The notes beneath the pieces are model-generated. The model saw only the letters and a program-made list of their open reading frames with translations. It was not told the origin of the DNA and made no database searches. Made by a program: the position numbers and the translations under genes. From contig JAJRWB010000008.1 of NCBI GenBank assembly GCA_024276995.1, positions 62,001 to 126,000 on the forward strand: a stretch of DNA of 64,000 bases. Direction: 5' to 3'. Source of the DNA: Candidatus Eiseniibacteriota bacterium. Its GTDB lineage: Bacteria > Orphanbacterota > Orphanbacteria > Orphanbacterales > Orphanbacteraceae. Below are positions 1 to 64,000 of the stretch, one piece after another. Every line of letters begins with the position of its first letter. Positions within the stretch are counted from its first letter, which is position 1.

Positions 1-2
1 GG

Positions 3-2189
3 GTGGCGGACTACTATCTCTCCTCGTGGGGCGAGGCGTTGAGAACCGCTCTCCCGGCGGGGGGGAGCCGGAAGAGCCGGCGCTACGCGTTCCATCTCGC
101 CGCCGGCGAGGCGCCCGCGCCGGGAGGGCTCGAGGAGGCGATCGATCAGGCGCTCGCCGGGGCGGGACGCCTCTCGATGACCGCCCTCGCCCGGCGTTTC
201 GGTAAGGGATCGACCGTAGAAAGCGCCGTGCGGAAGCTCGTGCGCGCCGGGCGCGCGGAGATCCGTGCCGTGCTCGAGGAGAGCCCGGGGGGGGAGAGGC
301 GGGAGGCGTTTCTCGAGATCCTTCCCCAGGGGTGCGCCAAGGATGCGGAGAAGGCGCTTCGCGCCAACGCGGTGCGGCAGATCGAGTGTCTCCTCTACCT
401 TCGCGAGAAACGGCGTGCCAGGCGGTCGGAAATGAACGCCCGTTTCAGCGGTGCGCCGGCGGCGCTCGAGGCGAAGGGACTGGTGAGGACCGTATATGAA
501 AGAAGGCGCCGGATCGCCGACGGCGCGCTCGCCGATCACGACGTGGTCGATCCTCCCCTCACTTTGGAGCAGGAGGCCGCCCTCGCCCCGGTGGTATCGG
601 CGATCCGCGAGGGCCGTTTCGAAACGCGGCTTCTCCACGGGATCACAGGCTCGGGGAAGACGGAAGTCTATCTTCGCGCCGCTTCCGCCGCCCGGGAAAT
701 GGGGAAATCGGTGCTCGTACTCGTGCCGGAGATCGGACTCACCCCGCAGGCGGTGGGACGTTTCCGCACGCGTTTCGGCGCCGATGTGGTGGTCCTTCAC
801 AGCGCCCTCACTCCGGCGGAGCGCCACGACACGTGGCGCGAAATCCACAGGGGCGCCTTCCCGGTGGTGGTGGGCGTCCGCTCCGCCGTTTTCGCGCCGC
901 TTCCCGACCTCGGGCTGATCGTCGTCGACGAAGAGCACGACGGGAGCTACAAGCAGGGCGAAGCGCCTCGTTACCACGCGCGCGACGTCGCGGTGGTGCG
1001 CGGCCGTTTCGCCGGCATCCCCGTGATTCTCGGGAGCGCCACACCGAGTGTCGAATCGTTCGCCAACGCCCGGTCGGGCAAGTACGCCCTCTCAACGCTC
1101 AACCGGCGGATCGAGAACAGGCCGCTCCCCAGGGTCGAGGTGGTGAATATCGGCGCCGTCCCCTACTCGCGCAGAAGCGGCGTTCTCACACCGGTACTCG
1201 TGGAACGCCTCGACGCGACGCTGCAGCGGGGAGAACAGGCGATCATCTTCCTCAACCGGCGGGGATTCTCCCCTTTCCTCAACTGCGCCGATTGCGGTTT
1301 CGTCCCCCGGTGCGACCACTGCGACGTGACGTACACGTTCCACAAACAGGAACTGATTCTCCGCTGCCACTACTGCGGCACCGAGGAGACGCCCCCGTCG
1401 GCGTGCCCCGAATGCGGCGGCGGCCGGCTGAAGTATCGCGGCGTCGGCACCCAGAAAGTCGAAGAGGATCTCGGCTCCGCCTTCCCCTTCGCCCGGATCG
1501 CCCGGATGGATCTCGATACCACGAGAAGGCGAGACCAAGCGAAGGAGATCCTCACGCTCTTTTCCGAAGGGCAAATCGACATTCTCCTCGGTACGCAGAT
1601 GATCGCCAAGGGACACCACTTCCCGGGTGTATCGCTCGTGGGGATCATCAACGCCGATACATCGCTCCATCTTCCCGACTTCCGGGCGACCGAGAGGAGT
1701 TTTCAACTTCTCGTGCAGGTTTCCGGCCGTGCGGGCCGGGGAAAAGCGCCCGGTGAAGTGGTGGTGCAGTCGTTCCTGCCCGACCATTACTGTATCCGCT
1801 CGGCGGCGGAGCACGATTATGCTTCGTTCGTGGAGAGGGAACTCGAGGAGAGGAAGGAGCTTCTCTATCCACCGTTCTCGCGGATCGTGGCGATCACCTT
1901 CCGTTCGAAGAGCGCGGTCCGCGCCCAACGATCGGCGAAACGGTTCCGCGACCTCGTTGCCGGGAGCCGGCCGATGAGCGACCGGATCCACGAAATCCTC
2001 GGCCCGACGCCCGCGCCGATCCCCCGGATCCGGGACCGTTACCGGTGGCGGCTTCTGATCAAAGGGAGGACGGACCGCTGGGGTTCGATGCGCCGGTGCC
2101 TCGACGAGTTGCTCGAGCGACGCCGCGCCGCGGGTGGGAGGGGAGGGGCGGAGGTGCTCGTCGATGTCGACGCGATCGATCTTCTCTGA
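3..2189 (+). CDS. priA: Primosomal protein N' (PriA helicase), 5'-truncated by window edge
   Basis: PriA is a 3'-5' superfamily 2 helicase that reloads the replisome at stalled forks. The visible 728 residues begin inside the N-terminal DNA-binding domain with ADYYLSSWGEALRTALP, a segment that is internal in full-length PriA, so the true start lies upstream and the GTG at position 3 is only the first codon in view. Walker A (GITGSGKT) is near residues 213-220 and the DEEH box is in VVDEEHDGSYK. A zinc-binding region with eight cysteines (CADCGF..CDHC..CHYC..CPECGG) lies at about 425-470, and the helicase C motifs (GTQMIAKGHHFPGV and VSGRAGRG) follow. It ends at TGA and is followed by a promoter for the next gene. 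Confidence 0.96.
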   Translation: MADYYLSSWGEALRTALPAGGSRKSRRYAFHLAAGEAPAPGGLEEAIDQALAGAGRLSMTALARRFGKGSTVESAVRKLVRAGRAEIRAVLEESPGGERREAFLEILPQGCAKDAEKALRANAVRQIECLLYLREKRRARRSEMNARFSGAPAALEAKGLVRTVYERRRRIADGALADHDVVDPPLTLEQEAALAPVVSAIREGRFETRLLHGITGSGKTEVYLRAASAAREMGKSVLVLVPEIGLTPQAVGRFRTRFGADVVVLHSALTPAERHDTWREIHRGAFPVVVGVRSAVFAPLPDLGLIVVDEEHDGSYKQGEAPRYHARDVAVVRGRFAGIPVILGSATPSVESFANARSGKYALSTLNRRIENRPLPRVEVVNIGAVPYSRRSGVLTPVLVERLDATLQRGEQAIIFLNRRGFSPFLNCADCGFVPRCDHCDVTYTFHKQELILRCHYCGTEETPPSACPECGGGRLKYRGVGTQKVEEDLGSAFPFARIARMDLDTTRRRDQAKEILTLFSEGQIDILLGTQMIAKGHHFPGVSLVGIINADTSLHLPDFRATERSFQLLVQVSGRAGRGKAPGEVVVQSFLPDHYCIRSAAEHDYASFVERELEERKELLYPPFSRIVAITFRSKSAVRAQRSAKRFRDLVAGSRPMSDRIHEILGPTPAPIPRIRDRYRWRLLIKGRTDRWGSMRRCLDELLERRRAAGGRGGAEVLVDVDAIDLL

Positions 2190-2253
2190 GCCCGCGGAGC
2201 CCGCGCCTATTCGCAGTGCCTTGGAGACCGCCCACGCCACCGGGAAAAGCCTC

Positions 2254-2282
2254 TTGACACGCCGATGGGAGCCTCCTATGGT
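2254..2282 (+). promoter_or_regulatory. Sigma70-type promoter for the TPR lipoprotein gene
   Basis: TTGACA (2254-2259), a 17-bp spacer and TATGGT (2277-2282) match the housekeeping consensus. The predicted start of transcription is near 2289, about 65 nt before the ATG at 2354. The promoter lies in the gap after priA, so the next gene has its own transcription unit. Confidence 0.7.
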
Positions 2283-2353
2283 ATGGTGGATCTCGGAAAA
2301 GTACCTCCCGGGAGATCCATACTCCAGTTCCACCCAGGTCTGAGGAGATGAAG

Positions 2354-3370
2354 ATGAAAAGGAAACTGGCGATCGCCGCAGTGGGGCTGTGGGTGGCCGC
2401 GCTTGCGCTTTCGTGCGCCGGCAATCCGGCGTTCACCGGCGGGAAGAACTATGTTCAGCAGGGTGTCTGGGACAAGGCGGCGGAATCGTTCAAGCTGGCC
2501 GCTGCCAAGGACCCGAAGAACGCGGAGATCCAGTACTACCTCGGTTGGGCTTACTGTGAAAACGGCAAGTACCGGGAGGCGGGCGAGGCGTTCGGCCGAT
2601 CGAAGGAGCTTTCCGACAAGTTCGCCGCGAAGAGCGACGAAAAGATCGACTTTTATTGGGGGGATATCGCCGCCAAGGGGCAGGAGTTCGCCGAGGCGAG
2701 CCAGTTCGACAAGGCGACCGAACTGATGGAGAAGGCGCTCTATCTCAAACCGAACGACCTGAACACCTACTGGTACGTGGCGAATCTCTACGGGCAGATG
2801 GGCGACGTGGAGAAAGCCCGCGAGAAGTACGAGAAAGCTCTTCAGCTCGATCCGGACAACGATACGACGCTGACGAATTACGCGAAGTTTCTCGGTGAGC
2901 ACAAGATGGAAGCGGACGCTATCCCTCTTTTCGAAAAGCTTCTCGAGGAGAGGGAGGACGATGAGAATCTCGCCAGGCATCTCGCCGAACTGTACGACCG
3001 GGCGGGCGAGGAAGAGAAGGCCCTCGAGATCTACAAGCGCCTCGGAGACGCGTCGGTGCTGATGAACGACGCGTATGTCTACTATGACGGCAAGGAGTAC
3101 GACCAGGCGGCCAAGCTCTACGAGAAGGCGAAAATGATCGCCGAGAAGGGATCGGACGACTACTTCGACGCGTTCTATTACAGCGCGGCGTCGTTCTACA
3201 AGGCCGGGGATTATGAAAAGGCCCTCGAGGTGGGCGAGGCGCTCGTGGCGGAGAAAGGCGACGATCCCCGGTACTGGAGGCTGCTCGGCAACTGTTACAA
3301 GAATGTGAAACGGAACAACGACGCCCTCAAGGCGTTCAAGAAATCGGAGGAGCTCGAATCGCGTAAGTGA
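2354..3370 (+). CDS. TPR-repeat lipoprotein
   Basis: A 338-residue secreted lipoprotein of unknown specific role. The signal peptide MKRKLAIAAVGLWVAALALSC ends in a lipobox (ALSC), so the mature protein should be anchored by a lipidated Cys. The rest is a chain of tetratricopeptide repeats, such as DAEIQYYLGWAYCENGKYREA-like and DVEKAREKYEKALQLDPDN units. TPR scaffolds bind partner proteins, and in Gram-negatives such lipoproteins often act in envelope assembly. The ATG at 2354 is preferred over the one at 2348 because GAGGAG ends directly before 2348 and sits six bases before 2354. It has its own promoter upstream and a rho promoter just downstream. The function is not assignable beyond TPR lipoprotein. 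Confidence 0.85.
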   Translation: MKRKLAIAAVGLWVAALALSCAGNPAFTGGKNYVQQGVWDKAAESFKLAAAKDPKNAEIQYYLGWAYCENGKYREAGEAFGRSKELSDKFAAKSDEKIDFYWGDIAAKGQEFAEASQFDKATELMEKALYLKPNDLNTYWYVANLYGQMGDVEKAREKYEKALQLDPDNDTTLTNYAKFLGEHKMEADAIPLFEKLLEEREDDENLARHLAELYDRAGEEEKALEIYKRLGDASVLMNDAYVYYDGKEYDQAAKLYEKAKMIAEKGSDDYFDAFYYSAASFYKAGDYEKALEVGEALVAEKGDDPRYWRLLGNCYKNVKRNNDALKAFKKSEELESRK

Positions 3371-3385
3371 CGGCGCCCTTTTCGC

Positions 3386-3414
3386 TTGACATCGGTTCTC
3401 CGGTTTCGTAAACT
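3386..3414 (+). promoter_or_regulatory. Sigma70-type promoter for the rho operon
   Basis: TTGACA (3386-3391), a 17-bp spacer and TAAACT (3409-3414) make one of the best promoters in the window. It leaves a leader of about 215 nt before the rho GTG. I see no clear terminator in the leader, but rho genes are often autoregulated through their leader RNA, so it could be regulatory. Confidence 0.75.
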
Positions 3415-3637
3415 TGCCGGTGGATCTTCGGGGAAACGTCACCCAGGTATTGATCGCGACCTTCCTGATCACCGTATTCCGGCCGGCGGTTTCTTGACCG
3501 TTTCGTTGTGTACCGGAACTGCGGTTAAGAAGAGTAAGTTCCCTGGATTTATAACGAAGAAGAATTGAACTCGAAACCTTATCCGGGACGATTCGACAAG
3601 ATCGACCGGGTACCCAAGAGACCAGTGAGGTGAATTT

Positions 3638-4885
3638 GTGGACCTTGCAGCCCTGAAAAGCAAGACGATGCCGGAACTGCTCGAAGTCGCCCAGGACCTG
3701 AAGCTGGCCGGCACGAGCGGTCTGCGCAAACAGGACCTGATCTTCAGGATTCTCGGCGCCCAGACGGAAAAGAACGGGTTGATCTTCGGCCAGGGTGTCC
3801 TGGAGATCCTTCCCGAGGGGTACGGTTTTCTCCGTTCTCCCGAATACAACTATCTCCCGGGACCGGACGATATCTACGTCTCCCCTTCCCAGATCAAGCG
3901 CTTCGACCTGCGCACGGGAGACACCGTCTCCGGCCAGGTTCGGCCGCCGAAGGAGAGCGAGCGATATTTTGCCCTCCTCAAGGTGGAAGCGGTGAACATG
4001 GAGAATCCGGAGGCGATCAAGTCGAAGACGAACTTCGACAATCTCACCCCTCTTTATCCGGATGTCAAGTTTCCCTTGGAGCACAGCCCGGAAGAGCTCT
4101 CCACGCGCATCGTCGATCTCCTCTGCCCCATCGGCATGGGCCAGCGGGGATTGATCGTGTCGCCCCCCAAGAGCGGGAAAACCGTTCTCCTCCAACAGAT
4201 CGCCAACGCGATCACCACGAACATGCCCGAGGCGATTCTCATCGTGCTCCTCATCGACGAGCGTCCCGAGGAGGTCACCGATATGCAGCGCTCGGTGAAC
4301 GGCAAGGTGATCAGTTCCACCTTCGACGAGCCGGCCCAGCGTCACGTCCAGGTGGCCGACATGGTGATCGAAATGGCGAAGCGTCTCGTGGAGCACGGCA
4401 AGGACGTGGTGATTCTCCTCGACTCGATCACCCGCCTGGCGAGGGCGCACAACACGGTGGTACCCCACAGCGGCAAGATCCTCTCCGGCGGTGTCGACTC
4501 GAACGCCCTCCAGCGGCCGAAGCGCTTCTTCGGAGCGGCGCGGAATATCGAGAACGGCGGGAGCCTGACCATTATCGCCACGGCGCTGATCGACACGGGG
4601 AGCCGAATGGACGACGTGATTTTCGAAGAGTTCAAGGGGACGGGCAACATGGAACTCGTACTCGATCGGAAGCTCGCCGATCGGAGAATCTGGCCCGCCA
4701 TCGACATCAACAAGTCGGGAACCCGGAAAGAGGAACTCCTCCTTCCGCCCGATGTGTTGAACCGAGTCTGGATCTTGCGTAAATTCCTGAACGAGAGGAA
4801 CAGCATCGAGGCGATGGAATTTCTCGTCGAGCGTTTGGGGAGAACCAAGGCGAACAAGAAGTTCCTCGAATCGATGAATTCGTGA
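3638..4885 (+). CDS. rho: Transcription termination factor Rho
   Basis: Rho is the hexameric RNA-dependent ATPase that terminates transcription and stops uncoupled transcripts. The 415-residue product has the N-terminal helix bundle, the cold-shock-like RNA-binding fold with the RNP motif GYGFLR (61-66), Walker A PPKSGKT (about 176-182) and Walker [16 protein letters not shown]. The Q-loop and R-loop regions ([20 protein letters not shown] and the following [18 protein letters not shown]) are also present. It lacks the long N-terminal insertion found in some high-GC phyla. It starts at GTG with GAGGTG five bases upstream. rpmE follows 32 bp downstream, a gene order shared with many bacteria. 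Confidence 0.98.
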
Positions 4886-4917
4886 GCGCCGCCGGGCGGC
4901 GGCGGGAGGTAGATCAA

Positions 4918-5169
4918 GTGCGAAAGGGCATCCACCCGGAATACCATCAGACGAAGGTGACATGCGTCTGCGGGAATGTGATCGAGGTCGGTTCCACGGT
5001 GAAGGATCTTCACGTGGAAATCTGTTCCAACTGCCATCCCTTCTTCACGGGACGCCAGAAGCTCGTCGATACGGCGGGCCGTGTGGAGCGTTTCCGGAGG
5101 AAGTACGGCCTCGAAGGGAAAGAGGGGAAGAAGACGGAGAAGGAAACGGAAGAGTCGTCGGACAAGTAA
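4918..5169 (+). CDS. rpmE: 50S ribosomal protein L31 (zinc-binding type)
   Basis: This is ribosomal protein L31 of the large subunit, 83 residues. It begins [12 protein letters not shown], the family's normal N-terminus, and the GTG at 4918 has GGGAGGT seven bases upstream, so the longer upstream frame is not used. It is the zinc-ribbon (C+) form: CVC near residues 16-18 and CSNC near 36-39, then the signature [20 protein letters not shown]. The C-terminal tail is a short charged Lys/Glu extension. It sits between rho and a hairpin that may end some of the transcripts. Confidence 0.97.
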
Positions 5170-5186
5170 CGCCGAAGAGAGAAACG

Positions 5187-5216
5187 GCCGGCCGGGGGAG
5201 GATCATCCCGGCCGGC
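5187..5216 (+). terminator. Strong hairpin after rpmE, likely intrinsic (partial) terminator
   Basis: A perfect 10-bp stem (GCCGGCCGGG at 5187-5196 and CCCGGCCGGC at 5207-5216) encloses a 10-nt loop and is followed by only TTT. The T tract is short, so it may act as an attenuator that reduces readthrough from rho-rpmE into the downstream genes rather than a full stop. Confidence 0.6.
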
Positions 5217-5240
5217 TTTGTGCGAAACCGGGAGAAGTCG

Positions 5241-6224
5241 ATGGGTGCGCGGCGCGAAGAGGCGGCAACCGGCGGCGGCGGAAGCGACCGCCTCGGCAAG
5301 ACGATGTTCAACAAGATCGGCGGCCAGGCGGTCATCGAAGGGGTGATGATGCGCGCTCCGGGAAGGATCGCCACGGCGGTTCGCCGGCCCGACGGCACGA
5401 TCGCGGTCCGGGACAGGCCGTTTCGTTCGGTGACCGAGAGATTCCGCCTCTTCCGGCTCCCCGTGCTCCGCGGCGCCGTGGCGCTCATCGAGACGCTCGG
5501 CATCGGCATGAGCGCGCTGATGTATTCCGCCGACGAGGCGATGGCGGAAGAGGGGGAGAAAAGGAGCGACGGGGAAACGAAAAAGGGTGGAACCGGGAAT
5601 CTCGCCCTCGCGGGAACGCTCTTTCTTTCCCTCGGCGTCGGCATCGCCTTTTTCTTCTACCTTCCCCTTCTTCTCACCGACCTGATCGGCGTGAAGGGGA
5701 GCGTCGCGTACAATCTCATCGACGGCGCCATCCGGATCGTTTTCCTTCTCGCCTACATCAAGGCGATCAGCCTCTGGGGGGAGATGCGCCGCGTCCTCGG
5801 TTATCACGGCGCCGAGCACAAGTCGATCTTCAACCTCGAGTCGGGCGCCGAACTGAGCGTGGAGAATGCCCGCGGTTTTCCGAGGCTCCACCCGAGGTGC
5901 GGCACCAGCTTTCTCCTCATCGTCATGGTGACGAGCATCCTGGTCTTCCTCTTCCTCGGCAGGCCGCATTCGATCGAGCTGAAGCTTCTCCGGCTCGCCT
6001 TCCTCCCGGTGGTGGGCGGCTTGAGCTACGAGTTTCTCCGTTTCTCCTCGAAGTGGGCGGACCACGCGGTGATGAAGCCGCTGATCGCCCCGGGGCTTTT
6101 CCTTCAGACGATGACGACGAGCGAGCCGGACGATTCCCAGATCGAGGTCGCCCTCGCGGCGCTCAAGGCGGCGCTGGGCGACACCCTCGACAAGCGAGAG
6201 GAGCTTCTCCGTGATGCGGGATAA
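5241..6224 (+). CDS. DUF1385 integral membrane protein
   Basis: A 327-residue membrane protein of the DUF1385 family, whose biochemical function I do not know. The diagnostic N-terminal motif is [15 protein letters not shown], and [15 protein letters not shown] with [13 protein letters not shown] follows in the second half. At least three to four hydrophobic segments are visible: around [44 protein letters not shown] and the region near LAFLPVVGG. The start at 5241 has GGAGAAG upstream. The gene lies between rpmE and prfA, its usual place in many phyla, and its end overlaps prfA by 11-14 bp, so the two are likely translationally coupled. Confidence 0.9.
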
Positions 6225-7290
6225 GGTGGCGCTCTACCGGGAGGAATTCGACGAAGTGAACCGACTCCTCGCCGACCCCGAAACGCTATCGGACCACAGG
6301 AAGCTCGCCGAACTCGGAAGGCGGCGGGGAAGGCTCGAGGCGATTCTGCGCGTGGGCGACCGATACGAGGCGCTTCTCGACCGTGTGAGCGAGGCGAAAG
6401 AGATCATCGCGGCCGGTTCGGACGCCGAGCTGGTGGAACTCGCCAGGGCCGATCTCGAGGAGGCGGAAGGGGAACTTCCCGGTTGCGAGGAAGAGCTGCG
6501 ACTTCTCCTGATCCCCCGCGACGAGAGGGATCACAGAAGCGCCATCGTGGAGATCCGCGCCGGTACGGGGGGGGACGAGGCTTCTCTCTTCGCGGGCGAT
6601 CTCTTTCGCATGTACACACGCTATGCCGAGCTGTGCGGATGGAAGACGGAGATGATGGATTCGAGTCCCACCGAGCTAGGGGGGTTCAAGGAAGTCGTGT
6701 TCGGTGTGAACGGGGTCGACGTTTTTCGTCGTCTCAAGTTCGAAAGCGGCGTCCACCGCGTGCAGCGCGTGCCCGCCACCGAGTCGAGCGGCAGGATCCA
6801 CACCTCGGCGGCGAGTGTGGCGATCCTTCCCGAAGCGGAGGAAGTGGAAGTGGAACTCGATCCCGCCGAGCTCAGGATTGACGTCTGTCGCGCTTCCGGC
6901 CCGGGGGGGCAGAGCGTGAATACCACCGACTCCGCGGTGCGGATCACCCACATTCCCACCGGCATCGTGGTCCGCTGCCAAGACGAGAAATCGCAGCATA
7001 AGAACCGCGCCAAGGCGCTCAGAATCCTCCGTTACCGCCTCTACGAGAAGAAACTCGAGGAGGAACAAAGCCGCGTCGCCGAGGAGCGCCGATCGCAGAT
7101 CGGTTCGGGCGACAGGAGCGCGAAGATCCGGACGTACAACTTCCCCCAGGGCCGTGTGACCGATCACCGGATCGGTTTGACGCTTCACAAGCTCGACGCG
7201 ATCCTGAACGGCGACTTGAACGAACTGGTGGAAGCCCTTCTCCTGGCGCACCAGGAAGAGCTGCTCCGGGAAAAGATGGACCGGAAATGA
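6214..7290 (+). CDS. prfA: Peptide chain release factor 1
   Basis: RF1 releases the nascent peptide at UAA and UAG codons. The stop-reading tripeptide is PAT in [18 protein letters not shown], the RF1 form rather than the RF2 SPF. The catalytic GGQ loop is in [17 protein letters not shown] near residue 231, and the C-terminal part has [10 protein letters not shown] and [23 protein letters not shown] lies upstream, and both GTG 6211 and ATG 6214 are possible starts; ATG is chosen. RF1 does not read UGA, which is relevant because this genome appears to recode UGA. The last bases overlap prmC by 4 bp (ATGA), and PrmC methylates this GGQ glutamine. Confidence 0.97.
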
Positions 7291-8174
7291 CTTCATCACC
7301 GCGGTGCTGGAAGATACTCGATCTCCTCGACACCACCGCCGGTTTTTTTACGGCCAAAGAGATTCCGAACGGTCGTCTTGACGCGGAGTGGCTCCTCGCC
7401 GATCTTCTCGGAAAGAAGAGGATCGAACTGTACGCGTCGTTCGATCAGGTTCTCACGCCGGAGGAGGTCGATCGCTATCGTGAACGTGTCCGCCGGCGTG
7501 TCGACCGGGAGCCTGTGAAGCGGATCATCGGCAAGGCGGAATTCTACTCCCTCCCCTTCGCTGTGGCCGACGGAGTGTTCCTTCCGAGACCGGAGACGGA
7601 ACAGGTGGCGGACGCCGCCCTCGAGTGGCTCGCAAAGTCGGGTGGAGGGGAGGGGCTCACGGCGTGCGACGCGTGCACCGGCAGCGGCGCGCTGGCGGTC
7701 GCGATCGCGCGCAACGCCCCGGGCATCCGGTTCACGGGGATCGATATCGACCCGGCGGCGGTGGCGTGCGCAAGGGAGAACGGCGAACGCCACGGCGTGA
7801 ACGGTGTCATCGAGTGGGTCGAGGGGGACTGCGCGGCGTTCCTCGCCGAACACGCCGGTGGAGAGTACGACCTGGTGGTGTCGAATCCGCCCTACATCAC
7901 CACCGCCGAAATGAAGGCCCTCGCCGACGAGGTGCGTCTCCACGATCCGGAGCGGGCCCTCCACGGCGGCGACGACGGCATCGACGTCTACAGGCGCCTG
8001 ATCCCGGCGGCGCTCGGCGCGCTCCGGCGGGGAGGAGCGCTTTTCGTCGAGGTGAGCGACACCGTCGCCGGTGCGGTGGAGGATCTCGCGGAGAGGACCG
8101 GCGGCTTCAACGACGTCGGAGTGAGGAACGATTACGCGGGCCACCGTCGCGTGGTTTCCGCGAGAAAGGGGTAA
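7287..8174 (+). CDS. prmC: Release factor glutamine N5-methyltransferase PrmC
   Basis: PrmC transfers a methyl group from S-adenosylmethionine to the glutamine of the GGQ loop in RF1 and RF2. The 295-residue protein has an N-terminal helical release-factor-binding domain with [10 protein letters not shown]-like [13 protein letters not shown], then a Rossmann methyltransferase domain with [14 protein letters not shown], the acidic GIDIDPAAV loop and the catalytic [11 protein letters not shown] near residue 200. It overlaps prfA by 4 bp, so enzyme and substrate are made together. murA follows after a 9-bp gap. Confidence 0.96.
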
Positions 8175-8183
8175 GGCACCCGG

Positions 8184-9440
8184 ATGGATTCGCTCCGAGT
8201 GGAGGGGGGCGCCCGGCTGGCGGGCACCGTCGATATTTCAGGTTCGAAGAACGCCGTCCTGCCGATGCTCTGCGCCACCATTCTCGCTCCCGGCGAATAC
8301 ACCCTCGGGAACGTGCCTCTTCTGCGGGACGTGACCACCCTTTCGTCGCTCCTGCGCACCCTCGGGATCCGCACCCATCGCGAAGGCCATACGCTTCGCG
8401 TCGACTCGACCGGCGTCGTGCCGAACGAGGCGCACTACGACCTCGTGAGGACCATGCGCGCGTCGGTCTACGTTCTCGGGCCGCTTCTCGCCCGGTTCGG
8501 CCACGCCCGCGTCTCCCTCCCGGGGGGGTGCGCTTGGGGACCGAGGCCGATCGACCTCCACTTGAAGGCGATGGAGGCGCTCGGCGCCGCGGTCCGGCTC
8601 GATCATGGCACCATCGACGCCTCGGGCGCGCCCCTCATCGGAACGCGGATCGACTTCCCGATCTCCTCGGTCGGGGCGACGGGGAACGCCGTCATGGCGG
8701 CGGTGCTCGCCGAGGGAAAGACGGTCCTCGGCAACGCCGCCCGGGAACCGGAGATCTCGTCGCTGTGCGAATTCCTCGTCGCCATGGGTGCGCGCATCGA
8801 TGGAATCGGGAGCGGCGTTCTCGAGATCGAGGGCGTCGCCGAACTCCATCCCGCCGACGCCGTCGTGATTCCCGACAGGATCGAGGCGGGAACGTATCTC
8901 GTGGCGGCCGCGCTCACCGGTGGAGATGTGACGGTGCGTGGAGCGCGGAGCGATCATCTCGAGGCGACGCTCGCCGCGCTCCGTTCCGCGGGCGTCGAGT
9001 TCGAGGAGCGCGGCGGCGAGATCGTCGTCCGCGGCGGTGGGGAGATCTCCCCTTTGCGGGTGGAAACGGAGCCGTATCCCGGTTTTCCCACCGACATGCA
9101 GGCCCAACTGATGACGCTTCTTCTCTTCGGCCGGGGGAAGAGCGAGATCGTGGAGAACATCTTTCCCGACCGGTTCAAGCATGTGCCCGAACTGAACCGG
9201 ATGGGCGGTTCGATCCGCGTGGAAGGGAAGAGCGCGTTCATCCGCGGCGTCGGCGCGCTCACCGGAGCGCCGGTAATGGCGAGCGATTTGAGGGCGAGCG
9301 CCGCGCTCGTGCTCGCCGGGCTCATCGCTTCGGGCACCACGCGGATCAGTCGGGTCTACCACATCGACAGGGGATACGAACGGATCGAGGAGAAGCTCGC
9401 CGGCCTCGGCGGGCGGATCTGGAGGGTCCGTCGCTCATGA
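8184..9440 (+). CDS. murA: UDP-N-acetylglucosamine 1-carboxyvinyltransferase MurA
   Basis: MurA makes the first committed step of peptidoglycan synthesis, adding enolpyruvate from PEP to UDP-GlcNAc in the cytoplasm. The 418-residue protein has the N-terminal SGSKNAVLPMLCA motif with the essential Lys22, and the flexible loop PGGCAWGPRPIDLHL with Cys116, the residue attacked by fosfomycin. A sensitive rather than a Cys-to-Asp resistant form is therefore predicted. The C-terminal part has PGFPTDMQAQLMTL and the NRFKHVPELNRMGG-like segment. It overlaps selB by 4 bp. Confidence 0.97.
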   Translation: MDSLRVEGGARLAGTVDISGSKNAVLPMLCATILAPGEYTLGNVPLLRDVTTLSSLLRTLGIRTHREGHTLRVDSTGVVPNEAHYDLVRTMRASVYVLGPLLARFGHARVSLPGGCAWGPRPIDLHLKAMEALGAAVRLDHGTIDASGAPLIGTRIDFPISSVGATGNAVMAAVLAEGKTVLGNAAREPEISSLCEFLVAMGARIDGIGSGVLEIEGVAELHPADAVVIPDRIEAGTYLVAAALTGGDVTVRGARSDHLEATLAALRSAGVEFEERGGEIVVRGGGEISPLRVETEPYPGFPTDMQAQLMTLLLFGRGKSEIVENIFPDRFKHVPELNRMGGSIRVEGKSAFIRGVGALTGAPVMASDLRASAALVLAGLIASGTTRISRVYHIDRGYERIEEKLAGLGGRIWRVRRS

Positions 9441-11353
9441 TCTCCCACGTGATCGGCACGGCGGGCCATATCGACCACGGGAAGACGACCCTCGTCCGTG
9501 CCCTCACCGGCCACGATACCGATCGCCTGAAGGAAGAGCGGGAGAGGAAGATCTCGATCGATCTCGGTTTCGCGCCGCTCACACTCCCTTCCGGTATGCG
9601 CGTCGCCGTGGTCGACGTGCCCGGCCACGAACGATTCGTGAAGAACATGCTCGCCGGTGTGGGGGGGATCGACGCGGTCCTTTTCACCGTCGCCGCCGAC
9701 GAGGGGGTGATGCCCCAGACGGCGGAGCATCTCGAGATCCTCAACTTTCTCGGTGTGGAGACGGGTGTGGTCGCCTTGACGAAGTCGGATCTCGTGGACG
9801 AGGAGATGCTCGAACTCGCCGCCGACGACGTGACCACCGCCTTCGCCGAAACGACTCTGCGCGACGCGCCCGTGATTCCCTGTTCCGGCGAAACGGGCGA
9901 CGGCGTTCCGCTCGTTCTCGCGGCGCTCGAGAAGGTCCTCCGGCAGGCACCCCCCCGCCGGACGGCCGACTGGTTCCGCCTGCCGGTCGACCGGGTCTTC
10001 TCGTCCCGCGGGTTCGGTACGGTGGTGACCGGCACCGTCTGGTCGGGCGATGTGAAGGTGGGGGACAGGCTCTCCCTTCTCCCCGGCGGGAGCGATGTGC
10101 GCGTGCGGAAGGTCGAGGTGTTCCACGAGGAAGTGCCGAGCGCCGGGAGCGGGCAGCGCACCGCCCTCGCCCTTCACGGCGTCTCGTGCGAGGAGGTGAC
10201 CCGGGGGAACCTCCTCGCCACGCCCGGCGTCCTGACCGCAACCCACATGGTGGACGCGAGGCTGCGCCTCTCCCGGAGCGCGAAGCCGCTCACCCCCCGG
10301 AAGAGGATCCGTTTTCATCACGGCGCGTCGGAGATCCTCGGCCGCGTCGTCCTTCTCGATACGATCGAGATCGAACCGGGTGGGGAGGGGCTCGTCCAGT
10401 TCCGTCTCGAATCACCCGTCGCCGTGGCGGCCGGGGACCGGTTGATCGTCCGCTCGTACTCCCCGGCGCGTACGATCGCCGGGGGACGGGTGATCGACGC
10501 GTTGCCGCCGAAAAGGAAGAGCCGCCGCCCGTCGGACCTCGCTTTCCTCGGGGTTCTCGAAAAGGGGGATCGGCGCAACGCGGTGAAGGAGGTGCTTCTC
10601 GCGTCGCGCTCCGCCGGCAGCGACGTGGTCGCCCTGGCGAAGAGATTGCAGGAGACGCCCGGGGCGATGCGCGCCCTGCTCGAGGAGATGGAAAGCGACG
10701 GCGTGCTTCGCTTCATCGGGTCGTCGGCGGTGCTCGTCGAGACAATGACGGCGCTGCGGGCCGAAGTGGGCGCGCGGCTCGAGCGGGCGCTTCGGGAGGA
10801 TCCGCTCAACCCGGGGCTCCCCCGGGAGGATGTCCGCAAGGGGCTTTCGAGGGAGGTCGATCTTTCCCTTTTCTCGGAGCTTCTCCGGATGATGAGCTCC
10901 GCCGGAGAGATATCGGTGCAGGGCGATCTCCTCTTGCACGGCGCGGGAGGACTTCCGGCGGAAGCGGAAAAGGCGGCCGGCGCGATCGACGCGCTCTTGG
11001 AGGAGAAGAGATTCGTCGCCCCGTCGATGGAGGAGATCGCCGCCGTCTCCGGCATCGAGGGAAAGAGCCTGACGAAGACGATCGACCTGCTCGTCCGCCT
11101 CGGCAAGGTGGTGAAGATCACGCCTTCTCTCGTCTACAGGAAAGAGGAGATCGCCGAAATGGCTGAAATGGTGCGACAGAGGCTCGCGCGGGACGGCTTT
11201 CTCGATATCGCGGCATTCCGGGAACTGACGGGGCTGTCGAGGAAATACTCGGTGCCCATCCTCGAATACTTCGACCGTGAAGGGATTACACGAAGAGAAG
11301 GCGACCGGAGACTCCCGGGCCGCACGGCCGCCTCGACGGAGGAAAGAGACTGA
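9437..11353 (+). CDS. selB: Selenocysteine-specific translation elongation factor SelB
   Basis: SelB delivers Sec-tRNA(Sec) to the ribosome at UGA codons followed by a SECIS hairpin. The 638-residue protein has GTPase motifs G1 GHIDHGKT (10-17), G3 DVPGH (60-64) and G4 TKSD (115-118). The switch region lies in DRLKEERERKISIDLGFA, the SelB form of the EF-Tu GITI segment. Two EF-Tu-like beta-barrel domains follow, and then about 250 residues of winged-helix repeats (for example APSMEEIAAVSGI and FLDIAAFRELTGLSRKY), which bind the SECIS RNA. It is coupled to murA (4-bp overlap) and to the next gene. selA, selC and selD are not in this window. Its presence supports reading the TGA at 45334 as selenocysteine. 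Confidence 0.96.
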   Translation: MISHVIGTAGHIDHGKTTLVRALTGHDTDRLKEERERKISIDLGFAPLTLPSGMRVAVVDVPGHERFVKNMLAGVGGIDAVLFTVAADEGVMPQTAEHLEILNFLGVETGVVALTKSDLVDEEMLELAADDVTTAFAETTLRDAPVIPCSGETGDGVPLVLAALEKVLRQAPPRRTADWFRLPVDRVFSSRGFGTVVTGTVWSGDVKVGDRLSLLPGGSDVRVRKVEVFHEEVPSAGSGQRTALALHGVSCEEVTRGNLLATPGVLTATHMVDARLRLSRSAKPLTPRKRIRFHHGASEILGRVVLLDTIEIEPGGEGLVQFRLESPVAVAAGDRLIVRSYSPARTIAGGRVIDALPPKRKSRRPSDLAFLGVLEKGDRRNAVKEVLLASRSAGSDVVALAKRLQETPGAMRALLEEMESDGVLRFIGSSAVLVETMTALRAEVGARLERALREDPLNPGLPREDVRKGLSREVDLSLFSELLRMMSSAGEISVQGDLLLHGAGGLPAEAEKAAGAIDALLEEKRFVAPSMEEIAAVSGIEGKSLTKTIDLLVRLGKVVKITPSLVYRKEEIAEMAEMVRQRLARDGFLDIAAFRELTGLSRKYSVPILEYFDREGITRREGDRRLPGRTAASTEERD

Positions 11354-12381
11354 TGATCGATCTTCGCAGCGACACGGTGACGAGACCGACGGAGGAGATG
11401 CGCCGCGCCATCGCCGCGGCGGAGGTGGGGGACGATGTTTTCGGGGAAGACCCGACGATCAACGAACTGCAGCGGCGGGTCGCGACGCTGCTCGGCAAGG
11501 AAGAGGCGCTTTTCCTGCCGAGCGGCACTATGGCGAACGTCGTCTCCGTCATGGCGCAGACCTCTCCCGGAACCGAGGTGATTCTCGAAGAAGGTTGCCA
11601 TATCTACAATTTCGAGAGCGGTTCGTCCGCTCGATTCTCCGGTGTCCAGTTCCGTCTCGTCTCGAGCCGCGACGGTTCGTTCACCGCGGACGATGTCGAC
11701 CGCCTCGTAAGAGACGACAACGTCCATCTTCCCCCCACGGCGTTGATCGCCATGGAGAACACCCACAACAAGGCGGGTGGAACGCTCTTTCCGGTGGAAG
11801 CGATGGAGGGGATCGGCCGGTACGCGGAGGAGCGCGGCATCAAGGTCCACCTTGACGGGGCGCGCCTGTGGAATGCGTCGGCGGCCACCGGGATTCCCCT
11901 CTCGCGCTATGCCGCCGCGGCCGATTCGGTGTCGGTCTGTCTTTCGAAAGGCCTCGGCGCGCCGGCGGGCTCGCTCGTGGCGGGGGGCAGGTCGTTCATC
12001 CGTAAAGCGCACCGGATCCGCAAGATGCTCGGCGGAGGGATGCGCCAGGCGGGAATCCTCGCCGCCGCCGGCCTGTACGCCCTCGACCACCACGTCGACC
12101 GCCTCGCCGACGATCACGCCAATGCGAAGCTCATCGCCGATGCGTTCGCCTCCCTTCCCGGCGTCGATGTCGATCTCGACCGGACCGAAACGAACATCGT
12201 CCTCGCCGACGTATCGAACCACCCCTTCGGCGAGGCGAAGATCATCGATGCGCTGAAGCGCCGCGATGTGCTCGTCCTCGCCATCGACACAGGCCTCCTG
12301 CGCGCCGTCACCAGCCTCGAAGTCACATCGGAGCAGGCGGCGGAGGCGGCGTCGATCATCCGGGAGACGCTGATCCCGTGA
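11353..12381 (+). CDS. ltaE: Low-specificity L-threonine aldolase
   Basis: A PLP enzyme that cleaves threonine and related beta-hydroxy amino acids to glycine and an aldehyde. The 342-residue protein opens with MIDLRSDTVTRPTEEMRRA, the hallmark of the family, and carries FLPSGTMANVVSVM, the ENTHNKAGGT segment, HLDGARLWNAS and the PLP lysine in VCLSKGLGAPAGS (about Lys199). The ATG shares one base with the selB stop codon (TGATG), showing translational coupling. Co-transcription with selB and rsmI is probably operon packing rather than a shared pathway. Confidence 0.93.
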   Translation: MIDLRSDTVTRPTEEMRRAIAAAEVGDDVFGEDPTINELQRRVATLLGKEEALFLPSGTMANVVSVMAQTSPGTEVILEEGCHIYNFESGSSARFSGVQFRLVSSRDGSFTADDVDRLVRDDNVHLPPTALIAMENTHNKAGGTLFPVEAMEGIGRYAEERGIKVHLDGARLWNASAATGIPLSRYAAAADSVSVCLSKGLGAPAGSLVAGGRSFIRKAHRIRKMLGGGMRQAGILAAAGLYALDHHVDRLADDHANAKLIADAFASLPGVDVDLDRTETNIVLADVSNHPFGEAKIIDALKRRDVLVLAIDTGLLRAVTSLEVTSEQAAEAASIIRETLIP

Positions 12382-13196
12382 GCGGTACGCTCTACCTCGT
12401 CGGCACGCCGATCGGGAACCTCGGCGATCTCACGCCGCGTGGGGCGGAAACGCTCCGCTCGGTGACGGTGATCGCCGCGGAGGATACCCGCCACAGCAGG
12501 ATCCTTCTCGAACATGTCGCCTGCACGACGCCGATGATCTCGTTCCACGCCCACAACGAATCGTCCCGGACGGGCGAGATCCTCCGCCGTCTCGACGCGG
12601 GCGAATCGGTGGCGGTCATCTCCGATGCCGGGAACCCGGGCATCTCCGATCCGGCAGAGAGGCTCGTCCGCGCGGCGATCGACGCCGGGCTGCGCGTCGT
12701 GCCGGTGCCGGGGCCGAGCGCCTTTCTCACCGCGCTGATCGCATCGGGCCTCCCATCGGGCCGGTTCCGGTTCGAAGGGTACCCCCCGCCGAGGAAGGGG
12801 AAGCGGCTTTCCCTGTTCGACGAGCTGAAAGGGGAGGAGGCGACGGTGATCTTCCACGAATCGCCCCGTCGCGTGGCGCGGCTCGTCGGCGAACTCGCGT
12901 CGGCGTGGGGGGAGCGGAACGTCGTCCTGGCCCGGGAGGTGACGAAGAAGTTCGAGGAGTTCTTTCGGGGGAGTCTCGTGCAGGCGGCGGCCCACCTGGC
13001 GGAGAATCCTCCCCGGGGGGAGTACGTCGTGATCGTCGAGGGAGCGCGGGGCGGTGCGAAGCTCTCCGAGAAGGGCGTGCTCGGTGTCGTCCGGGACGAA
13101 CTCGCCTCGGGACGCTCCCTCCGCGATGCGGTGCGCAGTGCGGCACGCGTCGGGCGGTGGAAGGAACAGGAGGTGTATCGGCTCGTCAGGCGGTAG
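12378..13196 (+). CDS. rsmI: 16S rRNA (cytidine1402-2'-O)-methyltransferase RsmI
   Basis: RsmI methylates the ribose of C1402 in the decoding centre of 16S rRNA. The 272-residue tetrapyrrole-methylase-fold protein has LYLVGTPIGNLGDLTPRGAE, AAEDTRHSRILL, VISDAGNPGISDPAERLV and PGPSAFLTALIASGLP. The C-terminal REVTKKFEEFFRGSL region is also typical. Translation starts at GTG 12378, inside the ltaE stop region (4-bp overlap). It is the last gene of the rho-to-rsmI run, and a new promoter follows. Confidence 0.96.
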   Translation: MSGTLYLVGTPIGNLGDLTPRGAETLRSVTVIAAEDTRHSRILLEHVACTTPMISFHAHNESSRTGEILRRLDAGESVAVISDAGNPGISDPAERLVRAAIDAGLRVVPVPGPSAFLTALIASGLPSGRFRFEGYPPPRKGKRLSLFDELKGEEATVIFHESPRRVARLVGELASAWGERNVVLAREVTKKFEEFFRGSLVQAAAHLAENPPRGEYVVIVEGARGGAKLSEKGVLGVVRDELASGRSLRDAVRSAARVGRWKEQEVYRLVRR

Positions 13197-13216
13197 CGGC
13201 TCTCTTTCCGGTGCGC

Positions 13217-13245
13217 TTGACAGTCGCCCGCACCGCTGATACGCT
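13217..13245 (+). promoter_or_regulatory. Sigma70-type promoter for the CDP-alcohol phosphotransferase gene
   Basis: TTGACA (13217-13222), a 17-bp spacer and TACGCT (13240-13245). Predicted transcription starts near 13252, giving a leader of about 70 nt before the ATG at 13321. Confidence 0.65.
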
Positions 13246-13320
13246 CCCGGCCACCGTGGTGCTCACGCCGTTTCGCGCGGACCGGTTTTTTCGGCCGACT
13301 CATTCGAAAGGTACTCCAAG

Positions 13321-13890
13321 ATGCTGAACGAAGATCAAAAGATGAGGTTTCGTTCGGTCCTTTCGCCGTGCACAACGTTCTTCGCCCGGAGCGGGATCCA
13401 CCCGAACGTGCTCACCATCGCCGGCCTCGTTTTCGCCCTTCTCGCCGGCCGGGCGCTGTGGCTCGGCAGTTTCCGCCTCGGCGCGATCCTCCTCCTCGCC
13501 GGCGGGCTTTTCGATATGCTCGACGGCGAGGTCGCCCGCGCGGGGGAGCACGGTTCCCGTTTCGGCGCCTTCTTCGACTCCACCATCGACCGCTACGCCG
13601 AGATCATCCCCTACCTCGGCCTCGCCCACGCGATGCGCTTCGACGATCTCTATCTCCTCCCCTACCTGGTGATCACCGGTTCGCTCATGGTGAGCTACAC
13701 CCGCGCCCGCATCGAGGGACTCGGCGCGTCGTGCACCGTGGGCGTGCTCGAACGTCCCGAGCGGATCGTACTCCTCTTTCTCGGGCTTCTCGTGGGAGGC
13801 CCCCTCCTGAGCGCCGCCCTCGTCGTTCTGGCGGCGGGAAGCCATTTCACGGCGTTTCAGCGGATGCGCCACGCCCGCTCGGTGCTCTGA
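13321..13890 (+). CDS. CDP-alcohol phosphatidyltransferase family membrane enzyme
   Basis: A 189-residue integral membrane enzyme that moves a phospho-alcohol group from a CDP-linked lipid to an acceptor. The complete catalytic signature DxxDGxxARx8GxxxDxxxD is visible as DMLDGEVARAGEHGSRFGAF followed by FDSTIDRY. Four or more hydrophobic helices surround it. The sequence does not tell whether the acceptor is glycerol-3-phosphate, inositol-phosphate or serine; short single-domain members like this are often annotated PgsA-like or inositol-phosphate transferases. It stands as a single-gene unit with its own promoter. Confidence 0.85.
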   Translation: MLNEDQKMRFRSVLSPCTTFFARSGIHPNVLTIAGLVFALLAGRALWLGSFRLGAILLLAGGLFDMLDGEVARAGEHGSRFGAFFDSTIDRYAEIIPYLGLAHAMRFDDLYLLPYLVITGSLMVSYTRARIEGLGASCTVGVLERPERIVLLFLGLLVGGPLLSAALVVLAAGSHFTAFQRMRHARSVL

Positions 13891-13968
13891 GGCTCAATTT
13901 CTCCGGAGGAACGCCCCTCGAACACGGTGATGGAAGTGCCGATAAGCGGTGGAAGAACCGTCGGACCG

Positions 13969-13998
13969 TTGGCCGTGCCGGGCCGATTGTGCTAAAAC
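13969..13998 (+). promoter_or_regulatory. Possible promoter for the CtpA-type protease gene
   Basis: TTGGCC (13969-13974), an 18-bp spacer and TAAAAC (13993-13998) resemble a weak housekeeping promoter. A start near 14005 would leave a leader of about 125 nt containing the hairpin at 14063-14081. Confidence 0.35.
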
Positions 13999-14062
13999 AG
14001 AAGAAACAGAGTCTTCCCGATCCCGGAACAGGCGGGCCGCTCCGGGGTGATTCGTTCATCGG

Positions 14063-14081
14063 GGCGTCCGGAGGGGACGCC
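14063..14081 (+). promoter_or_regulatory. Leader hairpin with SD-like loop upstream of ctp
   Basis: A perfect 7-bp stem (GGCGTCC 14063-14069 and GGACGCC 14075-14081) presents a GGAGG loop, about 50 nt before the ctp start. No T tract follows, so it is not a terminator. A regulatory or RNA-protecting role is only a guess. Confidence 0.3.
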
Positions 14082-14131
14082 GGACCATCGACAACCGCCC
14101 GGGCGCGCGGAACATCGGAAAGGGGATGATC

Positions 14132-15802
14132 ATGCCGCGATTCTCTCATGCCGTTACCACAGGAAAGCTGATCATCGTCTCCTTGCTCGCCGCGCTGCTC
14201 GTCTTCGCGCCGACCGACGCCTCGGCGGACGGGAAGAGGAAGAAGAAAGAGAATATCTACAGCGACCTCAACCTCTTCAGCGAGGTGCTGCAGAGGGTCG
14301 AGTCGGACTATGTCGACGAAGTGGAGATGCGGGAACTCATTGTCGGCGGGATCCGCGGGATGCTCAAGACCCTCGATCCCCACACGCAGTTTCTCGACAC
14401 GAAGCAGTATCGCGACCTGATGGTCGGCACCAAGGGGAGCTTCGGCGGGCTCGGAATCGTGATCTCGATCCGGGACAACATCCTGACGGTCGTCTCCCCC
14501 ATCGAGGGAACCCCCGCGTCCCGCCTCGGTATCCAGGGTGGTGACCAGATCCTCTACATCGAGGACGAACCGACGAAGGGGTTCACGTCGGAAGACGCGG
14601 TGAAGAGGCTTCGAGGGCCGGAGGGGACGAAGGTCACCATCAAGATCCGGCGCGAGGGGGTGGAAGGACTTCTCGAGTATACCATCACGAGGGCGATCAT
14701 CAAGCTGAAGTCGGTGCCGTACAAGTTCATCCGCGACGGCATCGGCTATGTCCGGCTCTCTCAGTTCTCGAAGCGCACCAGCGAAGAACTCGCCTCGGCG
14801 ATCGACAGCCTCGAGACGGTGGGCATCAACGGTCTTCTCGTCGATCTGCGAGGGAATCCGGGCGGTCTCCTCGACCAGGCAGTGGCGGTGTCCGACCTTT
14901 TTCTCGACGAGGGGGAGCTGATCGTATTCACCAAGGGGCGGAAGCGAAATACGAACAAGCGGTTCGTCGACGAACGGCCCTCGCCCCTCAAGGGGTATCC
15001 CCTCGTCGTGCTCGTGGACGGCGGGTCGGCGAGCGCGTCGGAGATCGTGTCGGGCGCGGTCCAGGACTGGGACCGGGGTCTTGTGGTGGGCAAGCAGAGC
15101 TTCGGGAAGGGATCGGTGCAGTCGGTGCTCCCCCTTTCGCAGGATTGCGGGTTGAAGCTGACCACGGCGAAGTATTACACCCCCTCGGGCAGGTGTATCC
15201 ACCGCGATGACCGTGACAGTCACACGGCGATCAAGACCGCCGAGGCGGTTGCCGATGACTCCGCCGGCGCCGACAGGGAAGTGTTCCACACGAACGCCGG
15301 ACGGCCGGTCTTCGGCGGCGGCGGGATCACTCCCGATATCGAGATCGACCAGAGGGTGATCTCCAAGGTGGAGGAGACGGCCGAGCGGAAGTCGCTCTAC
15401 TTCAAGTTCGCCGTCGATTATGCCGCCTACCACGAGGTGACCCCCGGCTGGGACGTGACGGACGATGTGTACGCCGACTTCCTGAAGCTCGTCCACGAGG
15501 AGGCTCGCGATGTGGATGACGAACAGATCGCCGAAGCGGAGTACTACCTGCGCAACGGCATCAAGCGGGAGATCTACAGGAAGGCGTTCGGCGACCAGGC
15601 GGCCTACATCGTGATGACCGACGTCGACGATCAGCTGAAGGCGGCGTTCGACATCTTCAAGGAGTACAAGGCGGAATCCGACCTGATGGCGGTGAGCGAG
15701 CGCCACCGCGCCGAACGGGAGGCGCTCGCCGCCGCGGCCGAGAAGGACAGCGCCGGTGCCGGTCTCGCGGTGGATGCGCTCTCCGGCGGCGAGGCGCGCT
15801 GA
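14132..15802 (+). CDS. ctpA: S41 family C-terminal processing peptidase (CtpA/Prc type)
   Basis: A secreted serine protease that cleaves proteins near their C-termini in the periplasm. The 556-residue protein has a signal peptide ending near ASADG and a PDZ domain (GGLGIVISIRDNILTVVSPI through GGDQILYIEDEPTKG). The catalytic core has GYVRLSQFSKRTSEEL, DLRGNPGGLLDQAV, the nucleophile region GGSASASEIVSGA and the general-base lysine in GKQSFGKGSVQSV. The roughly 150-residue C-terminal extension after the core is charged and helical and ends in Ala/Glu-rich sequence. The ATG at 14132 is chosen because AAAGGGG is six bases upstream. Confidence 0.94.
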   Translation: MPRFSHAVTTGKLIIVSLLAALLVFAPTDASADGKRKKKENIYSDLNLFSEVLQRVESDYVDEVEMRELIVGGIRGMLKTLDPHTQFLDTKQYRDLMVGTKGSFGGLGIVISIRDNILTVVSPIEGTPASRLGIQGGDQILYIEDEPTKGFTSEDAVKRLRGPEGTKVTIKIRREGVEGLLEYTITRAIIKLKSVPYKFIRDGIGYVRLSQFSKRTSEELASAIDSLETVGINGLLVDLRGNPGGLLDQAVAVSDLFLDEGELIVFTKGRKRNTNKRFVDERPSPLKGYPLVVLVDGGSASASEIVSGAVQDWDRGLVVGKQSFGKGSVQSVLPLSQDCGLKLTTAKYYTPSGRCIHRDDRDSHTAIKTAEAVADDSAGADREVFHTNAGRPVFGGGGITPDIEIDQRVISKVEETAERKSLYFKFAVDYAAYHEVTPGWDVTDDVYADFLKLVHEEARDVDDEQIAEAEYYLRNGIKREIYRKAFGDQAAYIVMTDVDDQLKAAFDIFKEYKAESDLMAVSERHRAEREALAAAAEKDSAGAGLAVDALSGGEAR

Positions 15803-15833
15803 CGCGGGCGACCGGTCCGGGCGACTCGACCCT

Positions 15834-15863
15834 CTGGCGCCCGGATCGATTCTATCCTAGAAT
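15834..15863 (+). promoter_or_regulatory. Candidate promoter giving a leaderless dusB transcript
   Basis: TAGAAT (15858-15863) lies exactly 7 bp before ATG 15871, so transcription would begin at or next to the start codon. The -35 candidate CTGGCG (15834-15839, 18-bp spacer) is weak. There is no Shine-Dalgarno sequence before either ATG, which fits leaderless translation. Confidence 0.4.
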
Positions 15864-15870
15864 GAAACCC

Positions 15871-16863
15871 ATGAAGATCGGCGACCTGACCGTAAGACAG
15901 GGGGCGCTCCTCGCGCCCCTGTGTGGTGTCACCACCCGCCCGTTCCGGAAGATCTGCCGGCGGATGGGGGCGGCGGTGGTCTACTCGGAGACGATCTCCG
16001 CCGAGGGACTCGGCCGGATGAACGAGAAGACCCTCGAACTGGTGCGATTCGATCCCGAAGAGCGCCCCATGGGGATCCAGATCTTCGGTTCCGATCCGCA
16101 CAGGATCGCCCTCGCCGCGCGGATCGTCGAGGACCTCGTCCGGCCCGACCTGATCGACCTCAATTTCGGATGTCCCGTGCCGAAGTTCGTCCGCCATGAT
16201 CGGGGCGCCGCGCTGCTGAAGGATACCGGCCGGATCGGGGAGATCGTCGCCGCCGTGGTGAAGAGCGTCTCGCTGCCGGTGACGGCGAAGATGCGCGCCG
16301 GTTGGGACGAGGGGAATATCGTGGCGCGCGAGGTGGCGCGCATCGTCGAAGGGGAGGGGGCGGCCGCGCTGACCGTCCATGGGAGGACGCGCTCTCAGGG
16401 GTACACCGGCCGCGCGAACTGGGAGTGGATCGCCGACGCGGCGTGCGCCGTTTCGATCCCCGTCATCGGCAACGGCGACGTGTCCTGCGGCGCCGACGCC
16501 GTGCGGCGGATGGAAGAGAGCGGCTGCGCCGCCGTCATGATCGGCCGCGGGGCGATCGGCAATCCATGGATCTTCCGCTCCGTCGCCGCCCTCCTGGCGA
16601 CCGGAAAGGAAACCGGCCCGCCGTCGGCGTCGGAGCGGCTTGCCGTCTGCCTCGAACATCTCGACCTCCAACTCGCCGACCGGGGGGAACTGAAGGGAAT
16701 CCGCGAGTTCCGCCGCCACCTCTCCGCCTACAGCCGCGGCCTCCCGGGGAGCGCCGCCTTCCGCGACAGGGCGAACCGGATCGAAAAGAGGGGGGCGCTC
16801 GAGGCGCTCTTGAAAGAGTTCTACGGCGCCGCGGCACGGAGGGAGAGGGAGAATGCGGCCTGA
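15871..16863 (+). CDS. dusB: tRNA-dihydrouridine synthase (DusB type)
   Basis: A flavin enzyme that reduces uridine to dihydrouridine in tRNA using NADPH. The 330-residue TIM-barrel protein has MKIGDLTVRQGALLAPLCGV at the N-terminus, which aligns with the normal DusB start and supports ATG 15871 over 15862. The catalytic cysteine is in DLNFGCPVPKFV (about Cys101), FMN-binding segments include TAKMRAGW, LTVHGRTRSQGY and IGNGDV, and MIGRGAIGNPWIF closes the barrel. It heads a tight run dusB-larB-larC-pyrR-pyrB-pyrC and overlaps larB by 11 bp. Confidence 0.95.
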   Translation: MKIGDLTVRQGALLAPLCGVTTRPFRKICRRMGAAVVYSETISAEGLGRMNEKTLELVRFDPEERPMGIQIFGSDPHRIALAARIVEDLVRPDLIDLNFGCPVPKFVRHDRGAALLKDTGRIGEIVAAVVKSVSLPVTAKMRAGWDEGNIVAREVARIVEGEGAAALTVHGRTRSQGYTGRANWEWIADAACAVSIPVIGNGDVSCGADAVRRMEESGCAAVMIGRGAIGNPWIFRSVAALLATGKETGPPSASERLAVCLEHLDLQLADRGELKGIREFRRHLSAYSRGLPGSAAFRDRANRIEKRGALEALLKEFYGAAARRERENAA

Positions 16864-17611
16864 TCTCCTGAAGGAATTGCTCGAGAAGGTCGGTCGCGGC
16901 GCCCTCGACCCCGCCGCCGCCCTCGAGAAGCTCCGGAACCTTTCGTTCGAACAGCTCCCCTTCGCCCGTGTCGATCACCACCGCGCGCTGAGGCAGGGTT
17001 GGCCGGAGGCGATCTTCTGCGAGGGGAAGAGCGCCGAACAGGTGCTCGCCATCGCCGAGGCGATCGTCGGATCGGGTTCGAACCTTCTCGCCACGCGCCT
17101 CGACGCCGAAAAATACGCCCTCCTCGAAGGGAAGATCCCCTCGGTCCGTTACAACCGGGAAGGCCGGATCGCCGTCGCGATTCAAGACGCGCCGCCTCCC
17201 GGTGGAAAGGTGACCCTCCTCACGGCGGGTACGTCCGATATTCCCGTCGCCGAGGAGGCGGCGGAGACCCTCGGCGCTCTCGGCCACGCCGCCGAGAGGA
17301 TCTACGACGTCGGAGTCGCCGGCATCCATCGCCTCTTCGCCGAGGGGGAGAGGATCCGCGACGCCGAGGCGCTCCTCGTCTTCGCCGGCATGGAAGGGGC
17401 GCTCCTGTCGGTGGTGGGAGGGATCAGCGCCGTCCCGGTGATCGGCGTTCCGACGAGCATCGGTTACGGTACCGCCCTCGGAGGGATGACCGCGCTTTTC
17501 GGCATGCTCAACAGTTGCGCTTCGGGCGTGACCGTGGTAAACATCGACAACGGCTTCGGCGCCGCGTGCGCCGCTCACCGGATCCTCGCACCCCTCCGGG
17601 AGGGTGAATGA
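16853..17611 (+). CDS. larB: Pyridinium-3,5-biscarboxylic acid mononucleotide synthase LarB
   Basis: LarB carboxylates and hydrolyses nicotinic acid adenine dinucleotide to begin synthesis of the nickel-pincer nucleotide cofactor. The 252-residue protein has a PurE-like C-terminal domain with TAGTSDIPVAEEAAETL, VFAGMEGALLSVVGGI, VIGVPTSIGYG and LNSCASGVTVVNIDNGFGAA. The N-terminal DPAAALEKLRNLSFEQL segment is typical of LarB and absent from PurE. GGGAGAGGGAG precedes the ATG, which overlaps dusB. larC follows with a 4-bp overlap; larA and larE are not in the window. Confidence 0.93.
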   Translation: MRPDLLKELLEKVGRGALDPAAALEKLRNLSFEQLPFARVDHHRALRQGWPEAIFCEGKSAEQVLAIAEAIVGSGSNLLATRLDAEKYALLEGKIPSVRYNREGRIAVAIQDAPPPGGKVTLLTAGTSDIPVAEEAAETLGALGHAAERIYDVGVAGIHRLFAEGERIRDAEALLVFAGMEGALLSVVGGISAVPVIGVPTSIGYGTALGGMTALFGMLNSCASGVTVVNIDNGFGAACAAHRILAPLREGE

Positions 17612-18774
17612 AGATCGCCTGCTTCGACTCTCCGTCGGGGGCGGCGGGAGACATGATCCTCGCCTCCCTCGTCGATGCGGGACTTCCCGTGGAACCGCTT
17701 CGGGAAGCCCTCCTTTCTCTTTCGGTCCCCCCTTTCGGAATCGAGACTTCCCGGTGCCTCAAGAACGGAATCCGCGCCACGACGTTCCGTTTCGTGCTGG
17801 AAGAAGAGAAAAGTCATCGCCATCTGAAGGAGATCGTGGCGATCCTCGAATCGTCCGGCCTGCCGGAAGGGGTGAAGGAGAGATCGACCGCCCTCTTCCG
17901 GCGGCTCGCCGAGGCGGAAGCGCACGTGCACGGCGTCGGTGTGGAGGAGGTCCACTTCCACGAGGTGGGCGCTCTCGACTCGATTCTCGATATCGTCGGC
18001 GCGGTAACGGCGCTCGATCTTCTCGGCGTCGAGAAGGTGTACGCGACTCCACCCTCGACGGGAACGGGAGAGGTGAAGACGGCCCACGGGATCATGCCCG
18101 TTCCCTCGCCCGCCACGGCGCGCCTTCTCCAGGGACGGGTCTTCCGGAGGAAGGAGATCCGGGGTGAACTGCTCACGCCCACCGGCGCCCTCCTCCTGGC
18201 GGGGCTCACCGATTCGTTCAGGGCGCACCCCGCCATGCGTCTCGACTCGATCGGCTACGGCGCGGGGAGCGCCGACTTCCCTTCCCTGCCGAATGTGCTG
18301 CGCGTGATGATCGGCGAGAGCGAAGGGACGCCCGTCACCGAGCGGATCGCCCTTCTGGAAACCGACATCGACCATCTCCCCCCCGAGATCGTCGGAGGTT
18401 TATACGAAAAACTCCTCTCCTCCGGTGCGCTCGACGTGAGCGCCGCCCCGGTGATGATGAAGAAGAACCGGCCGGGGCTGAGGATAACCGTGCTCGCGCG
18501 CCCGCATGACGGCGCCCGCCTCGCGTCGCTCCTGCTCGTCGAGACGGGGAGCCTCGGCGTCCGCCTCGGCGAGGTCGACCGGATCGCCGTGGAAAGGGTG
18601 GAAGTGAAGAAGCGGACGCGCTACGGTACCGTACGGTTCAAGAAAGGAATCTTCCCGGGGGGAAAGAGCCGCGTCGCGCCCGAGTACGACGACTGCGCCG
18701 CCATCGCGAAGGAAAAGGGACTGTCGATTCGCGAAGTGTGGGAGGCGGTCTGCCGCGACGGGGGGGAGGATTGA
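17608..18774 (+). CDS. larC: Nickel insertion protein LarC (intact, single frame)
   Basis: LarC is the CTP-dependent cyclometallase that inserts nickel into the pincer nucleotide. The 388-residue protein starts with CFDSPSGAAGDMILASLVDAG and contains HHEVGALDSILDIVG-like VHFHEVGALDSILDIVGA and TPTGALLL. The C-terminal part has LETDIDHLPPEIVGGLYEKL, MMKKNRPG and RVAPEYDDC. In lactobacilli larC needs a programmed frameshift; here it is a single continuous frame. It overlaps larB by 4 bp and is followed 1 bp later by pyrR. Confidence 0.94.
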   Translation: MKIACFDSPSGAAGDMILASLVDAGLPVEPLREALLSLSVPPFGIETSRCLKNGIRATTFRFVLEEEKSHRHLKEIVAILESSGLPEGVKERSTALFRRLAEAEAHVHGVGVEEVHFHEVGALDSILDIVGAVTALDLLGVEKVYATPPSTGTGEVKTAHGIMPVPSPATARLLQGRVFRRKEIRGELLTPTGALLLAGLTDSFRAHPAMRLDSIGYGAGSADFPSLPNVLRVMIGESEGTPVTERIALLETDIDHLPPEIVGGLYEKLLSSGALDVSAAPVMMKKNRPGLRITVLARPHDGARLASLLLVETGSLGVRLGEVDRIAVERVEVKKRTRYGTVRFKKGIFPGGKSRVAPEYDDCAAIAKEKGLSIREVWEAVCRDGGED

Positions 18775-18775
18775 G

Positions 18776-19318
18776 ATGAGTCGACCACGCGCCGTGCTCG
18801 GCCCGAGGGAGATCCGCTGGGCGATTGCCCGGCTCGCCCACCAGATTCTCGAGGCGAACCGGGGACTCGAGAACCTCGCCGTCGTCGGGATCCGTACGCG
18901 GGGGGAGTTTCTCGCCCGGCGGATGGTAGACGAAATCGCCCGGATCGAGGGGAGCGCCCCGCCGCTCGGTCTTCTCGACATCACCCTCTACAGGGATGAT
19001 CTGCAGAGCGTGGCGAAGCAGCCGATCGTAAAGGGCACCGAGATCCTCTTCGACGTGGAAGAGAGCGTGGTGCTCCTCGTCGACGACGTCCTCTACACGG
19101 GGCGGACCGTCCGCGCGGCGCTCGACGCGCTCATCGATTTCGGCAGGCCGAAACGGATCTATCTCTCGGTGCTCGTCGACAGGGGGCACCGGGAGCTGCC
19201 GATCGCCGCCGACTTCGTCGGGGAGACGATCGCCACCGCCGACGACGAGGTGGTGGAGGTGCATCTTTCCGAGATGAACGAGGAGGACGGTGTCACCGTC
19301 AGGAGGAGGGAGAGTTGA
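18776..19318 (+). CDS. pyrR: Bifunctional pyr operon regulator/uracil phosphoribosyltransferase PyrR
   Basis: A 180-residue PRTase-fold protein that makes UMP from uracil and PRPP, and in many bacteria binds pyr mRNA leaders to attenuate transcription. The PRPP loop is VVLLVDDVLYTGRTVRAAL, and VVGIRTRGEFLARRM and RGHRELPIAADFVG are conserved PyrR segments. It precedes pyrB and pyrC as in many pyr operons. However, the gene begins one base after larC, so there is no leader here that could hold a PyrR attenuator; any RNA target would have to be elsewhere. The next gene starts 4 bp before its end. Confidence 0.94.
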   Translation: MSRPRAVLGPREIRWAIARLAHQILEANRGLENLAVVGIRTRGEFLARRMVDEIARIEGSAPPLGLLDITLYRDDLQSVAKQPIVKGTEILFDVEESVVLLVDDVLYTGRTVRAALDALIDFGRPKRIYLSVLVDRGHRELPIAADFVGETIATADDEVVEVHLSEMNEEDGVTVRRRES

Positions 19319-20256
19319 AACTCGCCCGCAAGCACCTGCTCGGTCTCGAGGGTGTGTCGAGGAGCGAGATCGAGACGATTCTGAACGCGGCGGAGTCGTT
19401 CAAGGAGATCCTCGACAGGAAGATCCCGAAGGTGCCCACCTTGAGAGGGAAGACCGCGGTGAACCTCTTTTTCGAGCCGAGCACGAGGACGCGGGTCTCC
19501 TTCGAACTGGCGGAGAAGAGGCTCTCCGCCGACTCGATATCGGTGGCGGCGAAGACGTCGAGCAGCGTCAAGGGGGAGTCGCTCATCGACACGGTGAAGA
19601 ACCTCGAGGCGATGAAGATCGATTTTCTCATCGTCCGGCACGAGGCGGCGGGGGCGGCTCATTTTCTCGCGTCCCGCATCGACGTGTCGGTGATCAACGC
19701 GGGGGACGGTTGTCACGAACATCCGACCCAGGCGCTTCTCGACCTGTTCACCATGAGGCAACGGTTCGGCGGACTCGATGGGTTGAAGGTGGTGATCATC
19801 GGGGATATCGCACACAGTCGTGTCGCGCGATCGAATCTTTGGGGGCTGAAGGCTCTCGGCGCGAATGTGACGATCTGCGCGCCGCCCACTTTTCTTCCGC
19901 CCGGCATCGAAAATCTCGGCGCCGAGGTGTCGACCGATCTCGACGACGCGATCGACGGCGCCGACGTGGCGATGGTGCTCAGAATCCAGAAGGAGCGCCA
20001 GGGGGAACACCTTCTTCCGTCGTTCCGAGAGTATGCCCGCCTATTCGGATTGAACGGAAAAAGAGCGGCTCGGCTCAAGAAGACCGGCTTCATCATGCAT
20101 CCCGGTCCGATGAACCGGGGTGTCGAAATCGCGCCGGAAGTGGCCGATGGACCCCGCTCGGTGATCCTCGACCAGGTGACCAACGGTGTCGCCCTGCGCA
20201 TGGCGGTGCTCTATCTTCTCTCGGGAGGCGAAATCGACGATGCGATGGCTCATTAG
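19315..20256 (+). CDS. pyrB: Aspartate carbamoyltransferase catalytic chain
   Basis: PyrB joins carbamoyl phosphate and aspartate in the second step of pyrimidine synthesis. The 313-residue protein has the carbamoyl-phosphate site FFEPSTRTRVSFELAE, AKTSSSVKGESLIDT, the HPTQALLDLFT motif and the aspartate-binding region MHPGPMNRGVEI. It starts at TTG 19315 with AGGAGGAGGGAG upstream and shares 4 bp with pyrR. No regulatory chain (pyrI) is present, as expected for the PyrR-PyrB-PyrC type. The 3' end overlaps pyrC by 17 bp. Confidence 0.97.
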   Translation: MKLARKHLLGLEGVSRSEIETILNAAESFKEILDRKIPKVPTLRGKTAVNLFFEPSTRTRVSFELAEKRLSADSISVAAKTSSSVKGESLIDTVKNLEAMKIDFLIVRHEAAGAAHFLASRIDVSVINAGDGCHEHPTQALLDLFTMRQRFGGLDGLKVVIIGDIAHSRVARSNLWGLKALGANVTICAPPTFLPPGIENLGAEVSTDLDDAIDGADVAMVLRIQKERQGEHLLPSFREYARLFGLNGKRAARLKKTGFIMHPGPMNRGVEIAPEVADGPRSVILDQVTNGVALRMAVLYLLSGGEIDDAMAH

Positions 20257-21562
20257 GGGGGCGCACCTCCTCGATCCCGGAAGCGGGCTCGACCGGACCG
20301 GCGATCTCCTCGTCGAGGAGGGCGTGATCGCGCGTATCGGCGGCGAGATCCGGGTGGACGGCGAGGTGGAGGAGGTGGCGGGGAAGGGGCTCGTGGTGAC
20401 GCCCTCGTTTCTCGATTTGCACGTCCATCTGCGCGAGCCGGGCAAGGAGTACGCCGAAACGATCGAGTCGGGCGTCCTCGGAGCGCTGGCCGGGGGCTTC
20501 GGCGGTCTCGTGTGCATGCCGAATACCACGCCGCCGCTCGACACGAACGCCTCGGTCCGCTTCGTCGTGGAGGAGGCGCGACGCTGCTCCCCGGTCGACG
20601 TGATGCCCGCCGGGGCGATCACGAAGGGCCGTTCGGGCGAGAAGCTCGCCGAGTTCGGCGACCTCGTCGACGGGGGGGCGGTGGCGGTGACCGACGACGG
20701 CGATACGGTGGCCGATTCGGGCCTCATGCGCCGCGCCCTCGAGTACGCCAGGCAGTTCGATCTCCCCGTGTTCACCCACCCCGAAGACAAGAATCTCTCG
20801 CGAGGCGGGGTGATCCACGAGGGCGTCGTGAGCACGCGCCTCGGCCTCAAGGGGATCCCCGCCGCCGCCGAGGAGATCGGGATCGCCCGGGATATCCGCC
20901 TCGCCGAACTGACGGGCGGAAGGCTCCACGTGCAGCACGTCTCCACGGCGCGCGGAGCGCAACTCGTCCGTCACGCCAAGGAGAAGGGGCTGCGCGTCAC
21001 CGCCGAGACGGCGCCCCACTACCTGGCGCTCACCGACGAGTCGCTCGCCGGCTACGACACGAACCGGAAGATGAACCCTCCCCTCCGGCCGGCGGCGGAC
21101 CGGGATGCCCTCCGCGAAGCCCTCCGGGAAGGGGTGCTCGATGCGGTCGCCACCGATCACGCCCCCCACGCCCCGCACGAGAAGGACCGGGAATTCGATG
21201 CCGCCCCGTTCGGTGTTCTCGGTCTCGAGACCGCCCTCGCCGTGTTGATCACCCATCTCGTCCGCCCGGGCCATCTCTCCCTCGAAACGCTGGTGGAGAG
21301 GATGACGTGCGGGCCCGCGTCGGTGATCGGCGTCGCCGGCGGAAGAATCGTCGAGGGAGCGGAGGCGCGGCTCACCGTCTTCGACCCGGAGGCGAGCTGG
21401 GTGGTCGACCCGAACCGTTTCCGTTCCCCCTCGAGAAACACCCCCTTCGCGGGTGAAAGGCTTCGAGGTGAGGTTCGCACCGTGGTGATCGGCGGGAGAG
21501 TGATCGCCGTCGGGCCGCGCTGCGGCGACAATCCGGACTTCCCCGCGCCTCTTTCGTCGTGA
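20240..21562 (+). CDS. pyrC: Dihydroorotase (class I)
   Basis: PyrC cyclises carbamoyl-aspartate to dihydroorotate. The 440-residue amidohydrolase has the metal site DLHVHLREPG, GGLVCMPNTTPPLDT, the VTDDG motif whose aspartate replaces a carboxylated lysine in some class I enzymes, HVQHVSTARGA, and the catalytic ATDHAPHAPHEKD. A longer in-frame reading starts upstream, but MRWLIRGAHLLDP at ATG 20240 matches family N-termini, so that start is used although it lies inside the 3' end of pyrB. It is followed with a 4-bp overlap by a TPR lipoprotein gene. Confidence 0.96.
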   Translation: MRWLIRGAHLLDPGSGLDRTGDLLVEEGVIARIGGEIRVDGEVEEVAGKGLVVTPSFLDLHVHLREPGKEYAETIESGVLGALAGGFGGLVCMPNTTPPLDTNASVRFVVEEARRCSPVDVMPAGAITKGRSGEKLAEFGDLVDGGAVAVTDDGDTVADSGLMRRALEYARQFDLPVFTHPEDKNLSRGGVIHEGVVSTRLGLKGIPAAAEEIGIARDIRLAELTGGRLHVQHVSTARGAQLVRHAKEKGLRVTAETAPHYLALTDESLAGYDTNRKMNPPLRPAADRDALREALREGVLDAVATDHAPHAPHEKDREFDAAPFGVLGLETALAVLITHLVRPGHLSLETLVERMTCGPASVIGVAGGRIVEGAEARLTVFDPEASWVVDPNRFRSPSRNTPFAGERLRGEVRTVVIGGRVIAVGPRCGDNPDFPAPLSS

Positions 21563-23328
21563 GACGCTCCGGCTCCATCGCCCTTCTCCTCGCCCTTCTC
21601 CTCGCGTCGGGGTGCGCCTACTACAACACCTACTATCATGCGCGGAAGTATTACGAAGACGCCGAGAGGCAGCGCGCCGGGCTTCCCCTCGACAGGCGCT
21701 CCTCCATCGGACTCGATCTGTACGAAAAGGCGATGAAAAAATGCGCCAAGGTGATCGTTCTGTATCCCGGGTCGAAGTGGGTCGACGACGCGATTCTCCT
21801 CATGGGGAAGTGCATGTACGCCAAGGGGGACTACCTCGCCGCCCTGGGGAAGTTCGACGAGGTGGCCCGCTATTACGGAGAATCGGACATCGTGGAAGAG
21901 GCTGAGTTCTACCGGGCCAAGGCGCTGATCAAGCTCGGCCGGCGGGATGAGGCGGTCGACATCCTGAACCGGTTTCTCGAAGGGGGGGAGAAGAAGCGCC
22001 GCGCCGAGGCGGTCTACCTGTACGGGACGGTGGCGTACGAGGAGAAACGCTACGATGAAGCGGCGAAGGCGCTCGAACAGTATCTCGACCTCGGGGGAGA
22101 CGTGGAGCGGAAGAGGAACGCCCTGTATCTTCTCGGCGACTCGTACCGGGAGAGCGGAGACTACGCGAAGGCCTACACCGCCTACGAAAGACGGCTCGAC
22201 GATGTCCTTCTTCCCCGGGAAGAGCGTCTCCAAACCTCCCTCGACCTGACCGAAGTGTTGATCGAGGAGGAGCGCTTCGACGACGCGTACCGTGAACTGG
22301 AGGATATCCGTCGCGACGTGGTCGCCCGCGAGGATTCGTTGAAGATCGACTACCGCATCGGCAAGGGATACCTCGCCGAGGGGCGAATCGATGAAGCGGC
22401 GGAGCTCTTCCGGACGTCCCTGAAAGATGCACCGAAGAGCGAAGTGACGGCCGACATGGCGTACACCCTCGGCGGGATCTACCTCGATCAGTATGGGCAG
22501 CGCGACTCCGCCGCCGCCGCCTTTCGGATCGTCACCACGCTGCCGGCGAGAGAAGAGATCCGGGAGGACGCGGCGCGGACATCGAAGGCGTTGAACGACT
22601 ACATCCGGCTGCGGGAGGAGTACGTCGCCGACGGGGCGGACACCGCCCGGATCCAGTTCCTCCTGGCGGAGAACGAGTTTTTCCGTTTCGGCGAGGTCGA
22701 TTCCGCCTGGAGGCGGTACGACCTGGTGGCGAATCGCTTCACCGAGTCGGAATACGCGCCGCGTGCGCTCGCCGCGAAGGCGTATATCATGGAACTGCGG
22801 GGAGAGACCGGGGCCGCGCGGGACTCGGTGCTCGAGACGATCGTCCGTCGCTACCCGAGGAGCGACCAGGCGGCGGAGTTCCTCGACAGGGGGGAGATCT
22901 CCGTGCCGGACGATTCCCTCGCCGCTTGGATCGCCGAGTACGACGAGATCTACGGCGCACCGGCGCAGGCGGACAAGCCGGCCGTGGTGCAGGTGATCGG
23001 AAGGGTACGTGTCTTCCCCGGCGAAGGGGAGGTGACGGTGCCGGGGAAGCCGCCGGTGCTCTTCGGTCCGCCCGGCCCCCTGCGGCTCCTCGAACAGGCC
23101 GTGCCCGATCGGCCTCTCGTCGGTGCGGCGGACATGAAGAAGGAGGTGGTCGTCGACGTGGAAGTGGAGGTGGACGGCCTCGGGAGGGTCCGCGAAGCGT
23201 GGATCGTGGAGAGCGATTCCCCCGAGTACGAGGGACCGGCCCTCGCGGCGGCGTATCTCAGCCGCTATAAAGAAGACGGGGCGGAAGAGAACCGTCGCGC
23301 CACTCTCCGATTCCGCTTCCGCCCCTGA
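21559..23328 (+). CDS. Large TPR lipoprotein with C-terminal TonB-like domain
   Basis: A 589-residue predicted lipoprotein. The signal peptide ends at the lipobox LASGC, followed by AYYNTYYHARKYYEDA, an N-terminal pattern I associate with FCB-group TPR lipoproteins. Residues from about 50 to 430 are tetratricopeptide repeats resembling BamD/YbgF-type outer-membrane assembly helpers (for example KAYTAYERRLDD and EGRIDEAAELFRTSL). The last 100 residues, with DMKKEVVVDVEVEVDGLGRV and EGPALAAAYLSRY, look like a TonB C-terminal domain. It starts at GTG overlapping the pyrC stop. Exact role unknown; an outer-membrane assembly or gliding-type function is only a suggestion. Confidence 0.82.
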   Translation: MRRSGSIALLLALLLASGCAYYNTYYHARKYYEDAERQRAGLPLDRRSSIGLDLYEKAMKKCAKVIVLYPGSKWVDDAILLMGKCMYAKGDYLAALGKFDEVARYYGESDIVEEAEFYRAKALIKLGRRDEAVDILNRFLEGGEKKRRAEAVYLYGTVAYEEKRYDEAAKALEQYLDLGGDVERKRNALYLLGDSYRESGDYAKAYTAYERRLDDVLLPREERLQTSLDLTEVLIEEERFDDAYRELEDIRRDVVAREDSLKIDYRIGKGYLAEGRIDEAAELFRTSLKDAPKSEVTADMAYTLGGIYLDQYGQRDSAAAAFRIVTTLPAREEIREDAARTSKALNDYIRLREEYVADGADTARIQFLLAENEFFRFGEVDSAWRRYDLVANRFTESEYAPRALAAKAYIMELRGETGAARDSVLETIVRRYPRSDQAAEFLDRGEISVPDDSLAAWIAEYDEIYGAPAQADKPAVVQVIGRVRVFPGEGEVTVPGKPPVLFGPPGPLRLLEQAVPDRPLVGAADMKKEVVVDVEVEVDGLGRVREAWIVESDSPEYEGPALAAAYLSRYKEDGAEENRRATLRFRFRP

Positions 23329-23353
23329 TTCCGGTCGAACTCTTGCGAAGTCT

Positions 23354-23785
23354 CTACTTGCCGGCCGTCCGCGCCAGGTTGTCGAGGCTCTTCTGCAGCC
23401 GCTTCAGCTCCGCGTCGCTCGCATCGCCGAAGGTGTTCTTGAGGAACCGGTCGTACGACGGCGTCGCCTTGGAGTAGAGGTTGCGTCCCTTCGACGTGAA
23501 GAACGCGCGGATGATGCGGCGGTCTTCCTTGTCCCTTTTCCGCTTCACCAGGCCGTCCCGCTCGAGTCGGTCGACGATACCGGTGATGTTCCCGCCCGTA
23601 ACATTCATGTTCTCACCGATCCGCGTGAGAGGGATGCCCTCTTCGTCGCTGATCTGGGAGAGAACTTCGTATTGGGGTTGGGTGAGTCCGGTCTTTCTAA
23701 GCGCGTCGCGGCACTGCTTCTGAGCCACCTGGTAGCACTGGGAGAGGCGGGACCATGCTCCAACGGTCGTTCTCTTGCTAGCCAT
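23354..23785 (-). CDS. MarR family transcriptional regulator
   Basis: A 143-residue winged-helix repressor of the MarR family. The recognition region is SQISDEEGIPLTRIGENMNVTGGNITGIVDRLERDGLV, and the wing with KRDKEDRRIIRAFFTSKGR is diagnostic. MASKRTTVG is the preferred start because GGAAGGA lies seven bases upstream; a longer frame to 23827 has no site. It is transcribed toward the TPR lipoprotein gene (convergent). Its upstream region is unusually AT-rich and contains a strong promoter, suggesting autoregulation, but the ligand and other targets are unknown. Confidence 0.93.
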   Translation of the reverse strand: MASKRTTVGAWSRLSQCYQVAQKQCRDALRKTGLTQPQYEVLSQISDEEGIPLTRIGENMNVTGGNITGIVDRLERDGLVKRKRDKEDRRIIRAFFTSKGRNLYSKATPSYDRFLKNTFGDASDAELKRLQKSLDNLARTAGK

Positions 23786-23880
23786 TTCTTCCTTCCTTCG
23801 GTTCGGGTCGATCGCCAAGACTTCCACGAATCAATATAGCATACGGCGATTCAAGTATTCACCATTTATGCGTCTTTTAG

Positions 23881-23909
23881 TATTTATCCAATTTTGCAGC
23901 GAGTGTCAA
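23881..23909 (-). promoter_or_regulatory. Sigma70-type promoter for the marR-type gene
   Basis: Reading the minus strand: TTGACA (23909-23904), a 17-bp spacer and TAAATA (23886-23881). The transcript would begin near 23874 and have a leader of about 90 nt. A pair of inverted GAATC/GATTC arms (23828-23832 and 23848-23852) lies in the leader and may be a weak operator. Confidence 0.65.
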
Positions 23910-24054
23910 GAAAATGATGCCGAAAGGGCGAAAAAAGTGGAAAATTGTAATTATACTGGAATCTCGTGGGAGAAACCTTCGTTCGGCATCCCCCGGATCG
24001 CCGTACCGATCGTTCCGTCGGACGTCGCGGCTCCATGCGCGGGGCGTCGCGCCG

Positions 24055-24085
24055 CTGGCGTCGCCGGCGGTCGGTGTGGTAGAAA
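24055..24085 (+). promoter_or_regulatory. Candidate promoter giving a leaderless pyrF transcript
   Basis: TAGAAA (24080-24085) ends 6 bp before ATG 24092, so the transcript could start at the codon itself. The -35 candidate CTGGCG (24055-24060) is poor. No Shine-Dalgarno site precedes the ATG. Confidence 0.35.
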
Positions 24086-24091
24086 CGGGTT

Positions 24092-24793
24092 ATGGAAACG
24101 GATGAGAAGAGAGGGATCGAAACGATCCGCCCCGCGTTGATCGTCGCTCTCGACGGGATGGACGAAGGGGGGGCGCTCGCCCTCGTCGATCGGCTCGGCG
24201 AGGGGGTGCGTTTCTACAAGGTCGGTCTCGAGCTGTTTACCCGCGCGGGACCGGCGGTGGTGCGCCGTCTCCGTGAGAAGGGGAAGGAGGTCTTCCTCGA
24301 CCTGAAGCTCCACGATATTCCGGCCACCGTGGAAAAGGCCGCCCGGGCGGGGGCGCTCCTCGACGTGGCCTTCCTCGACGTGCACGCTTCCGGGGGGAGG
24401 AAGATGATCGCGGCCGCCGCTGGCGCACTCGAGGGGAGCGGCACGAAGCTCCTCGCGGTGACGGTGCTGACGAGCCTCGGGGGGGCGGGGGTGGCGGACG
24501 AGGTCGCGCGGCTCGCCCTGGAGGCGCGCAAAGGGGGCGCCGACGGCGTGGTGGCGTCGGTGAGCGATGTGGGGCGGATCCGCCGGGCGTGCGGGGAGTC
24601 GTTCCTGATCGTGACCCCCGGTATTCGGCCGGCGACGGTGCGGCGAGACGACCAATCGCGCGTGGCGACACCCGCCGAGGCGGCGCGGGCGGGATCGGAT
24701 CACATCGTCGTCGGGAGACCGGTCACATTGTCGGACGAACCGGTCGCCGTCGTCGAGAAGATCCGGAAGGAGATCGCCGGTGCGCAGCGATAA
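24092..24793 (+). CDS. pyrF: Orotidine 5'-phosphate decarboxylase
   Basis: PyrF decarboxylates OMP to UMP, the last step of de novo pyrimidine synthesis. The 233-residue TIM-barrel protein shows the catalytic DLKLHDIPATVEKA tetrad region (Asp-x-Lys...Asp), LIVALDGMDEGGAL at the N-terminus, VTVLTSLGG, and the phosphate-binding VTPGIRP and HIVVGRPVTLSDEPV near the end. It overlaps pyrE by 14 bp. Its likely leaderless promoter makes pyrF-pyrE a unit separate from pyrR-pyrB-pyrC. Confidence 0.96.
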   Translation: METDEKRGIETIRPALIVALDGMDEGGALALVDRLGEGVRFYKVGLELFTRAGPAVVRRLREKGKEVFLDLKLHDIPATVEKAARAGALLDVAFLDVHASGGRKMIAAAAGALEGSGTKLLAVTVLTSLGGAGVADEVARLALEARKGGADGVVASVSDVGRIRRACGESFLIVTPGIRPATVRRDDQSRVATPAEAARAGSDHIVVGRPVTLSDEPVAVVEKIRKEIAGAQR

Positions 24794-25361
24794 ACTGATC
24801 GAACGGTATAAGAAGGAAGGGGCGCTCCTCCGGGGCCACTTCATTCTCAGCTCCGGGATGCACAGCGAATGGTATCTCCAGTCGGCGCTCTTCCTCGCTC
24901 GGCCGGAAGAGGCGGAAGCGGCGCTCACCACACTCGGAGCGCTCCTTGCGCCGTTCAAGCCCGATCTCGTCGTCTCTCCCGCCGTGGGGGGGATCGTGGC
25001 GGGCCAGGAGACCGCCCGGGCGCTCGGGAAACGCGCGTTCTTCGCGGAGCGCGCCGGCGGTCGCTTCGTTCTTCGCCGGGGATTCCGTATCGAGCCGGGG
25101 GAGCGGGTGGTGGTGGTGGAGGACGTGGTCACCACGGGAGGCTCGGTGCGCGAGGTGCTCGACCTGGTGGGGGCGGTGGGGGGACGACCGGTCGCCGTCG
25201 GCGCACTCATCGACCGTTCGGACGGCCGGGTTTCATTCCCCGTTCCCTTCCAGGCGCTGGCGAAAATCGCCTTTCCCGTCTGGCCGGCGGAACGATGCCC
25301 CCTCTGCCGCGAAGGAAAGCCGGTCCGCCGACCGGGAAGCGCCGGCGCGAACTCCCGCTAG
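24780..25361 (+). CDS. pyrE: Orotate phosphoribosyltransferase
   Basis: PyrE attaches phosphoribose from PRPP to orotate. The 193-residue protein has HFILSSGMHSEWYLQSALF, the VVSPAVGGIVAGQETARALG segment, and the PRPP loop VVVVEDVVTTGGSVREVLD. A C-terminal CPLCREGKPVRRPGS tail is typical of the Thermus-like group. It starts at GTG 24780, inside the end of pyrF. The next gene on the right is convergent, with only a 27-bp gap. Confidence 0.96.
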   Translation: MRSDKLIERYKKEGALLRGHFILSSGMHSEWYLQSALFLARPEEAEAALTTLGALLAPFKPDLVVSPAVGGIVAGQETARALGKRAFFAERAGGRFVLRRGFRIEPGERVVVVEDVVTTGGSVREVLDLVGAVGGRPVAVGALIDRSDGRVSFPVPFQALAKIAFPVWPAERCPLCREGKPVRRPGSAGANSR

Positions 25362-25388
25362 AGGCCCGGCCCGGACACTTGTGGCGTC

Positions 25389-26483
25389 TCATCGCGTCGC
25401 CGCCGGAGTCCCTTTCGCCCTCAAGGCGCGCCAGACCCCGATCAGCACCGGGATCACCGTGAGCACCACCAGCGCGAAGGCGATCCTTCCGAAGAGATCG
25501 GCCGAGCGATCGGCCCCGGCGTGCAGCACGAGATACGTGGTGTACGCCCCGTAGTACGCCAGGAAGAGGGCGCCCTCTTTACGGGAGATCGTGTGGTTGG
25601 TGAAAAACACCGGGAGGCATAGGAACGCCACGGCGATCATCACCGGCATGTCGAACCGGATCGCGGCGCGGTTCACGCCGATCCCTCCCGCCGCCAGCGA
25701 GGCGATACCGAGCACGGCGAGGATGTTGAAGATATTGCTCCCCACCACGTTCCCCACGGCGATATCCCTCTCCCCGCGGGCGGAGGCGATCACCGATGTC
25801 GCCGCCTCGGGGAGGGAGGTGCCGAGCGAGACGATGGTGAGCGAAATCACCAGTTCGCTCACCCCCAGGGCGCGGGCGAACGCCACGGCGCCGCCGGTGA
25901 ACCAAGGGGTGCCGACGAAGAGCGCCCCCAGGCCCGCGCCGACCATGAGAAAGGGGAGGATGATGCGCAACGGGGAGCGGGGTGGTGGGTGGGCGTATTC
26001 GCGGGCGTATTCATCCTTCACCGTGCGACTCTCCTTCCCCGCGCCGCGGCCGACCACGACGAGGTAGAACGCGAGGGCGCCGACCATGAGAATACCGTCC
26101 GCCATGCCGATCCGCCCGTCGAGGGCGGCGAGGAAGAGGAGCACGGAGGCGCCGATCATGATCGGCACCTCGTGACGGATCAGCTGTTGTGCCACGACGA
26201 GCGGACGGACCAGCGCCGAGAGGCCGAGGATGAGGAGGACGTTCAGGATATTGCTCCCCACGATGTTGCCGATGCTCACGTCGGCGTGTCCCGCCCGGGC
26301 GGCGTTGATGCTCACCGCCAGTTCCGGAGACGCCGTGCCGAGGGCGACCACCGTCAGGCCGATCACCAGAGGCGGCACACCGAGGGCGGCCGAAATGTGC
26401 ACGGCGCCGCGCACGAGAAGATCGGCGCCTCCGATCAGGAGCGCGAGGCCGGCCAGGAAGAGGAGAACCGTGTGAAGATCCAT
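25389..26483 (-). CDS. Na+/Ca2+ exchanger family membrane protein (CaCA superfamily)
   Basis: A 364-residue membrane antiporter with about ten hydrophobic helices in two inverted repeats. The two alpha-repeat signatures are LGTASPELAVSINAARAGHA and GTSLPEAATSVIASARGE, each followed by GN(V/I)VGSN(I)xN (IGNIVGSNILN and VGNVVGSNIFN). These place it in the YrbG-like calcium/sodium exchanger group, which uses the Na+ gradient to expel Ca2+ or related cations. The start MDLHTVLL at 26483 is preferred over an upstream TTG; a TATCTT box with a TG extension lies 6 bp before it, suggesting a leaderless mRNA. Confidence 0.93.
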   Translation of the reverse strand: MDLHTVLLFLAGLALLIGGADLLVRGAVHISAALGVPPLVIGLTVVALGTASPELAVSINAARAGHADVSIGNIVGSNILNVLLILGLSALVRPLVVAQQLIRHEVPIMIGASVLLFLAALDGRIGMADGILMVGALAFYLVVVGRGAGKESRTVKDEYAREYAHPPPRSPLRIILPFLMVGAGLGALFVGTPWFTGGAVAFARALGVSELVISLTIVSLGTSLPEAATSVIASARGERDIAVGNVVGSNIFNILAVLGIASLAAGGIGVNRAAIRFDMPVMIAVAFLCLPVFFTNHTISRKEGALFLAYYGAYTTYLVLHAGADRSADLFGRIAFALVVLTVIPVLIGVWRALRAKGTPAATR

Positions 26484-26489
26484 GAGCGG

Positions 26490-26498
26490 AAGATAACA
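26490..26498 (-). promoter_or_regulatory. Extended -10 element, candidate leaderless promoter of the exchanger gene
   Basis: On the minus strand TG-T-TATCTT (26498-26490) is an extended -10 box that ends 6 bp before the ATG at 26483. No good -35 is present, as usual for extended -10 promoters, and no Shine-Dalgarno site precedes the ATG. Confidence 0.35.
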
Positions 26499-26544
26499 GC
26501 CCAAGCGCCGTTCGTGTAGGAATCCCTTCTCCCGGCCGTCGAGG

Positions 26545-27603
26545 TCAATCGTCCGCGCCGACCGCCTCGGTCACCGACCGGAAGCCTTCTCTCGCGAGGA
26601 GGGACGGCAGACGGCGGACGATCCGGCGCACCACCGATGGCCCCTCGTAGACGAGGGCGGTGAAAATCTGCACCGCCGATGCTCCCGCCCGGATCCGGCG
26701 AAGCACATCGTCCGCGTCGAACACCCCGCCCGATGCGATGAGCGGCAGTTCGCCCCCCGTGGCGCGCCGCGCCGCCCGGAGCGCTTCGAAAGCCCGGGGG
26801 GCGAGGGGCGCGCCCGACAACCCGCCGCCTCCCGGCGGAGCGCCTTCGCCGAGGGGGGCGAGGTCGGTGGTGGTGTTCGTCACGATCAACCCGTCCACGC
26901 CCGCCTTCGCCGCGGTCGCCGCCGCCGCCTCGAGCTCGCCGGCGCTCCTGTCGGGCGAAAGCTTCACGAAAAGGGGAGGGCGTCTCCCGGCTCCGCCGGC
27001 TCGCACCGCCTCGACGAGGGCGCCGACCAGATCGGCGAGACGTTCCCTCTTTTCGAGATCGCGCAGGCCGGGGGTATTCGGCGAGCTGATGTTCGCCACC
27101 ACGTAGTCCGCCGCCGGCAGCACCGTCGCGAGGACACGGCGGTAGTCGTCCGCCTCGCCGCCCGGCTCGGTGCTTCGCTGTCTCCCGACGTTGACGCCGA
27201 ACGGGACAGGTCGGTCTTCCGGCGCGCCGATCCGCCGGACGAGTTCTTCCGCGCCTTCGTTGTTGAAACCCATTCGGTTGACGAGCGCCTCCTCCGCCGG
27301 GAAACGAAAGAGCCTCGGGCGGGGGTTCCCCTCCTGGGGGAGGGCCGTCACCGTACCGAGTTCGATGAACGAGAAACCGAGCCGGACGAGCGTTCCGGCG
27401 GCGATTCCGTCCTTGTCGAATCCGGCGGCGAGACCGACCGGGTGGGCGAGGGAGATCGGTCCGATCGCCGTTCGGAGCGACGGCGCCGCTTCGATCTTCG
27501 CGACCGGCAGGAAGCGGACGCACCGGAGCGCCAGCGCGTGGGCCCTTTCGGGGTCGAGCCGGAAGAGGAGCGGTCTTACCAGGTGGCGGTAGAAAGGGGA
27601 CAT
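26545..27603 (-). CDS. pyrD: Dihydroorotate dehydrogenase (quinone), class 2
   Basis: PyrD oxidises dihydroorotate to orotate and passes electrons to membrane quinones. The 352-residue protein has the N-terminal amphipathic helices typical of the membrane-bound class 2 enzymes (FYRHLVRPLLFRLDPERAHALAL), then the FMN barrel with AAGFDKDG, ELGTVTALPQEGNPRPRLFR, and the catalytic serine in ANISSPNTPGLRDL. PLIASGGVFDADD and AVQIFTALVYEGP complete the phosphate site. Start MSPFYRHL at 27603 is chosen by homology; the frame runs on upstream without a better site. With pyrB, pyrC, pyrE and pyrF, all de novo steps except carbamoyl-phosphate synthetase are in this window. Confidence 0.95.
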   Translation of the reverse strand: MSPFYRHLVRPLLFRLDPERAHALALRCVRFLPVAKIEAAPSLRTAIGPISLAHPVGLAAGFDKDGIAAGTLVRLGFSFIELGTVTALPQEGNPRPRLFRFPAEEALVNRMGFNNEGAEELVRRIGAPEDRPVPFGVNVGRQRSTEPGGEADDYRRVLATVLPAADYVVANISSPNTPGLRDLEKRERLADLVGALVEAVRAGGAGRRPPLFVKLSPDRSAGELEAAAATAAKAGVDGLIVTNTTTDLAPLGEGAPPGGGGLSGAPLAPRAFEALRAARRATGGELPLIASGGVFDADDVLRRIRAGASAVQIFTALVYEGPSVVRRIVRRLPSLLAREGFRSVTEAVGADD

Positions 27604-27642
27604 CTCGACGGCGAATCGTAGCACGGCGGTGCGCTTTCGGCA

Positions 27643-27671
27643 TTGACTTTCGGCCGCACCCTCTGTAACAA
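27643..27671 (+). promoter_or_regulatory. Promoter for the ugd gene
   Basis: TTGACT (27643-27648), a 17-bp spacer and TAACAA (27666-27671). Transcription would begin near 27678, about 35 nt before the ATG. It is the first promoter of the nucleotide-sugar block. Confidence 0.55.
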
Positions 27672-27712
27672 TTCTATTTTCAACCGCTTGAATCGTTCGA
27701 GGAGAGGGAAGC

Positions 27713-29020
27713 ATGAGGAGTATCTGTGTGGTCGGTACGGGCTATGTCGGCCTGGTCACCGGCACGTGTCTCGCCGACTTCGGAAACCGGGTGATCTGTG
27801 TAGACGTAGACGAGAAGAAGATCGCTTCCCTGGAGGATGGGCGGGTCCCGTTCTACGAACCGGGCCTCGAGGAGATGGTCAAGCGGAACGCTTCCGTCGG
27901 GCGGCTCCGGTTCTCCACTTCCCTGAAGGAGGGGGTGGGCGAGTCGGAGGTGATCTTCATCGCCGTCGGCACGCCGAGCGACGAGACGGGCCACGCCGAT
28001 TTGAAGTTCGTCAAGAATGTGGCGAAGGAGATCGCCCTCGCCATGAACGGCTACAAGGTGATCGTCACGAAGAGCACCGTCCCCACCGGGACGGGCGCCC
28101 TCGTCGAGAAGCTGATCGGGGAGAACCGGGCGGAATCTCACGAGTTCGACATCGTGTCGAACCCGGAGTTCCTCCGCGAGGGGAGCGCCATCGAGGATTT
28201 CATGCGCCCCGACCGGATCATCATCGGTACCGACTCCCCCCGGGCGATGGAGATCATCTCCGAAGTCTACGAGCCGCTCTACCTCCTCGAGACGCCGATC
28301 GTCAAGACGAACGTCGCCACCGCGGAGATGATCAAGTATGCATCGAACGCCTTCCTCGCCACGAAGATTTCATATGTGAATGAGATTTCGAATATCTGCG
28401 AGCGTGTGGGCGCCGATGTGAGCGTCGTATCGTACGGCATGGGGCTCGACAAGCGGATCGGTCCGAAGTTCCTCCACGCCGGCGCCGGTTACGGCGGGTC
28501 GTGCTTCCCGAAAGATACGAGGGCGCTCGTCTATTTCGGCGAAAAGGCTGGGTATCTTCCGCGGATCGTGAAGGCCGCCATCGACGTGAATGTCCGCCGC
28601 CGCGAGGAGATGGCCGCCAAGATCGAGAATGCCGCGGGCGGCGAATTGAAGGGAAGGACCGTCGGCATGCTCGGCATTTCGTTCAAACCGAACACAGACG
28701 ACATCCGGGAGGCGCCCGCCTTGGAGATCGCCTCCATACTGATCGACCGGGGCGCGGCGGTACGTGCCTTCGACCCGGTGAGCGGCTCGATCGCCGCGGA
28801 AGCGATGTCGGAGCTGACCGTCGTCGATTCGATTCTCGATGCGGCGAAGGGCGCCGATGTTCTCGTGCTCATGACCGAATGGAATGAATTTCGCGATCTC
28901 GACCTCGCCGGGATCAGGGAACGGATGAACAAGCCGGTGTTTGTTGACTGCCGAAATGTTTACGAATCCAGAAAGCTGAGAGACGCCGGGTTCGAATACC
29001 ACTCCGTCGGCAGGGAATGA
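27713..29020 (+). CDS. ugd: UDP-glucose 6-dehydrogenase
   Basis: Ugd oxidises UDP-glucose to UDP-glucuronate with two NAD+. The 435-residue protein has the NAD-binding [19 protein letters not shown] at the N-terminus, [30 protein letters not shown] and the catalytic cysteine in [17 protein letters not shown] (Cys264). The C-terminal substrate-binding domain has [30 protein letters not shown] lies upstream. Its product is the substrate expected for the next gene, a UDP-glucuronate decarboxylase-like enzyme, so this pair likely makes UDP-xylose for surface glycans. Confidence 0.96.
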
Positions 29021-29065
29021 CCGCCACCTGAGGAACGCCCGCGCGGTGTTCCGGGAGGTACTGAT

Positions 29066-30004
29066 ATGCGCGTCCTCGTTACCGGGGGTGCGGGATTCCT
29101 CGGCTCGCATCTGTGCGACCTCCTCCTCGAGGAGGGGCACGATGTGATCGCCATGGACAACCTGATCACGGGGAATCCCGACAACATCCAACATCACTTC
29201 GGAAATAAACGGTTTCGTTTCATCCAGCATGACGTGACCGACTTCGTCTACGTCGAAGGCCCTCTCGACGCGATCCTCCACTTCGCGTCCCCCGCCAGCC
29301 CGATCGACTATCTCGAGTTGCCGATCCAGACTCTCAAGGTGGGCGCGATGGGCACCCACAAGGTGCTCGGACTCGCGAAAAAGAAGAACGCCCGTTTCGT
29401 TCTCGCCTCCTCGTCGGAGGTATACGGCGATCCGCTGATCCATCCGCAGGAGGAATCGTACTGGGGGAACGTCAACCCGATCGGTCCGAGAGGAGTCTAC
29501 GACGAGGCGAAGCGGTTCGCCGAGGCGATCGTCATGGCGTACCACCGTTTCCACGGCGTGAACACGAGGATCGCGCGGATCTTCAACACCTACGGACCGC
29601 GCATGCGGGCGATCGACGGGCGCGTCGTGCCGACGTTTATCGTCCAGGCACTCGCCGGGGAAGACCTGACGGTGTTCGGCGACGGTTCCCAGACACGCTC
29701 GTTCTGTTTCGTCACCGACCTCGTCCGGGGAATCTACAACCTGCTCAATTCGGACGAAACCGACCCGGTGAACGTGGGGAACCCGACGGAAATGACGATC
29801 TCCCTCTTCGCGCGGGAGGTGCTCGAGTTGACGGGGAGTGATTCGACGATCATCTACAAGGATCTCCCCCAGGATGATCCGAAGGTGCGCCAGCCGAATA
29901 TCCGCCGAGCCCGCGAAATCCTCGACTGGGAGCCGAAAGTGCCCCTCCGGGAAGGACTCGCGAAGACGATCGAATATTTCAGGAATCTCAAGGATCCGAA
30001 ATAA
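29066..30004 (+). CDS. UDP-glucuronate decarboxylase-like extended SDR (UXS)
   Basis: A 312-residue extended short-chain dehydrogenase with [18 protein letters not shown] and the active-site YxxxK in [13 protein letters not shown]. The segment [19 protein letters not shown] is characteristic of UDP-glucuronate decarboxylases (UXS), which make UDP-xylose, and [19 protein letters not shown] is also UXS-like. GGGAGG lies seven bases before the ATG. Position immediately after ugd supports the assignment. dTDP-glucose 4,6-dehydratase is a less likely alternative. Confidence 0.88.
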
Positions 30005-30080
30005 TCGTCACCGTGCGCCCGCCGTTTTCGGGGGCGCGTCCGTCGCTCATCCGGCATCGCGGAACCGGGAAGGGTTCGTC

Positions 30081-31232
30081 GTGAATGAAGGCTCCCCCAT
30101 ACCGATGCTCGACCTCAAGGGCCAGCACGTCCCTTTCCGGAGCGAGATTCTCACCGCACTCGATCGACTTCTCCGGGAAGGGAACTTCATCCTCGGCGCG
30201 GCGGTGGAGCGCTTCGAGGAAGAGATCGCTCGTTATCTCGGCGTGAAGCACGCCATCGGCGTGTCGTCGGGAACGGACGCCATCTATCTCGCCCTTGACG
30301 CCGCCGGGGTGGGACCGGGCGATGAGGTGATCACCCCGGCGTTCTCCTTCTTCGCCATCGTCGAGGCGATCGAGAAGACCGGCGCGAAGACAGTCTTCGT
30401 CGACGTCGATGCCGCGACGCTTTCGATCGATCCGGAGAAGGTGCGCGGCGCGCTCTCGCCTGCGACGAAGGCGATCGTTCCGGTCCACCTTTACGGATAC
30501 CCGGCGCCGATGGCCGAACTCGCAAAGATCGCCGACGGGAGAGGGATCGCCGTCATCGAAGATGCCGCCCAGGCGATCGGTGCTGCGGTGGGCGGGACGC
30601 GCTGCGGCGCGCTCGGCGACGCCGCGGCGTTCTCTTTCTACCCGACGAAGAACCTCGGCGCGTGCGGCGACGGCGGTCTCGTCACCACCGGCGACGACGC
30701 TTTCGCCGGGATCGTCCGGAGCCTGCGTGATCATGGCCAGACGGGGAAGTACGAGCACGGCCGCTTCGGGTGGAACTGCCGGCTCGACGCGTTCCAGGCG
30801 GCGATCCTTTCGATCAAGCTGAAATATCTCGACCGTTGGAACGGCGCGCGCCGGCGGATCGCCTCGCTCTACCGCGAACGGCTCGGTCCCCTCGATATCG
30901 GCCTGCCGCCGGGGGAAGAGGAAGGGGTGACGCCGGTGTTCCACCTGTTCACCATTCGCGTCCGCCGTCGCGATCGTTTGCGGGAGCATCTCGCCGCGGA
31001 GGGAATCGCCTCGGCGATCCACTACCCGAAGTGCCTCCACCAGCAGGGGGCGTGCGTCGATGCCGGTCTCGGCGGATCTTATCCGGTTGCCGAACAGGCA
31101 TGCGCCGAAGTATTATCGCTCCCCATCGACCCGGCGATGGGCGAAGACGACGCAATCCGCGTCGCCGAGGGGGTGGAGAGCTGGTGCGAAGCGAACGGCT
31201 ACGCTGAATACCGGAGGCGGAAATCGAGATGA
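30081..31232 (+). CDS. DegT/DnrJ/EryC1 family sugar aminotransferase
   Basis: A 383-residue PLP enzyme of the family that puts an amino group on keto-sugar nucleotides. It has GVSSGTDAIYLALDAAG, ITPAFSFFAIVEAI, VIEDAAQAIGA and the PLP lysine in FSFYPTKNLGACGDGGLV. IHYPKCLHQQGAC near the C-terminus is a normal family segment. Start GTG 30081 has GGGAAGGG upstream, and MLDLKGQ shortly after is the usual family N-terminus. Its substrate cannot be told from sequence; the neighbours suggest a 4-keto or 3-keto sugar for a capsule or O-antigen. It overlaps the next gene by 4 bp. Confidence 0.93.
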   Translation: MNEGSPIPMLDLKGQHVPFRSEILTALDRLLREGNFILGAAVERFEEEIARYLGVKHAIGVSSGTDAIYLALDAAGVGPGDEVITPAFSFFAIVEAIEKTGAKTVFVDVDAATLSIDPEKVRGALSPATKAIVPVHLYGYPAPMAELAKIADGRGIAVIEDAAQAIGAAVGGTRCGALGDAAAFSFYPTKNLGACGDGGLVTTGDDAFAGIVRSLRDHGQTGKYEHGRFGWNCRLDAFQAAILSIKLKYLDRWNGARRRIASLYRERLGPLDIGLPPGEEEGVTPVFHLFTIRVRRRDRLREHLAAEGIASAIHYPKCLHQQGACVDAGLGGSYPVAEQACAEVLSLPIDPAMGEDDAIRVAEGVESWCEANGYAEYRRRKSR

Positions 31233-32191
31233 CGAAAGCACTGATCACGGGCGGCGCCGGTTTCATCGGATCCCACCTGGCGGAGAAGCTGCTGGAGAAG
31301 GGAGACGAAGTCACCGTGATCGACGATCTGTCGACCGGCTCGTTCCAGAATATCGCCCACCTCGAGGGACACGCCCGTTTCCGCTACGTGATCGACACGA
31401 TTCTCAACGAGAACGCCATGGCCGACCTGGTGGGGGAGTGTGACAAGGTCTACCATCTCGCGGCGGCGGTCGGCGTGGAATACGTGATCGACAACATCCT
31501 TAAATCGCTCCAGATCAACATACGGGGCACGGAGATCGTTCTCGAACAGGCGAACGTGGGGAAGAAGAAGGTGATTCTCTTTTCCACGTCCGAAGTGTAC
31601 GGAAAATCGAACGCCCTTCCGTTCAAGGAGGACCAGGACCGCTTGATGGGACCGACGATCATCCATCGCTGGGGGTACGCGGTCACCAAGGCGCTCGACG
31701 AGATCCTCGCCCTCGCCTACCACAGGGAAAAGAAGCTCCCGGTCGTGATCGTCCGCTGCTTCAACACCTGTGGGCCGCGCCAGACCGGCCAGTACGGCAT
31801 GGTACTCCCCCGCTTCGTCCGCCAGGCGCTCCTCGGTCATCCGGTCATGGTCTACGGCGATGGGAAGCAGACGCGCTGCTTCACATCGGTGTTCGACGTC
31901 GTCGACGCGGTGATTGCCCTCGGGGAGGAGGAGAAGGCGGTGGGGAGTATCTTCAACATCGGCTCGGACCACGAGATCTCGATCCACGATCTCGCCAAGC
32001 GGGTGATCGAGCTCTCCGGCTCGTCGTCGGAAATCGAATTTCTTCCCTACGAAAAGGCGTACGAAGAGGGTTTCGAGGACATGCGACGCCGCGTCCCCGA
32101 CCTGAGCCGCATCCACGATACGATCGGCTACGAGCCGAAGGTCGATCTCGATTCGCTGATCTCCTCGGTGATTCACTACTTCAAGAAGTAG
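31229..32191 (+). CDS. NAD-dependent epimerase/dehydratase (extended SDR)
   Basis: A 320-residue nucleotide-sugar enzyme with ALITGGAGFIGSHLAEKLL, AVDDLS-like VIDDLSTGSFQNI, the FSTSEVYGKSNALPF block and the catalytic Tyr-x-x-x-Lys in RWGYAVTKALDEIL. RCFNTCGPRQTGQYGMVLPR and GDGKQTRCFTSVFDVVDAV are typical of UDP-glucose 4-epimerase/dTDP-glucose dehydratase-like proteins of surface-glycan clusters. The exact substrate is unclear. It starts 4 bp inside the aminotransferase gene, so the two are translationally coupled. A new promoter follows. Confidence 0.9.
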   Translation: MTKALITGGAGFIGSHLAEKLLEKGDEVTVIDDLSTGSFQNIAHLEGHARFRYVIDTILNENAMADLVGECDKVYHLAAAVGVEYVIDNILKSLQINIRGTEIVLEQANVGKKKVILFSTSEVYGKSNALPFKEDQDRLMGPTIIHRWGYAVTKALDEILALAYHREKKLPVVIVRCFNTCGPRQTGQYGMVLPRFVRQALLGHPVMVYGDGKQTRCFTSVFDVVDAVIALGEEEKAVGSIFNIGSDHEISIHDLAKRVIELSGSSSEIEFLPYEKAYEEGFEDMRRRVPDLSRIHDTIGYEPKVDLDSLISSVIHYFKK

Positions 32192-32267
32192 GACCGGCTG
32201 AGCGCCGGGCGTGCCGGAAGGGCCCCCCCGGTTTTCAGACGATTCCCGCCTCCCCTCGAGATCCTCC

Positions 32268-32297
32268 TTGACACTCCGCAAATCGTCGACCTAAGGT
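32268..32297 (+). promoter_or_regulatory. Promoter for the WecA-type transferase gene
   Basis: TTGACA (32268-32273), an 18-bp spacer and TAAGGT (32292-32297). The predicted start near 32304 fits translation from ATG 32334 with GGGGGAT seven bases upstream, and argues against the in-frame TTG at 32310. Confidence 0.6.
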
Positions 32298-32333
32298 AGA
32301 GCGATTGTTTTGGCTGATTCGGGGGATCTCCTT

Positions 32334-33350
32334 ATGTTCTATGCGGTTCTCTTCTTCGTCGCCGCCGCGCTCGTCGTGTCGCTGACGCCCCTCGTCCGGC
32401 AGATCGCCTACCGGTGGGACTTCCTCGATCTTCCCGATATCCGGAAGATCCACGAGCGCCCGACGCCCCTCCTCGGGGGGCTCGCCATCCTCGCCGGTTT
32501 CCTCGCCGCCTTCCTGATCGGCGCCAAGCTTCACGAATTGAAATTCACCTTTCCCCTCCTCGGGTTCCTTTCCGGCGCGGTCTGGATCTTCCTCCTCGGC
32601 CTTCTCGACGACAAGATCAGCATCGGACCGTACGCGAAGCTCGGCGGGCAGTTGGTGGCATGCGTCTTCCTCTTCTTCTCGGGAAACACCAACGGGCTGA
32701 TCACGAGCGCCCCTCTCGATCTGTTCTTCTCTTTCGTGTGGGTGGTGGGGTTGATGAACGCCGTCAATTTCCTCGACAACATGGACGGCCTCGCCACGGG
32801 GATCACCTTCGTGGCGTCGATGGCGTTCTTCACCCTCTTCGTGCTCCACGGACAGGTCATGCCGGCGATGATCGCCATCGGTCTGGCCGGAAGTTCTCTC
32901 GCGTTCCTCCTTTTCAATTTCCACCCCGCGTCGATCTTTCTCGGTGACGCGGGATCGCTCCTCTTCGGTTACGTGCTCGCCACGCTCGGCATCATGTCGA
33001 CGTGGCACCAGGATTCGTACCTCTACCTCCTCGTGCCGGTGCTCATCCTCGGCTACCCGATCTTCGACGTCAGCTTCGTCGTGTTCACGCGGATCGCCCG
33101 CGGTTCGAGCATCGCCCAGCCGGGGAAGGATCACTCGACGCACAGGCTCGGCACGCTTTTAACGAATGTTCGCGGCACGGCGGCGGTGGTCTACGCGATC
33201 TGCCTCCTTCTCGCCTTGGTGGGGATCAGCCTCTCGTTCACCCGGGAGCTGTCGATCTACATGGCGGCGCTCTTCCTCTCGGCGGGCGTTTCCCTCTCGT
33301 GCGGCGCGCTCCTTTCCCGTGTGCCGGTCCAGGGGGTGCTGCGGGATTGA
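32334..33350 (+). CDS. WecA/MraY-family undecaprenyl-phosphate sugar-1-phosphate transferase
   Basis: A 338-residue polytopic membrane enzyme of the polyprenyl-phosphate N-acetylhexosamine-1-phosphate transferase family, which starts lipid-linked glycan assembly. It has about ten hydrophobic helices and the family motifs DLPDIRKIHERPTPLLGGLA, LLDDKISIGPYAKLGGQ, VVGLMNAVNFLDNMDGLATG, FLGDAGSLLFG and KDHSTHRLG. The last motif, with His, separates WecA/TagO types from MraY. It closes the nucleotide-sugar block and probably hands lipid-linked sugar to glycosyltransferases elsewhere. The start at 32334 is supported by GGGGGAT. Confidence 0.93.
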   Translation: MFYAVLFFVAAALVVSLTPLVRQIAYRWDFLDLPDIRKIHERPTPLLGGLAILAGFLAAFLIGAKLHELKFTFPLLGFLSGAVWIFLLGLLDDKISIGPYAKLGGQLVACVFLFFSGNTNGLITSAPLDLFFSFVWVVGLMNAVNFLDNMDGLATGITFVASMAFFTLFVLHGQVMPAMIAIGLAGSSLAFLLFNFHPASIFLGDAGSLLFGYVLATLGIMSTWHQDSYLYLLVPVLILGYPIFDVSFVVFTRIARGSSIAQPGKDHSTHRLGTLLTNVRGTAAVVYAICLLLALVGISLSFTRELSIYMAALFLSAGVSLSCGALLSRVPVQGVLRD

Positions 33351-33376
33351 CGCCGGCAAGGAGCGCGTGCTACCGT
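33347..33376 (+). promoter_or_regulatory. Promoter for hemL
   Basis: TTGACG (33347-33352, overlapping the upstream stop codon), an 18-bp spacer and TACCGT (33371-33376). Transcription would begin near 33383, leaving a leader of about 110 nt. Confidence 0.5.
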
Positions 33377-33491
33377 CGGCCGGTGATCCGTCCCGTTTCC
33401 ACAGCACCGCCCGGCGCCGGGCGAACCGGGGCGGTCCGCCATCAATCGTCAACCCAACGAAATCGCTGAATTCACAAAGGGAGTCCTGCAT

Positions 33492-34793
33492 TTGAAGCGC
33501 GAACGATCGGAAAGGGAATGGGAACGGGCGCAGAACGTACTGCCCGGCGGGGTGAACAGCCCCGTTCGAAGCTACGCCGCCGTCGGGGGGAATCCCCCTT
33601 TCATCGAATCGGGGAAGGGGTGCAATCTCTTCGACGTCGACGGCAACGAATATATCGACTACGTCATGTCGTGGGGGCCGCTTATCCTCGGTCACCGGCA
33701 TCCCGACGTGATCGGCGCGATCCGCGGCGTCCTCGATCGAGGGACCACGTTCGGTGCGCCGACGAAGGAGGAGACCGATCTCGCCGAGCGGCTCGTGCAG
33801 CACGTGCCGTCGCTCGAATCGGTGCGCCTCGTCTCGTCGGGCACCGAGGCGGTGATGAGCGCTCTTCGCCTGGCGCGGGCGTTCACCGGGCGGGACGGCA
33901 TCGTCAAGTTCGACGGCTGCTACCACGGCCACGCCGACACCCTCCTCGTCGAGGCCGGTTCGGGCGCGGCGACCCTTTCGATCCCCGGGTCGAGCGGCGT
34001 TCCGAAGGAGATGGTGGCGAAGACGTGGTCGATCCCGTTCAACGACCGCGACGCCTTCCTCCGTCTCATCGAGGAGAAGGGGGACGAGGCGGGACTCGTC
34101 GTGGTCGAACCGGTTCCCGGGAACATGGGCGTCGTCCCTCCCGAGCCGGGTTTCCTCGAACTCCTCCGGGAGGTCACCCTAGAGAAGGGAATGCTCCTCC
34201 TCTTCGACGAGGTGATCAGCGGCTTCCGCGTCGGCCTCGGCGGCGCGCAGGAGAAGCTCGGTATCACGCCCGATCTTACCACCCTCGGCAAGGTGATTGG
34301 CGGGGGGCTCCCCCTCGGCGCTTACGGCGGGAGGAAGGAGATCATGGATATTCTCGCCCCGAAGGGACCGGTCTACCAGGCGGGGACCCTGTCGGGGAAT
34401 CCGGTGGCGGTGGCCGCGGGGATCGCCACGATCGACGTTCTCGAGGAAGAGCCGCCCTACGAACATCTCGAAAGCGTGGCGAAGCGCCTCGCCGAAGGGC
34501 TCGAGGAGCGTGCCCGCGCCGCCGACTTGCCCGCCGTGGCGCAGCGGTCGGGAACGGTCTTTTCCCTCTTCTTCCATGACGGGCCGGTGAAGAACTACGC
34601 CGACTCGAAAGGGGCGGACCAAGTGCTCTTCGGTCGCTACCACGCCGCCATGCTCGAGAGGGGGATCTATCTTCCCCCGTCGCAGTTCGAGGCGTATTTT
34701 CTTTCCATCGATCACGACGTCGCGATGGTCGAGAAGACGCTCCGTATCGCACAAGAGGTGTTCGAATCGCTCGCCGGCGCGGCGGGCGCATAA
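33492..34793 (+). CDS. hemL: Glutamate-1-semialdehyde 2,1-aminomutase
   Basis: HemL converts glutamate-1-semialdehyde to 5-aminolevulinate in the C5 pathway to haem. The 433-residue PLP enzyme has NVLPGGVNSPVRSYAAVGG, VMSWGPLILGHRHP, FDGCYHGHADTLLVEAGSG, LFDEVISGFRVG and the PLP lysine in TTLGKVIGGGLPLGAYGG (about Lys267). It starts at TTG 33492 with AAAGGGAG upstream. Haem supply matters for the c-type cytochrome encoded at 45181. serS follows after 19 bp and may be co-transcribed. Confidence 0.96.
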   Translation: MKRERSEREWERAQNVLPGGVNSPVRSYAAVGGNPPFIESGKGCNLFDVDGNEYIDYVMSWGPLILGHRHPDVIGAIRGVLDRGTTFGAPTKEETDLAERLVQHVPSLESVRLVSSGTEAVMSALRLARAFTGRDGIVKFDGCYHGHADTLLVEAGSGAATLSIPGSSGVPKEMVAKTWSIPFNDRDAFLRLIEEKGDEAGLVVVEPVPGNMGVVPPEPGFLELLREVTLEKGMLLLFDEVISGFRVGLGGAQEKLGITPDLTTLGKVIGGGLPLGAYGGRKEIMDILAPKGPVYQAGTLSGNPVAVAAGIATIDVLEEEPPYEHLESVAKRLAEGLEERARAADLPAVAQRSGTVFSLFFHDGPVKNYADSKGADQVLFGRYHAAMLERGIYLPPSQFEAYFLSIDHDVAMVEKTLRIAQEVFESLAGAAGA

Positions 34794-34812
34794 CCGGAAG
34801 GAGTCGTTCGCC

Positions 34813-36090
34813 TTGCTCGACGCCGCGTACATCCGCAATCATCCCGACGAGGTGAAGGAAGCGATCCTCCGCAAGGGGGACCAGGCCGACGTCGACCGGT
34901 GGCTCGAACTCGACGCGCGCCGCCGCGCGCTTCTCGCCGAAACGGAGAAGCTCAAGGCGCTCCGGAACCGGGTGAGCGAAGAGATCGGCCGCATGAAGAA
35001 AGAGAAGAAAGACGCCGGCGCGAAGATCGCCGAGATGAAGAAGACGGGAGTCGCCATCAAGGATGCGGACGGCGCGCTGCGCGAGGTGGAGGCGGAACTC
35101 GGATCGATCGCGTCGCTTATCCCGAACATCCCGCACGAGACGGTGCCGGTTGGCGACGAGTCGTGCAACGAACTCGTCCGAACGTGGGGGGAGCCGGTGC
35201 GCCATCACTTCGAGGCGAAGCCGCACTTCGATCTCACCGAACGGCTCGGCATCATCGATTTCCCGCGAGGGGCGCGCATCTCCGGGGCGGGCTTTCCTCT
35301 CTTCCTTCGCGAGGGCGCCCGTCTGCAAAGGGCGCTCGTGCAGTTCATGCTCGACCTTCACACAAGCGAGCACGGCTACGAGGAGATCTACGCCCCCTTC
35401 CTCGTGAACCGCACCTCGATGTTCGGCACCGGACAGCTGCCGAAGCTCGAAAGCGACATGTACCTGTGCGAAGGGGACGACCTCTTCCTCATCCCGACCG
35501 CCGAGGTGCCGATCACCAACGCCCACGCCGGCGAGATTCTCGACGAGAGCCGTTTGCCTTTGCGCTACGCCGGCTTCACCGCCTGTTTTCGCCGGGAGGC
35601 GGGCGCCGCCGGGAAGGATACACGCGGTCTCAACCGGCTCCACCAATTCGACAAGGTCGAACTCGTCCGTTTCGAAAAGCCGGAAGACTCGTGGGACGCC
35701 CTCGAGGAGCTTCTCGGCCATGCCGAGGAGGTGCTCAGGCGGCTCGATCTCGCCTACCGAGTCGTGATTCTCGCCACCGGCGACCTGTCGTTCGCGTCGG
35801 CGAAGACGTACGACATCGAGGTGTGGGCCGCCGGGCAGAAGAACTGGCTCGAGGTGTCGTCGTGTTCGAATTTCGTCGACTTTCAGGCGCGCCGTGCGAA
35901 AATCAGGTATCGTGATGCGGAAACGAAGAAGGTCCGCTTCGTTCACACGCTGAACGGTTCAGGATTGGCGCTTCCGAGGCTGACGATCGCTCTTCTCGAG
36001 CGGTACCAGTGCGCCGACGGCACGGTGACCCTTCCCGAGCCGCTCCGGCCGTACATGGGCGGCGCCGTTTCGATCGGCGGCCGGGCATGA
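34813..36090 (+). CDS. serS: Seryl-tRNA synthetase
   Basis: A class II aminoacyl-tRNA synthetase that charges tRNA(Ser) and, in Sec-using bacteria, also tRNA(Sec), the first step of selenocysteine formation. The 425-residue protein has the long N-terminal coiled-coil arm (roughly residues 30-105), FLVNRTSMFGTGQLPK, IPTAEVPITNAHAGEI, motif 2 CFRREAGAAGKDTRGL with HQFDKVELV, and motif 3 GSGLALPRLTIALLE. It starts at TTG with AAGGAG upstream. In this genome it likely feeds the SelB pathway as well. Confidence 0.97.
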   Translation: MLDAAYIRNHPDEVKEAILRKGDQADVDRWLELDARRRALLAETEKLKALRNRVSEEIGRMKKEKKDAGAKIAEMKKTGVAIKDADGALREVEAELGSIASLIPNIPHETVPVGDESCNELVRTWGEPVRHHFEAKPHFDLTERLGIIDFPRGARISGAGFPLFLREGARLQRALVQFMLDLHTSEHGYEEIYAPFLVNRTSMFGTGQLPKLESDMYLCEGDDLFLIPTAEVPITNAHAGEILDESRLPLRYAGFTACFRREAGAAGKDTRGLNRLHQFDKVELVRFEKPEDSWDALEELLGHAEEVLRRLDLAYRVVILATGDLSFASAKTYDIEVWAAGQKNWLEVSSCSNFVDFQARRAKIRYRDAETKKVRFVHTLNGSGLALPRLTIALLERYQCADGTVTLPEPLRPYMGGAVSIGGRA

Positions 36091-36106
36091 AACCGGGGGG
36101 ATGTTG

Positions 36107-37408
36107 ATGGCGAAACGAACGCCGGCGGCGACAGGCGCGATCACCTCGACCATGCTCAGGGCGTACATCTTCCTGGGAAGCGGTTTCCTGATCCTTACGC
36201 TCTTCTTTTACACGAACCACCTGATCGATCGGCTGGAGAAGGAAACCGAGGTGCTCAGCCACATCTTCGCGCAGTTCTGCGCCGGCACGATCGTGCCCGC
36301 CACGAGAAGCGAAACGATTTCCGGCGTGTTCAGCAGCGTGATCGAGTCGATTCCGTTCCCGGTGATCGTCACCGACCACCGGGGGGTGCCGTGGACATGG
36401 CACGGCATCCCCGACGAACTCGGCGGCGTATCGGTGCGCATCGAGGATGTGTCGTACGAGGATTTCGCCGTCACCGATCCGGAAAATCCCCCGCCCGGTC
36501 CGATGCGCGAGGTGCTCGCCCTGGCGAAGAAGATGGACGAAAGGCACGACCCGATCCCCTTCTACGATCCGAAAAGCACCGCGCTTTTCGGAAACGTCCA
36601 CTACGGAAATTCCCGTCTTACCGAGCAGCTTCGCTTTCTTCCGGCGATCCAGGCGGCGGTACTCGGCATCTTCGTGCTCCTCGGCTATATCGGCTATCGA
36701 GGGCTGAAGGAAGGGGAGCAGCGGTCGATCTGGATCGGCATGGCGAAGGAGACCGCCCACCAACTCGGCACGCCGATCTCGTCGCTCCTCGGCTGGCTTC
36801 ACCTCCTGAGGAGCCGCACCTCCGCCGACTACGAAGAGGCGCAGGAGATCCACCCGGTGGAACTGAAGGAAGTGCTCAGTGAGATGGAGGAGGATCTCAC
36901 ACGGCTCAACAAGATCGCCTACCGTTTCTCCAATATCGGCTCGCTCCCGACACTCAAGATGCAGGAGGTGAACCCGATCCTCGAGGGCGCGCTTGATTAC
37001 CTTCGCAAGAGGTTCGACCGAGTGGGGAGGGATATCCGGCTCGTCGTCGAGTTCTCCGAGGTGGCGCCGTGCAACGTGAACGCCGAGCTGATCGAGTGGG
37101 TGATCGAGAACCTCTTCCGCAACTCGATCGACGCCCTCTCCGAGACGGGGGGAACCATCACGGTGCGCACGTCGTATAACCGTACAGCGGGCGGGGTGAA
37201 GATCACCTTCATCGACGACGGGCGGGGAATGACTCCTTCAGACATGAACAATGCGTTCCATCCCGGCTTCAGCACCAAGCGCCGCGGGTGGGGACTCGGT
37301 CTCGCCCTTTCCCGCCGGATCATCGAAGATTATCACGGCGGAAGACTGGCGATCGAAAAGAGTCAGGTGGGGAAGGGAACCACGATTTCGATCACACTGC
37401 CCGCCTGA
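36107..37408 (+). CDS. Membrane sensor histidine kinase
   Basis: A 433-residue kinase with one N-terminal transmembrane helix (AYIFLGSGFLILTLFFYTN), a roughly 150-residue extracytoplasmic or PAS-like part, a second hydrophobic helix (AVLGIFVLLGYIGY) and a cytoplasmic kinase core. The phospho-acceptor box is MAKETAHQLGTPISSLLGW (about His218), then the N box LFRNSIDALSE, DDGRGM and GWGLGLALSRRI. GGGGGG ends six bases before the ATG at 36107. It is directly followed by the PorX-like regulator, which it most likely phosphorylates. That resembles the PorY-PorX pair of Bacteroidota. Confidence 0.92.
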   Translation: MAKRTPAATGAITSTMLRAYIFLGSGFLILTLFFYTNHLIDRLEKETEVLSHIFAQFCAGTIVPATRSETISGVFSSVIESIPFPVIVTDHRGVPWTWHGIPDELGGVSVRIEDVSYEDFAVTDPENPPPGPMREVLALAKKMDERHDPIPFYDPKSTALFGNVHYGNSRLTEQLRFLPAIQAAVLGIFVLLGYIGYRGLKEGEQRSIWIGMAKETAHQLGTPISSLLGWLHLLRSRTSADYEEAQEIHPVELKEVLSEMEEDLTRLNKIAYRFSNIGSLPTLKMQEVNPILEGALDYLRKRFDRVGRDIRLVVEFSEVAPCNVNAELIEWVIENLFRNSIDALSETGGTITVRTSYNRTAGGVKITFIDDGRGMTPSDMNNAFHPGFSTKRRGWGLGLALSRRIIEDYHGGRLAIEKSQVGKGTTISITLPA

Positions 37409-37439
37409 CGCCGGCAAGGGCCCGGAAAGCAGGGAGCCG

Positions 37440-39002
37440 ATGGAAAAGCGCAAGCAGAGGATCCTCTGGGCCGACGACGAGGTGGCTCTACTAAGGCCCC
37501 ACGTGATCTTCCTCGAGGAGAGGGGCTACGACGTGGTCGCCGTCACCTCGGGAGACGAGGCGATCCGCCTGGTGGGGGAAAGCGTGTTCGACGCGGTGCT
37601 CCTCGACGAGATGATGCCGGGAAGGGACGGTCTTTCCACCCTCGAGGGGATCAAGGAGATCAGCGAGAGCCTCCCGGTGATCATGATCACCAAGAGCGAA
37701 GAGGAGGAACTCGTCAACACGGCGATCCGCAAACGGATCAACGATTACCTCCTCAAACCGGTCAACCCGATGCAGATCCTCTCCGCGTTGCGCAGGGTAC
37801 TCGACAGGGAAAAGATCGAATCGAACCAGCTGACCCACGACTACCTCGCCGGGTTCAACTCGATGCGCGCCTCGGCGCCGAGTGCCGACTGGCGTGGATG
37901 GATCGACATCTACCGGAAAATCGTTCGATGGGATCTCGAACTGGAGCGATTCCGCGATTTGGGGCTGAAGCAGACCCACGAGGATATGCGTCGCGAGATG
38001 AATGTCGAGTTCGCCCGGTACTACGAGCGGAACTACCCCGACTGGATCCGTGGCGGCGACGGTCCCCTCCTTTCGCCCGGCGTGATCGGCGACAAGGTGA
38101 TCCCGTCGATCGCGAAGGGCGAGAAGATCTACTTCATCGTGATCGACTGCATGCGCCTCGATCAGTGGATGGTTCTCGAGAAGTTGCTCGATCCCTATTT
38201 CCAGGTCACCACCGACTACCACTATTCGATCCTCCCGTCGGCGACACCCTATTCGCGCAACGCGATCTTTTCCGGTCTCTACCCCGAGGAGATCGCCGCG
38301 CAATTCCCCGAGTACTGGATGGAGATGAGCGACGACGACGGAAGCCGGAACCGCTTCGAGAAGGAGCTTCTCGAGGCGCAGCTGAAGCGGCACAAGGTGA
38401 ACCTCGCGCGGGGTCTGAAGTATGTGAAGATCTTCAACATCGAGGAAGGGAACCAGATGCGGCGGCAGATTTCGTCGTACTTCTCCGTCCCTCTCGTGGC
38501 GCTGGTGATCAACTTCGTCGACATGTTCGCCCACGGCCGCTCGGAGTCGGAAATCCTCAAGGAGCTGGCGCCCGACGAGGCGGCGTTCCGGTCGGTCATG
38601 GAGTCGTGGTTCAAGCACTCGGCGCTCTTCGATATTCTCCGGTCGATCGCCTTGCAGGACGCGAAGGTGTTCATCACTACCGATCACGGGTCGATCCTCT
38701 GCCGGAAGGCGACCACCGTGTACGGCAACAAGGAGGCATCGACGAACCTGCGTTATAAGTACGGCAACAACCTGAACTGTGAAAGCACCAAGCAGGTGAT
38801 CAAGGTGAGCGACCCGGCGGAATACCGCCTCCCGGTCGAATCGATCAGCAAGAACTACATCTTCGCCAAGGAGAACACTTATTTCGTCTACCCCACCCGC
38901 TATCACCAGTACGAGAAGCAGTACAGGAACACGTTCCAGCATGGCGGTGTATCGCTGGAGGAGATCATCCTTCCCCTCGTGACGCTCACCCCGCGGCGCT
39001 GA
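37440..39002 (+). CDS. porX: PorX-like response regulator with PglZ/alkaline phosphatase-fold domain
   Basis: A 520-residue two-domain protein. Residues 1-120 are a receiver domain with acidic ADDE (11-14), phospho-acceptor Asp56 in AVLLDEMMPG, and Lys in LLKPVNPMQ. Residues about 220-520 form a PglZ domain of the alkaline phosphatase superfamily: FIVIDCMRLDQW, PSATPYSRNAIFSGLYP with a candidate Thr nucleophile, NFVDMFAHG, TTDHGS and HGGVSLEEIILP. In Bacteroidota PorX controls the type IX secretion system and its domain hydrolyses cyclic oligonucleotides. AGGGAG precedes the ATG. The symbol is by similarity in architecture; the regulon here is unknown. Confidence 0.88.
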   Translation: MEKRKQRILWADDEVALLRPHVIFLEERGYDVVAVTSGDEAIRLVGESVFDAVLLDEMMPGRDGLSTLEGIKEISESLPVIMITKSEEEELVNTAIRKRINDYLLKPVNPMQILSALRRVLDREKIESNQLTHDYLAGFNSMRASAPSADWRGWIDIYRKIVRWDLELERFRDLGLKQTHEDMRREMNVEFARYYERNYPDWIRGGDGPLLSPGVIGDKVIPSIAKGEKIYFIVIDCMRLDQWMVLEKLLDPYFQVTTDYHYSILPSATPYSRNAIFSGLYPEEIAAQFPEYWMEMSDDDGSRNRFEKELLEAQLKRHKVNLARGLKYVKIFNIEEGNQMRRQISSYFSVPLVALVINFVDMFAHGRSESEILKELAPDEAAFRSVMESWFKHSALFDILRSIALQDAKVFITTDHGSILCRKATTVYGNKEASTNLRYKYGNNLNCESTKQVIKVSDPAEYRLPVESISKNYIFAKENTYFVYPTRYHQYEKQYRNTFQHGGVSLEEIILPLVTLTPRR

Positions 39003-39016
39003 CGGCGGCGATCGGA

Positions 39017-39475
39017 ATGAACCGGGAATTGACATGGCGATCGAGTTCCCCCGACGAGACCGAGGCGTTCGGGCGGCGTATCGGCTCGCTCCTCGCGCCG
39101 GGGGATATGGTGTCGCTTCGCGGCGACCTGGGAAGCGGGAAGACGGTGCTCGTCCGGGGGATCTGCGCCGCCCTCGGCTGCGCCGAGGATGTGAAGAGCC
39201 CTTCGTTCATCCTCGTGAGGGAATACGAGGGAAAGTTCCCCGTGTTCCACATCGATCTCTACCGGCTCGCCGACGCGCGGGAGTGGCGCACTCTCGGCGT
39301 GGATGACAGGCTCGAGGAGGGGATCGCCCTCGTCGAGTGGGGGGACCGGATCGGGGGGGCGTTCCCCGGCGGTTCGCTCGAACTGACGCTGCGCGAGGGC
39401 GCGGGCGAGACCGATCGGGTTCTCCACCTCGCCTGGGATGACGAGCGCCTCGAACGTCTCGGGGAGACGACATGA
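39017..39475 (+). CDS. tsaE: tRNA t6A modification ATPase TsaE
   Basis: TsaE is the small ATPase partner in making threonylcarbamoyl-adenosine at position 37 of ANN-decoding tRNAs. The 152-residue protein has the Walker A LRGDLGSGKTVLVRGI and the family segment VKSPSFILVREYEG, followed by HIDLYRL. It follows porX by 14 bp and overlaps tsaB by 4 bp. Confidence 0.94.
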   Translation: MNRELTWRSSSPDETEAFGRRIGSLLAPGDMVSLRGDLGSGKTVLVRGICAALGCAEDVKSPSFILVREYEGKFPVFHIDLYRLADAREWRTLGVDDRLEEGIALVEWGDRIGGAFPGGSLELTLREGAGETDRVLHLAWDDERLERLGETT

Positions 39476-40167
39476 TCGTTCTAGGCATCGAAACATCGGC
39501 GCGCTGGTCGGGGGTCGCCCTTGCCGGCGAGGAGGGGGTGATCGGCGCCTTCGAGCTTCAGCACGGCGGGCGGACGGAACATCTCCACCGCCTGATGACG
39601 GCGCTCTTCGCCGACGCCGGGGTGGTACACGCGAATATCGCCGGCGTGGCGGTCTCCACCGGGCCGGGATCGTTCACCGGGCTGCGTATCGGGCTCGGGG
39701 CGGCGAAGGGATTCTGCCTGGCGAGCGGCGCTCCGATCGTCGGCGTTCCCCTTCTCCCGCTGCTCGTGGCGCGCGCTGGCCCGTGGAACGGGACGGTGGC
39801 CGCCTGGATCGACGCGGGCAGGGGAGAGGTTTACGGCGCCTTTCATCACGGCGCCGCCGCCGGTCGTCCATCGCCGGGAACGGCACCGTTCGAACGGTTT
39901 CTCGAAGAGGCGGCGAACGGGGACGAAGTCCTTTTCGTCGGGAGCGGCGCGGTGCGCTACCGCGAAGAGATCGAAAACCGTCTCGGCGATGCGGCGCTCT
40001 TTCTCGACGGCTGCGGGAATGAACCGTCCGCCGCGGACGTCGCCCTCGCCGGCCGCCACAGGCTTCTTTCCGGCGAGCAGGACGACCTCGACGACCTCGA
40101 ACCGATCTACCTACGCCACGCGGACGCGAAACTCCCCGCCCCGCCGGCGGGACGGGGAACGGGATGA
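39472..40167 (+). CDS. tsaB: tRNA t6A modification protein TsaB
   Basis: TsaB is the non-catalytic ASKHA-fold partner of TsaD in t6A synthesis. The 231-residue protein opens with VLGIETSARWSGVALAGE and has VAVSTGPGSFTGLRIGLGAAKG, the family's typical block. The C-terminal half is divergent and ends in Pro/Gly-rich sequence. It is coupled to tsaE and rimI by 4-bp overlaps, a common tsaE-tsaB-rimI arrangement. tsaD and tsaC are not in the window. Confidence 0.94.
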   Translation: MIVLGIETSARWSGVALAGEEGVIGAFELQHGGRTEHLHRLMTALFADAGVVHANIAGVAVSTGPGSFTGLRIGLGAAKGFCLASGAPIVGVPLLPLLVARAGPWNGTVAAWIDAGRGEVYGAFHHGAAAGRPSPGTAPFERFLEEAANGDEVLFVGSGAVRYREEIENRLGDAALFLDGCGNEPSAADVALAGRHRLLSGEQDDLDDLEPIYLRHADAKLPAPPAGRGTG

Positions 40168-40646
40168 CCGATCTTGTTCTCCGCCCGATGAGGCTCGACG
40201 ATCTCGACCAGATCGTCGAGCTGGAAAACGATCTTTTCAGCGAGCCGTGGCCGCGGTGTATTTTCATCCGGGAGATCGGGGATCGGGAACGGTCGTGGAC
40301 GGTCGTGTCGGAAGAGGAGGGGATCATCGTCTGCTACGCCGTGGCGTGGTACGTGGAAAGGGAGTTCCACATCGCCAATTTCGCCGTGCGGCGCGAGTGT
40401 CAGCGCCGCGGCGTCGGCGGGCGGCTCATCGATCTCGCCCTCGACGAGGCGAGAAAAAGCGGATGTCGTCTCGCGACGCTCGAGGTGCGCGTGTCGAATG
40501 AAACGGCGATCCGCCTCTACGAGAGCCGAGATTTTCGGGCCATCGCCATCCGAAAAGGGTATTATGCCGATAATGGTGAAGACGCGATCATCATGATCCG
40601 TGATCTCGCGCAGGAGCGGGGAGAATCGAATGGCCTGGTTCAGTAA
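40164..40646 (+). CDS. rimI: Ribosomal-protein-alanine N-acetyltransferase RimI
   Basis: A 160-residue GNAT-fold acetyltransferase that acetylates the N-terminus of ribosomal protein S18, with a role in t6A complexes in some bacteria. It has the acetyl-CoA loop VRRECQRRGVGGRLIDLAL, LEVRVSNETAIRLYESRDF and ADNGEDAIIMIRDL. Its end overlaps accD by 17 bp, so the accD ribosome site is inside rimI. Confidence 0.92.
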   Translation: MTDLVLRPMRLDDLDQIVELENDLFSEPWPRCIFIREIGDRERSWTVVSEEEGIIVCYAVAWYVEREFHIANFAVRRECQRRGVGGRLIDLALDEARKSGCRLATLEVRVSNETAIRLYESRDFRAIAIRKGYYADNGEDAIIMIRDLAQERGESNGLVQ

Positions 40647-41520
40647 GAAGAACCGCGGCGTTCGCGCCGAGAAGAAAAAGAACCTTACCGACGGGCTGTG
40701 GGTCCGGTGCGAGTTCTGCGAGGAGATTCTCTACCGGAAGGAACTGGAGAGGAGCCTGTGGACGTGCGGCGCCTGCGGGTTTCATTTCCGGATCCGCTCC
40801 GGCGACTACGTGAAAATCCTGATCGACGAGGGAACGTTCGAGGAGATCGACGCGGCGCTCGAGCCGGAGGATCCTCTCCGTTTCCGGGATTCGAAGAAGT
40901 ACGTCGACCGGTTGAAGGCGTATCAGAAGAAGACCGGCATGAAGGAGGCGATCCTCTGCGGGACGGGCGATATCGACGGGAGGAGGGTGACTCTCGCGGC
41001 GCTCGAGTTCAGTTTCGGCGGCGGGAGCCTCGGCTCGGTGATGGGCGAGAAGATCGTGCGGGCGATCCGGCGCTCCCTCGGAACGGGCGCTCCTTTCCTC
41101 ATCGTGTGCAGTTCCGGCGGCGCGAGGATGCAAGAGGGGATCCTTTCGCTCATGCAGATGGCGAAGACGAGCGTCATGATCGCCCGGCTCCACGAGGCGA
41201 AGATTCCCTTCCTTTCCATATTGACCCACCCGACCACCGGAGGGGTGAGCGCCTCGTTCGCTTTCCAGGGAGACGTGATTCTCGCCGAACCGAAGGCGCT
41301 GATCGGCTTCGCCGGGCCGCGCGTGATCCAGCAGACGATCGGCCAGGAGCTTCCCGAAGGCTTCCAGCGGTCGGAGTTCCTTCTCGACCACGGCATGGTC
41401 GACAAGATCGTCTCCCGGCGCGATCTGAAGGCGACCGTGTCGTCCATCCTTTCGTTCTTCCCCGGCCCGCATCCGACACTCTCGGGCGACGACGCGCCAG
41501 GGGACGCGCGGGAGCGGTGA
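40630..41520 (+). CDS. accD: Acetyl-CoA carboxylase carboxyltransferase beta subunit
   Basis: AccD is half of the carboxyltransferase that makes malonyl-CoA for fatty acid synthesis. The 296-residue protein begins with a four-Cys zinc ribbon (CEFCEEILYRKELERSLWTC followed by GACG), then has the crotonase-like fold with GKIVRAIRRSL-like GEKIVRAIRRS, SSGGARMQEGILSLMQMAKTS and HPTTGGVSASFAFQGD. GFAGPRVIQQTIGQELPEGF is the conserved C-terminal block. The start MAWFSKKN at ATG 40630 lies within the end of rimI. accA is not in this window. lptD overlaps the end by 4 bp (GTGA). Confidence 0.95.
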   Translation: MAWFSKKNRGVRAEKKKNLTDGLWVRCEFCEEILYRKELERSLWTCGACGFHFRIRSGDYVKILIDEGTFEEIDAALEPEDPLRFRDSKKYVDRLKAYQKKTGMKEAILCGTGDIDGRRVTLAALEFSFGGGSLGSVMGEKIVRAIRRSLGTGAPFLIVCSSGGARMQEGILSLMQMAKTSVMIARLHEAKIPFLSILTHPTTGGVSASFAFQGDVILAEPKALIGFAGPRVIQQTIGQELPEGFQRSEFLLDHGMVDKIVSRRDLKATVSSILSFFPGPHPTLSGDDAPGDARER

Positions 41521-44500
41521 TCGGAATCGATTTACGGTTGAAGCTGTCCCGCTCGATCGAAATGATCCTCGCCGCCTCCGTTCTCCTTGCCGTTTCCGCC
41601 GGCGCCGCCGGCCATGGGAACGGCGAAAAACCCGACGTCCTCGTGACCGGCGATTCCCTGATCGGTCGGTCTCTCAGCACGGGAGAGACGGTTCTCGACC
41701 TCGAGGGGGACGTGCGCTTCTTCGATAGGAAAAGGAAGATCTTCGCCTCCGGTGACAGGGGCAACTGGCGGGAGCTCGTCTCGCGGCTCCGTCTCTCGGG
41801 AAGAGTCGCCTTCTTACGCAACGGCGAGTGGATGTACGGTCCCGTCGGCATTGTCGACACCGGCGTGGAGCGGATGACCTTCCCCCGCGGCGCATTGCTC
41901 GTCTCTTCCCTCAGGACGATCGCCGCCGACAAGGCGGTGCTCCATATCGCCGGCGATGACGAGGGAGGAGAACGCGCGCAGTTCAGCGGCGAGGTGATGG
42001 TGATCGACACGTCGGGGGTGATCACCGCCGACTCGCTCGACCTGTACGCCGACCGGGGCGAGGCGGTGGCCCGGGGGGGGGTATCGATCGAGCTTTTCGC
42101 CGAACGCTACAAGGTCACCGGGAGCCGCGCCGTATTCGATTCCACGTCGATCGTGGTCACGGGCGCGCCCTTTCTCGAGGAACTCGACTCGACGGGCGCG
42201 CGTACCGGCGTTCTCGAGGGGGACACGGTGTTCATCTATCCCGGCGAGAAGCGTGTCGCCGCCGTGGGGAGCAGTTCGGGGGACTACAGGGATGTCGTCA
42301 CCGAGGCGGGACGGACCGTGCTCGAGGGAAACGAGAACACGGTGACCCTTCTCGGCCACCCCCGGCTCGACCGGAAAGGGGAGACTCTCGAGGGGGAGTC
42401 GATGCGCATCCGCTTCGCCGAGGGGGGCGACCAGATCGAGGAGGTGCGGATCGCCGGCGATGCGCGCGTGACGAGCACGTCTTCCGATTCGGGAGTGGTG
42501 GAAAGCTCCGAGGCGATGGGCGACACGATGGTGCTCCGCTTCCGCGAGGGTGATCTTTACGAGATGGAAGCCGCCGGTTCCGCCACGAGCTTCCGCACTC
42601 GCGCCGATTCGACGGCGAACGAGCGGAGCGAAAGCAGCGCAAAGGGCGATACGATCCGTTTCTTTCTCGATGAAAACGAACTGAAAGAGGTGCAGGTGGC
42701 GGGCGGCGCGTCGGGAGAGAACGTCACCGCCCCCCTCGACGCGACGGAGGAGCAGTTCGAAGAGGAGCGGGTGCGCTACCGCGGTTCCCGGGTCGTCTTC
42801 CGCCTCGACGCCGACAGGCTCTCCCTGTCGGAGAAGGCGCACGTGGAAAAGGGACAGACCGGACTCGACGCCGATTTCATCCGCTACGATCTCACGAGAG
42901 ACCTGATCACCGCTCTTGGGAAGCCGAGCCTCCAGGACGCGGGCGAGGTCGTCGAGGGCGACCGGATGGTGTACAACGTCGCGGAGGGAAAGGGGATCAT
43001 CTACAACGGCGTGACGGCGTACGAGTCGGGCACGTGCCGGGGGGAGAGAATCCTCCGGGTCGGCCAGAACACGCTGCTCATCGACCACGGGCGTTACACG
43101 AGCTGCGACCTCGCCGACCCCCACTACTACTTCGGCGCGCGGCAGATGAAGATTTTTCTCGACGACAAATCGATCGTCCGTCCCATTGTGCTTCACATCG
43201 TCAACATCCCGGTGCTCGCCCTTCCGTTCTATCTCTTCCCGATGAAGGGAAACCGCTCGAGCGGGTTCATTCTCCCCCAGGTGGAGTTCGGGTTCTCCGA
43301 ATCGAAGGGACGGTTCCTGCGGAACGGCGGCTACTTCTGGGCGATCAACGACTACACCGACCTGACATTCCGGGGCGATTTCTACGAGAACTCCCGGTGG
43401 ATCGCCTACCTCGACGGTCGATACCGGATTCGTTACCTCCTCAACGGAAGTGTGCGCACGTCGTACCAGAAATCGCAAGGGGGGAGCCGGCGATGGAGCA
43501 TCAGCGCGGCGCACAACCAGGAACTGGGCGAGAGAACCGACCTGACCATGCGGGCGAACTTCGTCAGCGACGCCCGTTTCCGCGTCGAGCAGTCGACCAC
43601 CCTCGAGGATTTGAACCGGACGCTGAAATCGGACCTCACGCTGAAGAAGAGGTGGGAGTCGCGCTCGTTCACCATGGACCTGAAGCGGACCGAGCAGCTC
43701 GACCAGGAGAAGATCACCGAGAACCTTCCTTCCATCAACTACAGTCAAAACCAAACGGAAGTCTTTCCCCCCCGCGAGGCGCGCCGGGGGGAAACGGTGG
43801 AGCGGCGGTGGTTCAACGATATCTATTACCGGTACACATCGCGTCTTTTGAACAGCCGGAAGAAGCAAGGAGGCGAGTGGGAGAAGAACTTCGGCTGGAA
43901 CCACGATCTGGGGCTCACGTTTTCCCAGAAACTGAAAGGGTGGCTCACCCTCACCAGCCGCGCCGATTGGAAGGAGACGTGGTACGACCGGGATGAAATC
44001 GGGCAGAAGTGGGTGAGGCGGGGGATGGGGGGGGCGTCGATGAGTTCCAACACGAACGTGTACGGGACGTGGTTCCCCGGCATCGGCCCTCTCGTCGGCA
44101 TCCGCCACATCATCACCCCGTCGGTCAGTTTCTCGATCCGCCCGAAGAATCCGAATCATTTTTACAAAGACGCCGACGGCAATGAACAGGATCGTTTCAA
44201 CGGAACGTTCGGCCGGTCGCAGCGGGCGAGCCGGTCGCTCAACCTGTCGCTGTCGAACAAGCTACAGACGAAGCTGAAGCGGGGGGAGACGGTGGTCCGA
44301 AACGATCAGCTCATTCTGGTGACCAACCGGATCTCGAGGAACTTCGAGAAGGACGACAGGGAATGGTCCGATCTGACGAGCACGGTGCGCTTCCAACCGG
44401 TCCGGCCTTTCAGCTCAGACCTTTCACTCATCCACGACGTTTACGACTGGGTGAACAAGAGGCTTTCGGTGAAGTCGAGCCTCCGCATGAGTGGTGAGTT

Positions 44501-44993
44501 GGGGAAGCGGCCTTCCGGCGATGATACGGAGAGTGAAGGGGACGAAGTTCCCGGCGATACCGAAACCGATGCGGCGGCGGTGGCGGAAGAGGATCGCGAT
44601 CCTTTCGAGGGGGAGACCGACCACCCCTACAAGAGCGACGACCTGTCGCGCCGCACCGGGCGGACGACGTCGGACGTCATTCCTTGGGATCTCTCCCTCA
44701 GCCACAGCTTCTCGCGATCGAGGGGAAGCAGCAATTTCCAGCAATGGCTGAACACCCGGGTGGGCCTCGGACTCACGCGGAACTGGGATCTCGATTACGA
44801 GAACCGCTTCGACCTCGAGAGTCGCGAAATCGTCAGCCAGGGGTTCAAGGTGCACCGCGATCTCCACTGCTGGGAGGCGAGCTTCCGGGGTCGCTTCTCC
44901 GGCAGAGAGTGGGAGTACTACTTCAACATCCGCGTGAAGGCTCACAAGGAGATCTTCTACGAGCAAGGAGAGCGCCGACTCGGCGGTTTCTAG
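41517..44993 (+). CDS. lptD: LPS-assembly outer membrane protein LptD (OstA-like)
   Basis: A 1158-residue predicted outer-membrane beta-barrel that inserts lipopolysaccharide into the outer leaflet. A signal peptide (ILAASVLLAVSAGAAGHG) is followed by OstA/LptA-like repeats of TGDSLIGRSL and AQFSGEVMVIDTSGVI type. The barrel part has VLHIVNIPVLALPFYLFPMK, SSGFILPQ, many alternating aromatic strands and the family C-terminal region. An acidic insertion (about residues 1000-1030, EDSEGDEV-like) is unusual. The GTG at 41517 overlaps the accD stop. A much longer open frame continues upstream through accD but is only a shadow. Confidence 0.88.
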   Translation: MIGIDLRLKLSRSIEMILAASVLLAVSAGAAGHGNGEKPDVLVTGDSLIGRSLSTGETVLDLEGDVRFFDRKRKIFASGDRGNWRELVSRLRLSGRVAFLRNGEWMYGPVGIVDTGVERMTFPRGALLVSSLRTIAADKAVLHIAGDDEGGERAQFSGEVMVIDTSGVITADSLDLYADRGEAVARGGVSIELFAERYKVTGSRAVFDSTSIVVTGAPFLEELDSTGARTGVLEGDTVFIYPGEKRVAAVGSSSGDYRDVVTEAGRTVLEGNENTVTLLGHPRLDRKGETLEGESMRIRFAEGGDQIEEVRIAGDARVTSTSSDSGVVESSEAMGDTMVLRFREGDLYEMEAAGSATSFRTRADSTANERSESSAKGDTIRFFLDENELKEVQVAGGASGENVTAPLDATEEQFEEERVRYRGSRVVFRLDADRLSLSEKAHVEKGQTGLDADFIRYDLTRDLITALGKPSLQDAGEVVEGDRMVYNVAEGKGIIYNGVTAYESGTCRGERILRVGQNTLLIDHGRYTSCDLADPHYYFGARQMKIFLDDKSIVRPIVLHIVNIPVLALPFYLFPMKGNRSSGFILPQVEFGFSESKGRFLRNGGYFWAINDYTDLTFRGDFYENSRWIAYLDGRYRIRYLLNGSVRTSYQKSQGGSRRWSISAAHNQELGERTDLTMRANFVSDARFRVEQSTTLEDLNRTLKSDLTLKKRWESRSFTMDLKRTEQLDQEKITENLPSINYSQNQTEVFPPREARRGETVERRWFNDIYYRYTSRLLNSRKKQGGEWEKNFGWNHDLGLTFSQKLKGWLTLTSRADWKETWYDRDEIGQKWVRRGMGGASMSSNTNVYGTWFPGIGPLVGIRHIITPSVSFSIRPKNPNHFYKDADGNEQDRFNGTFGRSQRASRSLNLSLSNKLQTKLKRGETVVRNDQLILVTNRISRNFEKDDREWSDLTSTVRFQPVRPFSSDLSLIHDVYDWVNKRLSVKSSLRMSGELGKRPSGDDTESEGDEVPGDTETDAAAVAEEDRDPFEGETDHPYKSDDLSRRTGRTTSDVIPWDLSLSHSFSRSRGSSNFQQWLNTRVGLGLTRNWDLDYENRFDLESREIVSQGFKVHRDLHCWEASFRGRFSGREWEYYFNIRVKAHKEIFYEQGERRLGGF

Positions 44994-45007
44994 GGCGTGC
45001 GCCGCGA

Positions 45008-45028
45008 GACCGGTCGATCGCCCCGGTC
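45008..45028 (+). terminator. Hairpin after lptD (weak terminator candidate)
   Basis: GACCGG (45008-45013) and CCGGTC (45023-45028) form a 6-bp stem with a 9-nt loop just after the lptD stop. No good T tract follows, so termination may depend on Rho. Confidence 0.3.
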
Positions 45029-45088
45029 GGCGAATCAAGTGTGTTTGTAAAAGTGCGATAAAAAGAACCCCGCCGGGCGGCGGCACAC

Positions 45089-45117
45089 TTGACGTCGCGT
45101 TGGACGTGTGCTAACTT
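45089..45117 (+). promoter_or_regulatory. Promoter for the in-frame-TGA cytochrome lipoprotein gene
   Basis: TTGACG (45089-45094), a 17-bp spacer and TAACTT (45112-45117). Transcription would start near 45124, about 57 nt before the ATG at 45181. The presence of a good promoter directly before the gene argues that it is expressed and not a decayed remnant. Confidence 0.65.
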
Positions 45118-45180
45118 TAGCCGGCATTGTGACTTTCGGCGTTTTTCGCGATGATTCTCCTGGAGGAACGGGACGACACT

Positions 45181-46590
45181 ATGAGAAAAATAACGGCATT
45201 CTTCACCCTCGCGTGCGCGCTCGGCCTCGGCCTCGCCGGCTGCAGCGCCTTCGGCCTTTTCGGTCCAAAGGGACCGCGCACGGTTACACTTTTCTTCTCG
45301 AACGAGACGATCGGCGAACTGAAACCGTGCGGGTGACACTCCAAGGGCAAAGGCGGGCTGGCCCGGCGGGCAGGCGAGATCAATGCGAAGCGTGCGGAGA
45401 ATCCGGTGGTGGTGCTCGATCTGGGCAACTGGACGACGCGGAAGAACCCCTCCTACGGATACAGCATGCCGGTCACCATGGAGTGTCTCGAACGGATGGG
45501 GTACGACGCCCTCGCCATCGGGGATAAGGAAGTGAGCCTCGGGCTCGCGAGGACCGACACCCTTCTCAAGCAGCACAACCTGATCGGGTTGAACGCGAAC
45601 ATCGTTTCGGACAGCACCGGTGAGCCGCGGTTCACCCCTTACCGGGTCATCCGGGCGGGTGATCTGAAGGTGGGTGTCACGTCGGTGATCGGCGGCGACG
45701 CGGTGATCGCGCGGACGATCAAGGAGCGGGAAGGGATCCGTGTGGAGGACCCGATCGAAACAGGTCGGGCGATGCTCGAGCAGCTCCGGCGGAAGAAGGT
45801 CGATCTCACCGTGCTGATCGCCCATACAGGTCTAAGGAAAGGGGAGATTCTCGCCGACTCCCTCTCCGGCTACGACGTCGTCCTGATCGGCCACGGCGGC
45901 AATATCATGGCGGAGCCGAAAAAGGAGAAAGGTGTCATCCTCGCCGCCGCCGGGTCGCGCAGCAACCAGCTCGGCTACCTCACCCTCGTGGTGGAAAACC
46001 GGACGGTGACGAACTTCGAAGGGAAGTCGTGGCAGCTCCAGCAGAACGACGGTCCCGTGGACGAGGTGGTCAAGGACCTGACGTGGACTCATCTCGAACT
46101 CGACGAGAACGGGGTGCGGATCAAGAAGAGAAAGACGAATCCGGCGGAGAGTACCGACAGCACGGCTGCGACCGACGGCGCCGACGCGGCGAAGACGCCT
46201 CCGCCGACGAAGGCGTATCTGGGAAACGACAAGTGCCGGGCGTGTCACGCCGACATCTACGCGTCGTACATGGAGACGCCCCACGCGAACGCCTTCGAGG
46301 TGATCGCCAAGAGCGAGGAGAATTGGCAGAAGGGCGAATGCTGGAACTGCCACGTTCTCGGCTACGGGGAGCCGACGGGCCACTCCACCACGGAACTCCA
46401 GCCCGACCTGTGGAACGTCCAGTGCGAGTCGTGCCACGGCATGGGCACCGAGCACAGCCGCGGCGGCGAGATGGCGAAGGTCACCGAGGAGACGTGCACC
46501 GCCTGCCACGTCGAGAAGTGGAGTCCCGGTTTCGACTACGCCTCGGCGCTGAAAAAGGTGGCGCACAAGTCGAAGCGCACCTGGAACTGA
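45181..46590 (+). CDS. Predicted selenocysteine-containing multiheme cytochrome lipoprotein with nucleotidase-like domain
   Basis: One 469-codon gene interrupted only by an in-frame TGA at codon 52 (45334-45336), read here as selenocysteine. Codons 1-21 are a lipoprotein signal with a perfect LAGC lipobox (Cys21). The N-terminal domain resembles UshA/5'-nucleotidase-type metallophosphoesterases (FSNETIGELKPCG-Sec-HSKGKGG, then LARRAGEI, VVVLDLGNW, ALAIGDKEVSLG, LIAHTGL, LIGHGG), but the usual DxH and GDxxD metal motifs are degenerate. The C-terminal part has four CxxCH haem sites: CRACH (about 352), CWNCH (387), CESCH (415) and CTACH (439), like cytochrome c554. Relatives that I recall have PCGC where this has PCG-TGA. 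ATG 45181 lies 14 bases after GGAGG. SelB is encoded at 9437. A frame-breaking mutation is the alternative. Confidence 0.85.
45354..45365 (+). promoter_or_regulatory. Candidate bacterial SECIS hairpin downstream of the in-frame TGA
   Basis: CGGG (45354-45357), loop CTGG and CCCG (45362-45365) form a small GC-only hairpin that begins 17 nt after the TGA, within the 16-37 nt range described for bacterial SECIS elements. If only three base pairs form, the loop GCTGGC has a G in its first position, as required. The stem is short, so this is suggestive only. Confidence 0.4.
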
Positions 46591-46616
46591 ACGCCGCGGT
46601 CGCGGACGGAAATCAC

Positions 46617-47354
46617 TTGAAACAACGGATCGCCCTCGCTTCCGAGTGGGTCGGTCGTGCGCGGCGGATCGTCGTGCTCACCGGCGCGGGTATTTCCGCC
46701 GAGAGCGGTGTGCCCACCTTTCGCGGAGACGAGGGCCTGTGGAAGCGCCACCGTCCCGAGAAACTCGCCACGCCGGAGGCATTTCGGCGGAACCCGCGCC
46801 TCGTCTGGGAGTGGTATCGCTACAGGCAGGCGCTCGTGGAGAAAACCCGGCCGAACGACGCGCACCGCGCCCTCGCCCGGCTGGAGGAGGGGCGGGAGGG
46901 CTTCCTCCTTGTCACGCAGAACATCGACGGCCATCATGAACGGGCGGGGTCGCGCAAGGTAGTGGAACTCCACGGCAACCTCTTTCGCGCCCGTTGCGAC
47001 GAGTGCGGCGAAAGGCGGAGCATGAGAGGCGAAACCGCTTCGACGACGATCCCCCGGTGCGCCCGGGGTCACGAGATGAGACCCGACGTCGTCTGGTTCG
47101 GCGAAGCACTTCCGGTTCCGGCGCTCGAAGAGGCTTGGAAAGGGGCGACGCAGAGCGATCTCTTCCTCGTGATCGGCACCTCCGCGCAGGTGCATCCCGC
47201 CGCTTCCCTTCCGCTGGCGGCGAAGGAGTCGGGCAGCCGCGTGGTGGAGGTGAACACGGCCGAAACCGTTCTCACCGATGTCGCCGACCTGGTGCTCCGC
47301 GGGCGCGCCGCAAAAATCGTTCCGCTCATCGCCCGCGTGGAAAAGGGGGCCTAG
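46617..47354 (+). CDS. cobB: NAD-dependent deacylase of the class III sirtuin type (CobB-like)
   Basis: A 245-residue sirtuin that removes acyl groups from lysines using NAD+. It has VVLTGAGISAESGVPTFRG, TQNIDGHHERAGS and the catalytic His119 in VVELHGNLFRARC. The Tyr67-x-x-Arg70 pair in EWYRYRQAL marks class III sirtuins, which prefer succinyl or malonyl groups. The zinc site is odd: CDEC (127-130) is normal, but the second pair reads CARGH (148-152), with one Cys missing. TTG 46617 has GGACGGA upstream, and VVWFGEALP and VIGTSAQVHPAASLP are normal. It follows the cytochrome gene by 26 bp and may be co-transcribed. Confidence 0.92.
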   Translation: MKQRIALASEWVGRARRIVVLTGAGISAESGVPTFRGDEGLWKRHRPEKLATPEAFRRNPRLVWEWYRYRQALVEKTRPNDAHRALARLEEGREGFLLVTQNIDGHHERAGSRKVVELHGNLFRARCDECGERRSMRGETASTTIPRCARGHEMRPDVVWFGEALPVPALEEAWKGATQSDLFLVIGTSAQVHPAASLPLAAKESGSRVVEVNTAETVLTDVADLVLRGRAAKIVPLIARVEKGA

Positions 47355-47360
47355 GGTAGC

Positions 47361-49574
47361 GTGAGTGGTATCCATTTCTCTCTCCAGCGAGGGAACCCCC
47401 TTCTCCTCCTCGCGGCGCTGGCGGTCGCCCTCCTCCTGGCGCTTTGGTTCTACAGGAGCACACTCCCCCCGCTGAAGCGATCGTCTCGCCGCCTCCTCGC
47501 GCTCCTCCGTTTCGGGTCGATCGGTCTCCTTCTTTTCCTCCTATTCGATCCGCTGGTTACCTTCGAGACGGTGCGCAGCGTCAAGCCGAACGTGGTGGTT
47601 CTCGTCGACCGAAGCGCGAGCATGGGCATCCGGGAGAGCGACCCGCGCACCGGCGATCCGCTGAGCCGCGCCGAAGAGGCGGAGGCGATTCTCGAGAAAG
47701 GCCCCCGCTCGCTCCGAAAGAAGCTCTCCCGCCGCTACGATCTTTCGGCGTTCGCCTTCTCCGATCACGTCGAACCGTACACGAAGGATGCACGGATGGG
47801 AGACCGCACCAATCTCGCGATGGCGATGACCGAATCGATGAACGCCGAGTGGGAAAGGGGGGTCGATGCTTTCATCATCCTTTCGGACGGCATCATCAAT
47901 GCCGGCCGCGATCCGGTGCGGCTCGCCCGCGAACTGGCGGTGCCGGTCTTTCCGATCGCCATGGGAAGCGCCCTGCCGGCGAGGGACCTGTCGATCCAGC
48001 AGGTGCTCGCCAACAAGATGGTCTACGTGAACAGCCGCGTGTCGGTGGAGATCGCGGTCCGGGGAAAGGGTTTCGCCGGAAAAAACGTACCGATCCGGAT
48101 TCTCGAAAAGGGGGAACCGGTGGCCGCCGGCGAAATCGCGTTCCGGGAGAAACGGGAGAGGCGCACGGTGACGCTCGATTTCCCGATGAGTCGCGAGGGA
48201 ATCCACCGTTACGAGGTCGAGATTCCTCTCCAGGAGGGGGAACAGGTATCGGAGAACAACCGGTTCCTCCTCACCATGGAAGCGGTGAAGGAAAAGGTGA
48301 AGATCGTCGTCCTCGCCGACCGGCCGGGGTGGGATTTCGCCTTTTTCAAGAGGGTCCTCGATCACGACGCGAACCTGGAGGCGGACTGCTTCGTTCAGCG
48401 GAAGGACGGCCGCCCCGGGAGGGTGGACGGCCCTTCCGGACCGGCGTTCCCCTCGACGGCGGAACAGCTCGCCCCGTACGACCTCGTCGTGGTGTTCGGC
48501 ACGCCGGCGGCGCTTTCGCGGGAGTGGGACGGCGCGATCGACTCGTTCGTCCGCCGTCGAGGCGGGTCGCTGATCTTCTTCGCCCCCGATCCGCTCACCG
48601 GGCCGATTCCCGACCGCTTCGCCGAACTCCTCCCGGTGAAGCTCGTCCGGGGAAGGGACGGGTACTCCACCGCGCCGTTTTCGGCGAAAATCACGGTGCG
48701 CGGAAAGAGCCATCCGATCGTGAGGATGAACCGGGACGAGAAGAAGAATCTCGCCCTCTGGGAGGAACTCCCCCCGCTGCAGGGCGTCAACATCGTCGGT
48801 GCGCCCAAGGGCGGTTCCACCGTGCTCGCACGCCATCCCACCCTTCGCGCCGAGGGGCGCGACCTCGCACTGCTCGCCCTCGCCGGCGCCGGGAAGGGGA
48901 GCGTCTTCTTCGCCAACGGCTCGGGTTACTGGAACTGGGATTTCCGCATGTGGGGCGCCGGCCGGACGAACCGGACGTACGAACAGCTCTGGTCGAATGT
49001 GATCCGGTGGATGGTGGCGCGCGGCGGTTTCCGGAACGTCTCGGTGCAGCCGGAGAACCTGACGTACAACCGCGGCGACGAGGTGGTTCTTCGCGGGCGG
49101 GTGATGGACACCGCCCTTGAGCCGGTGAGCGATGCCCGTGTGGAAGTGACTCTCACCTCCGCCGACGGCGACGAGCGCCGTTTCTTTTTGCAGCCTTCCT
49201 CCGGCGAGGCGGGCTCGTTCGAGAAGTCCCTCGGATCCCTGCCCCCCGGCCGGTTCCACTTCACCGCCACCGCCGTGCGGCGGGAAGAGATGCTCGGCGA
49301 GGATAGCGGCGAGTTCACCGTGAGCGAGTTCAGCGCCGAGTTTCTCGAAACGGAGCGGAACGATCCCCTTCTGGCGTCGATCGCCGCGGCCGGCGGGGGA
49401 CGGATGATCGACGCCGGCGAACTCGACCGATGGGACGGGGACCTGGGCCTCCAGATGCGAAGCGTCAGCAGCCGGAGGGAACGGGAGATCTGGAACTCCC
49501 CGTTCTTCTTCTTCGCCCTTATCGCCCTCCTTTCCACCGAATGGCTCTTCCGGAAACGGAGGGGGCTTTCGTAA
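47361..49574 (+). CDS. VWA-like membrane protein with GATase1-like domain
   Basis: A 737-residue membrane protein of unknown function. Two N-terminal hydrophobic helices (LLLLAALAVALLLALWFY and LLALLRFGSIGLLLFLLF) are followed by a von Willebrand A-type domain with the MIDAS motif in LVDRSASMGIRES and IILSDGIINAGRDP. The middle has a class I glutamine amidotransferase-like part (PYDLVVVFGTPAALSREWDG, GGSLIFFAPD) and a beta-sandwich segment follows. One C-terminal helix (FFFFALIALLSTEWLF) ends in basic residues. Related proteins in Bacteroidota and Gemmatimonadota occur in BatA/MoxR-type clusters. It starts at GTG 47361. Confidence 0.75.
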   Translation: MSGIHFSLQRGNPLLLLAALAVALLLALWFYRSTLPPLKRSSRRLLALLRFGSIGLLLFLLFDPLVTFETVRSVKPNVVVLVDRSASMGIRESDPRTGDPLSRAEEAEAILEKGPRSLRKKLSRRYDLSAFAFSDHVEPYTKDARMGDRTNLAMAMTESMNAEWERGVDAFIILSDGIINAGRDPVRLARELAVPVFPIAMGSALPARDLSIQQVLANKMVYVNSRVSVEIAVRGKGFAGKNVPIRILEKGEPVAAGEIAFREKRERRTVTLDFPMSREGIHRYEVEIPLQEGEQVSENNRFLLTMEAVKEKVKIVVLADRPGWDFAFFKRVLDHDANLEADCFVQRKDGRPGRVDGPSGPAFPSTAEQLAPYDLVVVFGTPAALSREWDGAIDSFVRRRGGSLIFFAPDPLTGPIPDRFAELLPVKLVRGRDGYSTAPFSAKITVRGKSHPIVRMNRDEKKNLALWEELPPLQGVNIVGAPKGGSTVLARHPTLRAEGRDLALLALAGAGKGSVFFANGSGYWNWDFRMWGAGRTNRTYEQLWSNVIRWMVARGGFRNVSVQPENLTYNRGDEVVLRGRVMDTALEPVSDARVEVTLTSADGDERRFFLQPSSGEAGSFEKSLGSLPPGRFHFTATAVRREEMLGEDSGEFTVSEFSAEFLETERNDPLLASIAAAGGGRMIDAGELDRWDGDLGLQMRSVSSRREREIWNSPFFFFALIALLSTEWLFRKRRGLS

Positions 49575-49599
49575 GATCGGCCGTACGCGGCCCGCGGCC

Positions 49600-49628
49600 T
49601 TGCATTTCTACTTTCGCGGCGGTAGAAT
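49600..49628 (+). promoter_or_regulatory. Promoter for the HhH outer-membrane-type protein gene
   Basis: TTGCAT (49600-49605), a 17-bp spacer and TAGAAT (49623-49628). Transcription would begin near 49635, about 88 nt before the ATG at 49723. Confidence 0.6.
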
Positions 49629-49722
49629 CCTCCCCCCGCGGAGTCGCTTTCCCCGATTCTTCTCCTGTCGATCGCGCTTTCCCTTCCCCGCGCCATACGT
49701 ATTCTGTATGAAAAGAGGTGGT

Positions 49723-51510
49723 ATGAAGAAATCGACGCGGGCGGCGTGGCGCTGCGCGATCGCCGTGGCGGCATGCGTGCCGGCCGCGGCGGCGATGCCG
49801 GGGGCGGCGCGCGCGCAGTGGGTGAACGATGCGATTCTCGACGAGGTGCGGCGGAACGTCGAGGGCGAGAGGAAGATCGATCTCAATGAATCGGCGCTCT
49901 TCCTTCTCAGTCGTGTGCCGGGCATCGGCCGGCGCGGGGCGGCTCGGATCGGCTGGCGGCGGGCGAGGGCGCCGATCCGAAACGGCGAACAGCTCGCCGC
50001 GCTGGTCGAGCCGAAGGGAGAGGTCGCCGCGAGAAGGTTCCGGTTCGAAGAGACCCCTCCCTCGAGCGTCCTTCTCCGCAAGAGGGAGAGTTGGAAGGGA
50101 ACGGAGCGGAGCGACCTGGCCGAGGTCGCTCTTCGCCGGGGCGCTTGGTCCGCCCGCGTACTCGCCGAGCGGGACGCCGGCGAGCGCCGGTGGAACGACT
50201 TTTGTTCCTGGTCGGTCTCGAGGGAGGGGAAGGAGAGGGGCGAGCGGGTCGCGGCGGGGTATCTCTCGGCGAGGTTCGGGAGCGGCCTGCTCGTCGGAAC
50301 GACCTCCCCGTTCGGACCGCCGGTGGGAACGGGAATCCCGCGGTCCGGGACGATCGCGCCGTACCGATCGAAGGCGGAGAACAACGCCCATAGGGGGATC
50401 GGCGTGGTCGAGAGCGCGACGGCGGGAAGAGTGCTCCTTCTCGGCGCCGTCACGCGACGGGACGCGAGGATCGACCGGACGGACCGCTTCACGTCGATCG
50501 ACGGTTCCGGACGCCACGTGACGGAGGCGGAAGAGGCACGGAGGGGGGCGCTCACCGAATCGATCGGTGCGGCGCGCTGGGAGGAGGCCGAATCGGCCGG
50601 GACGATGTTCGGGATGACCGTCGCGGCACTTCGCTACGATCCGCCCGCCGCCGGCGGCGACGTCGCGAGGAAGCCGGCCGCCTTCCGGGGACGGCGACTC
50701 GCGGCGGTTTCCATCGATATCACCCGCCGCTCACGACGGTGGGACTCGTTCGTCGAGGCGGCTTGGAGCGACGCGGGGGGGGCGGCCTTTCGGGGGATGG
50801 TGACGGTGCGCCGCGGCGCCTTCACGGGAGCGCTGAGGATCCGCTCGTTCGCGGTCCGTTTCCATGCGCCCCGCGCGGCGGTCTACCATCGATTCGGGGC
50901 GGAGCCGGCGGGCGAGACGGGCGGCATGGTCCTCCTTTCGACGAGAGGACCGTTTTCGACGAAGTGGAACGTCCGGGTGCACTCGTTCTTCACCCACCGC
51001 CGGACGTGGCTTTCCACCGAACCGGTCGAGGGGATCGAGTGGTATGCCCGCTGCCGGTGGAGGAGGGGGCGTATCGCGACGTGGGTTTCCGCCGGCGCCG
51101 AGGAACGCCTCGAAACAAGGCGGGGGAGGCGCTCCCGGGGGGAAAAGGGCGCCCTCGCCGCGGGAGTGGAGCTTCGCGCCCCTTCCGGTTCGCGGCTCCG
51201 GGTGGAGGGAAAATGGCGGGCCGTCGCCGATCCGTCCGGCGACAAGGTTCGGCGGGGGGCGGGGGTCTCCGCGCTGGTGAAGCGGGACGCCGTCGACCTG
51301 TCGTGGACCGTGCTGGCGGAACGGCGTTCGGCCCTTGCGTTTGTCGCGCCCGCGCTCCCCGGCGCGATCCCCCTCGCGTGGTATGGCGCCGGCCGGGATA
51401 ACGGCGGACTGTGCGCGGCGCTCCACTTCACGGCGCCGGGCGGCGCGAAAACGACTCTCCTCGCGTCGCGCCGTCGCTTCGCCGTCGAGGCACGGTGGCG
51501 ATCGCCTTGA
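49723..51510 (+). CDS. Secreted helix-hairpin-helix protein with predicted outer-membrane barrel
   Basis: A 595-residue predicted secreted protein. The signal peptide ends at MPGAARAQ. Residues about 45-80 form a ComEA-like helix-hairpin-helix (IDLNESALFLLSRVPGIGRR followed by GAARI). The long remainder alternates aromatic, basic and polar residues (VYHRFGAEP, WNVRVHSFFTHRRTWL, WKGTERSDL) and looks like a beta-barrel, which would place it in the outer membrane. I do not recognise a named family. ATG 49723 is preferred because AGAGGTGG sits close before it, while ATG 49708 lacks a site. The arginine content is striking. DNA uptake is possible by analogy with ComEA, but not shown. Confidence 0.6.
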   Translation: MKKSTRAAWRCAIAVAACVPAAAAMPGAARAQWVNDAILDEVRRNVEGERKIDLNESALFLLSRVPGIGRRGAARIGWRRARAPIRNGEQLAALVEPKGEVAARRFRFEETPPSSVLLRKRESWKGTERSDLAEVALRRGAWSARVLAERDAGERRWNDFCSWSVSREGKERGERVAAGYLSARFGSGLLVGTTSPFGPPVGTGIPRSGTIAPYRSKAENNAHRGIGVVESATAGRVLLLGAVTRRDARIDRTDRFTSIDGSGRHVTEAEEARRGALTESIGAARWEEAESAGTMFGMTVAALRYDPPAAGGDVARKPAAFRGRRLAAVSIDITRRSRRWDSFVEAAWSDAGGAAFRGMVTVRRGAFTGALRIRSFAVRFHAPRAAVYHRFGAEPAGETGGMVLLSTRGPFSTKWNVRVHSFFTHRRTWLSTEPVEGIEWYARCRWRRGRIATWVSAGAEERLETRRGRRSRGEKGALAAGVELRAPSGSRLRVEGKWRAVADPSGDKVRRGAGVSALVKRDAVDLSWTVLAERRSALAFVAPALPGAIPLAWYGAGRDNGGLCAALHFTAPGGAKTTLLASRRRFAVEARWRSP

Positions 51511-51535
51511 CCGCTCCATGACCGGATGCTACCGT
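51507..51535 (+). promoter_or_regulatory. Promoter for the carbamate kinase gene
   Basis: TTGACC (51507-51512, overlapping the upstream stop codon), a 17-bp spacer and TACCGT (51530-51535). The expected start is near 51542, leaving about 43 nt of leader. Confidence 0.5.
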
Positions 51536-51584
51536 CTATCTTTCCGGTTCACCCCCGCCCGGGCCGGTCGAAGGGAGAGCGCTC

Positions 51585-52559
51585 TTGCACCTGAACATCG
51601 ATACCGACGAGACGATCGTCGTCGCCCTCGGCGGGAACGCCATCATGGACCGGCGGGGCGCGGCTCCCTACGGCGACCAGGTGGCCGCCACGCGGGTCAC
51701 CATGCGTTCGGTCGCCCGCCTCGTCGCCCGGGGCAACCGCGTGGTGCTCACCCACGGGAACGGCCCGATCGTCGGCAACATCCTGATCCGGAACGAGGCG
51801 GCGTCCGACCAGATCCCGCCGATGCCCCTGGAGGTATGCGTCGCCGACTCGACGGGCGGACTCGGCTACATGATCCAGCAATGTCTCCGCAACGAGCTGA
51901 TCCGCATCGGCGAGGAGCGCGACGTCGTCACGCTGGTGACGCAGATTCTCGTCTCCGGGAGCGACCCTGCGTTCGGTCATCCGACGAAACCGATCGGCCC
52001 TTTCTATTCGAAGGAAGAAGCGGACGCCTTGCACGGGAAGAAGAAATGGCGAATGGTCGAGGACAGCGGTCGGGGGTGGAGGCGGATCGTGCCCTCCCCA
52101 CGGCCCGTGGCGATCCTGGAAGCCGAGCCGCTCAAGGCGCTCGCCGCCACCGAGACGGTGGTCATCGCCGCCGGGGGAGGGGGGATCCCGGTGATCCGAA
52201 AAAAGGACGGCACCATCGAGGGGGTGGACGCCGTGATCGACAAGGACTGGGCGGCGGTGCTCCTCGCGAAAGAGGTCGGGGCGGGCACGCTGGCGCTTCT
52301 CACCGGCGTGGAGCGGGTTTCTCTCCATTACGGGAAGGCCGACGAGACGCCGATCGACCGGATGGAGGCGGCCGAGGCGAGCGAGCAGATGCGCTCCGGC
52401 GAATTCCCCCCCGGGAGCATGGGGCCGAAGATCGCCGCGTCGGTGGCGTTCGTCGAGGCGGGAGGAAAGGGTGTGCTCATCACGTCGCCCGGCCGGCTGA
52501 TGGAAGGTCTCGAAGGGCGGACCGGGACGTGGATCGTCCCCGATTCCGATCATCGGTAA
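51585..52559 (+). CDS. arcC: Carbamate kinase
   Basis: ArcC transfers phosphate between carbamoyl phosphate and ADP, making ATP in fermentative arginine or purine breakdown, or the reverse. The 324-residue protein of the amino acid kinase family has VVALGGNAI at the N-terminus, VLTHGNGPIVGN, EVCVADSTGGLGYMIQQCL, VIAAGGGGIPVI, VIDKDWAAVLLA and SMGPKIAASVAFVEAGG. It starts at TTG 51585 with GGGAG upstream. No arcA or arcB is nearby. Since carAB is not seen in this window, it could also be a carbamoyl-phosphate source, but that is speculative. Confidence 0.94.
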   Translation: MHLNIDTDETIVVALGGNAIMDRRGAAPYGDQVAATRVTMRSVARLVARGNRVVLTHGNGPIVGNILIRNEAASDQIPPMPLEVCVADSTGGLGYMIQQCLRNELIRIGEERDVVTLVTQILVSGSDPAFGHPTKPIGPFYSKEEADALHGKKKWRMVEDSGRGWRRIVPSPRPVAILEAEPLKALAATETVVIAAGGGGIPVIRKKDGTIEGVDAVIDKDWAAVLLAKEVGAGTLALLTGVERVSLHYGKADETPIDRMEAAEASEQMRSGEFPPGSMGPKIAASVAFVEAGGKGVLITSPGRLMEGLEGRTGTWIVPDSDHR

Positions 52560-52618
52560 AGCCGCCTTCCCGGTGTGTCGATGCTCGGTGAAAGAACACC
52601 TTTATTAAGGGAAATCCG

Positions 52619-53980
52619 ATGTATTGTCGCTATTTCGGGTTGTCGGAGGATCCGTTCCAGCTGACACCCGATCCGCAGTTTCTTTTTCTCGACGAAATCT
52701 ACCGCGAGGCGATGGCGCACCTCGAGTACGGCGTCACCGCCGGGCGCGGCTTCATCCTCCTCACCGGCGAGGTGGGCACCGGCAAGACGACGCTCGTCCA
52801 CTCGTTCCTCGATCGTTTCCACGAGCGGTTCGATACGGCGTTCATCTTCTCGACGGCGATGAACTTCGTCGAGCTTCTCAAGCTGATCCATGAAGACCTC
52901 GGCACGGGGGCGACGGGCGACTCCGAGGCGTTCCTCCTGATCGAATTGAATCGATATCTTCTTAAACAATATAAAAATGAACGAAAAACGGTTCTCATTC
53001 TCGATGAGGCGCAGAACCTTCCCCCCCACCTTCTCGAGAAGATACGAATGCTCTCGAACCTCGAGGCGAGAAAATCGAAATTGATCCAGATCGTTCTCGT
53101 CGGCCAGCCCGAGCTGGCCGCCCTTCTCGAACGGAAGGATCTTCGGCAGCTTCGCCAGCGCGTGGCGGTCCGTTTCGACCTTCCGCCGATGTCGGGGGCG
53201 CGCACGGAAGAGTATATCCGCCACCGGCTCTACGTGGCGGGCTGGTCGGAAGGGGAACTGTTCACCGCCGGCGCCCTCGAGAAGATTCACGGCGCGTCGG
53301 ACGGCATTCCAAGGCTGATCAATGTGATCTGTTCCAACGCCCTCCTCCTGGGGCTCGGCGAAGATACGAAGGTGATCGACGAAAGGCTCATCGACGAGGT
53401 GGTCCGCGATCTCGACAGGGGCGTTGTCGTACCGGCCGATGCTTCGTCGGACGAGGCGCGCCTGCTTGCCGGCACGCAGCCCGCCGTCGCGCGGTCGCAC
53501 GGCGGCGGGCGGGACGAGACGTCCGGTGCCTCCTTCCCGGCCGTGGGGGTGGGCGACGGCCCGCTCACGGCGGACGAGGCGGCGGCGTACATGAGGATCT
53601 CGACGAAAACCGCGCGCGCCCTCTTCCGGAAAGGGGCGATTCCCGCGTCGAAAATCGGGCGCGGGTGGCGCGTCTTCCGGAGCGATCTCGACGAGTACAT
53701 ACGGTCGGGCGGCACGGGTGGGGAAGAGCGAACCGCCGGTGAGGAGATTCCCGGCGGCGCCGGAATCGAAGCACCCCCGTCCGCCGAGGCGATCGCTCCC
53801 GCCGGTCTCGCCGAGGCGATCGAAAAGAAATGGGCGAGCGCCCGGGACGCATACCGGTGCGCCGGCGACGAACACGGGGAGTACGATGAAAGTTCTTGTC
53901 ACGGGGGGAGCGGGCTATATCGGGAGTCACACGGTGAAGGAACTCCTTCGGAAGGGATACGATCCACTCATCGTGGATGA
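52619..53980 (+). CDS. ExeA/GspA-type AAA ATPase fused to excisionase-like HTH domain
   Basis: A 453-residue protein. MYCRYFGLSEDPFQLTPDPQ is the usual start of ExeA-like ATPases, followed by Walker A LTGEVGTGKTTLVHSF, Walker B VLILDEAQNLPPHLL, LVGQPELAALLE and the LRQRVAVRFDLPP region. After a linker, residues about 325-370 form an excisionase-family helix-turn-helix (LTADEAAAYMRISTKTARAL then IGRGWRVFRSDLDEYI). The C-terminal tail is low-complexity Ala/Glu sequence and its last 31 codons overlap the start of galE. A short AT-rich patch occurs inside the ATPase domain. Such ATPases often accompany polysaccharide export or secretion genes. Confidence 0.82.
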   Translation: MYCRYFGLSEDPFQLTPDPQFLFLDEIYREAMAHLEYGVTAGRGFILLTGEVGTGKTTLVHSFLDRFHERFDTAFIFSTAMNFVELLKLIHEDLGTGATGDSEAFLLIELNRYLLKQYKNERKTVLILDEAQNLPPHLLEKIRMLSNLEARKSKLIQIVLVGQPELAALLERKDLRQLRQRVAVRFDLPPMSGARTEEYIRHRLYVAGWSEGELFTAGALEKIHGASDGIPRLINVICSNALLLGLGEDTKVIDERLIDEVVRDLDRGVVVPADASSDEARLLAGTQPAVARSHGGGRDETSGASFPAVGVGDGPLTADEAAAYMRISTKTARALFRKGAIPASKIGRGWRVFRSDLDEYIRSGGTGGEERTAGEEIPGGAGIEAPPSAEAIAPAGLAEAIEKKWASARDAYRCAGDEHGEYDESSCHGGSGLYRESHGEGTPSEGIRSTHRG

Positions 53981-54872
53981 TCTTTCCGAGGGGCACGCCG
54001 AAGCGGTCCCGCCCGATCGGCTCCACCGCTTCTCCCTCTCCGACACCGGCGAACTGCGCGCCTTCCTGGAACGGGAAGAAGTCGACGCGGTGATCCACTT
54101 CGCCGCCCATTGCTACGTCGGCGAGTCGATGGAGGACCCGCTCAAGTACTACAGGAACAACGCGGCGAACGCCTTGAATCTCTTGGAGGAGACGGTGCGC
54201 GCCGGCGTGCGGCGCTTCGTCTTTTCGTCGACGTGTGCCACATACGGCGAACCGAGGAGGCTTCCCCTCAGAGAAGATCACCCGCAAGACCCGGTCAACG
54301 TTTATGGAGATACGAAATTAGTGGTGGAGAAGATGCTCCGCGCCCTCGATCGCTCCCACCGGTTCCGGAGCATCTCGCTACGCTACTTCAATGCCTCCGG
54401 CGCCGATCCGGAAGGGGAACTCGGCGAGGACCACCACCCCGAAACCCACCTGATCCCCCTCGTCCTCCAGGTCGCCCTCGGCCAAAGGGACGAGATCCGC
54501 ATCTTCGGCGACGATTACGACACCCCCGACGGCACATGTATCCGCGACTACATCCACGTGGTCGATCTCGCCGCGGCCCACATCCGGGCCCTCGAGTACC
54601 TCGACGCGGGAGGGGAGACCGACGCGTTCAACGTGGGCACCGGCAACGGGTTCTCGGTGCGCGAGGTGGTCGACGCCGCCCGGAGGATCACCGGCCACCC
54701 GATCCCGGCACTCGTCGATCCGCGCCGGCCGGGCGACCCGGCGGAACTGGTCGCCGAAAGCACGAAGATCCGCGAGAAGCTGGGATGGGAGCCGCGTTTC
54801 ACCGCGGCGGAGGAGATCATCCGCACGGCGTGGGAGTGGCACAGGAATCACCCGGACGGCTACACCGATTGA
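53886..54872 (+). CDS. galE: UDP-glucose 4-epimerase
   Basis: GalE interconverts UDP-glucose and UDP-galactose (or the GlcNAc forms). The 328-residue extended SDR has LVTGGAGYIGSHTVKELL, VIHFAAHCYVGESMEDP, and the catalytic YxxxK in VYGDTKLVVEKML; FNASGADPEGELGEDHHPET and DTPDGTCIRDYIHVVDLAAA are GalE signatures. GGGGAG precedes ATG 53886. The start lies 95 bp inside the upstream ATPase gene, which is a long overlap. Together with the nucleotide-sugar genes at 27713-33350 it supplies precursors for surface glycans. Confidence 0.96.
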   Translation: MKVLVTGGAGYIGSHTVKELLRKGYDPLIVDDLSEGHAEAVPPDRLHRFSLSDTGELRAFLEREEVDAVIHFAAHCYVGESMEDPLKYYRNNAANALNLLEETVRAGVRRFVFSSTCATYGEPRRLPLREDHPQDPVNVYGDTKLVVEKMLRALDRSHRFRSISLRYFNASGADPEGELGEDHHPETHLIPLVLQVALGQRDEIRIFGDDYDTPDGTCIRDYIHVVDLAAAHIRALEYLDAGGETDAFNVGTGNGFSVREVVDAARRITGHPIPALVDPRRPGDPAELVAESTKIREKLGWEPRFTAAEEIIRTAWEWHRNHPDGYTD

Positions 54873-54898
54873 CACGCCCCGCGCGGACCGATAGAATC
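54870..54898 (+). promoter_or_regulatory. Sigma70-type promoter for the TlpA-like lipoprotein gene
   Basis: TTGACA (54870-54875, overlapping the galE stop), a 17-bp spacer and TAGAAT (54893-54898) form a near-consensus promoter. The predicted start is near 54905, about 40 nt before the TTG at 54945. Confidence 0.75.
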
Positions 54899-54944
54899 GC
54901 CTGAACAACGAAGATCCCCCATGACTCGGACAAAGGAGTTTTCA

Positions 54945-55460
54945 TTGAATACCGTTCTTTACCGGACGGCGGCCGTGGCCGCCCTTCTCGTTCTCCTCAT
55001 CGGCTGCGGCGGAAAGAAGAAAGAAGCGGAGGAGAGTTCGAACGCACTGAAGGCGGCCGATTTCACCGTCGCCCTGGTCGGCGACGAGGGGAAGACCGTT
55101 TCCCTCGCCGACTACAAGGGGAAGGTGCTGATCCTCGATTTCTGGGCGACCTGGTGTCCTCCCTGCCGGCGCGAAATCCCCCACTTCAACGATCTTTATT
55201 CCCGTTACAAGGGCGAGGGGCTCGAGATCCTCGGCGCGTCGGTCGACCAGGGGGGAGCGGACGTGGTGAAACGCTTCATGAAGGGCACCCCGATCGACTA
55301 CCCGAGCGGCATGGCACCGGCCGACATGCAGGCGGCGTACGGCCCGATCCGTTCGATCCCGACGACATACGTGATCGATCGGAAGGGAAGGGTGCAAAGG
55401 AAGCTCGTCGGCTACCAGGACATTTCGGTGTTCGAGAAGATCCTGGAAGAACTCCTCTGA
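54945..55460 (+). CDS. TlpA/ResA-type thioredoxin-like lipoprotein
   Basis: A 171-residue lipoprotein with a thioredoxin fold. The signal peptide ends in LLIGC, so the mature protein is lipid-anchored outside the cytoplasm. The redox site is LDFWATWCPPCRREIPHFN, and SIPTTYVIDRKGRV carries the cis-Pro. TlpA/ResA proteins reduce disulfides in the periplasm, often for cytochrome c maturation, which suits a genome with the multiheme lipoprotein at 45181. TTG 54945 is chosen because AAAGGAG lies six bases before it; an ATG at 54921 has no site. Confidence 0.9.
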   Translation: MNTVLYRTAAVAALLVLLIGCGGKKKEAEESSNALKAADFTVALVGDEGKTVSLADYKGKVLILDFWATWCPPCRREIPHFNDLYSRYKGEGLEILGASVDQGGADVVKRFMKGTPIDYPSGMAPADMQAAYGPIRSIPTTYVIDRKGRVQRKLVGYQDISVFEKILEELL

Positions 55461-55527
55461 CCGATCGCTACAGGGAAGCGGAGGCACCCTCCGCGCGGCG
55501 GTTCCGCGCGGGCGATCGCCGCCGGCC

Positions 55528-56739
55528 ATGTCGATGAACGGGAACGAGAAAAAGATCCTTCTCTTCGGGGCGATCTCCCATGCCCTCTGTCACGGCTACA
55601 TGCTCATCCTCCCGGCGGTGCTTCTCTTGGTGAAGGGGGATTTCGGCACGGGACTCTTCGAGGTCGGCATGGTGGGGAACGCGGCCTACTTCGCCTTCGG
55701 CCTCGGCGCGTTGCCCGCCGGGTACTTCGCCGACCGTTTCGGCGGCCGCGGCATGGTGCGCACCTTCCTCTTCGGCGCCGCTCTGACCGCGATCCTCTTG
55801 TCGGCGTCTCCCACGCTGCCGGTTCTCGCCGGTGGTTTTCTCCTCCTCGGCTTTTTCTGTTCCCTTTACCATCCTTCCGGTCTCTCGCTCGTTTCGAAGA
55901 TCCGCCGCCGCGGACACGCCCTCGCATGGCACGGCGTCTGGGGAAACCTGAGCATCGCCCTGGCGCCCGTGGTGTTCGCCCTTCTCGGGAGCCGCTTCGG
56001 GTGGCGCGGCGCCTACATCATCGCCGGTGCGGCGGGGCTCGCCGTGGCGGTGGGCGCCCTTTTCATCCGTTTCGATCCGCCTCACCGCGAAGTGGGGGAG
56101 AAAAGGGGAGCACTCGCCGAGCCGGGCCGTACTGGGAGACTCGCCCTCCTCTACGGCATGGTCGCGCTCAACGGCTTCGTCTATCGGGGTATGCTCACAT
56201 TCCTTCCCGCGTGGCTCGGCAGCTCGACGGGCGATGCCGCCGCCGGTGCCGTCGTCCGGGGCGGGGTGGTCACTTCCGCGGCGCTCCTCCTCGGCATCGC
56301 CGGGCAGCTGTTCGGAGGAAAGATGTATGAACGGTTCAGTCATGAAAAATTGCTGTTCGTCCTTCTCGTCTCGGCCGTGCCCTTCCTCTTCGGTACCGGC
56401 CGTCTCGCCTGGCCGTTCCTCGCGTTCTCGGCGGCCCTCTTCCTCTTCTTCCACTTTGCCGGCCAGCCTGTGGTGAACGGTTTGGTGGCGGAGTACACCC
56501 GGACCGCCAGGCGTAGCGCCGGATACGGCTTTTCGTTCTTCCTTTCCTTCGGAGCCGGGTCGTTCGCGTCGAGCGCTTCGGGATACGTGGCCGATCGCTT
56601 CGGCATGGGGGAGCTGTTCACTTTTCTCACCGCCTTCGCCGCAGTCTTATCGGTGGTCGCCATCGTGCTGATCGTGAAGAGCGCCGATCGTTCCGCGGCG
56701 GAGGGTCGGAGTGGGGAGGGGGAAGAGTATGCGACCTGA
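55528..56739 (+). CDS. Major facilitator superfamily transporter
   Basis: A 403-residue polytopic membrane protein with twelve probable helices in two six-helix halves. Loop 2-3 carries GYFADRFGGRGMVR, the MFS signature region (Gx(L/A)ADRxGR-like), and the family's even length and Gly/Phe-rich helices fit. The fosmidomycin-resistance-type start (LFGAISHALCHGYMLILPAV) is recognisable. The substrate is unknown. It starts at ATG 55528 and overlaps the downstream amidohydrolase by 11 bp, so the pair may handle one compound. Confidence 0.85.
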   Translation: MSMNGNEKKILLFGAISHALCHGYMLILPAVLLLVKGDFGTGLFEVGMVGNAAYFAFGLGALPAGYFADRFGGRGMVRTFLFGAALTAILLSASPTLPVLAGGFLLLGFFCSLYHPSGLSLVSKIRRRGHALAWHGVWGNLSIALAPVVFALLGSRFGWRGAYIIAGAAGLAVAVGALFIRFDPPHREVGEKRGALAEPGRTGRLALLYGMVALNGFVYRGMLTFLPAWLGSSTGDAAAGAVVRGGVVTSAALLLGIAGQLFGGKMYERFSHEKLLFVLLVSAVPFLFGTGRLAWPFLAFSAALFLFFHFAGQPVVNGLVAEYTRTARRSAGYGFSFFLSFGAGSFASSASGYVADRFGMGELFTFLTAFAAVLSVVAIVLIVKSADRSAAEGRSGEGEEYAT

Positions 56740-58267
56740 TTCGCGCGACTTTTCCGTCGGCACGGTGAGGGCCTTCCTCGGTGCACGGATCGGCCTCGAG
56801 GGGGACCGCTCCGGCGCCGACTCGATCCTGGTGAGGGGCGACACGATCCGCGCCGTCGGGCGGCGCGACGAGATCGAAGCGGCGCTTTCCCCTTCGGCCG
56901 AGAAGGTCTCTCTTGGAGGCGGGGTGCTCCTTCCCGGCTTTCACGACGCCCACGTCCATCTTTGTCACGAGGGGAGGTACGCGATGCGCCCCGCGCTCGG
57001 GACGAGCCGTTCCCTGGGCGAGGCACTCGCCATGATGGCGGATCGCGCGAAGCGCTCGGCGGACGCGGTTCTCTTCGCCGAGGGGTTCGACGAATCGGCG
57101 TGGCCGGATGGTCGGATCCCGACGAGGGAGCAGCTCGACCGGATCGAAGCGCGCCGCCCCCTCATCGCGCGGAGGGTGTGCGGCCACATCGCCGTGGCGA
57201 ACGGCGCGGCGCTCGCGGCGATTCCGGAAGGGACGGCGGGCGTCGACCGACCGAGCGGACGGCTGGAGGAGGATGTCGTCTTCCGTCTCGAGCAGGATTT
57301 CTTCCCCCCCACGGAGGAGGAAGATCGCGCCTCGATCGTCCTCGCCCAGGAGAACGCTCTTTCCATGGGCGTTACCACGGTGCACGAGATCGACATTCCC
57401 GGCGTGCTCCGCGCGTACCGCTCCCTCGATGAAGAGGGCGCGTTGAAACTTTCGGTCCGTTTCTTCGTCCATGCGCCGATCGCCGAGGCGGCCGCTCTGC
57501 GAGGCGGCGCGGCCGGGCGGAACGTCGGCGTTGCCGGGGCGAAGATCTTCCTCGATGGTTCGATCGGGGGATGCACCGCCGCGGTGAACGAGCCGTATCG
57601 TTCGGGCGGCAGGGGGGAACTCCTTCTCGATGTTCCCCAGATCGTCGCCCGCTTCACCGAGGCGGACCGCCTGGCGCTGCCGCTGGCGGTGCACGCCATC
57701 GGCGACCGGGCACTCGAGGCGGCGGTCGAGGCGGAGGAGATCGTTGTCGCGAAGAGAAAACGCGCCCCGGGAGAGACCTTTCCGCCGAGACGGCTCGAGC
57801 ACGCCGAGATGCTTTCGGTCGGCGTCGCGGAAAGGGCGCATCGCCTCGGCATGCTCCTGAGCATGCAACCGAACTTCCAGGGCCGTTGGGGGGTGAGGGG
57901 CGGCCTATACGAAAAGCGCCTGGGAAAGGAGAGGACCGCCGCGCTGAACCGTGCCGGGACTTGGATCCGCTCCGGTTATCCCGTCGCCTTCGGATCGGAC
58001 GCCATGCCCTTCGATCCGTTCTACGGCATCGAGAGCGCGCTGAACCATCCCGTCCCCACCGAGAGGATCCCCCTCGTCGAGGCGGTGCGCGCCTTCACCG
58101 AGGAGGGGGCGCTCTTCGCACCTTCCGATCCACCGTCGGGAAGACTCGTTCCGGGAACGCGTGCGGACTTCCTCTGGTTCGACCGCATCCCCCCGCCGGG
58201 CGAACCGCTCCGGCGGGAAGATCTTCGTTTCACCGTGTCGGGCGGGAGGACGGTTCATGAGCGGTAA
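56729..58267 (+). CDS. YtcJ-like metal-dependent amidohydrolase
   Basis: A 512-residue amidohydrolase-superfamily protein. The metal site is FHDAHVHLCHEG, and VAGAKIFLDGSIGGCTAAVN, LAVHAIGDRALEAAVEA, RLEHAEMLS, MQPNFQGRWG and FGSDAMPFDPFYGIESALN follow in the order of the YtcJ/N-substituted formamide deformylase group. The substrate is unknown. GGGGAGGGGGAAG lies before ATG 56729. It overlaps rarA by 11 bp at its end. Confidence 0.9.
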   Translation: MRPDSRDFSVGTVRAFLGARIGLEGDRSGADSILVRGDTIRAVGRRDEIEAALSPSAEKVSLGGGVLLPGFHDAHVHLCHEGRYAMRPALGTSRSLGEALAMMADRAKRSADAVLFAEGFDESAWPDGRIPTREQLDRIEARRPLIARRVCGHIAVANGAALAAIPEGTAGVDRPSGRLEEDVVFRLEQDFFPPTEEEDRASIVLAQENALSMGVTTVHEIDIPGVLRAYRSLDEEGALKLSVRFFVHAPIAEAAALRGGAAGRNVGVAGAKIFLDGSIGGCTAAVNEPYRSGGRGELLLDVPQIVARFTEADRLALPLAVHAIGDRALEAAVEAEEIVVAKRKRAPGETFPPRRLEHAEMLSVGVAERAHRLGMLLSMQPNFQGRWGVRGGLYEKRLGKERTAALNRAGTWIRSGYPVAFGSDAMPFDPFYGIESALNHPVPTERIPLVEAVRAFTEEGALFAPSDPPSGRLVPGTRADFLWFDRIPPPGEPLRREDLRFTVSGGRTVHER

Positions 58268-59633
58268 TGTCGGCGATTCTCTCTTTCCGGAAGAGGGCGC
58301 CGGAGAGGTCTTCGCTCGTCCGGGTGCTTCGCCGTCGCCGCTGGCGGACAGGCTTCGCCCGCGGACCCTCGAGGAGGCGGTCGGCCAGCGCCATCTTCTC
58401 CGTCCCGGGGGCGTGCTCGACATGATCATCCGTTCGAAAGAGCCGGTCTCGATGATCCTGCGCGGTCCTCCGGGGACGGGAAAGACCACCCTCGCCCGGC
58501 TGATCGCGCGCTACGCCGGCGCCCGGTTCATCGAGTTCTCCGCCGTCCTTTCGGGGGTGAAGGATATCCGCGAGGCGGTGGCCCGGGCGAAGGAGGCGAT
58601 CCGCCGCGAGGGCCGGCGGACGGTCCTCTTCGTCGACGAGATCCACCGCTTCAACAAGGCGCAACAAGACGCTTTCCTCCCCCACATGGAAAGCGGGACG
58701 ATCGTCCTCATCGGCGCCACCACGGAAAACCCGTCGTTCGAAGTGAACGCGGCGCTCCTTTCGCGGACGCGGGTGTTCACGCTCGAACCGCTCGACGAGG
58801 ACGATATCATCACCCTCCTCGACCGGGCGCTCGCCGACGACGAGCGGGGACTCGGCGGCATGGGGCTTCGTCTCGACGCCGACGGAATGAGATGGATCGC
58901 CCGCTACGCCGAAGGAGACGCGAGGCGGGCGCTCTCCCTCCTCGAGCTTGCCGGGCGGATCGCGGCGGCGCGAAGCGGCGACGACCGCGGCGGGATCGAC
59001 GTCGAGTTGCTCCATTCGGCGGCGCAGAAAGCGCTCCTCTACGACAAGTCGGGCGAGGAGCACTTCAACCTGATCTCGGCGCTCCACAAGTCGATCCGCG
59101 GGAGCGACGTCGACGCGTCGCTCTACTGGGCCGCGAGGATGCTCGACGCCGGCGAGGACCCCCTCTACCTCCTCCGCCGTCTCGTCCGGATCGCCCTGGA
59201 GGACATCGGCCTCGCCGATCCGCGCAGTCTCGCCCTCGCGCGCGACGCGATGGAGACGTACCGCCTCCTCGGTTCGCCCGAGGGGGATCTCGCCGTGGCG
59301 GAGGCGGTGGTCTACCTCGCCCTGGCGCCGAAGTCGAACGCCCTCTACACCGCCTTCGACGCCGCCCGCGATGATGTCCGCTCCCGGCCGAACCTTCCGG
59401 TTCCCAAGACGATCCGGGACGCGCCGACGCGCCTGATGAAGGATGAAGGATACGGGAAGGGATATGTTTACAACCCCGACGATCCGGAAGGGGCGATGGC
59501 GCAGGAGTATTTCCCCGAGAATCTCCGGGGGAGGCGATACTACCATCCTACCGCGGAGGGGGAGGAGCGGGAAATCCGTTCCCGGCTGCAAAAGTGGCTC
59601 GACGGAAGGCGCCGGGCTCGCGGGAAGCGGTGA
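58257..59633 (+). CDS. rarA: Replication-associated recombination AAA ATPase RarA (MgsA)
   Basis: RarA is a clamp-loader-like ATPase acting at stalled forks. The 458-residue protein has [20 protein letters not shown], Walker [17 protein letters not shown], Walker [21 protein letters not shown], sensor 1 [32 protein letters not shown], and the RarA-specific C-terminal [19 protein letters not shown] and [26 protein letters not shown] precedes the ATG, and the gene overlaps the amidohydrolase by 11 bp. A convergent gene lies 30 bp downstream. Confidence 0.95.
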
Positions 59634-59663
59634 GACGCGGCGCGAAGCGCCCCTTCGACACGG

Positions 59664-60356
59664 TCAGTCGCGGAGCGAGTAGCGGATGATGAAGTAGAAC
59701 GCGGCGAGCGCGTCCTTCCAGCCGATCTTCTTTCCTTCCGAGTAGTCGCGCCCGTCGTAGGTGATGCCGATCTCGTAGACCCGGCACCGCCGCCGGGCGA
59801 TCTTCGCGGTGATCTCCGGCTCGAAGCCGAAGCGGTTCGCCTCGAGGGGGATCGACTTGAGCAGGTCGGAGCGGAACACCTTGTAGCATGTCTCCATGTC
59901 GGTGAGATTCAGGTTGGTGAACATGTTCGAGACGAGCGTGAGGAGCTGGTTGCCGAGGAAGTGCCAGAACAGGTGCACCCTCCCCGGTTCGCCTCCCTTG
60001 AAGCGTGAACCGTATACGACGTCCGCCCTGCCGTCGACGATCGGCGCCACCAGGCGCGGGTATTCGGCCGGGTTGTACTCGAGGTCGGCGTCCTGCACGA
60101 GGGCGATCTCCCCCTCGATCGCCGGGATGCCGGTGCGGATCGCCGCCCCCTTCCCCTTGTTTCGCTCGTGAAAGAGAACGCGTACATTGTCGTTTTCCGA
60201 TTCGATCTCCTTGAGGATCTTCCGTGTGCCGTCGGTGGAGTAGTCATCGATCATGATGATCTCCTTGTCGACGTCGACCTGCTGGATCCTCTGGACGATC
60301 TCGCGCACCGTGTCCCGCTCGTTGAACACGGGAACCAGCACAGACAAAAGCGGCAT
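59664..60356 (-). CDS. Glycosyltransferase family 2 (dolichyl/polyprenyl-phosphate mannosyltransferase-like)
   Basis: A 230-residue GT-A enzyme of the DPM1/GtrB-like GT2 group, which load a sugar onto a polyprenyl phosphate for surface modification or build polysaccharides. It has LSVLVPVFNERDTVREIV, IDDYSTDGTRKIL, the acidic LVQDADLEYNPAEYP metal site and KGGEPGRVHLFWHFLGN. The C-terminal end is soluble, without the long hydrophobic tail of GtrB. GGAGG sits five bases before ATG 60356, so the in-frame GTG at 60368 is not used. It has its own promoter, divergent from the M23 gene. Confidence 0.92.
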   Translation of the reverse strand: MPLLSVLVPVFNERDTVREIVQRIQQVDVDKEIIMIDDYSTDGTRKILKEIESENDNVRVLFHERNKGKGAAIRTGIPAIEGEIALVQDADLEYNPAEYPRLVAPIVDGRADVVYGSRFKGGEPGRVHLFWHFLGNQLLTLVSNMFTNLNLTDMETCYKVFRSDLLKSIPLEANRFGFEPEITAKIARRRCRVYEIGITYDGRDYSEGKKIGWKDALAAFYFIIRYSLRD

Positions 60357-60390
60357 ATCATCCTCCACGGCTCGACGCTCACCGGAATGG

Positions 60391-60420
60391 AGCGTATCGC
60401 CGAGGCGCCGTAACTGTCAA
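60391..60420 (-). promoter_or_regulatory. Promoter for the GT2 gene (divergent)
   Basis: On the minus strand TTGACA (60420-60415), an 18-bp spacer and TACGCT (60396-60391). It starts transcription near 60384 and faces away from the M23 promoter, which begins 20 bp to the right. Confidence 0.65.
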
Positions 60421-60439
60421 TGAAAACCGGGTGTTAGGC

Positions 60440-60468
60440 TTGACAACACCGCACCGTGCCGATACGGT
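60440..60468 (+). promoter_or_regulatory. Sigma70-type promoter giving a leaderless M23 peptidase transcript
   Basis: TTGACA (60440-60445), a 17-bp spacer and TACGGT (60463-60468). The -10 box ends 7 bp before ATG 60476, so transcription should begin at the start codon or within a base of it. No Shine-Dalgarno site is present. Confidence 0.6.
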
Positions 60469-60475
60469 GCCTCCC

Positions 60476-61819
60476 ATGGGTCGCGCGGGACTTTCTCTTT
60501 CGTTCTTCATCGTCGTGACGGCGGCGGTTCTTTTTGGCGCGGGTTGCTTTTCCGAGCGCGATCGATCGGACGAGCGCGCGGCGGCGGGGGAACCGGTCGC
60601 GGCGGAGGCGACGGCGGCATCGTCGGGATCGGTCTACGAAGGAGTCCTCTCGCCGGGGGAGACGCCGATGGGGTGGGTCCTCCGTCGCGACGTCGAGCGC
60701 AACGAGGCGCTCGCGCTGATCGGCGCGATCACCCCCTCCCTTCCTCCCTCGCGGTTTCGCACCGACGATACGCTTCGTCTCGCCAGGGACGGCGCGGGCG
60801 ACGTGGTCCGTTTCGAGGTGGAGCGGAGAAACAGCGACCTGTTCATCGTCGAGCGCGGCGACAGCGGCGAGTGGGTCGCGCGCAGGGAAGGAAAAGTCTT
60901 CCGCCGCGAAGTGGTCCGCTTCAGCGGGGTCATCGAAAACTCGCTGTGGGCGTCGATCACGGGCCGGGGCGCTTCGCCCGAGCTGGTCGTCCTGTTTGCC
61001 GACATCTTCCAGTGGACCTTCGACTTCCTCACCGATTGCCGGCGGGGGGACCGCTTCGAGTTCCTCGTCGAGGCGCTCTACGATGGGGAGAAGTTTCACG
61101 GCTACGGGCCGATCCTGGTGGCGCGCTACGAGGGGGCTCTCGGAACGGTCGAAGGGGTTCGCTACCGCCTGGCGAACGGCAAGGCGGCGTACTTCTCCTC
61201 CGACGGACAATCGCTCCAGAAGATCTTCCTCAAGTCGCCCCTCAACTACAGGCGGATCTCGTCGCGTTTCACCACGCGGCGGTATCACCCGATCCTGAAG
61301 AAGTTCAGACCCCATCTCGGCATCGATTACGCCGCGGCGCCGGGGACGCCGATCGTCTCGATCGGCGACGGCGTGGTTGTAAAGAAGGGGTGGAACGGCG
61401 GCTTCGGCAACTATGTCGAGGTGAAACACAACCGGACCTATTCCACGACGTACGGCCACTTGTCGAAGTACGGCCGCCACATCCGCAAGGGGGTGCGTAT
61501 CGCCCAGGGGGAGGTGATCGGCTACGTCGGCTCCACCGGGCTCGCCACCGGACCGCATCTCGATTTCCGGGTGAAGAAGAATGGAAAATATATCAATCCG
61601 CTCAAGCTCGACGCCCCGTCGGCCGACCCGGTGCCGGCGTCGGAGCGGCGCGACTTCTACCAACTCGGTCATTTCTACCTCGCCGCCCTGAACGTGATCC
61701 CTTCCGGAGAGGGCCGTCCGACCGGCGGCGGCTCCCTCGTGCCGGCGCTCCTCGCGGGCGCCCGCTCCGGCCTTCTCCCCCTCGCACCCGTCGCGGCGGA
61801 GGACCAACCCGCGCCGTGA
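60476..61819 (+). CDS. M23 family (LytM/MepM-like) peptidase lipoprotein
   Basis: A 447-residue predicted lipoprotein (lipobox FGAGC) that may remodel peptidoglycan. A region at about 50-100 (GVLSPGETPMGWVLRRDVE, TDDTLRLARD) resembles the LysM/OapA-like front domains of MepM relatives. The M23 core has HLGIDYAAAPGTPIVSIGDG, NYVEVKHNRTYSTTYGHLSK and GATGLATGPHLDFRV-like GSTGLATGPHLDFRVKKNGK. The usual HxH zinc pair is His-Leu-Asp here, a variant that I have seen in FCB-type sequences. The C-terminal tail after the core is low-complexity. ATG 60476 is chosen by the promoter position. Confidence 0.87.
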   Translation: MGRAGLSLSFFIVVTAAVLFGAGCFSERDRSDERAAAGEPVAAEATAASSGSVYEGVLSPGETPMGWVLRRDVERNEALALIGAITPSLPPSRFRTDDTLRLARDGAGDVVRFEVERRNSDLFIVERGDSGEWVARREGKVFRREVVRFSGVIENSLWASITGRGASPELVVLFADIFQWTFDFLTDCRRGDRFEFLVEALYDGEKFHGYGPILVARYEGALGTVEGVRYRLANGKAAYFSSDGQSLQKIFLKSPLNYRRISSRFTTRRYHPILKKFRPHLGIDYAAAPGTPIVSIGDGVVVKKGWNGGFGNYVEVKHNRTYSTTYGHLSKYGRHIRKGVRIAQGEVIGYVGSTGLATGPHLDFRVKKNGKYINPLKLDAPSADPVPASERRDFYQLGHFYLAALNVIPSGEGRPTGGGSLVPALLAGARSGLLPLAPVAAEDQPAP

Positions 61820-61841
61820 CGGGGAACGATCTGTGGCGCCG

Positions 61842-61870
61842 TTGACGCGTCGCACTCCCTCTGCTAACGT
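61842..61870 (+). promoter_or_regulatory. Promoter for apgM
   Basis: TTGACG (61842-61847), a 17-bp spacer and TAACGT (61865-61870). Expected start near 61877, about 39 nt before ATG 61916, where GAGGATT provides a ribosome site. Confidence 0.6.
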
Positions 61871-61915
61871 TCCAGCGTTTCCGTGATCATCCCTTCAATC
61901 GTGAGGATTGCCGTG

Positions 61916-63118
61916 ATGTCCGATATGCTGATCCGTTCGCTGGTGGAAAAGAGGGGGGAGAAGATCATTCTTCTCGTACTCGACGGTCTCGGAGGGTTGC
62001 CCGACCGTGTGAGCGGCAAGACGGAGCTGGAGGCGGCGAAATCGCCGAACCTCGACCGGCTCGCCGCGAAAGGGATCACCGGGATGATCGATCCGGTGGG
62101 CCGTGGAATCACCCCCGGGAGCGGTCCGGGACACCTGGGGCTTTTCGGGTACGATCCGGTGGAGATCGACGTGGGGCGCGGCGTGCTCGCCGCTCTCGGC
62201 ATCGGCTTCGACCTGGAGGAAACCGACGTGGCGGTGCGGATCAATTTCGCCACCCTCGGGGAGGATGGAACGATCACCGACCGGCGCGCCGGTCGGATTC
62301 CCACCGAGGAGTGCGAGCGCCTCGCGGGGATCCTCGGCGACATCGAACTTCCCGGCGCGGAACTGTTCGTCCGCCCGGTGAAGGAGCACCGCGCGGCGGT
62401 GATCTTCCGCGCCGAAGGCCTTGGCGACGCGGTGAACGACACCGATCCCCAGCGCACCGGCGCGGCACCTTACGATGTGGAGGGCCGTGACGAACCGTCG
62501 AAGAGGACCGCCGAGTTGGCGAACCGCTTCATCGCCGAGGCACGCAAGAGGATCGGTGGCGAGGAGAGGGCGAACGGTGTTCTCCTCAGGGGGTTCGCCC
62601 GTTATCGCCCCCTTCCGACCTTCGAGGAGCGGTTCGGCCTGCGCGGCCTGGCGATCGCGCTCTACCCGATGTACCGGGGCGTGGCGCGCCTCGTCGGCAT
62701 GGAGGTGCAGGACGTGCGCGGGAAGATGAGTTCCCTCTTCGAGGCGGTCACCGCCCATTACAATGATTACGATTTCTTCTTCGTCCATGTGAAAGACACC
62801 GACAAGGCGGGCGAAGACGGAGATTACGCCGCGAAGCAGGCGGCGATCGAAAAGGTCGATCGCCTCGTGAGCCGTTTCGACGACGTGCCGGAAAAGGTTC
62901 TTGTCGTCACCGGCGATCACTCCACACCGAGCCAGATGAAATCGCACAGCCACCATCCGGTGCCGCTGCTGATTCATGGGCGGCATGTGCGTCCCGACGG
63001 CGTGCGCTCTTTCGGCGAGAGCGCCTGCGCGGGCGGAGGGCTCGGCCGGTTTGCGGCGAAGGAGATCCTCCCCACGGCGCTCGCCCACGCGGGCCGGCTG
63101 CGGAAGTTCGGAGCGTAG
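61916..63118 (+). CDS. apgM: 2,3-bisphosphoglycerate-independent phosphoglycerate mutase, archaeal type
   Basis: ApgM interconverts 3- and 2-phosphoglycerate without 2,3-BPG and belongs to the alkaline phosphatase superfamily. The 400-residue protein has ILLVLDGLGGLPDRV, GKTELEAAKSPNLDRLA, the signature GITPGSGPGHLGLFGYDPVE, and metal-binding residues in VHVKDTDKAGEDGD and VVTGDHSTPSQMKSH. This form is common in archaea and several bacterial phyla and differs from GpmI. ATG 61916 is preferred over an upstream GTG because of GAGGATT and the promoter. lnt follows after 51 bp. Confidence 0.94.
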   Translation: MSDMLIRSLVEKRGEKIILLVLDGLGGLPDRVSGKTELEAAKSPNLDRLAAKGITGMIDPVGRGITPGSGPGHLGLFGYDPVEIDVGRGVLAALGIGFDLEETDVAVRINFATLGEDGTITDRRAGRIPTEECERLAGILGDIELPGAELFVRPVKEHRAAVIFRAEGLGDAVNDTDPQRTGAAPYDVEGRDEPSKRTAELANRFIAEARKRIGGEERANGVLLRGFARYRPLPTFEERFGLRGLAIALYPMYRGVARLVGMEVQDVRGKMSSLFEAVTAHYNDYDFFFVHVKDTDKAGEDGDYAAKQAAIEKVDRLVSRFDDVPEKVLVVTGDHSTPSQMKSHSHHPVPLLIHGRHVRPDGVRSFGESACAGGGLGRFAAKEILPTALAHAGRLRKFGA

Positions 63119-63169
63119 CCACTGGTCGGCGGACGGAAACGATCGGTTCCGGCATATCTCCCCCCTTTC

Positions 63170-64000
63170 GTGGCGGGAGGAATCGCCGCGCTCCCCTTCC
63201 TCGAAGGGGTGAGCGGCCTGTTCGGGCTGGTCGCCTTCGCCCCGTTCTTCGCGTATCTGTATATCGAGCGTAAAGAAAATAGGTCGTTTCGTCGCGGTTT
63301 CGCTTCCGGATGGGCGTTCGGCGTCGGTTTCTTCCTCGTTCTCCTCTACTGGATCGCTCTCCTCGCCGATTCGGAGATCCCGGTGCGGGGGATCACGGCG
63401 GGCGGCTGGGTCCTCATGTCGGCGTACCTCGCTCTTTTCACCGGTGTCGCCGCCGGGGTGATCCGCGTCGCCGGGTGCGCCGCGCCGCTGTGGATCGTCG
63501 CACCCGCCGCGTGGGGCCTCGCCGAGTACGGCCGCTCCCTCGGCACGCTCGGCTTCCCCTGGGGAAGCGCCGGCTACCTTCTCGCCGATCACCCGGTGCT
63601 GCTCCAGTCGGCCCGCTTCGGCGCGGTCCACCTCCTTTCGTTCTGGGTGATCCTCGTCAACACGCTCGTCGCGCTCGGCGCGGCGGCGCTCTGGGAGAAG
63701 AGACGCGGCGCGGCGATTACCTATCTCGCATCGGCGGCGCTCCTCGTCGTCGCGGCGGCGCTCGACGGGCGCGCGACGATTCTCCGCGGGCCGAGGGGCT
63801 CGTCGCCGGCGGTGACCCTCGCTCTCGTGCAGCCGAACATCCTCGCCGAGGAGAAGTGGACTGCGGAGTATCGCTCGAAGGCGGTCGATATCATGAGCGA
63901 TCTTTCGCGCGACGCCGCGGCGGAAGGGGCGGACCTGATCGTCTGGCCGGAAACGGCGGTGCCGTCGTACATCCGCCAGGAATTCTCGACCTTCCGGCGG
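63170..64000 (+). CDS. lnt: Apolipoprotein N-acyltransferase Lnt, 3'-truncated by window edge
   Basis: Lnt adds the third acyl chain to lipoproteins in the inner membrane of diderms. The visible 277 residues include a series of hydrophobic helices (GLVAFAPFFAYLYI, GVGFFLVLLYWIALL, LALFTGVAAGVI), the GFPWGSAGYLLAD signature and the nitrilase-like catalytic domain start ALVQPNILAEEKW with the catalytic Glu in LIVWPETAVPSYI. No stop occurs before the edge. GTG 63170 is the first usable start after the apgM stop, without a clear Shine-Dalgarno; a start at GTG 63209 is possible. Its presence fits the many lipoproteins of this window. Confidence 0.93.
   Translation, partial: MAGGIAALPFLEGVSGLFGLVAFAPFFAYLYIERKENRSFRRGFASGWAFGVGFFLVLLYWIALLADSEIPVRGITAGGWVLMSAYLALFTGVAAGVIRVAGCAAPLWIVAPAAWGLAEYGRSLGTLGFPWGSAGYLLADHPVLLQSARFGAVHLLSFWVILVNTLVALGAAALWEKRRGAAITYLASAALLVVAAALDGRATILRGPRGSSPAVTLALVQPNILAEEKWTAEYRSKAVDIMSDLSRDAAAEGADLIVWPETAVPSYIRQEFSTFRR

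Follow-up and report, generated by a model that had tools for sequence, protein, structure and literature searches.

A divergent member of the UshA-like PCGU selenoprotein family, with a tetrahaem cytochrome domain, in a Candidatus Eiseniibacteriota bacterium

UshA-like selenoproteins (COG0737) with a CxU motif have been catalogued since 2008, when 76 selenocysteine (Sec) and 92 cysteine (Cys) sequences were counted in marine data (PMC2398784), and they are listed again in reviews of 2022 and 2026 (PMC9312934, PMC13188914). The table of the latter cites the NCBIfam family NF041198 (UshA_like_PCGU) and a second UshA-like selenoprotein family, NF049981 (PMC13188914). Members of NF041198 carry PCG(U/C) and then GGLARR at the N-terminus, and combine an UshA-like domain with a C-terminal haem region, which is included in the 519 positions of the profile. 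We searched the literature for a demonstrated function of the UshA-like PCGU selenoprotein family and found none. Here, we describe a gene lying in a stretch of 64,000 nucleotides of contig JAJRWB010000008.1 (hereafter, the window) that is a divergent new member of this family, and not a new kind of selenoprotein. The original prediction had hinted at a selenoprotein type not described before; this proved mistaken, since the family is already in NCBIfam and in the three publications cited above. Judging from its sequence, the window protein very probably belongs to the UshA-like PCGU family as a selenoprotein that is secreted and lipid-anchored, a lipoprotein.

The open frames on the two sides of an internal TGA (codon 52) had been predicted to be in the same phase and to join into one meaningful protein, and this is what we observed: when the TGA is translated as Sec, the frame is open from its ATG to the TGA stop codon that closes the gene (Table 1). 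A signal peptide with a lipobox before the TGA, and four CxxCH haem sites after it, were likewise found where expected; the haem region matches the Cytochrome_C554 model, and residues G20, C21 and S22 show no variation in three orthologs. The motif stands in the context PCGUHSKGKGGLARR.

Table 1. Positions in the window of the selenoprotein gene, its features and selB
Feature	Position	Strand	Remarks
selB, selenocysteine-specific elongation factor	9449..11311	+	G000:C69:71449-73311; 359 bits, cut-off 242
GGAGG, possible ribosome-binding site	45162..45166	+	14 bases 5' of the ATG, spacing rather long
Full selenoprotein gene	45181..46590	+	469 residues including Sec52; best family match NF041198, E 5e-66
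Lipoprotein signal peptide, lipobox LAGC, lipidated Cys21	45181..45243	+	read directly from the translation
UshA/SoxB-like domain, degenerate metal site	45277..46083	+	residues 33-301, best stretch of the NF041198 match; also SoxB model, 5'-nucleotidase structures
C-G-U motif; Sec52 codon TGA 45334-45336	45328..45336	+	TGA in all family orthologs, Cys in distant relatives
Candidate SECIS, GGC-GGGCUG-GCC	45352..45363	+	slot conserved across the wider family
Alternative, stronger hairpin	45357-45375	+	a few bases downstream of the candidate SECIS slot
Cytochrome c554-like domain (Pfam PF13435)	46231..46440	+	residues 351-420, E 9.5e-14
Haem site 1, CRACH	46234..46248	+	residues 352-356
Haem site 2, CWNCH	46339..46353	+	residues 387-391
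Haem site 3, CESCH	46423..46437	+	residues 415-419
Haem site 4, CTACH	46495..46509	+	residues 439-443

The window protein shares with NF041198 the PCG(U/C) motif and its Sec/Cys position, the GGLARR stretch, the UshA-like domain and the tetrahaem C-terminus; two stretches of the profile are matched, and homology over the full length is certain. Across family members, the haem part matches positions 341-519 of the profile in the same frame, with four CxxCH sites. The tetrahaem fusion is therefore part of the known family. The score of the window protein (223 bits) and those of the clade formed with its orthologs (209-241 bits) nevertheless fall below the curated cut-off of 275, so that we regard this clade as a divergent sister subfamily rather than as a member under the curated rule. 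Because of this low score, the NF041198 model would leave the window gene as a truncated cytochrome. In the phylogenetic tree the window clade is separate with full support (100/100), and it is seen only in the taxonomic family of the window genome; with it, a conserved subfamily is added to a known selenoprotein family. Mapping the Sec/Cys state on the best tree gives six changes, at least two of which are forced by the starred branches, implying that Sec and Cys were exchanged more than once. NF049981 also combines an UshA-like domain with Sec, but its motif is CxxU (PMC13188914) and not CxU, and the window protein matches it weakly (E 1.8e-9; 37 bits, where the cut-off is 140).

Outside the family, the best profile match is SoxB (E 1.4e-17), with nucleotidases also matching weakly (NCBIfam), and the nearest solved folds are those of 5'-nucleotidases and SoxB. 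AlphaFold, given three sequences, produced a poor model (mean pLDDT 48.5), which was used only for this fold match of the N-terminal part. The domain had been called nucleotidase-like, which holds for the fold but not for the site. The two-metal ligand set of 5'-nucleotidases and UshA (D, H, D, N, H, H, H) is incomplete: E42, I44, N83, D115, K116 and G240 stand in place of the usual D, H, D, N, H and last H. H215 and H238 are retained, and both vary across the wider family. Nucleotidase activity is thus unlikely, as the phosphoesterase site has lost the greater part of its metal ligands. Compared with the UshA and CD73 5'-nucleotidases and the SoxB thiosulfohydrolase, the window protein shares the fold of its N-terminal domain, but it has lost most of the metal ligands and gained a haem domain and Sec; the C-terminal part of those enzymes has no match in it. 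The haem domain matches the sequence of cytochrome c554 (PDB 1bvb, E 6.8e-7), from which it differs in that it makes up just the C-terminal portion of a larger selenoprotein.

We propose that SelB and tRNA-Sec would decode the internal TGA as Sec, placing a C-G-U motif in an UshA/SoxB-type domain that is followed by the tetrahaem cytochrome c554-like domain. The UshA/SoxB-type domain would no longer act as a nucleotidase; the C-G-U pair would form a redox centre of the selenol/selenenylsulfide type, and electrons would pass between this pair and the haems outside the cytoplasm. Taken as a whole, an UshA-like PCGU selenoprotein with a C-G-U redox centre coupled to the haems is likely to be the best explanation of the locus. 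The redox mechanism itself, suggested by the motif and by the domain fusion, is put forward tentatively, as a possibility that may well be wrong. More tentatively still, the protein might be a selenium-dependent oxidoreductase for which a former metallophosphoesterase domain provides the scaffold, with electron exchange between the C-G-U motif and the tetrahaem domain, and with a substrate outside the cytoplasm. Alternatively, the CxU could be a metal ligand or a structural site of a SoxB-type enzyme that still hydrolyses sulfur compounds, the haems merely accepting the electrons released afterwards. The SoxB profile match, the presence of SoxB structures among the fold matches and the two retained histidines would fit such an enzyme, but the six replaced ligand positions and the variability of H215 and H238 across the wider family argue against it, and scans of the gene neighbours for adjoining sox genes found none. 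We consider this alternative unlikely, and retain the C-G-U redox centre as the preferred reading.

The internal TGA almost certainly codes for selenocysteine, as originally predicted; the support comes from the alignment column in which TGA and Cys alternate, from the in-frame substitution pattern and from the Sec genes of the genome. The TGA is kept at the position of codon 52 in orthologs from six genomes within this taxonomic family, which show 54-63% identity where they are full length. Cys at this position in relatives had been set beforehand as a test of the prediction, and it was found in 20 of the 54 rows of a single alignment column, the other 34 having TGA; the Cys forms, seen in more distant members, are CGC, CDC and CSC. 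For codons 26-51, before the TGA, five orthologs differ by 86 synonymous versus 45 nonsynonymous changes in the frame of the gene, whereas the counts in the other two frames are 13/121 and 5/126. The substitution pattern is consistent with the gene frame only, and this on either side of the TGA. Given these counts and the conserved TGA, the segment upstream of it is translated in the gene frame, across separately assembled genomes.

The same data bear on the idea that the TGA is a true stop, in a pseudogene or through a sequencing error, with a cytochrome part that is dead or starts at the GTG at 45406. This start lies in the open frame after the TGA and gene callers would pick it, and the assembly also has selA broken into two frames. 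However, an identical TGA recurs in four additional genera whose genomes were assembled separately, purifying selection acts in frame on the segment 5' of it, and initiation at 45406 would truncate the conserved domain and drop the signal peptide. Contradicted by the TGA in relatives and by the in-frame substitution pattern, this highly improbable reading was rejected. An altered genetic code, with TGA decoded as another amino acid such as Trp or Gly, is more improbable still and was also rejected: several genes of the genome have an in-frame TGA, but the residue in the aligned column is Cys and neither Trp nor Gly, the genome has tRNA-Sec, selB and selD, and the window gene itself terminates with TGA.

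SelB had been predicted to be encoded in the same window, and its gene was identified there well above the model cut-off (Table 1). A check of the whole genome for Sec genes, also called for in advance, added a tRNA-Sec (71 bits, anticodon TCA), selD (380 bits; G000:C49:5158-6081, L090) and selA (G000:C12:38616-39982, L089). The latter is spread over two reading frames, the longer piece scoring 410 bits; whole copies are present in four close relatives, and the split may reflect either a mistake in the assembly or a defect that arose recently. The selD gene, with an in-frame TGA of its own, is probably another Sec gene. The prediction that the TGA should go with sel genes was largely borne out for selA among 43 genomes with family members: selA scores above its cut-off in 22 of the 24 with a Sec copy, versus 5 of the 19 with Cys copies only (Fisher p 1.2e-5, counted by genome, a value that is too good because related genomes are not independent). 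The direction of the association is clear. Both Sec genomes that lack selA above cut-off come as fragmented assemblies, of 830 and 340 contigs, and a strong tRNA-Sec is present in one of the two.

A hairpin that could serve as SECIS is readily recognised in distant relatives; in the window clade such an element is likely, though ambiguous. In distant Sec members, the hairpin has 5-8 pairs and a GGUCUU or GGUCUG loop, and its start lies some 10-15 bases 3' of the TGA; the stems vary while pairing is kept (CUUGGC/GCCAAG, GUCUGGC/GCCAGAC, GGUGGGG/CCCCGCC). In the window clade, the family slot pairs only GGC with GCC and competes with the second hairpin. When folded alone, the window sequence does no better than its shuffles. 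Conservation of the GGLARR codons made column shuffling over all Sec rows an unfair null; we compared Sec with Cys members instead, the latter sharing the protein motif. The mean contiguous pairing run in the slot is 3.9 for Sec versus 1.3 for Cys members; total pairs, out of nine, are 5.1 versus 4.5, a difference that is not significant.

In the taxonomic family of the window genome, orthologs recur with lptD upstream, and with sir2 and a 737-residue protein downstream; the neighbours of family members in other lineages are unrelated to this set. No functional clue was obtained from these gene neighbours. The gene of the 737-residue protein (window 47361-49574), kept downstream in relatives, has no Pfam or NCBIfam match.

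The same genome has a second UshA-like PCGU Sec gene (G000:C41:27280-28711; L076, 3281-4711, minus strand). Like the window gene, it has Sec in PCGU and a haem domain, at 30% identity, but it falls in a separate clade and its 297 bits exceed the NF041198 cut-off. It sits near a gene for a TPR/sigma-54-type regulator. Within the window clade, a third Sec paralogue was observed (L077, G006:C156; L078, G003:C35). It has PCGU but is devoid of haem sites, and the hydrophobic stretch at its N-terminus lacks a lipobox. Two or three UshA-like Sec genes per genome suggest that the reaction they catalyse is important there. Elsewhere in the family, two members stand next to each other as a tandem pair, CGU being found in one and CGC in the other (L085, G057:C36:10133-18994). 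Finally, one Sec member (L083, G002:C28) has PVGU, the Cys partner of the CxU being lost, which would bear on the need for a selenenylsulfide.
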